A stretch of DNA of 38,234 nucleotides, from contig JACNFK010000016.1 in NCBI GenBank assembly GCA_014384675.1, positions 1 through 38,234 of the forward strand, given 5' to 3'. Position numbers and translations under genes: made by a program. Below are positions 1 through 38,234 of the stretch, one piece after another. Origin of the DNA: Candidatus Thiopontia autotrophica (lineage in GTDB: Bacteria; Pseudomonadota; Gammaproteobacteria; GCF-002020875). The notes under the pieces are model-generated. The model saw nothing but the letters and a program-made list of their open reading frames with translations. It was not told the DNA's origin and did no database searches. Positions within the stretch are counted from its first letter, which is position 1. Each line of letters starts with the position of its first letter.

Positions 1-156
1 GCCCCTAAAAAGAAGGTAGCGGCCAAGAAGAAAAAGGCGGCTCCCAAGAAGAAGGTAGCGGCCAAGAAGAAAAAGGCAGCTCCCAAGAAGAAGGTAGCGG
101 CCAAGAAGAAAAAGGCGGCTCCTAAGAAGAAGGTGGCGGCCAAGAAGAAAAAGGCA
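1..156 (+). repeat. Tandem 39-bp coding repeat, four units
   Basis: Units lie at 1-39, 40-78, 79-117 and 118-156 and differ by only a few mostly silent changes, for example GCG/GCA for Ala and CCC/CCT for Pro. The array continues off the left edge, so the copy number is unknown. Each unit encodes 13 residues, so copy-number change keeps the frame open. Confidence 0.9.
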
Positions 157-180
157 GCGAAGAAAAAAGCGAAACGGTAA
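1..180 (+). CDS. Lysine/alanine-rich histone H1-like protein, C-terminal part
   Basis: The window opens inside this reading frame, so only the last 59 residues and the TAA stop are visible. The visible part is almost entirely Lys, Ala, Pro and Val, built from four copies of a 13-residue unit (APKKKVAAKKKKA) followed by a short basic tail ending AKR. Such tails are known from bacterial histone H1-like proteins and the C-terminus of AlgP-type regulators, where they bind DNA non-specifically. DNA binding here is inferred from composition only. The N-terminal part needed to separate AlgP-like from stand-alone H1-like proteins lies outside the window. A hairpin follows 26 bases after the stop, suggesting that this is the last gene of its transcript. 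Confidence 0.75.
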   Translation, partial: APKKKVAAKKKKAAPKKKVAAKKKKAAPKKKVAAKKKKAAPKKKVAAKKKKAAKKKAKR

Positions 181-206
181 CGTTTCGGTAGCTGTCATTG
201 CCACAT

Positions 207-239
207 ACCCATACCATCACTGAAGGTGGTGGTATGGGT
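207..239 (+). terminator. Hairpin downstream of the histone-like gene
   Basis: A 14-bp stem (207-220 with 226-239, one mismatch, arms ACCCATACCATCAC and GTGGTGGTATGGGT) closes a 5-base loop. Only a short, interrupted T-rich stretch follows (TTCTATTCGTT), so intrinsic termination is probable but not textbook. Confidence 0.6.
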
Positions 240-251
240 TCTATTCGTTAA

Positions 252-401
252 GGAAGCTCTGATTAAGTCACTTCGTGACCCAATCAGATCTCCTTTACAA
301 GTTATTCTATGGGGGAAGGGGTTATGGTTTAGTATGTTACAACAACACCTGTAGAGACCTTCCCCCAAACCCCCATCCCGTTAAGCTTTTTCAGAGGTTC
401 C
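252..401 (+). mobile_element. 150-bp MITE, copy A (IS5-like ends)
   Basis: This is a non-coding element bounded by imperfect terminal inverted repeats: GGAAGCTCTGATTAAG at the left and, read inward, GGAACCTCTGAAAAAG at the right (13 of 16 identical). It is flanked on both sides by TTAA (248-251 and 402-405), which fits the 4-bp YTAR target duplication known for the IS5 family. The left end also folds on itself (TCTGATTAAGTCA with TGACCCAATCAGA). An internal pair GGGGGAAGG / CCTTCCCCC forms a second stem. A closely similar copy lies in the opposite orientation at 10500-10648. There is no transposase gene, so it would have to be moved in trans. Confidence 0.85.
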
Positions 402-409
402 TTAAGAAG

Positions 410-628
410 ATGCCGTATTTTCTATTCAAGATGTTTCCTAGTCGTCAGGTTGAGGTAATTGAGCAACATGAGAAGTATCGTGACGCTCGTGATCGTGCCC
501 GTGCGTTAAGAGAGGAGCTTGTGGTTGCGGATAATTATCAGGTCAAGATGATTCATGCTCCCAATGAGCATGCCGGGGCCAAGCTCTTAACTACAGAGCG
601 AGAACCGATTCCATGGGGCGATGACTGA
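410..628 (+). CDS. Small hypothetical protein, 72 residues
   Basis: I cannot assign a function. The frame is open further upstream to 275, but that extension lies in MITE copy A and has no gene-like composition. The ATG at 410 starts a sensible small protein, MPYFLFKMFPSRQVEVIEQH at the N-terminus. A charged helical middle follows (EKYRDARDRARALREEL), and the C-terminus is acidic and Pro/Trp-containing (PIPWGDD). No signal peptide, membrane segment or metal motif is visible. The layout resembles short conserved hypothetical proteins of sulfur-oxidising gammaproteobacteria, recalled from memory and not checked. The MITE ends only 8 bp before the ATG, so native promoter and ribosome-binding signals are displaced and expression is uncertain. 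It ends directly against the convergent hrpA stop. Confidence 0.6.
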   Translation: MPYFLFKMFPSRQVEVIEQHEKYRDARDRARALREELVVADNYQVKMIHAPNEHAGAKLLTTEREPIPWGDD

Positions 629-3600
629 TTAAAGTGTTTGCCAGATTTTTTTGAGTCGGTCTGCAGAGACCGGTTTTTTTGTCCCCAGCTCCTGGGCGAA
701 TATGGAGACCCTGTACTCCTCAAGTAGCCAGCGGTATTCAATGTGTTGACGGCTGTTTTCGTTGGTCTGTGAGGGGAGTGAGCCCCAGTTGATCAGCTTC
801 TTTTCAAACGGATCCCATAACGGGGCAATTGATTGTTCCCATTTCCTGTCGCGTTGTGGGTTCTGCACAAGTTTCTCTAATCTTCTCTTTGAGGCCTCAA
901 GATAACGTGGAATATGGTGGAGCCACTCTCTGGGGGTGGCAGATAAAAACCCTGGATAGACCAGTTTTTCGATATGTGATTTTATCCTTGAGTAGGTCAT
1001 CAGATGAACAGGTGAGATGCTCCCTTTGAGTTGGCGCATCAATTCATGATCTCTTTTCAGGATATCTTGTACAAGTGCTGTGTTCTCTCTCAGGATATTT
1101 GGCACCAATTGAATAGCTTGTTGAGACCGTGTCTTGAACAGTTCACCGTTTGTTGGAATTTTCTTGTCGCCAAGAAAAAACGCCTCTCTTGCTGTTATCA
1201 GTTGTAACTCATAAAGTATGGATTTGCACTTTCCAAGCGCAAGATAGTGAAGACAGAGTTGCTGTTGGTCGACATCGTTTCTGATCATCTTATCCATGGC
1301 AGAACGCTGTTGCAGCAAGAACAGTTGAGAGATGCCATTGATGTTTTCTGCATGTGCCAGCTCTTCCGTCTCCAGCAGTTTCAGTGATATTCGGTTGTTG
1401 TCTGCAACCAGTGCTGGATATAGAGTCATGATGATGCCATGACGCTCCACCTCAACGGAGTCTGGGAGCTCGCCAAAATCCCACTTCTCTATTCTGTTAC
1501 GCTCCAGTGGATATGGCTGGGGTGGGTTGTGGGCGGTAGCTGTTGCCGTCTTGCCAGGTTTGGTGACATGACCCTTATCACCATCTCCGCTTTTTAGCTG
1601 GCTTAAGGAGCGTCCAGTTTTATTGATTACTCCATCAGCTTGAATAACCTGGAAGCGCATTCTCAGATGGTTCGGAAGTGTTGTCTTTTTCCAGATATCT
1701 TTGGGTAGTGTTACCCCGGTAATTTTTCTTAATCTGGATGAGAGTTGTGGTCCAAGCGCCCCTTCTGATGGAGATAGTGATGGAATAACTGCATCAGCAA
1801 AATCTGGAGCAGGCACAAAATTCCGGCGCCACGTTTTCGGTAGTGCGCGAATCATGGCGATAACCCTCTCTCTTAGCAGTCCCGGCACCAGCCAATCAAA
1901 CTGTTCAGGATTAAGTTGTTTGAGCATCTCAGCAGGGATAGTGAGGGTTACGCCATCCTCGGGGCTGTCTGGTTCAAAATGGTATGAGAGAGGAAGCCTG
2001 GTATGACCTATGGTTATATGGTCAGGGAATTGTTCTGCATCACTGGCTGATTCCGCCTTGTGTTGCATAAGGCTCTCTTGTGTTAGATGCAGCAGGTACG
2101 GCTCTCTCTTTTCAGCCTCTTTTCGCCACTTTTCGAATGTGGGAGTGCTATGTACCTTTGCCGGTATTCTCTCTTCATAGAACTGATAAAGCACCTCTTC
2201 ATCCACCAGGATGTCCCGGCGACGTGATTTTGCCTCCAGTGACTCAATCTCTCCGATAAGTCCAAGGTTTTTTTTGAGGAATGTGCCACGAGTATGGAGT
2301 TCACCTTCAACAAGTGCCGAGCGAATAAAGATCTTTCTGCACTCTGCCGGATCGATAGGACCATAGTTGGTTTTCCGTCTTGCAACAATGGGGAGCCCAT
2401 ATATGGTCACTGTTTCAAAGGCCGCTACCTGGCCCCGTTTCTTCTCCCAGTGGGGTTCTGCATAACTTTTCTTAAGTATATGTTTGCCAATTCGTTCAAT
2501 CCACTCAGGTTCAATCCGGGCAACGGTACGGGCGTAAAGTTGTGAGGTTTCAACCTTTTCTGCGGCTACCAGCCATTTCAGATGGCTCTTGAATTGGCTT
2601 GATCCTGGCCAGATGCGCATCTGAATCCCGCGAGGACCACTATAGAGATGTTTCTCACCACCCATTGCGATGTGGCTCAATAGCCCGGTCAATAGGGCAC
2701 GATGCACCATCCCGTAGTCGGCTGGATGGTTGTTTTCAGTGAGCCCCATCTCCAGGGATATCTGCCTTAGCTGAGCATGTATCTCTCGCCACTCCCGCAT
2801 TCTCATCCATGACAGAAAGTTGGTCTTGCAAAGTTTTCTCAGCTGATTATTGGAGAGGGAGTTACGTTGTTGTTGAAAGAACTCCCAGAGATTAATAAAA
2901 AATAGAAAATCTGACTTCTCATCCTCAAACGGTTCATGTTTTTCATCTGCAGCCTGTTGAGCATCCAGAGGGCGTTCACGAGGGTCTTGAATGGTCAGAG
3001 CTGCAGCAATGATAAGAATCTCGCTCAGGCTACCTTCACGATCTGCCGCGAGCAGCATGCGTGCAATCTGCGGGTCAACCGGGAAGCGTGCAATCTTTCT
3101 TCCCAGCGGAGTGATTTGACTGTCTGTATCTACAGCTCCAAGTTCGTGTAAAGACCTGTACCCATCTCTAATCAGACGTAGATCAGGGGGGTCGATAAAT
3201 GGAAATTGGTCTGGTTGACCCAGTCGCAGAGCGGCCATCTGAAGGATGACTGGTGCCAGGTGAGTACGCAGAATTTCAGCATCGGTAAAGGGCGGGCGTG
3301 TCTCAAAATCATCTTCACTATATAGGCGAATACAGATTCCATTGCTGACGCGTCCACAACGTCCCTTGCGTTGATCGGCCGCGGCCTGTGAGATCTTCTC
3401 AATAGGTAGTCTCTGAATGCCGCTACGATGGCTATAACGACTAATCCTGGCGCTTCCCGTGTCTATCACATAACGGACACCTGGAACAGTCAGGGATGTT
3501 TCAGCGACATTGGTTGATAAAATAATGCGACGGCTGGAGTGTGCGCTAAAGATACGGTTCTGTTCTTTGGCAGAGAGCCTGGAGAAGAGAGGGAGTATCT

Positions 3601-4402
3601 CTGTTTGAGAGATTTTGGAACGACTTAAAAACTCACTCGCCTCTCTTATCTCCCGCTCTCCACTAAAGAAAATCAGGATATCTCCAGGCCCCTCTCTGGA
3701 GAGCTCATTGATGGCCTCGAGGATGGCGCTGTTTTGCCGGTTGCTTCTGTCGCGACTTTTTTTGATTTCATTTTCATCCTCACCATCATCTCCAGGACGA
3801 TAACGAACCTCAACCGGGTAGGTACGTCCTGAAACCTCAATAATCGGCGCATTCGAGAAATGTTTTGAGAAGCGCTGAGGATCTATGGTGGCAGAGGTTA
3901 TGATCAGTTTCAGGTCGGGCCTTCTGGGGAGCAGTTGTCGCAGGTATCCAAGCAGGAAGTCGATATTGAGGCTTCGTTCATGTGCCTCATCAATAATTAT
4001 GGTGTCGTACTGTTTGAGCAGAGGATCAGATTGAACTTCGGCGAGAAGAATTCCATCTGTCATCAGCTTTATGCGGCTGCGTTTGCTACTGTGATCACTG
4101 AATCTGATCTTGAACCCAACAAGCTCTCCAATATTGCTCTTTAGCTCCTCAGAGATACGGTTGGCTACTGCACGCGCAGCAATGCGCCGTGGCTGGGTAT
4201 GTCCAATTCTCTGTCTCTCCCCTCGCCCAATAGAGAGACAGATCTTTGGGAGCTGTGTCGTCTTGCCTGATCCGGTTTCGCCGCAGAGGATAATAACCTG
4301 GTGTTTGTGGATAGCCTGGGCTATCTCTTCACGCCTCTGGTTTATAGGTAGTGAGGAGTCGAACTCGATTGGCAGAGGTGGCTCCACTACAGGGGGCACC
4401 AT
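629..4402 (-). CDS. hrpA: ATP-dependent RNA helicase HrpA
   Basis: This is a DEAH-box helicase of 1257 residues, close to the roughly 1300 of E. coli HrpA. Visible motifs, in order: Walker A GETGSGKTT (41-49), motif Ia HTQPRR (68-73), DEAH (138-141), SAT (170-172) and motif VI QRKGRCGR (344-351). Then come the helicase-associated and OB-fold regions and a long C-terminal DUF3418-type region typical of HrpA. In E. coli HrpA acts in mRNA processing and in rescue of stalled or collided ribosomes. The ATG overlaps the stop of the upstream MscS gene by one base (TAATG), implying translational coupling. The stop lies one base from the end of the convergent small gene, with no terminator between them. 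Confidence 0.97.
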   Translation of the reverse strand: MVPPVVEPPLPIEFDSSLPINQRREEIAQAIHKHQVIILCGETGSGKTTQLPKICLSIGRGERQRIGHTQPRRIAARAVANRISEELKSNIGELVGFKIRFSDHSSKRSRIKLMTDGILLAEVQSDPLLKQYDTIIIDEAHERSLNIDFLLGYLRQLLPRRPDLKLIITSATIDPQRFSKHFSNAPIIEVSGRTYPVEVRYRPGDDGEDENEIKKSRDRSNRQNSAILEAINELSREGPGDILIFFSGEREIREASEFLSRSKISQTEILPLFSRLSAKEQNRIFSAHSSRRIILSTNVAETSLTVPGVRYVIDTGSARISRYSHRSGIQRLPIEKISQAAADQRKGRCGRVSNGICIRLYSEDDFETRPPFTDAEILRTHLAPVILQMAALRLGQPDQFPFIDPPDLRLIRDGYRSLHELGAVDTDSQITPLGRKIARFPVDPQIARMLLAADREGSLSEILIIAAALTIQDPRERPLDAQQAADEKHEPFEDEKSDFLFFINLWEFFQQQRNSLSNNQLRKLCKTNFLSWMRMREWREIHAQLRQISLEMGLTENNHPADYGMVHRALLTGLLSHIAMGGEKHLYSGPRGIQMRIWPGSSQFKSHLKWLVAAEKVETSQLYARTVARIEPEWIERIGKHILKKSYAEPHWEKKRGQVAAFETVTIYGLPIVARRKTNYGPIDPAECRKIFIRSALVEGELHTRGTFLKKNLGLIGEIESLEAKSRRRDILVDEEVLYQFYEERIPAKVHSTPTFEKWRKEAEKREPYLLHLTQESLMQHKAESASDAEQFPDHITIGHTRLPLSYHFEPDSPEDGVTLTIPAEMLKQLNPEQFDWLVPGLLRERVIAMIRALPKTWRRNFVPAPDFADAVIPSLSPSEGALGPQLSSRLRKITGVTLPKDIWKKTTLPNHLRMRFQVIQADGVINKTGRSLSQLKSGDGDKGHVTKPGKTATATAHNPPQPYPLERNRIEKWDFGELPDSVEVERHGIIMTLYPALVADNNRISLKLLETEELAHAENINGISQLFLLQQRSAMDKMIRNDVDQQQLCLHYLALGKCKSILYELQLITAREAFFLGDKKIPTNGELFKTRSQQAIQLVPNILRENTALVQDILKRDHELMRQLKGSISPVHLMTYSRIKSHIEKLVYPGFLSATPREWLHHIPRYLEASKRRLEKLVQNPQRDRKWEQSIAPLWDPFEKKLINWGSLPSQTNENSRQHIEYRWLLEEYRVSIFAQELGTKKPVSADRLKKIWQTL

Positions 4403-5487
4403 TATTTTTCTGTCAGAGTTACCGGTTCTGGCACATGAAGAGTTGAGGTTGGAAAGGCAATTTCGGCACCCTCATTCTCAATGATTCCGACAATCTGCAA
4501 CAGTACATCCTGCTTGATTTCGTGGAAGCGTATCCAGTTTGTGGTTTTTGTGAAAGTGTAGATGAAAAAGTCGAGAGATGATGGGGCAAAGCTGTTGAAG
4601 TTGACGATCATGGTCTGGGTTGAGTCGATCTCTGGATGCTGCTCCAGCATGGTTTTAACTTTCTGGATAATGGAAGCCATTTTTGCGGCATCTTCATAAC
4701 GGATGCCGATGGTCTCCTTTATTCTGCGATGTGACATGCGCTGAGGATTCTCAACACTTATGTTGGAGAAAGTGGCATTTGGAATATAGAGTGGGCGCTT
4801 GTCAAAGGTTCTAACCTTGGTTAAACGCCATCCTATCTTCTCTACTGTGCCCTCAATATTCTGATCTGGCGAGCGAATCCAGTCTCCGATTGCAAAGGGA
4901 CGATCAAGATGAATCATCAGGCCACCAAACAGGTTTGCCAACAGGTCCTTGGCGGCAAAGCCGACTACTACACCACTAAGGCCCCCAAAAGCGAGAACAC
5001 CAGAGATGCTGTATCCCAGGGTCTGTAGCATGACCAGTGTAGCGGTAATAAGTATAGAGCTGCGCAACAGCCTGCTGATTGAGTCGACCATAGTCTCATC
5101 AACCGTCTCCCCAGCACGTTTCTGACCCTCTATATAGGCTGATTGCCCCTCCTTTGAGAGGAGAAAAAGAAACCATGTCAATGCACTGATGACCCCAATG
5201 TCACGCAGTGGATCAATAGCCTCAAAAATAACAGCGGGGGCCTCATGTTGAGCAATCTTTGCGCTGAATGCAATTCCAGTAATCCATATCAGCATGCTTA
5301 GTGGGCGTCGTAGTGCCCTCAGAATGGCATCATCCCAGAGATTTTTGGTTTTGTTCTCGGCCTTTGTATGAAGTCGACTAAGGGTGACTCGTTGCATCAG
5401 ATCAATGGTGAGTGCAACAAGAACAACAGCAAACACCTGAAATATCCAGTGTTGGTGTTCGATCATCGTGGATAGTGTATCAATCAT
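4402..5487 (-). CDS. MscS-family mechanosensitive ion channel
   Basis: The 361-residue protein has several N-terminal hydrophobic segments, then the pore-lining helix region around 165-190, rich in Gly and Ala (GVLAFGGLSGVVVGFAAKD). The MscS beta domain follows (LFGGLMIHLDRPFAIGDWI...EGTVEKIGWR), then the alpha/beta C-terminal vestibule. This matches small MscS/YnaI/YbdG-type channels that release solutes on hypo-osmotic shock. The exact subfamily cannot be fixed by eye. The ATG at 5487 has no Shine-Dalgarno sequence, and a TATACT hexamer lies 8 bases upstream, so the message may be leaderless. The stop overlaps the hrpA start, so the two are probably co-transcribed. Confidence 0.9.
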   Translation of the reverse strand: MIDTLSTMIEHQHWIFQVFAVVLVALTIDLMQRVTLSRLHTKAENKTKNLWDDAILRALRRPLSMLIWITGIAFSAKIAQHEAPAVIFEAIDPLRDIGVISALTWFLFLLSKEGQSAYIEGQKRAGETVDETMVDSISRLLRSSILITATLVMLQTLGYSISGVLAFGGLSGVVVGFAAKDLLANLFGGLMIHLDRPFAIGDWIRSPDQNIEGTVEKIGWRLTKVRTFDKRPLYIPNATFSNISVENPQRMSHRRIKETIGIRYEDAAKMASIIQKVKTMLEQHPEIDSTQTMIVNFNSFAPSSLDFFIYTFTKTTNWIRFHEIKQDVLLQIVGIIENEGAEIAFPTSTLHVPEPVTLTEK

Positions 5488-5495
5488 GAGGATAG

Positions 5496-5501
5496 AGTAT
5501 A
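5496..5501 (-). promoter_or_regulatory. Candidate -10 box for the mscS-hrpA transcript
   Basis: Read on the minus strand, TATACT lies 8 bases before the mscS ATG, so transcription would start at or next to the start codon. No good -35 hexamer is seen at 16-18 bases; TTGACG lies only 3 bases upstream of the -10. Weak evidence. Confidence 0.35.
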
Positions 5502-5568
5502 CCCCGTCAATTCAGTAAGGGTGGATATTGTATGGCGTCCTATGGAGTCGGGTACAGCGAGAGAGGAG

Positions 5569-5585
5569 AGGACAAAAATGGTGCG
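5569..5585 (+). promoter_or_regulatory. NtrC-like binding site, distal
   Basis: AGGACAAAAATGGTGCG matches 13 of 17 positions of the NtrC consensus TGCACCAAAATGGTGCA, with a near-perfect right half-site. Its centre is 31 bp from the proximal site, about three helical turns, as in the paired glnA enhancer of enteric bacteria. The assignment rests on position and consensus. Confidence 0.65.
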
Positions 5586-5599
5586 CGATGTAATTATAA

Positions 5600-5616
5600 T
5601 GCACCATTGTGGCGCA
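5600..5616 (+). promoter_or_regulatory. NtrC-like binding site, proximal
   Basis: TGCACCATTGTGGCGCA is an inverted repeat matching the NtrC consensus TGCACYANNNTRGTGCA except at one right-arm position. Its centre is about 89 bp upstream of the predicted start of the sigma-54 promoter, the usual distance for an activator that loops DNA. Confidence 0.8.
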
Positions 5617-5670
5617 TTGCATGATATGTTTGTTGAGCCCCCTGTAGATAACTGGTTGAATATGTTGAGG

Positions 5671-5686
5671 TGGCACAGTAGTTGCT
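5671..5686 (+). promoter_or_regulatory. Sigma-54 (-24/-12) promoter of glnK-amtB
   Basis: TGGCACAGTAGTTGCT fits the RpoN consensus TGGCAC-N5-TTGCW exactly, with GG at 5672-5673 and GC at 5684-5685 separated by 10 bases. The predicted start is near 5697, giving a leader of about 76 bases before glnK. With the two upstream NtrC-like sites this predicts induction under nitrogen limitation. The RpoN gene is in this window at 32263-33702. Confidence 0.88.
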
Positions 5687-5724
5687 TTCTATGGTCCATT
5701 ATATGTGGAATACATTATTTTTGA

Positions 5725-6111
<387 letters not shown>

Positions 6112-6128
6112 TAGAAAGGAAGCTAGAA

Positions 6129-7415
6129 ATGTTAAAGATTTTTACAACTGTTATGGCCCTTATTCCTGGTGTCGCACTTGCTGAGGGGGCTACACTTGAT
6201 GGTGGCAACACCTCATGGATACTGACATCCACAGCACTGGTACTATTCATGACCCTGCCGGGTCTGGCACTCTTCTATGGCGGCCTGGTTCGCTCCAAGA
6301 ATGTGCTCTCTATTCTTATGCAGTGTTTTGCCATTGCTGGCATCTCCTCCATCCTCTGGTTGGTGGTTGGCTACAGCATCGCCTTCTCTGAGGGCAATGG
6401 TTTTGTTGGCGGGCTCTCTAACATCATGTTTGCGGGCATTCAGGAGGAGACTTTAAGTGGTGATATTCCCGAGTCTCTCTTTGCACTCTTTCAGATGACC
6501 TTCGCAGTCATTACCCCAGCGCTGATTGTTGGTGGTTTTGCAGAGCGTATGAAGTTCTCTGCGGTACTGCTCTTCTCGGCAATCTGGTTGCTGGTTGTCT
6601 ACTCACCGATTACCCATTGGGTATGGGGTGGTGGCTGGCTGGGACAGATGGGACTGCTCGACTTTGCAGGTGGTACTGTGGTCCACATCACGGCTGGTGT
6701 TGCTGCACTGGTAGCGGCTATAGTGCTCGGCCCACGCAAGGGCTTTCCCACCACTGCAATGCCTCCACACAATATGACTATGACAGTAATGGGTGCAGGA
6801 ATGCTCTGGGTTGGATGGTTTGGATTCAACGGCGGAAGTGCGTTGGCGGCAAATGGGGATGCAGCAATGGCGATGCTGGCAACCCATATATCGGCCGCCG
6901 CGGGCGCTATTACCTGGATGTTTTATGAGTGGAAAAAATTTGGTCAGCCAACTGCACTGGGTACGGTAACCGGTATTATTGCTGGTCTCGGCACCATTAC
7001 CCCGGCATCTGGTTTTGTGGGACCGGCTGGTGCGCTGGTGATTGGTATTGTTGCCGGAGCGGTCTGCTTCAATGCGGTACTGGTAATCAAGCGGGTACTG
7101 AAAATTGATGATTCACTTGATGTATTCCCGATTCATGGAGTTGGTGGAATTATTGGCACTCTGATGGCAGGTATTTTTGCCTCCAGTCAGTTGGGGCTGT
7201 TCAGTGGTCAGGGCCTTGCCGAGGGCGTAACCATTGGCGGCCAGGTTTGGGTTCAGTTTATTGGTGTCGTTGCAACGGTTCTCTATACAGCAGTTGCAAC
7301 CTGGGTCATCCTGAAGCTGGTTGGGATGATAACCGGTGGTCTTCGGGTCTCGGCAGATGAAGAGACAGAGGGGCTGGATATTGCCTCTCATGAGGAGCGT
7401 GGTTACGATCTCTGA
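6129..7415 (+). CDS. amtB: Ammonium transporter AmtB
   Basis: This is a 428-residue inner-membrane channel with a cleavable-looking signal peptide (MLKIFTTVMALIPGVALAEG) and eleven expected membrane segments. Family signatures are present: LALFYGGLVRSKN near 46-58, DFAGGTVVH with the first conduction-pore histidine at 186, and FPIHGVGG with the second at 336. Amt trimers pass ammonium or ammonia into the cell and are gated by GlnK, encoded immediately upstream. AAGGAAGC precedes the ATG. The gene ends the operon, and a strong intrinsic terminator begins 24 bases after the stop. All key residues appear intact. Confidence 0.97.
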   Translation: MLKIFTTVMALIPGVALAEGATLDGGNTSWILTSTALVLFMTLPGLALFYGGLVRSKNVLSILMQCFAIAGISSILWLVVGYSIAFSEGNGFVGGLSNIMFAGIQEETLSGDIPESLFALFQMTFAVITPALIVGGFAERMKFSAVLLFSAIWLLVVYSPITHWVWGGGWLGQMGLLDFAGGTVVHITAGVAALVAAIVLGPRKGFPTTAMPPHNMTMTVMGAGMLWVGWFGFNGGSALAANGDAAMAMLATHISAAAGAITWMFYEWKKFGQPTALGTVTGIIAGLGTITPASGFVGPAGALVIGIVAGAVCFNAVLVIKRVLKIDDSLDVFPIHGVGGIIGTLMAGIFASSQLGLFSGQGLAEGVTIGGQVWVQFIGVVATVLYTAVATWVILKLVGMITGGLRVSADEETEGLDIASHEERGYDL

Positions 7416-7439
7416 CCCTCTTTTTCCACTACCAAAACG

Positions 7440-7471
7440 GGGATGGTGTAAAATTGCACCATCCCTTTTTT
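7440..7471 (+). terminator. Intrinsic terminator of glnK-amtB
   Basis: A 9-bp perfect stem (GGGATGGTG at 7440-7448 with CACCATCCC at 7457-7465) closes an 8-base loop and is followed by six T residues (7466-7471). This is a textbook rho-independent terminator. Confidence 0.92.
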
Positions 7472-7492
7472 CTTAATAGGTAATTGCATACG

Positions 7493-7662
7493 TAATAGTC
7501 GAAATCTCTTTCTCTCCTCAGAGGCTGCTTTTCCCCCTGTTTTAAGACCATTTTTCAGCGCCTGTCATAACTCGCTGCGCTCAAACACTGACAGGCTTCA
7601 CTCTGAAAAACAGCCCGAAAACAGGGAGCAGCTAATTCGTCAAAAAGAGATTTCGACTATTA
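7493..7662. mobile_element. 170-bp palindromic element with TA-flanked inverted repeats (MITE-like)
   Basis: The outer ends are perfect inverted repeats of 19 bp including a TA at each edge; the 17-bp core is ATAGTCGAAATCTCTTT. The inside is a long imperfect palindrome. Nested pairs include CCCTGTTTT with AAAACAGGG, TTTTTCAG (7551-7558) with CTGAAAAA (7603-7610), and CCTGTCA (7561-7567) with TGACAGG (7589-7595). There is no reading frame of note. The TA at both edges would fit the target duplication of an IS630/Tc1-mariner-type element, but no transposase is present, so the family is inferred. The element fills most of the amtB-miaB gap and is unrelated in sequence to the MITEs at 252 and 10500. 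Confidence 0.7.
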
Positions 7663-7680
7663 CTAAATAGGCTATATACA
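7652..7680 (+). promoter_or_regulatory. Candidate sigma-70 promoter for miaB
   Basis: TTCGAC (7652-7657) and TATACA (7675-7680) are 17 bases apart. The -35-like hexamer lies inside the right end of the palindromic element. The -10 is only 5 bases from the miaB ATG; an overlapping TATATA (7673-7678) would allow a start close to the ATG. Weak evidence. Confidence 0.3.
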
Positions 7681-7685
7681 GTTTA

Positions 7686-9020
7686 ATGCTCAAAAAAGTT
7701 CTGATCAAAACCTTTGGTTGCCAGATGAATGACTATGACTCTGCCCGTATGGTGGAGTTGTTGGAGAAGTCTCATGGCTATGTACGTACGGAAACCCCGG
7801 AAGATGCTGATCTGCTACTTCTGAATACCTGCTCAGTGCGTGAAAAGGCACAAGAGAAGGTCTTTTCTCAGCTTGGCCAGTGGCGTCCACTTAAAGAGAG
7901 TCGTCCCGATGTTCTGATTGGTGTTGGAGGGTGTGTTGCCAGTCAGGAGGGTGATGCGATTCGCAAGCGAGCTCCCTTTGTGGATCTTGTGTTTGGTCCG
8001 CAGACACTGCACCGCCTACCGGAGATGGTGGATGCAGTTAGAGCAAAAGAGAGGGCGGTGGTTGATGTCTCTTTCCCGGAAATTGAGAAGTTTGATCGTC
8101 TGCCAGAGCCACAGGCCAATGGGGTAACGGCCTATGTGAGCATTATGGAGGGGTGTAGCAAGTACTGTACATTCTGTGTGGTCCCCTACACCCGAGGTGA
8201 GGAGGTGAGCCGTCCATTTGATGATGTTCTGGCGGAGGTGGCGGGACTACTTGCACAGGGGGTGCGGGAGATAACCCTGCTTGGGCAGAATGTAAACGCC
8301 TACCGCGGTGAGATGGAGGATGGCGAGATTGCCGATCTGGCTACTCTTATCCATTACCTGGATGCCATGGAGGGGCTGGGGCGTATTCGCTACACAACAT
8401 CACATCCAATCGAGATGACTGCACCATTAATAGAGGCCTATGCAGAGGTGCCAACGCTGGTAAGTCATCTTCACCTGCCGGTGCAGAGTGGCTCTGACCA
8501 TATTCTTGCGATGATGAAGCGAGGTCACTCTATTGACGAATATCGTGACACCATTCACAAGTTGCGTGAGATCAGGCCTGACCTTGGGCTATCCTCAGAC
8601 TTTATTGTCGGTTTTCCCGGCGAGACCGAGGAGGATTTTATGGCAACCATGGATCTGATTGCAGAGTTGCGTTTTGATAGATCATTCAGCTTTATCTACA
8701 GTCCGCGTCCAGGAACCCCCGCCTCAGATCTGCCTGATGATGTTCCTCGCGAGATTAAACAGAAGAGATTGTCACGCCTCCAGGAGAGACTTAATCAGAT
8801 TGCGATGGATATAAGCCGGGAGATGGTTGGTTCCACCCAGAGGGTATTGGTAGAGGGACCAGCAAGGAGAGGACCCGGTACTCAGGTGGCAGGACGTACC
8901 GAGAACAATCGTGTCGTAAATTTTGATGGCCCACTTACTCTGACAGGAGAGTTTGTTGATGTATTGATAACAGAGGCTCTGCCAAATTCTCTGCGCGGCC
9001 AGATGATGGAGACAAACTAG
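7686..9020 (+). CDS. miaB: tRNA-2-methylthio-N6-isopentenyladenosine synthase MiaB
   Basis: This radical-SAM methylthiotransferase modifies i6A37 to ms2i6A37 in tRNAs reading UNN codons. The 444 residues match the family. The N-terminal MTTase domain carries the auxiliary cluster cysteines C12 (FGCQMN), C49 (NTCSVRE) and C83 (GGCVA). The radical-SAM motif CSKYCTFC has C157, C161 and C164. The SAM barrel follows, with a TRAM RNA-binding domain over the last 65 or so residues. The start is fixed by the family N-terminus ([14 protein letters not shown]), although no Shine-Dalgarno sequence is visible. The TAG stop overlaps the GTG of ybeZ by one base, so miaB heads the miaB-ybeZ-ybeY unit, as in many gammaproteobacteria. 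Confidence 0.98.
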
Positions 9021-10015
9021 TGTCACCGATAGTACGTGAGGTTGTTTTTGAGGAGTTTGAGACAGAACGGATAGCCAATCTGTGTGGTGAGTCAGATAGA
9101 CACCTTCGGCAGGTGGAGGCCAGTCTTGGGGTAGAGATAAATTATCGAGGAGAGCAGTTCAGGATTGTTGGAGATAAACGTTCTGTTGAGCTTGCAGTCA
9201 GGGTTGTGGAATCTCTCTATAACGAGGCTACAGAACATGAGATTTCTCCCGATGTTGTACACCTGTTGTTGCAAGAGGTGCAGCTGGATAATCGGGAGAT
9301 GGAAGACGAGGAGAGTGCAGAGGCAGAACGTTCAATCCCCGAGGTGGTGATAAAGACTCGTAATCGGATAATTCGTCCTCGTGGTCCACGCCAACGCCGT
9401 TACATGCATCAGGTTGTTACCCAGGATCTTGTTTTCGGAATTGGTCCGGCAGGTACCGGTAAAAGTTATCTTGCCGTTGCCTGTGCAGTAGATGCGCTCC
9501 AGCGTGAGGAGGTGAGACGACTGGTCCTGGTTCGTCCAGCTGTCGAGGCGGGAGAGAAGTTGGGATTCCTGCCGGGAGATATGTCGGACAAGATAGACCC
9601 ATATCTGCGCCCACTTTATGATGCTCTATATGAGATGTTAGGGTTTGAGCGGGTCACCAAGCTTATTGAGCGAAATGTGATTGAGGTTGCGCCGCTTGCA
9701 TTTATGCGTGGGCGCACCCTGAGTGATGCATTCATTATTTTGGATGAGGCACAGAACACAACGATAGAGCAGATGAAGATGTTTTTGACCAGGATAGGTT
9801 TTGGATCTACTGCTGTGGTTACCGGTGATGTTACCCAGGTTGATCTGCCGCGTACAACCCAGTCTGGACTGCGCCATGTGACTGAGGTATTGAGGGATGT
9901 GGATGGGGTAGGGTTTACCTTTTTTCACTCCTTTGATGTGGTGCGGCATCCACTGGTACAGAAGATAGTTCGTGCCTACGAAGCAGAGCATGGCAGGACA
10001 GACAGTCGTGATTGA
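9020..10015 (+). CDS. ybeZ: PhoH-like ATPase YbeZ
   Basis: The 331-residue PhoH-family P-loop NTPase has a short KH-like N-terminal region. Walker A GPAGTGKS lies at 142-149 and Walker [11 protein letters not shown] around 237-246. YbeZ works with the endoribonuclease YbeY in ribosome quality control and 16S rRNA maturation; helicase-like activity is reported for the family. Translation starts with GTG overlapping the miaB stop (TAGTG), and the 3' end overlaps ybeY by 26 bp, so all three are translationally linked. Confidence 0.95.
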
Positions 10016-10463
10016 TGTTGTTGTTCAGGTTGCGACAGAAGCTGAATATATTCCAACAGAGTCAGATCTGTCTCGCTGGGTAACAGTTGCAATAGATGAG
10101 ATAGAGTCATCAGCCTCCGGTGAATTGACAGTTCGTATGGTCAATGAGGAGGAGAGCGCCGATCTAAATAGTCGTTATAGGGACAACTCTTATCCAACCA
10201 ACGTCCTCTCTTTTCCCTTTGAGGCATCAGATAATCTGCCAATTGAGTTTCCATTGGGCGATCTTGTTATCTGTGCCTCAGTGGTTGAACAGGAGGCCAT
10301 GGAGCAGGGCAAGGAGTTGGAGGCGCACTGGGCACATATGGTGATTCATGGCCTGTTGCATCTGCTGGGGATGGATCATATTGAATCTGCCAAGGCTGAG
10401 ATAATGGAGGCCCATGAGATTGCGATTCTTGCGAAACTTGGTTTTCCAGATCCATATGCCTAA
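9990..10463 (+). CDS. ybeY: Endoribonuclease YbeY (16S rRNA maturation)
   Basis: This metal-dependent endoribonuclease is needed for 16S rRNA 3'-end processing and 70S quality control. The 157 residues carry the zinc signature [11 protein letters not shown] with ligands H120, H124 and H130, and the conserved arginine region [18 protein letters not shown] around 60-77. The ATG at 9990 is chosen because [13 protein letters not shown] aligns with the short N-terminus of E. coli YbeY; an in-frame ATG at 9972 would only lengthen the overlap with ybeZ. In most gammaproteobacteria corC follows immediately, but here MITE copy B intervenes. Confidence 0.95.
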
Positions 10464-10499
10464 ATCTCCACTTAGAAACATGCATGCTGCACAATCTAA

Positions 10500-10648
10500 G
10501 GAACCTTTGAACAAGCGTAATGGGATGGGGGTTTGGGGGAATGGCTCAGTAGGTGTTGTTGTAACATACTGAACTATAATCCTTCCCCCATAGGATAACT
10601 TGAGAGGGAGTTCTGATTGAGTCACGAAGTGACTTAATCAGAGCTTCC
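10500..10648 (-). mobile_element. 149-bp MITE, copy B (IS5-like ends)
   Basis: Reverse-complemented, this matches MITE copy A along its whole length, by eye well above 80 percent identity, including the end hairpin, the CTATGGGGGAAGG block and the CCCCCAAACCCCCATCCC block. Its ends are GGAACCTTTGAACAAG (plus strand, left) and GGAAGCTCTGATTAAG (read inward from the right). It is flanked by a perfect CTAA duplication (10496-10499 and 10649-10652), matching the YTAR target of the IS5 family. It splits the ybeY-corC junction of a normally continuous operon and encodes no transposase. Confidence 0.88.
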
Positions 10649-10701
10649 CTAAGATCTTTATAAGTATGGATTTGGGCTATGCGTAACCCTTTGATATTGA
10701 T

Positions 10702-10707
10702 TATACT
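10702..10707 (+). promoter_or_regulatory. Candidate -10 box for corC-lnt
   Basis: TATACT lies 28 bases before the corC ATG in the AT-rich stretch after the MITE. No convincing -35 hexamer is present at 16-18 bases. A separate promoter would make sense because the MITE interrupts the operon. Confidence 0.3.
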
Positions 10708-10735
10708 CACCACTCTAATCATAAAAAAATAGCAC

Positions 10736-11596
10736 ATGACCAAAGACCGACCTGGCATCGGTTCCAGACTCAAGGCTCTCTTCTCGGGGGGGCGTAGTGT
10801 GGAACCGGCAAACAAACAGCAGATTATTGAGGTTCTCAGAGCCGCCCACTGGAGGCAGATTCTCGACTCCGATAGTCTAACCATGCTGGAGGGGGCACTT
10901 CAGTTCTCGGAGATGCAAGTGCGGGATGTAATGATTCCACGAGCACAGATGGTGGTGGTGGAGCTTGAAGACTCTCCTGAGGAGTTTCTTCCAGTTATCA
11001 TCAAGTCAGCCCACTCACGTTTTCCGGTTATTGGTGAGAGCCGTGATGAGGTGGTTGGAATTCTTCTGGCCAAAGATGTACTGCACTGGCGAGAGAAAGA
11101 GGGGGGCTTTAACCTTCGTGAAAACCTTCGCCCAGCTGTTTTCGTTCCTGAGAGCAAGCGACTTAATGTGCTGTTAAAAGAGTTCAGATCCAGTCGAAAC
11201 CATATTGCCATAGTAGTAGATGAGTATGGCGGGGGCTCGGGCATGGCGACAATTGAGGATGTGCTTGAGCAGATTGTGGGGGATATTGAGGATGAGCACG
11301 ACCTGGAAGAGGGGCTTATCCATCGTCACAGTGCAGTACGACATACAGTAAAGGCAGTAACAACCCTGGAAGAGTTTAATGAATATTTTTCCTCCTCAAT
11401 TCTGGAGAAGAATGTAGATACAGTCGGAGGCCTGGTTATTCGTCATCTTGGATATATGCCGGTACGTGGTGAGAGTATTGAGATTGGCAGATTTAGATTC
11501 AAGGTGTTGCGTGCAGATAACCGCAGGATTCATCTATTGCAGGTCAACGTACTGCCGCAGAGTGGTATCAGGGAATTTACAGTTTCACAGAAGTGA
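10736..11596 (+). CDS. corC: CBS-domain transporter-associated protein CorC (YbeX)
   Basis: The 286 residues have the usual layout. A short basic N-terminus is followed by a CBS pair (from QVRDVMIPRAQMVVVE near 60 to about 190). The linker VDEYGGGSGMATIEDVLEQIVGDIEDEHD marks the CorC/HlyC family, and a C-terminal transporter-associated domain ends the protein. It is cytosolic. E. coli CorC was linked to magnesium/cobalt efflux, and YbeX to ribosome metabolism. The gene overlaps lnt (GTGA), as expected for the ybeX-lnt pair. The ribosome-binding signal is weak. Separation from ybeY by a MITE is the unusual point. Confidence 0.94.
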   Translation: MTKDRPGIGSRLKALFSGGRSVEPANKQQIIEVLRAAHWRQILDSDSLTMLEGALQFSEMQVRDVMIPRAQMVVVELEDSPEEFLPVIIKSAHSRFPVIGESRDEVVGILLAKDVLHWREKEGGFNLRENLRPAVFVPESKRLNVLLKEFRSSRNHIAIVVDEYGGGSGMATIEDVLEQIVGDIEDEHDLEEGLIHRHSAVRHTVKAVTTLEEFNEYFSSSILEKNVDTVGGLVIRHLGYMPVRGESIEIGRFRFKVLRADNRRIHLLQVNVLPQSGIREFTVSQK

Positions 11597-12993
11597 GCAG
11601 GACCAAATCAAGAGGCGGAGCACTAATTGCGGGAGCGGTATTGCCTCTTGCGTTCGCACCATTTGGGCTCTACTGGATTGCGCCCCTCTCACTGGCTCTT
11701 ATATTTTATATCTGGGGTGAATGTCGGAATCTGCGCTCTATAGTTATTGCCGGGTTCCTGTTTGGTATCGGCTTCTTTGGGGTGGGGGCAAGCTGGATAC
11801 AGGTAAGTATTCAGCAGTTTGGCGGAGTTAATCTTCCTCTCTCCATTTTGATCACCGTACTGTTTGTCACAGCAATGGCACTTTTTACTGTTGTAGCTGG
11901 ATGGTTGTTTTTCATTCTCGGCAGACGAGCTCTGCTTCTTCCAATTTTGTGGGTGCTGTTTGAGTGGATTCGTAGCACCATACTTGGTGGTTTCCCATGG
12001 TTACTGTTGGGGCATACAGCACCGGGAACCTTCTATTATGGGTTGGCACCACTGGTGGGAACATTGGGGGTATCACTCTTTATATCGATCGTTGCGGTTG
12101 TCTTGATGATGGCCATTAAGTATTCAAAAGGGCGGTTAGCAAATATAGCAATTCTCTCTGTTCTTTTATCTTTGGGCTGGGGAGCCGGTCAGCTTCAATG
12201 GGGAGAACCTTCAGGCAAGCAGATATCTGTGGCTCTGGTACAGGGTAATATCAAGCAGAGTGAGAAATGGTTGTCAGAAAACAGAGATAAGACACTGGAG
12301 CTCTATCGTCTTGCAACTGAACAGGCAGAGGAGGCGCGGCTTGTGGTGTGGCCAGAGACAGCTATACCCGCATTTCGTCATCAGATTGAGAAAAACTTTC
12401 TTGATCCACTTCGACAACAGCTGAAAAATGAGGGGAGTTCACTGTTAGCCGGGATACCGGTACGCAGTAGAGATGGTGGCGGATATCTGAACGGCATGAT
12501 CATGCTTGGAGAGGAGCAGGGTGAATATTACAAACGCCATCTGGTTCCATTCGGAGAATATCTTCCCATGCGAGGTCTGCTTGGCCCTGTTCTTGATTTT
12601 ATCAAGATCCCTCTGTCTGATTTCACTAGTGGTGGCGCAGAACAGCCCCCCCTTAATGTTGACGGGCATCAGCTATCAACCACAATCTGTTACGAGGTTG
12701 CTTACCCTGATCTGACATTCTCCAACCTTCCGGAGGCTGACCTGTTGGTGACAATAAGTAACGATGGCTGGTTTGGTGATTCGCTAGCCCCTTATCAGCA
12801 TCTGCAGATTGCACGCATGCGTGCCCTGGAATCTGCACGGCCCATGTTAAGGACAACCAATACTGGAATTACCGCAGTAATTGATCATAACGGTATGGTG
12901 ACCAGGCAGCTACCAAGGTCAGAACAAGGAGTTCTTAAGGCAGTAATTCAGCCCATGCGAGGCAACACTCCTTATATCTCATGGATGCATTAA
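11593..12993 (+). CDS. lnt: Apolipoprotein N-acyltransferase Lnt
   Basis: Lnt adds the third acyl chain to the N-terminal cysteine of lipoproteins in the inner membrane. The 466-residue protein has about seven N-terminal hydrophobic segments, then a nitrilase-like domain with the catalytic triad E255 (VVWPETAIPAF), K314 (YYKRHLVPFGEYLP) and C366 (TTICYEVAYPD). The start is GTG, overlapping the corC stop. The protein ends GNTPYISWMH, where E. coli Lnt (512 residues) continues after TPYxRxGN into a final membrane helix. That helix is missing here, and no other frame downstream of 12993 encodes a hydrophobic segment. Catalytic residues are intact, so activity is likely. Confidence 0.95.
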   Translation: MSRTKSRGGALIAGAVLPLAFAPFGLYWIAPLSLALIFYIWGECRNLRSIVIAGFLFGIGFFGVGASWIQVSIQQFGGVNLPLSILITVLFVTAMALFTVVAGWLFFILGRRALLLPILWVLFEWIRSTILGGFPWLLLGHTAPGTFYYGLAPLVGTLGVSLFISIVAVVLMMAIKYSKGRLANIAILSVLLSLGWGAGQLQWGEPSGKQISVALVQGNIKQSEKWLSENRDKTLELYRLATEQAEEARLVVWPETAIPAFRHQIEKNFLDPLRQQLKNEGSSLLAGIPVRSRDGGGYLNGMIMLGEEQGEYYKRHLVPFGEYLPMRGLLGPVLDFIKIPLSDFTSGGAEQPPLNVDGHQLSTTICYEVAYPDLTFSNLPEADLLVTISNDGWFGDSLAPYQHLQIARMRALESARPMLRTTNTGITAVIDHNGMVTRQLPRSEQGVLKAVIQPMRGNTPYISWMH

Positions 12994-13070
12994 TCTTCCG
13001 AGACCAGCCAGTAACGATGCAGACATCCACTTATAAATCTGGTTTGGCTGTACAGACAACCGGGGCCACT

Positions 13071-13583
13071 TCAGTTTGATGGATTGCGTATTTTGAATAC
13101 CGTTCCCTTGCACTGGGGACATTCTGGAATAACTGATGTCTTATCAATCTTGATGGTTTTCCCGCACTGCACACACTCCAGTTTGCCCATCCCTACGACC
13201 TCACCGCTATGGTAGTTTTGAGCATGACGTGCTGCTGCATCCAGACGGGTTAGTGCAATCTGGGTGGGGTCTGCAATTTGGGCAAATAGATCTTTGAGTC
13301 TATCCTCTATCAATGTCTCTTCCATATGGAACCAGCGCCCCAGGTCTTCACCAGTCTCCGCCAGATAACTTCCTGCCGCCTCCAGATCTCTCTCCAGGTA
13401 CTCTCCTATCTGTTCAACCTCTTCCCTGGTTAGTTCGTCAAGATCAGATATCTTCTCTTTTGCATCATCAATTAACTGTTTTAGCGATGGCAGATGTTCC
13501 CTGTTTTCGTTGATTGCATCCTGAAGATGGTCTCGCATGGTGTGGTAGAGCTGGATAAGTCGAGATTCTTTGTTTGAGGGCAT
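13071..13583 (-). CDS. Zinc-ribbon-containing protein, YbeL/DUF1451 family
   Basis: The 170-residue cytosolic protein has a long charged helical region (about 5-125), probably coiled coil, followed by a C-terminal zinc ribbon with C137-x2-C140 and C155-x2-C158. This is the layout of E. coli YbeL, also encoded beside leuS. The function is not established. The gene lies on the opposite strand to its neighbours, with its 3' end facing lnt across 77 bp in which I see no convincing terminator. A GGAAT sequence precedes the ATG. Confidence 0.88.
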   Translation of the reverse strand: MPSNKESRLIQLYHTMRDHLQDAINENREHLPSLKQLIDDAKEKISDLDELTREEVEQIGEYLERDLEAAGSYLAETGEDLGRWFHMEETLIEDRLKDLFAQIADPTQIALTRLDAAARHAQNYHSGEVVGMGKLECVQCGKTIKIDKTSVIPECPQCKGTVFKIRNPSN

Positions 13584-13693
13584 GAGGTATTCCTGAATCA
13601 GTAGTTTTGGTATCTATATCGTAGCACTATTTGCCGGTTTTTTTCGATTCAGGAGGTGGAGTGGGGTAACATTACCGCTTTCGAAAACATTGA

Positions 13694-16673
<2,980 letters not shown>

Positions 16674-16677
<4 letters not shown>

Positions 16678-17675
16678 AGGTCAAACCGGAATCACTTGCA
16701 AACCACCTGAAGGGAAAAACTGCTCCAATTTATCTGTTGAGTGGTGATGAGCCGCTGCTGTTACAGGAGGCAGCAGACCAGGTGCGCTCAGCACTTAAGA
16801 GGGAGGGTTATGAGGAGCGTATAGTTCTTGTAGCAACCAGGGAATTCAATTGGAGCGAGTTGGCCAGAGAGGGAAATGAGCTGTCGCTCTTTGCAGAGAG
16901 AAAGGTTGTTGATCTGCGCCTCCCAACCGGAAAACCTGGCAGGGATGGCGGCAAAGCTCTGGTTGAGTGGTGTGAGAATCCCCCTGAAGACAAGGTGCTG
17001 CTTATCGTATCCAGCAAGCTTGATAAGGCATCACAAAAAACCAAATGGTTCAAAACAGTTGAAAGTGCCGGTGTCACTGTGCAGATATGGCCGGTTGAGG
17101 CAGAACAGATGGCACAGTGGGTTGCAGACAGAATGGAGAGCATGGGGTTAAGGACAACTCCGGGCGTGGCGGCGATTGTGGCAGAACGGGCAGAGGGCAA
17201 TCTGTTGGCGGCAGTTCAGGAGCTTGAGAAGCTGGTGCTGTTTGTGGAACCAGATACAGCAGTTGATGAAGAGACCGCGAATAGAGTGGTGTCAGAAAGC
17301 TCAAGTTTTAATGCCTTTAAACTTGCAGATGCTGTGCTGGAGGGTAATAGAGCAAGAGCGCTGCGTATTCTGCATGGATTAAAAGGTGAAGGGGTCGCGA
17401 TTCAGGTGGTGCACTGGTCTGTGGCACGAGACTTTCGTGACCTCGCCGCAATGGGAATAGAGCGTAATCCATCAGCCTACAAGCCGTTGGAGTACAATCC
17501 CATGTGGTGGAAAAAGCAGCCTCTTTTGATGGCTGCACTGAACCGTATAGGTGTCCCTAAAATCACTCCTCTTGTTCGTCAGCTTGGCCTTATTGACAGA
17601 GCTGGCAAAGGGATGATGGACGGTGACCCCTGGAGTGGTATGGAGGATTTTGTGGTTCGTGCCACTGTAGCTTAG
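16674..17675 (+). CDS. holA: DNA polymerase III delta subunit
   Basis: HolA opens the beta clamp within the clamp loader. The 333 residues match the family in length. Recognisable parts are the N-terminal segment ([22 protein letters not shown]) and the AAA+-like middle with [21 protein letters not shown]. The C-terminal collar region ([25 protein letters not shown]) follows. The ATP site is naturally absent in delta. The ATG overlaps the lptE stop, and proA follows after 13 bases. The lptE-holA pairing is widespread in Gammaproteobacteria. Confidence 0.95.
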
Positions 17676-17688
17676 ACAGGAAACAGAT

Positions 17689-18945
17689 ATGGATATTCAA
17701 AAGTATATGCAGGAGGTGGGGGAGCGTGCGCGCAGTGCCTCACGCGCCATGGCCAGAGCTGAAACAACATCAAAAAATATGGCGTTGGAGGCAACGGCTG
17801 ATCTTCTGGAGCACTCTATGGAGCAGCTGCTGGGGGAAAACCGGAAGGATATGGATGCTGGTCGGGAAAGAGGGCTGGATGAGGCTCTACTGGACAGGCT
17901 TGAACTGAATGAAGAGCGTGTACATGGTATGGCAGAGGGGTTGCGCCAGATTGCGACACTGCCAGACCCTGTTGGTGAGATTACAGACCTTAACTATCGT
18001 CCTTCCGGAATTCAGGTTGGCAAAATGCGTGTACCACTTGGGGTGATCGGGATCATTTATGAGTCCCGTCCCAATGTAACTGCAGATGCAGCAGCCCTCT
18101 GCCTGAAGTCAGGTAATGCAGCTATTTTGCGGGGTGGATCTGAGGCGTTTCACTCCAATCAGGCAATTGCTGCTCTTATTCATCAAGGGCTATCTGAGGC
18201 AGGTCTGCCAGCAGATGCGGTACAGGTTGTTGAGACAGCAGATCGCGAGGCGGTTGGTGAGCTGATCACCATGAGCAGCTATGTTGATGTCATCATTCCT
18301 AGAGGAGGCAAGGGGTTAATAGAGAGAATCAGTGAGGATGCAAGAATTCCAGTGATTAAACATCTTCATGGGATCTGTCATGTTTACATTGATGGTGATG
18401 CAGATCAGTCGAAAGCGATTGATATTGCATTCAATGCCAAAACCCACCGTTATGGTGTATGCAACGCAATGGAGACACTGCTGGTAGCGAAGGATGTTGC
18501 TTCTCAGTGTCTGCCGCCATTGGCGAAACGTTATCAGGATAAGGGGGTTGAGTTACGTGGTTGTGAGGCTACCCAAAAGATTTTGCCTGGCATTGTTGCA
18601 GCAACTGATGAGGATTGGGATGAAGAGTACCTGGCTCCGGTTCTCTCCATTCGTGTAGTTTCTGGGTTGAACGGAGCGATGGATCATATTCATCAGCACA
18701 GCTCTGGCCATACTGAGTCTATAGTGACTGAGAGTTACAGTCGTGCGCGGCGCTTTATGGCAGAGGTGGATTCAAGCTCGGTCATGGTCAATGCGTCAAC
18801 CCGTTTTGCAGATGGCTTTGAGTATGGTCTGGGTGCAGAGATTGGCATCAGTACGGACAAGATTCATGTGCGTGGTCCAGTTGGACTTGAGGGCCTTACC
18901 TCGCAGAAATTTATTGTGCTGGGGGATGGACATATTCGTAAATAA
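17689..18945 (+). CDS. proA: Gamma-glutamyl phosphate reductase
   Basis: ProA is the NADPH-dependent second enzyme of proline synthesis and converts gamma-glutamyl phosphate to glutamate-5-semialdehyde. The 418 residues are of standard length. Seen are [26 protein letters not shown] around 118-143 and the catalytic cysteine C258 in [13 protein letters not shown]. The C-terminal [17 protein letters not shown] is also present. AGGAAA lies upstream of the ATG. It sits between holA and nadD, a common arrangement in this lineage, and proB is not in the window. Confidence 0.97.
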
Positions 18946-18954
18946 CCACCAAAG

Positions 18955-19596
18955 ATGAAGCCAATAGGTATTTTCGGTGGAACCTTCGACCCCGTCCATT
19001 TTGGACATCTTCGTCCTGCACTGGAGGTGTGTGAGGGGCTGGATATGGATCAGGTACGTTTTGTTCCCAGCAGATTTCCGGTACATCGTGGTCAACCAAT
19101 AGCTCCGCTGAATGATCGTATTAGATGGCTACAGATAGCCATTAATGAGTTCCCACAATTTGAGGTTGATCTGCGTGAGGTAGAGAGGGATGAGCCATCA
19201 TGGATGGTGGTCACCCTTGAATCAATGGCCAGAGAGTTTCCGGATAGACCACTATGCCTGATTATGGGAATGGATGCATTTTCAAAAATTGGTGGTTGGC
19301 ACCGTTGGAAAGAGCTATTTCAATACGCACACATTGTGGTAACCCACAGGCCTGGATTTGAATATCCTGAAGGTGAAGAGTTTGATGCACTATTAAACGA
19401 GCGTGAGGCTGGGCAGATAGAAGAGCTGCACTGTCTGGCGGCAGATGGTGGAGGGAAAGTTATCTTTTTTCCTGTAACTCCTCTGGAGATATCATCAACC
19501 GGGATTAGAGAGATTGTAAGGGATGGAGGTGATTCTGGTTTGATGGTGCCTGAAGCAATAAGAGATGAAATAAACAGCTGTTATAGAAAAAATTGA
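18955..19596 (+). CDS. nadD: Nicotinate-nucleotide adenylyltransferase
   Basis: NadD makes deamido-NAD from nicotinate mononucleotide and ATP. The 213 residues contain the nucleotidyltransferase motif GGTFDPVHFGH (8-18) and the C-terminal ISSTGIR (179-185). Length and both motifs are standard. The gap to proA is 9 bases, and rsfS starts 19 bases after the stop, so it belongs to the same transcript. The ribosome-binding site is weak. Confidence 0.97.
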   Translation: MKPIGIFGGTFDPVHFGHLRPALEVCEGLDMDQVRFVPSRFPVHRGQPIAPLNDRIRWLQIAINEFPQFEVDLREVERDEPSWMVVTLESMAREFPDRPLCLIMGMDAFSKIGGWHRWKELFQYAHIVVTHRPGFEYPEGEEFDALLNEREAGQIEELHCLAADGGGKVIFFPVTPLEISSTGIREIVRDGGDSGLMVPEAIRDEINSCYRKN

Positions 19597-19615
19597 ATAG
19601 AGGACTAGAGTAGAA

Positions 19616-19954
19616 ATGTTAATTGATGATCTGGAGCAGCTTGCAATTAATGCACTGGAAGAGCTAAAAGGAAACGATATATCAGTTATGGATATATCCG
19701 AGATGACAGATGTAACCAATCGGCTGATTATTGCCAGTGGAACCTCCAATAGACACGTCCGTTCTCTGGCGGAGAATGTGGTGGTAGAGGCAAAGAGAGC
19801 AGGGGTTCTTCCTCTTGGTAGAGAGGGAGAGGGTTCAGGCGAGTGGGTATTGATTGATCTGGGCGATATTGTGGTGCATGTAATGCTCCCTGAAACCAGA
19901 GACTATTATAATCTGGAGAAATTCTGGACAGACTTCAAGCGGGAGGAGGGGTGA
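19616..19954 (+). CDS. rsfS: Ribosomal silencing factor RsfS
   Basis: RsfS binds ribosomal protein uL14 and blocks 30S-50S joining during starvation. The 112-residue protein has the Iojap/RsfS pattern: DISVMDISEMTDVTNRLIIASGTSNRHVRSLAENV, then GEGSGEWVLIDLGDIVVHVM and ETRDYYNLEKFW. It overlaps rlmH (GTGA) and follows nadD, the usual nadD-rsfS-rlmH order. Confidence 0.96.
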   Translation: MLIDDLEQLAINALEELKGNDISVMDISEMTDVTNRLIIASGTSNRHVRSLAENVVVEAKRAGVLPLGREGEGSGEWVLIDLGDIVVHVMLPETRDYYNLEKFWTDFKREEG

Positions 19955-20421
19955 AAATCACCCTGATTGCTGTTGGGCGCAAGATGCCAGGATGGGTTGA
20001 GGAGGGGTTTTCAGAGTATGCTCGCCGCATGCCAAGAGAGTGCAGTTTAAGTTTGGTGGAAGTTGAGGCAGAAAAGCGAGGGCGTAGTAGCTCTCCAGCA
20101 AGGTGGATGGAGAGCGAGGGCAAGAGAATTATCTCGGCACTTCCCAAGGGAGATATGGTTGTTGCACTGGATGTAAAGGGGGTCTCATGGTCAACAGAGA
20201 AGCTCTCATCAAGTTTGGGCAAGTGGATGCAGAGTGGTGTTGGGGTATCTCTTCTGGTTGGTGGCCCAGATGGCCTTTCACAAGATTGTCTGCAGCGGGC
20301 ACAGCAGCAATGGTCACTCTCCAAACTTACACTTCCTCATCCGTTAGTCAGGGTTGTGGTTGCGGAGCAGCTGTACAGAGCGTGGACAATTTTGAATAAT
20401 CACCCTTATCATCGTTCATAA
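19951..20421 (+). CDS. rlmH: 23S rRNA pseudouridine-1915 N3-methyltransferase RlmH
   Basis: RlmH is a SPOUT methyltransferase that modifies pseudouridine 1915 in helix 69 of 23S rRNA. Its 156 residues include the SAM-binding trefoil-knot loop LLVGGPDGLS (101-110) and the conserved tail AEQLYRAWTILNNHPYHR. Translation starts at GTG overlapping the rsfS stop, with GGAGGAGGG immediately upstream. The gene ends the leuS-to-rlmH run. The maf gene that commonly follows in related genomes is absent here. Confidence 0.97.
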   Translation: MKITLIAVGRKMPGWVEEGFSEYARRMPRECSLSLVEVEAEKRGRSSSPARWMESEGKRIISALPKGDMVVALDVKGVSWSTEKLSSSLGKWMQSGVGVSLLVGGPDGLSQDCLQRAQQQWSLSKLTLPHPLVRVVVAEQLYRAWTILNNHPYHRS

Positions 20422-20446
20422 AACTGATTATTCATAAAACAAAATC

Positions 20447-20489
20447 AGGGAGGATGATTTGGTCACAAAATGACTTAATCAAAGCTTCC
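20447..20489 (-). mobile_element. Decayed end of the IS5-like MITE
   Basis: Positions 20447-20489 resemble the hairpin end of MITE copies A and B, finishing GACTTAATCAAAGCTTCC against GACTTAATCAGAGCTTCC in copy B. The rest of the element is not recognisable to the left, and no YTAA duplication flanks it. It is probably an old, truncated insertion. Confidence 0.6.
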
Positions 20490-20517
20490 TTGGGTTAAAA
20501 TCTAGCCTAACTATGTC
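20490..20517 (+). promoter_or_regulatory. Candidate promoter for rng-yhdP-tldD-tldE
   Basis: TTGGGT (20490-20495) and TATGTC (20512-20517) are 16 bases apart in the 117-bp rlmH-rng gap, about 21 bases before the GTG of rng. Both hexamers are imperfect. The location directly beside the decayed MITE end is notable. Weak evidence. Confidence 0.25.
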
Positions 20518-20538
20518 TATCTCAAGAGTGAGCAATTT

Positions 20539-22011
20539 GTGAGTACAGAAATCCTTATTAATGTAACGCCACGAGAGACTCGTTCTGCAATGGTTGAGAA
20601 TGGGGTTCTGCAGGAGATCTATATTGAGCGCAGAGACCACCTGAGTATCGTTGGCAACATATACAAGGGCAAGGTGAGCCGGGTATTGCCGGGCATGCAG
20701 GCTGCTTTTGTGGATGTTGGGCTGGAACGGGCAGCTTTTTTACATGCATCTGATATCCGCCCCAAAGAGGTGAGCGAGGAGATTGAGTGTGATCATGAGC
20801 CTGATCAGATTACTGATCTGATATCAGATGGTCAGGAGCTTATGGTGCAGGTGGTCAAGGATCCATTGGGTACCAAGGGTGCTCGCCTAACCATGCAGAT
20901 ATCTATTCCATCCCGTTATCTTGTATTTCTACCGGCAGTTCAGTGTGTGGGAGTATCACAGAGAATTGAGGAGGAGGGGGAGAGAGAGCGTCTACGGGCG
21001 ATGATTCAAAAAGCGGTGATTGCTGGTGGTTATGGAGGTTTTATTGTTCGTACGGCAGGGGAGGGTGTTCCCGAGGATGATCTGCTACATGAGGCCAAGT
21101 TGCTGTACAAGATATGGGAGTCTGTCCAGGAGATAAACAGAACCGCCAAGGCGCGTACGCTCATCCATAGCGACCTGCCACTGGAGCAGAGAATCATTCG
21201 TGACCAGTTAAAGGATACGATAGAGCATGTCAGAATTGATTCTAGACAGGCTTTTGAGAGATGCACGAAATTTGCGGCACAGTTTAATCCGGAGTTGGCA
21301 TCCCGGGTTGAGTACTACCCCGGAGAGTGTCCAATTTTTGATCTCTATTCTGTCGAGGACGAGATCCAGAAGGCGCTGCAGCGTAAAGTGCCACTAAAGT
21401 CCGGGGGGTACCTGATCATTGATCAGACCGAGGCGATGACCACAATTGATGTCAACACTGGCTCATTTGTAGGGCACCATAATCTGGAAGAGACAATTTT
21501 CAAAACCAACCTTGAGGCAACGCAGACCATTGCGCGTCAGCTGAGGTTGAGAAACCTTGGGGGGATTATTATTCTTGATCTGATTGATATGGAGGATGAG
21601 CAGCATCGGCAGCAAGTTATGCGCTCACTTCAGAAGTATCTTGATCTGGACCATGCAAAAACTCACATCAGCCAGGTCTCTTCACTGGGACTGGTTGAGA
21701 TGACCCGCAAGCGAACACGTGAGAGTCTGGAGCATGTGCTCTGTGAAGATTGTCCAACCTGTGGAGGCAGGGGGCACATCAAGACAGCAGAGACGGTCTG
21801 TTATGAGATCTTCCGTGAGATTATCAGGGAGTCTCGTCAATATGATGACTCCAAAGAATTTCTGGTGCTTGCAGCACAGGAGATTACAGATCTGTTGTTT
21901 GATGAGGAGTCGGCAAGTCTGGCAGAGCTTGAGGAGTTTATCGGCAAGCCGGTTCGTCTTCAGGTGGAGACCTACTATACACCGGAACAATTTGATGTGG
22001 TTCCAGTCTGA
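20539..22011 (+). CDS. rng: Ribonuclease G
   Basis: RNase G is an endoribonuclease that matures the 5' end of 16S rRNA and cuts some mRNAs. The 490-residue protein starts with GTG. It has the S1 domain (GNIYKGKVSRVLPGMQAAFVD), the RNase H-like and 5'-sensor regions, the catalytic aspartates D304 (TTIDVNTGS) and D347 (IIILDLIDM), and the zinc-link CEDCPTCGGRG (cysteines 402, 405 and 408). It lacks the long C-terminal scaffold of RNase E, so RNase G is preferred. yhdP follows at once, as in E. coli (maf-rng-yhdP-tldD), but maf is missing upstream. Confidence 0.97.
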   Translation: MSTEILINVTPRETRSAMVENGVLQEIYIERRDHLSIVGNIYKGKVSRVLPGMQAAFVDVGLERAAFLHASDIRPKEVSEEIECDHEPDQITDLISDGQELMVQVVKDPLGTKGARLTMQISIPSRYLVFLPAVQCVGVSQRIEEEGERERLRAMIQKAVIAGGYGGFIVRTAGEGVPEDDLLHEAKLLYKIWESVQEINRTAKARTLIHSDLPLEQRIIRDQLKDTIEHVRIDSRQAFERCTKFAAQFNPELASRVEYYPGECPIFDLYSVEDEIQKALQRKVPLKSGGYLIIDQTEAMTTIDVNTGSFVGHHNLEETIFKTNLEATQTIARQLRLRNLGGIIILDLIDMEDEQHRQQVMRSLQKYLDLDHAKTHISQVSSLGLVEMTRKRTRESLEHVLCEDCPTCGGRGHIKTAETVCYEIFREIIRESRQYDDSKEFLVLAAQEITDLLFDEESASLAELEEFIGKPVRLQVETYYTPEQFDVVPV

Positions 22012-22035
22012 TTGCCCGATCTGGTGACAAAGTTG

Positions 22036-25000
22036 ATGCAATTTATTCGCAGCCTCTGGGGGACATTCTGGATTCTTGCAGCTACAGTTTTGGTTACAGC
22101 AGCACTGCTGACGGTGTTGATGCGCACGGTGTTACCAGGTACCGGTCTCTTTCATGATGATCTGGAGTCATGGATTGAGGCAGAGATTGGGGTCCCGCTA
22201 TCTATAGAGGATATATCACTTTCTCTGGATGGTCGCATGCTGGATATTTCTGTCCACCACGTTATTTTGTTTGATCCGGAATCGGGAAAACCACAAATAT
22301 CCTTTAAGAGTGGAGGGATCAGGGTTGATCTGCTCTCCTCATTTGGATTTGGTGAGGTTGTGACCTCAGTGTTATCAATTGAACGTCCAAAACTGTCAGT
22401 TGTTCACCATGAGGATGGCAGTCTGACTGTTGATGGGTTTGGTGGTGATGGTGACGGAGAGGTTGAGAACCTCTCTTCATCATCTATTGGTTGGTTGTTA
22501 AGTCAGCCATCGGTAGTAGTTGAGGATGCAGAGATCCTGATTACAGAAAAACGTTTTGTAAATATGCAGTGGCATCTTTCTGATGTTGATCTTGCACTCG
22601 TAAGTTCAGGTTATCGTCATCAGGCAACAGGCAGTGTGATATTTGGGGAACAGCCATCAAGTCCAGTCAAGCTTGATCTGGAGTGGTTTGGAGATCTGTT
22701 CACTCCGCAAGGATGGGATGGTCAGATGCATCTTCAGGGAGACAGTATCGAGCTTGCCGGTTTGATTGGGAGTAAGGAAACCCCGTGGCTCTCATTGGTA
22801 CAAGGTAGTTCAGATATTGAGTGGTGGGGTGAGTGGCTTTCCGGGCGCCTAGAGAAGGGACGTGCAACTTTTGACAGAGATGATGCCTTTATAGAGTCAC
22901 CAGGTCTTGCGGGTGGTGAGTTCTTCTGGAAAAAACAGCAAGACCAGGAGTGGCGACTACAGATGGATAGTCTGGTGTGGGGAGGGGAAGAGGATAGTAA
23001 GCGCAAAAATCACCCTGCCTCAGCACTGATTGAGCGAAAAATAGATGAGTCTGGCAATGATGTCTTGATGGGGGCGATTGACCGAGTTCATCTGGTCTCT
23101 TCACCAACGCTCTCTGGTCTCTATGCAACATTTACAAGTGGTGAATATGGGGTGCTGGCATCTGGTGATCTGCAACAGATTAAATTCAGATCATATCCAG
23201 ATAGTGCTGGATTGATGAGCGGTATTGAGGCGCAGATGGATCTTGCCCAGATCTCCATTCATGGATTGAAGAGTGTTGATGGATATTCTGTTTCCGGAAT
23301 AAATGGTCAGCTACAGGTGAATGGGCAAGAGGGGATATTTTCTCCTGCGCCAGGGAGTGTGTTATTGGAGCTGGATGGTATTTATACGGATCCAGTTAAG
23401 CTGGATCTGCATCAGAGCAAGATTGCATGGCAGCAGCTCAAGGAGGGCGTGCTGCTTTCATCGAAATCATTACAAGCATCTTTTGGTGCACTGCGTGCCA
23501 ATGGTAGAGCAGAGATTTTGATGCCGGCAGGGGGAGGGTCTCCAATACTTGATCTTCAGGCTCGGGTTAAGGCGGATCGGGTGTCTGATTTAATGGCTCA
23601 GTTACCAGAGCAGAAAATGAGCCCACGCCTGGTGAGGTGGCTGAAGAACGGGTTGTTATCAGGTGAGCTCAAAGAGGGTACATTTCTTCTTAAAGGAGCG
23701 CTGGATAGTTTTCCCTATGCGCAGGGTGGTGGTCAATTCAGGACAGAGCTACAGATTCATGACCTTGACCTCAACTACACTGATGGGTGGCCCATCGTAA
23801 CCAACGGTAAGGCTCTATTGAGCTTTGATAGTGAGTCTCTACAGGTGAAGATAGATGGTGGCAAGATTGATGGTCTTCCTCTGAACAGGCTCACATTAGA
23901 GACCAAAAAGTTGGGTAAAAGCCCTCTGAAAATTTATGGACAGATTGTAAGTGATAGTAAGAAACTGATCCATGCACTTGGCAGTACTCCATTAAAAAGG
24001 AAATCTAAACGTATAACCTCTATTGCCTCTCTGGAGGGAGATGCGATCCTTAACCTTAAGATTGAGGTGCCAATAGGTGTCAATGTTCCAGTACAGGCAA
24101 ATGGGTTTGTGGAACTCCATAATAATAGGTTAGTGGCCGAGGGGATGAATATTAGCGTTAATGAACTTCATGGGAATATTGAATTTGATAATGATGGAGT
24201 ATCCATTGAGCATGCCAAAGGAGAGTTCCTGGAATCCCCGCTGCTGATTACTGCGTTTAGCTCTGGTGATGATAGACAGAGTGAGTTGGTTATTAATGTG
24301 GAGGGAGAGTTACAAAAGAGGAGTGTGGAGCAGTGGTTGAACGAGGGGTGGGAAATCAATATATCTCCATTTGTTGGTGATGAAGGTGACAGCCCAACCT
24401 CAATGGTTCACTGGGGTGGACGTATTAAAATCGGGATATATGAAAATAGTAGTGGCATTGATGATAAAACGGTAGGTATTGATCTGCACTCAGATCTTAA
24501 AAATATAGCCCTGAGTCTGCCGACACCACTTGCTAAAAGTCTGAATGAGAGTTGGCCTACTACACTCTCTCTGAAATTTGACAATGGAGATCTACAGAAC
24601 CTGGATCTATTGAGCCCTGACCATGCCAAGGTACAGTTTGAATACATTAAAGAGAGTGATGAGTGGAGTGGAGTGGTTCTGCTTGGTGATCTAGAGAGTG
24701 GTGATGTAATAGGTGATGGTGAACGTGGTCTATATGTTCAAGGCAGGGTCAATCAGTTAAATCTGGGAGAGTGGATCAAGCTGCAGAAAGAGATAATGGG
24801 TGGTGAAAGAGATGAGTTTGACCATTCCAGATTTAATCTACAGAGAGTGGCGATTGATGCCGTTGAGGCCGATCTGTTTGGCCTGCGTCTTGATAATCTT
24901 GCAATGATGGCTAATCCCCACCAGGACGGGTATTGGGGTGTTGGCCTAAGTAGCGATCAACTGCAGGGAAAGGCCAAAGTGCCGGTTAGTGAGGAAGATC

Positions 25001-25956
25001 CGATGATCGTTATCATGGATCGTATATGGTTGGGAACAGAGGATGGGGTAGAAGATAAAGAGAGAGACGGTGAGTATCTGAATGTAGATACTGATCTTGA
25101 TCTTTCATTGGTTCCTGTCATGAGTGTAGTAAGCCAGGACACCAGGATTAACGGTATAGATTTAGGAGAGCTGAACCTGCAGACCAGAAGCACAGATAAT
25201 GGCATATTTTTTGATGATGTAACTCTTGATTCAGAGGTTATGAAGGTTTCTGCACAGGGGGGGTGGCTGCAACGGTCAGGGTCATCACTGTCCAGATTCA
25301 ATATTCACATAACGGGCGATCAGCTTGGAGAGATGCTTACCCTGTTTGGATATCAGGGTGATATAGATAAGGGGCAGACATCGGTCCAGATCAAGGCTGA
25401 GTGGCCAGGAAATCCGGCAGATTTATCTCTTGGTAAGATGGATGGGAATCTGGATATTTCAGTTGGAAAAGGTCATCTCAGGGATGTAGATAACAGTGTC
25501 GGCAGAGTGTTTGGGTTGCTGGGCATCCATACCTTGACTCGTCGCCTGTCACTGGATTTTTCTGATATTACAGATAAGGGAATGCCATTTGATATCATCG
25601 AAGGATCCTTTGAGCTTAAGAATGGCCACGCACATACACGACCTGAGATGAAGATTGATGGCCCTACATCAACTATAAGGATTGCTGGCAGAACAGGTAT
25701 TGTGGCCCAGGATTATGACCAGATTGTATCGGTAAGCCCAAAGGTATCAGAGACGCTACCGGCAACAGGAGCACTGGTTGGCGGACCTGCGGGGGCAGCA
25801 GTTGGCGGGGTTGTGTTGCTTTATCAGAAGTTATTCAAGAAAGAGGGACTTATAACAACACGCTACACCCTGACAGGAAGTTGGGACGATCCAAAACTTG
25901 AACCTATAAAAAAGAAAAAAGCCATTCCTCCAGTGAGTGAGCCGTTTTTTCCATGA
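22036..25956 (+). CDS. yhdP: AsmA-like protein YhdP (DUF3971)
   Basis: This large envelope protein of about 1306 residues is anchored by one N-terminal membrane helix ([20 protein letters not shown]). It is followed by a long periplasmic region rich in beta-strand-like alternation. The C-terminal AsmA_2 region carries the family signature [21 protein letters not shown] and GSWDDPKLE. YhdP, TamB and YdbH form bridge-like lipid conduits that move phospholipids to the outer membrane. In-frame TTG (22012) and GTG (22024) starts lie upstream. The ATG at 22036 is preferred because it leaves a short tail before the membrane helix. It overlaps tldD by ATGA. Confidence 0.93.
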
Positions 25957-27428
25957 CTGAAAATGGAGTTTCAGAGATGAATAGAGTGCAGTTAGCCACG
26001 GACCTGCTGCTTGATCCGGGCGAGATATCGCAAGACGTGATCGATAATACACTACACCATATTATGGGAAGAGAGATGGATTATGCTGATCTCTATTTCC
26101 AGCAGAGCCACCATGAATTCTGGTCGCTTGAGGATGGTGTGGTACGTGATGGAAGTTATGATATTGATTCTGGTGTCGGGGTTAGGGCAATCCATGGAGA
26201 GAAAACCGGGTTTGCCTATTCTGACGAGATTAGTGCCAAGGCTCTGATGCAGGCTGCTGAATCTGCACGAATCATTTCCAGAAGTGGCAGTAGTGGGAAA
26301 ACAAAAGTAGCTGGTATTTCTGTAGGTGGTAAGGAGAGACAATCTCTTTATCTTCCAGTTAACCCACTGTTGTCAGTGACTGCAGCAGAGAAGGTTGAGT
26401 TGCTTCAGCACCTTGATAGATGGGCACGTATGGCAGATCCACGGGTCATCCAGGTTATGGCTAGTGTAGCCAGTAGCTACGATGTGATTATGGTTGCAGG
26501 TAGTGATGGCACCTTTGCTGCAGATGTGCGTCCACTGGTGCGACTTAATGTGTCTGTGATTGTGGAACAGGATGGGCGCAGGGAAAATGGCTCTTCCGGG
26601 TTTGGGGGGCGTTCTGATTTCTCACTATTGATGAATTCTGATGACGCAAAACATAGTGCCAGGGAGGCTGTAAGGCAGGCACTGGTAAGCCTTGAGGCAG
26701 AGGATGCACCAGCTGGAGCAATGGAGGTAGTGTTGGGAAATGGATGGCCAGGGGTATTGTTGCACGAGGCGGTTGGCCATGGCCTGGAGGGGGACTTTAA
26801 TCGCAAGGGGACATCGACATTTTCCGGCAGATTGGGCGAGCAGGTTGCCAGCCCGCTATGTACTGTAGTGGATAATGGAACTATGGAGGGGAGGCGAGGA
26901 TCTCTCAATATTGATGATGAAGGGACAGATACAGAGAATAATGTACTGATTGAGAATGGGGTTCTTAAAGGGTATATGCAGGATAAGACCAACGGCCGTT
27001 TAATGGGAGTATCCTCGACAGGAAATGGACGCAGAGAGTCATATGCCCATCTGCCGATGCCTAGAATGACAAACACCTATATGCTGCCAGGCGAACAAGA
27101 TCCACAGGAGATTATTGAATCGGTGAAGCATGGGATCTATGCGGTCAACTTTGGTGGAGGTCAGGTTGATATAACCTCAGGAAAATTTGTATTTTCTGCC
27201 AATGAGGCATATCTGATTGAGAATGGTGTTGTAAAGCACCCACTTCGTGGAGTAACCCTGATAGGGAATGGACCAGAGGTGATGTCAAGGATAACCATGG
27301 TGGGTAGTGATCTGGAGCTGGACCGTGGAGTGGGGGTTTGTGGTAAAGATGGCCAGAGTGTTCCTGTGGGGGTTGGTCAACCCACCCTGAAAATCAGCGA
27401 ACTGACTGTTGGGGGTACTGAGGTATGA
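25953..27428 (+). CDS. tldD: Metalloprotease TldD
   Basis: TldD is the zinc-containing subunit of the TldD/TldE heterodimeric protease, which matures microcin B17 and degrades CcdA in E. coli. The 491 residues contain the HExxxH motif HEAVGH (271-276) in [13 protein letters not shown]. The C-terminal beta-barrel part has [19 protein letters not shown] and [15 protein letters not shown]. The ATG overlaps the yhdP stop and the stop overlaps the tldE start. In many relatives a nitrilase-family gene sits between yhdP and tldD; it is absent here. Confidence 0.97.
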
Positions 27429-28753
27429 TCGGCACCGAGCAGATGGAACTTGAGGATATGACTCAGCAGATCCTGGATGAGGCAAAACATCAGGGGGCAA
27501 CGGCTGCTGAGGCAGGAAGCAGTATTGAGAATGGATATTCAACCAGTGTAAGAATGGGTGAGGTGGAGACCATTGAGCACCACAAGGATCGTGGCATGGT
27601 GGTTACGGTCTATTTTGGTAATAGAAAAGGGACTGCAAGCACCAGTGATTTCTCTGTTGATGCTGTACGCGCAGCAGTACGTGCTGCATGTGATATAGCA
27701 CGTCATACGCAGGAAGATGAATATGCCGGGTTGGCAGATCCAGCGCGGTTGGCGACAGAGCTCCCGGATCTTGAGTTGGAGCATGGCTGGGATGTAGGGG
27801 TAGAGGAGAGTATTGATGTGGCCAGAGCCTGTGAATCTGCAGCGCTGGAGAGTGACGATCGTATCAAAAATTCAGAGGGTGGAGCTGTAAGTAGTCACCA
27901 TTCAATCAGGGTATACGGTAATAGCAATGGCTTTCTTGCTGGATATGGTGGCACTCGTCACGGCATAAGTTGTTCGGTAGTGGCAACAGACCAATCCGGG
28001 ATGCAGAGAGATTACTGGTCAAGTTCGGCACGTGATCCGCGACAGTTGGAAAGTGCAGAAGAGGTTGGTAAAAAATCGGCAAAGCGTGCAGTGGATCGGC
28101 TTGGTGGCATGAAAGTGGCAACAGGAGAAGCTCCGGTTCTATTTGCAGCACCTGTGGCCGGGAGCCTACTGGGCCATCTACTCTCCGCTATCAGAGGAGG
28201 AAACATATATCGAAAGGCATCTTTTTTATTGGACCGGCTTGGGGAGAGGATATTTCCAGATTTTATAACGATCTATGAGAGGCCTCATCTGCATGGAGGA
28301 TCAGCAAGTTCCGCTTTTGATAGTGAAGGGGTTAAGACAGAAGAGAATAGTTTTGTAACTGATGGAGTTCTCTCCAGCTATGTTCTTGATAGTTATGCTG
28401 CCAGAAGATTGGGTATGGAGACTACCGGGAATGGTGGAGGGGTGCGCAATCTAAGAGTAACTCACGGTGATGTAGGTCTGGACGGCATGCTGAGCAAAAT
28501 GGATAGAGGACTGTTGGTGACCGAGATGATGGGACATGGGGTAAATGCCATTACCGGAGACTACTCCAGGGGAGCTTCCGGTTTTTGGGTTGAGGGCGGT
28601 GAGATTGTTCACCCTGTAGACGAGATTACAATTGCCGGAAATTTACGGAATATGTTCAGTCAGATTGTTGCAGTAGGAGATGATGTTGATCCGAGAGGCA
28701 ATATTCAGACAGGATCTATTCTTTTGGAAAATATGAGTATTGCAGGAGAGTGA
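27425..28753 (+). CDS. pmbA: TldE/PmbA metalloprotease partner
   Basis: The 442-residue PmbA (TldE) protein is homologous to TldD but lacks the HExxxH site, as normal for this subunit. Typical stretches include [20 protein letters not shown] and the C-terminal [16 protein letters not shown]. It pairs with TldD in the protease. The ATG overlaps the tldD stop (ATGA), so the two subunits should be made in balanced amounts. In E. coli the two genes are far apart, and in many other gammaproteobacteria yjgA lies nearby; it is not seen here. The stop faces mgtE with a 10-bp gap. Confidence 0.96.
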
Positions 28754-28763
28754 GACACCTTGC

Positions 28764-30122
28764 TCAAACCAGAAATAGTGTTGCCAGCCCCAGGAATGAG
28801 AGAAAACCTACGACATCGGTTACAGTAGTCAACACTACGTATCCTGCAAGTGCGGGGTCAATTCCAACTTTCTTCTGTATAACAGGGATAACCACCCCGG
28901 AAAGCGCAGCAATAATCAGATTGATGATCATTGCTACGGCTATGATCCACCCCAGTTGAATATCATCAAACCAGATCCATGCAACTACACCGACTACGAC
29001 AGCCCATAGTGCTCCATTGAGTACTCCAACGGCAGATTCCTTGGCAATCAGCCAGCGTGTATTGGAATCATTGATCTGATTCAGGGCGATACCACGAATA
29101 ACCAGAGTCAGAGTTTGGCCTCCTGCAATGCCTCCCATGCTTGCAACAACCGGCATTAATACTGCGAGTGCAATTACCTGTTGCAGAGTATCCTCAAAAA
29201 GACCTATAACCCAGGCGGCAAGAAACGCAGTTGCCAGATTTAGGCCAAGCCACAATGTGCGTCGTCGTACACTTGCTCCAACAGGGGCAAACATATCCTC
29301 TTCTTCATCAAGACCAGCCCGTCCTAGCAGCGAGTGGTCAGCTTCATCTCGCATTACATCTACCACATCATCAATGGTGATACGACCTAGCAGTTTCCCC
29401 CGTTTATCCAGAACAGGTGCAGATATCAGATCATGGCTCTCAAATAGATTCATAACCTCGGTATCAGCCATCTCTGCAGAGATAACATCGCACTCCTTTA
29501 TCATGACATCTTCAACGCTGGAGTCAGGATCCATCGTTAGCAGGGTGGCGATAGGGAGTAGCCCTAAAAAGAGATCATCACGATCAACTACCATGAGGTT
29601 ATCAGTACCCTCAGGTATTGTTCCACGCATACGAAGATAGCGCAGAACAACATCCAGATCGATGTCAGGACGAACCTCAATGGCATCGGTATTCATCAAT
29701 CCGCCAGCACTATCCTCTGGATAGGAGAGAACCTCTTCGATTTGCTGACGGTTTTGCTGATCCATTGACTGCAGAACCTGTTGAGTCTGGCTATATGACA
29801 TATCCTGAAGCAGGTCTGCCATATCATCAGTATCAATTTGGGATGCGGCTGCAGCCAGCTCATCGTTATCCATCCCCTCAAGGAGAGCTGAACGAACCTC
29901 ATCATTAAGGTGAGGGAGAATTTCTGCCCGTTGATCAGGAGTCAGGAGTTCCCATAGTTGTGGTCGCTCTCTGGGAGGAATGGATTCAATCAGATGTGCA
30001 CTATCTGCTGCATGGAGATCCCCAAGAAGCGTCTCTACAGGCGTTAGATCATTATATTCGATGGCTTGGGTAACAGATGAGACCCACTGTGCTCTCTTTT
30101 CCTGTTCTGGGGTGTCTGCCAT
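28764..30122 (-). CDS. mgtE: Magnesium transporter MgtE
   Basis: MgtE is a Mg2+-gated channel of the inner membrane. The 452-residue protein shows the cytosolic N domain (about 30-130, with DDMADLLQDMSYSQTQQVLQSM) and a CBS pair (about 135-255) that senses Mg2+. Five membrane segments follow from about residue 280, including the conserved MPVVASMGGIAGGQTLTLVIR. GCAGGAACAG lies before the ATG. The gene follows ptsI by 20 bp and is the last of the minus-strand run; ptsI-mgtE adjacency is recurrent in Gammaproteobacteria. Confidence 0.96.
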   Translation of the reverse strand: MADTPEQEKRAQWVSSVTQAIEYNDLTPVETLLGDLHAADSAHLIESIPPRERPQLWELLTPDQRAEILPHLNDEVRSALLEGMDNDELAAAASQIDTDDMADLLQDMSYSQTQQVLQSMDQQNRQQIEEVLSYPEDSAGGLMNTDAIEVRPDIDLDVVLRYLRMRGTIPEGTDNLMVVDRDDLFLGLLPIATLLTMDPDSSVEDVMIKECDVISAEMADTEVMNLFESHDLISAPVLDKRGKLLGRITIDDVVDVMRDEADHSLLGRAGLDEEEDMFAPVGASVRRRTLWLGLNLATAFLAAWVIGLFEDTLQQVIALAVLMPVVASMGGIAGGQTLTLVIRGIALNQINDSNTRWLIAKESAVGVLNGALWAVVVGVVAWIWFDDIQLGWIIAVAMIINLIIAALSGVVIPVIQKKVGIDPALAGYVVLTTVTDVVGFLSFLGLATLFLV

Positions 30123-30142
30123 AACTGTTCCTGCGGTCTCTG

Positions 30143-31900
30143 TTATTCGTGGTCTGGGTTAGAGCTATTTAGTTGTTCGAACAGGCGGCGTACTTCATTG
30201 TGGAATGGGGATTTCAGTATCTGTTCGGCTTGAGGCTCTACAATATCCAGCCGTGTGTTAAGCACCACCTGTTTAACCTCTGAGAGTGCAGATGGGTTCA
30301 TGCTGAACTCTCTTAACCCCATTCCCAACAGCAGGCGTGTATAACGGTCATCCCCAGCCATCTCTCCACACATGGATACAGGGATACCGTATTTGTTGCC
30401 CTCCTGAATAACACGGTGAATAAGTCTTAGTATCGATGGATGGAGCGGATCAAACAGGTAATTTACCTGGTCATCGGTACGGTCAATAGCCAGAGTATAT
30501 TGAATAAGATCATTGGTGCCTATGGATAGAAAATCCATTTTTTGGGCAAATCCATCAGCTGACAGTGCGGCACCAGGTGTTTCAATCATGGCTCCGATCT
30601 TTATTGCGTCATCAAAATCAACTTTTTCACTCCGGAGATTCTTTTTCTCTTGAGTAATATGGTTCTGAACTTGAGTGATCTCTTGCATGCTGCTCACCAT
30701 TGGAAGCATCATCCGAATATTTCCATGAGCAGAAGCCCGCAAGATGGCGCGTATCTGAGGTATTAACAGGTCAAGATTCTTCAAGGATAGGCGAATTGCT
30801 CTTAATCCCAGGGCAGGGTTGTCAGCACCTTCCATATCGGCAATGGCTGGAATTGGTTTGTCGGTTCCAATATCCAGGGTACGTATGGTTAGTAGTGCTC
30901 CATCTATTTTCTCAATTACAGCTTTGTAGTTCTCGTACTGCTCTTCCTCTGTTGGCAGATCATCTCTGTTAAGAAATAGAAATTCAGTGCGGTAGAGACC
31001 AATATCGTTACACCCAACCTGATGCATTGCAGTTATATCGTCTTGCAATTCAACATTAGCCTGCAGAGAGACGGGGGTGTTGTCTCTGGTAACAGCGGCC
31101 TGAGAACGTAGCTTTGCCAGTGCGTCCTGTCGCAGTTTGTGGTTATTTTGCAAGTTTTGGTAGTAGTCAATTGTCTTCTCATCCGAGTCGATAAGAATCA
31201 TCCCACTATCACCATTAATTATTAGTGGTTCACCATCACGAAGATAGCGATGGACATTCCCCGCCCCCATTACAGCAGGTATATGGAGGCTTCTGGCAAG
31301 GATGGCGCTGTGGGAATTGGGTGCACCATGTTCAGTAATAATGCCAGCAACATTCTGATGATGAAATTGGAGGATATCGGCAGCAGTCAGGTTATCGGCA
31401 ACGATAATTCGTGCTGTACTCTCCTCTTCCGGCTCCATCAACTCCTGAGTATCAGTCTCTTGTTGTAACAGGAGTTTCATGATGCGGTTTATTACATGGT
31501 CAATATCATCTTTTCTAGTGCGAAGATATGGGTCATCCATCTCCTCAAAAACCTGTACCAGAGTGTCACGCTGCTGTTTTAGTGCCCACTCCGCATTACA
31601 CTGCTGGTGTCGAATCATTTTGGTTGGTGCACGGCTAATAGCACTATCTTCCAGCATCAACAGGTGTGCATCAATAAAATCTGTAACCTCTCCAGAGACA
31701 CCTACCGGTACCGATGATCTAAGCTCAATCAACTGCTCACGCGCAGTCTCCAGCGCACTGGTATAGCGATCAATTTCAGAGTCAATCAGATAGTCCGGAA
31801 CAGTATATTCGGCAATATCAGGTTGGCCGTGCTCCATAAGGTAGGCCTGCCCAAGAGCAATTCCCTTGGCCACACCAATTCCATGAAGCATGATACTCAT
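30143..31900 (-). CDS. ptsI: Phosphoenolpyruvate-protein phosphotransferase (PTS enzyme I)
   Basis: Enzyme I takes phosphate from PEP and passes it to HPr. The 585-residue protein has the HPr-binding/phospho-histidine domain with active-site H197 (APNSHSAILARS). The PEP-binding barrel carries GTNDLIQYTLAIDR (461-474) and the catalytic cysteine C511 (VSMCGEMAGD). There is no N-terminal GAF domain, so it is PtsI rather than PtsP. The loop before the histidine reads TEHGAPNSH rather than the more usual GG-containing form. No HPr, EIIA, hprK or rapZ gene is nearby, although these commonly lie between hpf and ptsI. A regulatory role in nitrogen/carbon signalling is more likely than sugar uptake, by inference. 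Confidence 0.93.
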   Translation of the reverse strand: MSIMLHGIGVAKGIALGQAYLMEHGQPDIAEYTVPDYLIDSEIDRYTSALETAREQLIELRSSVPVGVSGEVTDFIDAHLLMLEDSAISRAPTKMIRHQQCNAEWALKQQRDTLVQVFEEMDDPYLRTRKDDIDHVINRIMKLLLQQETDTQELMEPEEESTARIIVADNLTAADILQFHHQNVAGIITEHGAPNSHSAILARSLHIPAVMGAGNVHRYLRDGEPLIINGDSGMILIDSDEKTIDYYQNLQNNHKLRQDALAKLRSQAAVTRDNTPVSLQANVELQDDITAMHQVGCNDIGLYRTEFLFLNRDDLPTEEEQYENYKAVIEKIDGALLTIRTLDIGTDKPIPAIADMEGADNPALGLRAIRLSLKNLDLLIPQIRAILRASAHGNIRMMLPMVSSMQEITQVQNHITQEKKNLRSEKVDFDDAIKIGAMIETPGAALSADGFAQKMDFLSIGTNDLIQYTLAIDRTDDQVNYLFDPLHPSILRLIHRVIQEGNKYGIPVSMCGEMAGDDRYTRLLLGMGLREFSMNPSALSEVKQVVLNTRLDIVEPQAEQILKSPFHNEVRRLFEQLNSSNPDHE

Positions 31901-31961
31901 TGTTGTTTTTCCGCAGAACCTAAGTCAGTAAGATGTTGAACGACCTGGGTTTAAGTTAATA

Positions 31962-32252
31962 TTAACGATGGCTTCCCAACTTCTCTTTGTGCTTAATAAC
32001 CTGACGATCAAGCTTGTCTATCAATCCATCGACGGCGGCATACATGTCCCCATCAACACAGTCGGCAAAGATCTCTGCGCCGCTAACGTGTAGAGTAGCC
32101 TCAGCTTTCTGACGTAATTTCTCAACACTAAGGACGACATGAACATTGGTTACATTGTCAAAATGGCGCTCCAGTTTATCCATCTTTCCAGTAACGTACT
32201 CATTCATTGATGGTGTGACTTCAACATGGTGTCCAGTAATATTTAGCTGCAT
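31962..32252 (-). CDS. hpf: Ribosome hibernation promoting factor (short form)
   Basis: The 96-residue protein matches the short HPF/YfiA family: MQLNITGHHVEVTPSMNEYV at the start, then a mixed alpha/beta fold ending DKLDRQVIKHKEKLGSHR. It binds the 30S decoding region and promotes 100S dimers in stationary phase. The frame is open 32 codons further upstream into rpoN, but the ATG at 32252 matches the family start and has AAGGAAAG before it. It starts 10 bases after the rpoN stop, the classic rpoN-hpf pair. The 12-bp palindrome GTTAATATTAAC overlaps its stop codon. Confidence 0.96.
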   Translation of the reverse strand: MQLNITGHHVEVTPSMNEYVTGKMDKLERHFDNVTNVHVVLSVEKLRQKAEATLHVSGAEIFADCVDGDMYAAVDGLIDKLDRQVIKHKEKLGSHR

Positions 32253-32262
32253 AGTGCTTTCC

Positions 32263-33702
32263 TTAATCTTGTTGTAATAATCGTTTACGTTCATTCGATG
32301 GGGGAATCGAAAGAATGTCCCTATATTTTGCCACGGTTCGTCGGGCAACTTTTATCCCTTTTTCAGCCAATAAGATAGTAATACGGTTGTCACTTATGGG
32401 CTTTGAGGAGTCCTCATTATCCACGATTTGGCGAATTATCGCACGTACTGCAGTTGCTGAGGTTCCATCTCCATCTGCTGTATTCAGTTGGCTTGAAAAG
32501 AAGTATTTTAGCTCAAAGAGACCTTGAGGGGTCTGTGCATATTTATTGGTGGTAACTCGCGAGATAGTAGATTCATGCATCTCAATGGCATCTGCTATGG
32601 TGCGCAGGGTAAGTGCCCGCATCTTTTCTGCACCAGATTCAAGAAACTCTGACTGAACCTGGAAAATATGAGAGGCTACCTTGAATAGCGTCTCATTTCT
32701 GTTCTGCAGACTTTTTAGAAACCAGCGCGCCTCTTGGATATTTTTGCTTATGTACTCTTTGTCGCTACCATTACGTGATTTCCCTTTAATAGATTGGTAG
32801 AAGGGGCTAATTCTAAGTTTCGGGCTGGTTTCTGGAGTCAACTCAATTGACCATTGGTCACCATCTTTTTGTACTATCAAATCTGGAATGACATATTCTG
32901 TGGATGTAGACTCAATCTTGTCTCCTGGATGAGGATTCAGGTTTCGAATCAGGACTAATGCCTTTAGCAGGGTCTCATTATTGGTTGATAGTTTTTTACA
33001 CAGCAGTTCACGGTTCTGTTCAGCAATCAGGTTGAAATAGTTTGTAATCCAGTTGATCGCCACATTCTGTGCAGGATCCTTCTTCTCTAATTGGTGAAGT
33101 TGTATAAGTAGACATTCACGCAGATCACTTGCTCCAACACCGGGAGGATCAAAATATTGTATCTGATGTAACTGGGTTGTCAGCTCTTCCATCTCAACAG
33201 GAGGATCAAGTTGAATTGTATTTATTAATTCATAAAGAGGGGTTTCAAGATATCCGTCTGGGTTGATGGCATCAATTAATGCAATAGAGATACCGTGGTC
33301 ACGTTCCGATAGGGGGATGGTGTTCAGTTGCCATATCAGATGGTCATGTAGAGAGTCTGTTGAAGAGTGACTGTCCTGGGGTTCTAAATTATCCACCGGC
33401 GAGCTATTGCCAAGCATGGATGGAATATCATAGGTGTCTTCCCAGCTGCTGTCGGTTTCCAGCTCATCAGGCAGGGAGCTCTCCTTGTCGTTGGCCACAG
33501 TTTGTTCGTCATGTTCGCCTTCCTGTTCATGTTGAGGTTCGTTGTCCTCATCCTCTTCCAGTAGCGGATTATTTTCCAGTATCTCTTGAACCTCTTGCTG
33601 TAACTCAACAGCAGAGAGCTGCAGCATACGTATTGCCTGCTGTAGTTGAGGGGTCATTTTAAGTGTCTGACCAAGACGTAGATTAAATGATTGATTCAGC
33701 AT
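32263..33702 (-). CDS. rpoN: RNA polymerase sigma-54 factor
   Basis: The 479-residue protein has the glutamine/leucine-rich region I (LGQTLKMTPQLQQAIRMLQL) that contacts activators, a strongly acidic region II (about 55-120), a core-binding region and a helix-turn-helix. The RpoN box ARRTVAKYR (453-461) recognises the -24 element. The frame is open 31 codons upstream, but the ATG at 33702 gives the family N-terminus. It lies 13 bp after lptB and 10 bp before hpf, the standard lptB-rpoN-hpf order. Its predicted target in this window is the glnK-amtB promoter at 5671-5686. Confidence 0.97.
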   Translation of the reverse strand: MLNQSFNLRLGQTLKMTPQLQQAIRMLQLSAVELQQEVQEILENNPLLEEDEDNEPQHEQEGEHDEQTVANDKESSLPDELETDSSWEDTYDIPSMLGNSSPVDNLEPQDSHSSTDSLHDHLIWQLNTIPLSERDHGISIALIDAINPDGYLETPLYELINTIQLDPPVEMEELTTQLHQIQYFDPPGVGASDLRECLLIQLHQLEKKDPAQNVAINWITNYFNLIAEQNRELLCKKLSTNNETLLKALVLIRNLNPHPGDKIESTSTEYVIPDLIVQKDGDQWSIELTPETSPKLRISPFYQSIKGKSRNGSDKEYISKNIQEARWFLKSLQNRNETLFKVASHIFQVQSEFLESGAEKMRALTLRTIADAIEMHESTISRVTTNKYAQTPQGLFELKYFFSSQLNTADGDGTSATAVRAIIRQIVDNEDSSKPISDNRITILLAEKGIKVARRTVAKYRDILSIPPSNERKRLLQQD

Positions 33703-33715
33703 ATGCGGGCTGTAG

Positions 33716-34468
33716 TTACATCTGAAATTGATGCCCCAGGTAGACTTGCCGAACCTGATCATGCTCAAGAATATGGTCAGGGTTGCCCTCGGCAATTACT
33801 GTTCCTTCATTGATGATATATGCGCGATTGCATACCGACAGAGTCTCTCTGACATTGTGGTCGGTAATTATTACCCCTATTCCACGTTCCGCCAGATGCT
33901 TGACTACTTTCTGAATATCAATGACAGATATAGGGTCTACTCCAGCAAAAGGCTCATCCAACAGGATAAAGCTGGGATTTGCAGCCAGGGCGCGAGCAAT
34001 CTCCACTCTTCTGCGCTCACCACCAGAAAGGCTAATCCCTTTTGTCTCTCTGATATGGGTCAGATGAAACTCCTCCAGCAGCTCATCCATCTCAACCCTC
34101 ATCTCATCATCACTGAGATCTTCCCTGTATTGAAGAATCGCAAGCAGATTGTCTTCAACAGATAGTTTTCTGAAAACAGAGGGCTCTTGGGGCAGGTATC
34201 CAACCCCCATGCGTGCCCGTTGGTGCATGGGATATTTTGTGAGGTTGGTGCCGTTTAGGAAAATAGTTCCATTGTTGGCCTTGACCAAGCCTACAATCAT
34301 ATAGAAGGCTGTTGTTTTGCCGGCCCCATTGGGTCCTAGTAGTCCAACAATCTCCCCGCCTTTAACATTAATGGAGACATCCTTAACAACCTTCTTTTTT
34401 CCAAAACGTTTTTCCAGGTGTTTTGCAGAGAGTACAGGTATATCAGTTGTGACTTCCTGAGCGGTCAT
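33716..34468 (-). CDS. lptB: LPS export ABC transporter ATPase LptB
   Basis: LptB powers extraction of LPS from the inner membrane together with LptF and LptG. The 250-residue ABC ATPase has Walker A GPNGAGKT (45-52), a Q-loop region LPQEPSVFR, the signature LSGGE (147-151), Walker B FILLDEP (167-173) and the C-terminal IVYLGH-like VYLGHQF. The start overlaps the lptA stop (ATGA). All catalytic elements are intact. Confidence 0.97.
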
Positions 34469-34995
34469 GGGGCGTCTGGTTGACGGTAGTCAGAGATAAC
34501 ATGGTCACAGGTCCCCGGAGCGCTATCCGGACGAAAGATGGATTGAACCCGTGCTTTTGCACGCATCACATCTTTTTCGATATCGTAAATTATGCGCATT
34601 CCCTTCTGTTCACTACCCTTCTGGCAGAATATGGCATCCCCCAGAAGACGGATCTCATCAGGATCAACCTGATAGACAATACGTTTGGCAGTACCCTTTA
34701 CCGGCTTCTCTCCGGGGTTTGGCGTCTGTTGAAAATATGCGCGTTTCTCTCCATCCCCATAAATCAGGGCCTTGGATACTTTTTTGTCAGGAAAAAACAC
34801 CTCTACACGATCCGCATCAATCTGTAGAGATCCCTGGATCATCCGTACATCATTGGTGTAGATGGCATAACCCTCCTTTTCTCTTAGTTCTGCAGACTCT
34901 GAATTAATCTCAAGCGGCTGATCTTTGTCTGTTGGCAGGGCAAACAGAGTAGATGAGAGCAGTGTGGCTATGGTAAAAAATATCTTGCGATGCAT
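34465..34995 (-). CDS. lptA: LPS transport periplasmic protein LptA
   Basis: LptA forms the periplasmic beta-jellyroll bridge for LPS between LptC and LptD. The 176-residue protein has a signal peptide ([19 protein letters not shown], cleavage expected near residue 19). The OstA-like domain starts [21 protein letters not shown], with [20 protein letters not shown]. The GAGAGG sequence lies shortly before the ATG. The gene lies 14 bp after lptC and overlaps lptB. Confidence 0.93.
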
Positions 34996-35009
34996 GGTTT
35001 GTACCTCTC

Positions 35010-35552
35010 TTATTTGTAGTGCCCGGATGAGCTTTTCAACAGGTGGATCTCACCGGTATCAAGATGTAGCTCTGCTCCGGTGGATGTGGTTGTAGTGCGA
35101 TCTGTGGTGAAGGTTATCAATTTATCGGTTTTCATGGAATTGCTATCCAGAAACAGTTCGGCCTCCTCGGTCTCCATTCTGGAGAAGCGAGGACTCTTTG
35201 GGAATTTCTGGTTGGCAATTACATTTCCTCTCATAGTGACTCTATCCTCCTCTTCCCACAGTGTGCCTTCATCAGCACTTAGATTCCATGGTGGATCTTC
35301 AGCACTGTAGGTGGTTGCGCGAGGCTTAATTAGCTCTTCCCGATTATCCTCAGGGTAGTGGTCAACACGATCAGCGCTGAATGTGCTGGCTGTGTCTCCG
35401 GAAAGATTCATCTGTTTTCGATTCAGCTTAACAACAAAGTAGTCTGTCTGTTGTGCGGTTTTTTGTTGAGATGGTGGCGGGTCAGGGATCAGATACCATG
35501 TTGTTGCGACAGCAAGTATAAGGATAATGGTGAGAATATTTCTGCTGGACAT
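35010..35552 (-). CDS. lptC: LPS export inner-membrane protein LptC
   Basis: LptC is a bitopic protein linking the LptBFG transporter to LptA. The 180-residue sequence has one N-terminal membrane helix (NILTIILILAVATTWYLIP). A periplasmic DUF1239-type beta domain follows, including ADRVDHYPEDN, WNLSADEGT and VTMRGNV. Position between kdsC and lptA and length (E. coli 191) support the call. The gap to kdsC is 21 bp. Confidence 0.93.
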   Translation of the reverse strand: MSSRNILTIILILAVATTWYLIPDPPPSQQKTAQQTDYFVVKLNRKQMNLSGDTASTFSADRVDHYPEDNREELIKPRATTYSAEDPPWNLSADEGTLWEEEDRVTMRGNVIANQKFPKSPRFSRMETEEAELFLDSNSMKTDKLITFTTDRTTTTSTGAELHLDTGEIHLLKSSSGHYK

Positions 35553-35573
35553 GATCTGTTTTGGTGGGCCAGT

Positions 35574-36125
35574 CTAGTTGGATGTACCCGCAACCTGCCC
35601 TTCAATCATGGGCTGTAGTGATCCCTGAGCCTCCATAATTAGTTCACATGCATCACGTGCGGCACCGTGTCCCCCTTGTTGCCGGGTAACCCAGTGGGAA
35701 CGGGAGCAGACCTCGGGGTGAGCGTCTGCAACTGCAATTGCCAGTCCCACTCGAGACATGACTGGCAGATCGATAATGTCGTCTCCTACGTAGGCAATGG
35801 CATCATGCTCAAGACTCATCTCATCTGCAATACCCAAAAATGCAGGTACCTTGTCGGACTGGCCTTGATAGAAGTGACGAATACCAAGATTTTTCATCCG
35901 GTGTGCCACTACATTTGATGAGCGTGCAGTAATGACTGCAACCTCTACACCGCTACGCATAAGCATCTTCATCCCAAGTCCGTCTCTGGAGTGGAATGCC
36001 TTGTACTCCTGGCCGTCATCTCCAAAGAAGAGGCGGCCATCAGTTAGTACGCCATCAACATCAAAAATAACCAGCTTGATTTTTTCTGCCCTGGCTCTGA
36101 GTTCGCTGCTTATTTCAATTGTCAT
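35574..36125 (-). CDS. kdsC: 3-deoxy-D-manno-octulosonate 8-phosphate phosphatase KdsC
   Basis: KdsC hydrolyses Kdo-8-phosphate to Kdo for LPS core synthesis. The 183-residue HAD-fold protein shows motif I DVDGVLTDG (22-30), motif II TARSS (67-71), the motif III lysine K92 in GQSDKVPAF, and motif IV GDDIID (114-119). It is a capless C0-type HAD, consistent with its tetrameric relatives. It starts 5 bp after the kdsD stop and precedes lptC. Confidence 0.97.
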   Translation of the reverse strand: MTIEISSELRARAEKIKLVIFDVDGVLTDGRLFFGDDGQEYKAFHSRDGLGMKMLMRSGVEVAVITARSSNVVAHRMKNLGIRHFYQGQSDKVPAFLGIADEMSLEHDAIAYVGDDIIDLPVMSRVGLAIAVADAHPEVCSRSHWVTRQQGGHGAARDACELIMEAQGSLQPMIEGQVAGTSN

Positions 36126-36130
36126 GACTC

Positions 36131-37105
36131 TTATACAGCCTTTGCGTGGAGCAGATCAAGCATGTTGAGTGCACCAATGATCTTTTTTCGGTCATCAACC
36201 ACAAAGAGTCCATTGATATTTTTTTGATCCATAATGCTGAGAACTTCCTCAACCAGGAGATCCTCTTGCACGGTCGTGCAGTTGCTGCTCATTACATCAT
36301 CAACCGGAGTTATCTGAAGATCAATCTGTTGATCCATGGTACGGCGCAGGTCTCCATCTGTATAGATTCCAACTATCTCTCCTTGTGGATTAACCACGGC
36401 GGTCATCCCCAGCCCTTTTGATGTCATCTCCAGTAGCGCATCACGTACTATGGCGCCCGTTTGTACTGATGGCATACGTTCCCCTTTGTGCATGATGTCA
36501 CCAACACGAAGCAGCAGTCGTCTTCCAAGTGCCCCTGCAGGATGAGATCTGGCAAAATCCTCTTCGGTAAAACCGCGATGTTCCAGCAGAGCAACAGCCA
36601 AAGCGTCTCCCATAACCAGGGTTGCAGTTGTGCTTGAGGTTGGTGCGAGTCCAAGTGGGCAAGCCTCCTTTTCAACGCTGACATCAAGATGAATATCTGC
36701 CGCATCTGCCAGAGTAGAGTTTGGGTTTCCGGTCAAGGCAATCATGGGGACCCCCAGCCGCTTGATGACCGGCAGCAGCATTAAAACCTCACTGGTCTCT
36801 CCAGAATTGGATAGTGCAACTATCACATCACTCTCCGTGACCATGCCAAGATCACCATGGCTGGCCTCGCCAGGGTGGACAAAAAAGGCAGGGGTACCGG
36901 TGCTGGCAAGTGTGGCAGCAATCTTGCTTCCAATATGGCCTGATTTTCCCATCCCTATTACAACGACGCGCCCAGCGCAATTCAGTATGGCATTACAGGC
37001 AGACTCAAAGGTGTGATCGATACGATCAAGTAGTGCTTCGATGGCCCGAGCCTCTTCCCGGATAACTGCCTTTCCAAGAGCTGAAAGTTTGGTTGTGTCA
37101 TTCAT
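36131..37105 (-). CDS. kdsD: Arabinose-5-phosphate isomerase KdsD
   Basis: KdsD converts ribulose-5-phosphate to arabinose-5-phosphate, the first committed step towards Kdo. The 324 residues comprise a SIS domain with GMGKSGH (51-57), HGDLG (83-87) and SNSGET (99-104), followed by a CBS pair (about 205-320). Length is close to that of E. coli KdsD (328). No strong Shine-Dalgarno sequence is visible. The gene lies 56 bp after yrbG and 5 bp before kdsC. Confidence 0.97.
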   Translation of the reverse strand: MNDTTKLSALGKAVIREEARAIEALLDRIDHTFESACNAILNCAGRVVVIGMGKSGHIGSKIAATLASTGTPAFFVHPGEASHGDLGMVTESDVIVALSNSGETSEVLMLLPVIKRLGVPMIALTGNPNSTLADAADIHLDVSVEKEACPLGLAPTSSTTATLVMGDALAVALLEHRGFTEEDFARSHPAGALGRRLLLRVGDIMHKGERMPSVQTGAIVRDALLEMTSKGLGMTAVVNPQGEIVGIYTDGDLRRTMDQQIDLQITPVDDVMSSNCTTVQEDLLVEEVLSIMDQKNINGLFVVDDRKKIIGALNMLDLLHAKAV

Positions 37106-37161
37106 TTTTTAATTAAGAGATCTCTCGGTTTTTGTTATTAAAGTGAATTTTTAAAAGCGCC

Positions 37162-38157
37162 CTAAAGTGTCTGATAGTACAGTAGTCCCAGATAGCTAAA
37201 GAAGCAAGCAAGAAGGATGGTCCCCTCTATGCGTCCTATGGTCTTGAGTGTAGACTGCTGGATGTCGGCCACTTGGCCATTGCTTCCAAATAGACGCACC
37301 ATAATAAACAGCATTAGAGTGAGTGCGGCCATCACCATGAAATCCCGTGAGAGAACAGACGGCTCAATGATGCTTGGAGCAATTAGTCCGGGAAGAGCCA
37401 GAACGCCAAGGATATTGAACATATTGGATCCGATGATGTTACCAATGGCCATATCATGCTCCCTTTTCAAGGCAGCTGTTATGGAGGCGGCAAGTTCAGG
37501 CAGACTGGTTCCAATTGCAATAATGGTTAATCCAATAATCAGCTCACTAATCCCAAATGCCTGTGCTATCTCCACTGCAGCCCAGACAATCAGACGAGAA
37601 CTCAGGAGCAGGGCAATAAGGCCTGCAACGGTCCAGAACAGAGCGCGTTTGATAGGCAGTTGAGGAATTTCTTCGCCAACCTCCGTGCCCAGGGTGTCAC
37701 TGGAAGAGCTCTCTTTGCTGGTCTGGATCAGCCACGCCATTAGTAAAATCAGAGAGAAGAGAAGGATTGCTCCATCCATACGGTCCAGCGAATAGTCGAG
37801 CAATATCAACCCACAACCTATAGTCACCGCAATAAGGATAGGGAATTCTCTGCGTAGAATTTCGGAGCGGACAGTAATTGGGAGGATCATTGCAGTTGCA
37901 CCAAGTACCAGGGCAATATTGGCAATATTGGATCCAATGGCATTGCCAATGCCAATGCTTGGGCTTCCCTCCATGGCCGCAAGTGAAGAGACCATCATCT
38001 CTGGCGCGCTGGTACCAAAACCCATAATTACAAGACCAATAATCAGGGGAGAGATGTTCATGTGTTGGGCAGTTGCAGCGGCACCCATTACAAAACGGTC
38101 AGCACTCCAAACCAGTATGGCTATTCCGGCTACTATGGCAATCAAGTTCTCGATCAT
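37162..38157 (-). CDS. yrbG: Calcium/sodium antiporter, YrbG family
   Basis: The 331-residue CaCA-family inner-membrane exchanger has two inverted alpha-repeats. GFGTSAPE (46-53) with GNAIGSNIAN (71-80) form the first; AIGTSLPE (214-221) with GNIIGSNMFN (239-248) form the second. A hydrophilic loop near 145-170 separates the halves. The ATG at 38157 is preferred over a TTG at 38190 because MIENLIAIVAGIAILVWSAD is a normal start. It lacks a Shine-Dalgarno sequence and may be leaderless. E. coli yrbG likewise precedes kdsD, so this is the first recognisable gene of the conserved kds-lpt-rpoN run. Ion specificity is not tested by sequence. Confidence 0.93.
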   Translation of the reverse strand: MIENLIAIVAGIAILVWSADRFVMGAAATAQHMNISPLIIGLVIMGFGTSAPEMMVSSLAAMEGSPSIGIGNAIGSNIANIALVLGATAMILPITVRSEILRREFPILIAVTIGCGLILLDYSLDRMDGAILLFSLILLMAWLIQTSKESSSSDTLGTEVGEEIPQLPIKRALFWTVAGLIALLLSSRLIVWAAVEIAQAFGISELIIGLTIIAIGTSLPELAASITAALKREHDMAIGNIIGSNMFNILGVLALPGLIAPSIIEPSVLSRDFMVMAALTLMLFIMVRLFGSNGQVADIQQSTLKTIGRIEGTILLACFFSYLGLLYYQTL

Positions 38158-38165
38158 AGGGGCAT

Positions 38166-38171
38166 AGTATA
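38166..38171 (-). promoter_or_regulatory. Candidate -10 box for yrbG
   Basis: On the minus strand TATACT lies 8 bases before the yrbG ATG, the same hexamer and spacing as upstream of mscS. A TTGAGA lies upstream at sub-optimal spacing. A start of transcription at or next to the ATG would give a leaderless message. Weak evidence. Confidence 0.35.
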
Positions 38172-38234
38172 AATAGTTGGCTGGTCTCAAGCTCCAAGTG
38201 CAACAGTTGATGGATTCTGATGCTCGGTCACGAT

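Follow-up and report, generated by a model that had tools for sequence, protein, structure and literature searches.

REP-type palindromes are classed by the tags at their stem ends, and the best known among them have been linked to Y1 transposases; IS630/Tc1-mariner MITEs, such as the Correia elements/NEMIS, are intergenic and have paired ends. In the parts of the two sources drawn on here, REPs and REPINs are short intergenic hairpins with GTAG or CGTC tags that occur in 8 phyla; their stems hold alternative complementary residues, many families include close units in opposite orientation, and the doublets are predicted to fold in single-stranded DNA or mRNA (PMC3733652, PMC3116915). The CGTC REPs, according to the same portion of one source, apparently lack a dedicated transposase (PMC3733652). 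ERIC (127 bp, RU-1) and YPAL (167–168 bp, RU-2) of enterobacteria are portrayed, in the section of the source used here, as intergenic, MITE-like elements that form a long stable hairpin with a proposed effect on flanking mRNA, and that section makes no mention of a tip loop (PMC2759123). Cozzuto et al. (2008) catalogued stem-loop families that occur as repeats, among them Hin-1 of Haemophilus influenzae (size 31), which is said to contain DNA uptake repeats, again with no tip loop mentioned in the relevant part (PMC2267715).

The window analysed here, meaning the whole stretch of 38,234 nucleotides from contig JACNFK010000016.1 of Candidatus Thiopontia autotrophica, contains in the gap between amtB and miaB a 172-base nested palindrome with perfect 20-bp outer arms. 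The element that it represents is real, multi-copy, small and apparently mobile, of the REP/ERIC kind, and is defined by its loop. REPs and REPINs, as far as these sources portray them, are the nearest kind and share with it the small intergenic hairpin, the compensating stems and the pairs in opposite orientation. The tag, in contrast to that of REPs, is a 19-nt apical loop and not an unpaired GTAG or CGTC at the stem end, neither of which is enriched here; the unit of about 170–195 bp in the genus compares with 20–40 bp in the REPs so described; no Y1 gene lies beside the tips in the loci examined; and there is no surplus of G.T pairs, which those sources report to be common in GTAG REPs. 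Closest in size are ERIC and YPAL, compared here through their published description (PMC2759123). The features of the locus are:

6129–7415, + strand: amtB, ammonium transporter gene upstream of the palindrome (PF00909)
7439–7466, + strand: small separate hairpin GGGATGGTG...CACCATCCC of 12 pairs with a T run and TAAAAT at 7449–7454 (scan and congener comparison)
7492–7511, + strand: left outer arm GTAATAGTCGAAATCTCTTT, 20 bp, fully complementary to 7644–7663, longer than all simulated inverted repeats
7513–7642, + strand: conserved core, 129 positions of covariance model R1 (137.2 bits, E 1.8e-34; this copy is itself in the model)
7523–7528, + strand: 5' side of the lower stem, GGCTGC (helix 1), partner 7628–7633 (covariance model)
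7535–7558, + strand: 5' side of the middle stem (helix 2), partner 7603–7626, with compensated sequence variation among copies
7560–7567, + strand: 5' side of the tip stem, GCCTGTCA (helix 3; covariance model)
7569–7587, + strand: apical loop AACTCGCTGCGCTCAAACA, conserved and common to hairpins of other phyla (motif scans)
7589–7596, + strand: 3' side of the tip stem, TGACAGGC (helix 3; covariance model)
7603–7626, + strand: 3' side of the middle stem (helix 2), pairing with 7535–7558
7628–7633, + strand: 3' side of the lower stem, GCAGCT (helix 1; covariance model)
7644–7663, + strand: right outer arm, 20 bp, fully complementary to 7492–7511
7686–9020, + strand: miaB, downstream gene (UPF0004, radical SAM and TRAM domains, Pfam)

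In 100 simulated windows that kept the dinucleotide make-up, no perfect inverted repeat (spacer of up to 200 bp) exceeded 15 bp. The outer arms had been described in the initial annotation as perfect over 17 bp and bordered by TA; they are perfect, and their length is 20 bp rather than 17, so that the presumed flanking TA belongs to the arm itself. The RNA hairpin foreseen there is a strong one, positions 7485–7670 folding at -67.6 kcal/mol (z -9.5) with none of 200 shuffles equally good, and the DNA fold of the palindrome region is likewise matched by none of 200 shuffles (z -8.3). The inner arms are indeed diverged and still paired (24 nt, 79%). Across the element family, the outermost part is an arm whose sequence is specific to each copy; inside it lie an asymmetric internal loop (5' CTCCTCAGAG, 3' AATTCGTCG), a 6-bp stem GGCTGC/GCAGCC, a 5' bulge, and a long middle stem of variable sequence that ends in ATTTTTCAG/CTGAAAAA, above which a second asymmetric internal loop leads to a 7–8-bp tip stem closing the loop AACTCGCTNCGCTCAAACA.

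Relatives of the 170-bp unit, anticipated by the initial annotation, are present in several copies in the genome of the window (G000) and in two of the other genomes of the genus (the congeners, G001–G005), namely G004 and G003. The DNA search of 56 genomes, G000 included, gave matches in five: a second copy in G000 (82% identity), the orthologous miaB copy (94%) and further dispersed copies in G004, one match in G003, and only short weak ones in G006 and G039. The covariance model, built from 11 copies and run on 12 genomes, recovered four copies in G000 (C16, which is the copy studied here, C19, C9 and C25), 12 full copies and one tip-only match in G004, two copies in G003 and, in G007, a genome of another family, three matches with E of about 1e-8, one of them partial. 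No copies were found by the model in G001, G002, G005, G006 and G008–G011. These counts exclude six further model matches that are the same copies on the opposite strand; seven of the 18 genus copies (C9 and C25 of G000, C18 of G003 and four of G004) lie outside model building, and the 11 model-building copies fit the model by construction. With several intergenic copies of one hairpin architecture, the palindrome belongs to a small dispersed repeat family; it is not a single-copy sequence, nor is it a regulatory hairpin conserved at one locus across distant genomes, four of the five other congeners having no element upstream of miaB.

None of the 18 genus copies is spanned by a called ORF (ORFs of at least 90 aa). 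ORF calling placed 15 of them between co-directional ORFs and two between convergent ones; the orientation class of C25 in G000 is ambiguous, its left called ORF being antisense, and its counterpart in G004 reads ribF-ileS. The left called ORF of the G004 copy C61 extends into the element and its true start is uncertain. The 15 co-directional copies divide into 11 sense and four antisense, the miaB copy being counted twice (G000 and G004). The neighbours hom-thrC, bioB-bioF and folP-glmM were confirmed by NCBIfam, and the names of the other pairs (gatB, ribF-ileS, nadA-yebC, argG etc.) were read from translations.

The element is absent upstream of miaB in G001, G002, G003 and G005. The amtB-miaB order is kept in G001, with a short gap and no element, and the DNA upstream of miaB in G002, G003 and G005 is, by eye, unlike amtB, so only G001 represents the same gene order without the element. 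The simplest reading is a gain of the miaB copy in the line of descent that G000 and G004 share; the element-less sites could be losses. Four sites of G004 were looked up in G000, where two are without the element (L024, L025) and show by eye no obvious target duplication, one (L023) has a short outer-arm hairpin only, and one (L026) has unrelated sequence. At hom-thrC the flanks of G000 and G004 align and the core stands in opposite orientation; the core is also in opposite orientation at bioB-bioF in G003 and G004, where two independent insertions could be the cause. Orientation is unchanged for the miaB and ribF-ileS copies, which leaves a difference at two of the four shared sites. Outer arms differ between non-orthologous copies, so the exact limits of the element are not fixed by them.

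The candidate end motif TAACTACTCACCC was rejected as a shared transposon end, as it showed no overall excess over the reversed control (23 matches with at most one mismatch in six genomes, below the 76 of the control; nine against seven in G004). Four of the seven matches that were folded look like nothing related. Two stretches, L374 (G004 C24:92919) and L361 (G000 C25:43897), look like collapsed outer-arm hairpins, and L376 (G004 C36:53612) looks like a truncated copy retaining outer-arm sequence.

The initial annotation had read the palindrome as a MITE derived from IS630/Tc1-mariner elements. What survives of this reading is a dispersed, hairpin-forming and apparently mobile palindrome with relatives elsewhere and congener sites without it; the assignment to IS630/Tc1-mariner does not. 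The perfect arms and the TA adjoining the 17-mer suit a MITE with TA target duplication, for which IS630 ends of the form GTAATAGTCGAAATC would be expected, and intergenic position and paired ends are common to both. Against it, the TA falls within the 20-bp arm, non-orthologous copies have differing outer arms, and inspection of the 18 copies by eye showed no common TA border. The search for DDE_3 gave nothing in G000–G003 and a match below the cut-off in G005; the only gene above the cut-off in ten genomes is in G004, and its 30-bp ends TACTAACTTTCACGAAAGTAAAGCTAGATT are unlike the palindrome arms. With neither a TA duplication nor a matching transposase or ends, an IS630/Tc1-mariner MITE is contradicted as far as tested, and we regard it as scarcely credible.

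The loop at the tip extends well beyond the genus. Of 274 genomes taken from the class, 16 contain the exact loop pattern, one of them (G077) 25 times, and none contains the reversed pattern. A scan of genome_contigs returned at least 116 stretches from many phyla, against an estimated 7–8 chance matches at uniform composition. A stem of at least 6 closes the loop in 76 of 109 distinct flank pairs compared with 5.8% when flanks were swapped between loci, and 68 of these 76 pairs have differing 10-mers beside the loop, which shows conservation of the loop but not of the stem sequence. Counted by locus, each locus once and with phyla assigned by hand from record titles, the stem is present in 77 of 110: Bacteroidota 26/31, Bacillota 17/26, Betaproteobacteria 13/17, Gammaproteobacteria 9/15, Desulfobacterota/Delta 6/6, Nitrospirota 2/2, Spirochaetota 1/1, Proteobacteria not further named 1/1, Patescibacteria 1/3, unnamed bacteria 1/4, a Melainabacteria-type contig 0/1, Nitrospinota 0/1 and Aminicenantes 0/2. 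Some loci below the threshold still resemble hairpins with a different tip (e.g. L088) and were left out of the counts. Motif matches near locus ends were dropped from the stem, ORF, phylum, mismatch, partner and tag counts; duplicates with the same flanks were removed for the stem, mismatch, partner and tag counts and kept for ORF overlap; and ORF overlap, mismatches, partners and tags were counted only for hairpins above the stem threshold.

Tip hairpins lie mostly between genes, 9 of 84 being inside an ORF of at least 200 aa compared with 73% of random positions. Among 105 hairpins, a partner motif within 500 bp is inverted in 15 cases and direct in four (11 and three distinct pairs), and at 500–3000 bp inverted in four and direct in four; dimers are thus a minority. 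Of 84 cross-phylum hairpins, the 47 with callable neighbours show no strand preference (-- 15, ++ 14, +- 11, -+ 7).

Among the 80 viral matches, 33 have distinct usable flanks, and 15 of the 33 close a stem of at least 6. In the largest viral ORF cluster (39 contigs), the ORF of at least L227 overlaps the motif; part of the viral matches are therefore coding sequence and not hairpins. In ten viral_contigs (L212, L226, L232, L238, L240, L244, L246, L253, L264 and L279) the loop motif is followed by CTGGCGC with no closing stem; several of these stemless contigs have a common Zot-looking ORF and are perhaps inoviruses; the motif is perhaps an integration site. In related prophage contigs, P2-like by ORF reading (L201, L202, L207, L221, L254 and others), tip hairpins lie close to phage genes, which means that the element can be carried by phages. 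Two Haemophilus loci (L131 7005–7545 and L158 2700–3216) have two inverted tips within a palindrome of about 500 bp that includes further nested hairpins; both palindromes lie near two tandem 292-aa ORFs, of which the one tested (L131) is a LysR-type regulator. In Burkholderiales loci (L178, L098 and others) low-complexity ORFs overlap the elements, which may explain annotated hypothetical proteins.

The stems of the genus copies are held together by compensation. Double compensatory changes occur at 24 of the 35 core pairs among the 11 copies, and the share of paired cells is 93.1% compared with 81.4% after shuffling (0 of 500 as high), a control that ignores relatedness, and with 39–50% when the partner was slid by 1–3 columns, a control that is somewhat flattering as the structure was drawn from the same sequences, the gap being wide nonetheless. 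Compensatory change is ordinarily taken as a mark of selection on RNA, and this weighs against a reading at the DNA level. Under selection of the loop strand as RNA, the stems should hold more G.U wobbles than A.C mismatches. The ratio of G.T to A.C is 15:22 in genome_contigs, 3:10 in the class genomes, 0:1 in the viral set and 19:14 in the genus core; with one doubtful pair removed, the genus core has 19 G.T to 10 A.C (p 0.14) and leans to RNA. From the lack of a clear G.T excess, the lack of orientation preference in the 47 hairpins and the inversions, we take the constraint to be at the DNA level rather than on RNA, which at these small numbers is suggestive only.

Transcription of the element bears on the same question. 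The initial annotation assigned to the right end of the palindrome a -35-like hexamer for miaB, whereas a consensus scan of 7400–7720 found no promoter-like site on either strand; the hairpin at 7439–7466 is the only + strand terminator-like site in this interval. TAAAAT, which stands 231 nt before the miaB start in G000, is also found, by eye, 31–33 nt before it in G002, G003 and G005 (miaB itself has a close match in all six genus genomes searched). TAAAAT at 7449–7454 would be a candidate -10 box, and 7439–7466 the probable promoter region of miaB before insertion, a hairpin that may double as promoter and terminator. Given the stretch of 231 nt compared with 31–33 nt, the transcribed leader of miaB probably includes the element, whose transcription would be a side effect rather than the reason for its presence.

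A cis-acting RNA would make more of this transcription: a hairpin transcribed between operon genes, cut by RNase III or blocking exonucleases, would tune its neighbours, and a protein would read the loop as RNA. Such a role would give the pattern seen in the genus, where 15 of 18 copies have co-directional ORFs on both sides and 11 of these 15 are in sense, and the strong compensation in the stems, the z of -9.5 of the RNA fold, the probable transcription ahead of miaB and the 19 to 10 mismatches of the reduced genus core point the same way. Against this role stand the four of five other congeners that do without the element upstream of miaB, the reversed orientation at two of the four sites in common, and the cross-phylum hairpins, whose loop strand has no G.T excess and whose 47 callable members have no strand preference; moreover, the element and the tip had no match in Rfam (4227 families), where one tRNA and three sub-threshold matches lay elsewhere. 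We consider an RNA role unlikely, while giving it appreciable weight.

The roughly balanced mismatches and the collapsed and inverted derivatives would equally follow if the palindromes were neutral and kept paired by replication template switching alone, the loop being a local sequence bias. Such a process leaves unexplained both an 18-base loop that is common to phyla, with its reversed pattern in 0 of 274 genomes, and the multiplication between loci, and in our view is highly improbable.

Mobilisation as a REP/REPIN-type repeat by a REP-associated tyrosine (Y1) transposase would account for intergenic hairpins, varying complementary stems and inverted neighbours, and Y1_Tnp matches are present in G000, G003 and G004, as in 10 of the 14 genomes searched overall. 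The distribution of genes and elements does not agree with this: G007, G077 (25 exact motif matches) and G232 (88% complete) have the motif and no Y1_Tnp match, and G001 and G005 have Y1_Tnp but no element. The tip hairpin is absent from the 30 Y1_Tnp loci (of 31 matches; 1.7–3.4 kb each, some short at contig ends), where L341 has one loose motif match with two mismatches, whose flanks show no obvious pairing. In the 60 nt on either side of 97 tips, GTAG occurs 5' in three and 3' in 10, and CGTC 5' in 13 and 3' in 19, all below shuffled sequence, and the CGTC of the genus core sits in the 3' internal loop and not at the end of a short stem. Of the three REP/REPIN characters checked, inverted intergenic dimers are present, the tag and a linked RAYT being absent, and RAYT/REP membership was rejected on the tag test and the Y1_Tnp loci. 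As CGTC REPs, too, apparently have no dedicated transposase, the missing Y1 neighbour excludes only the GTAG/RAYT kind. Overall, movement by a Y1 transposase appears improbable.

Other candidate enzymes were sought beside the tip. Among the 25 clusters listed from the 2153 ORFs that lie up to 4 kb from the motif, no mobility-type gene recurs, and the listed clusters, judged by one representative each, resemble sets of phage genes or ORFs of low complexity overlapping the element. No mobility families were found in the eight ORFs between distant inverted pairs (G039 and a Nitrospirales contig). The loop strings returned no paper in the literature searched, which is not proof of their being unpublished; for shorter loop strings, the matches listed are apparently unrelated by title and the start of the abstract.

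On balance we favour, as the somewhat more probable account, that the palindrome upstream of miaB belongs, as one copy, to a dispersed family of small non-autonomous hairpin elements acting at the DNA level, with a putative enzyme and presumed movement of the element. Single-stranded DNA, on the lagging strand or in a cruciform, would fold back; a nuclease, transposase or recombinase would read the loop rather than the stem; and the folded strand would be copied or moved without a long target duplication. With its palindromic arms, the element could then be inverted in place, have one arm corrected by the other, or collapse into a short hairpin. A wider proposal, which we advance tentatively and at rather less than even confidence, is that the tip, in which a 19-nt loop sits on a stem of free sequence above an asymmetric internal loop, serves as the recognition module for mobile DNA hairpins that form an unnamed class throughout bacteria and have an enzyme of their own. 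The miaB palindrome, the inverted pairs of Haemophilus and Variovorax and the hairpins of Bacteroidota and Bacillota would, under that proposal, be members that kept the loop and exchanged the stems.

If this holds, a loop-tagged class in several phyla with no Y1 neighbour would be a further route for hairpin DNA into operons. Such a class may explain spurious ORFs overlapping these repeats, and its single 19-nt loop would offer a simple handle for finding the enzyme.
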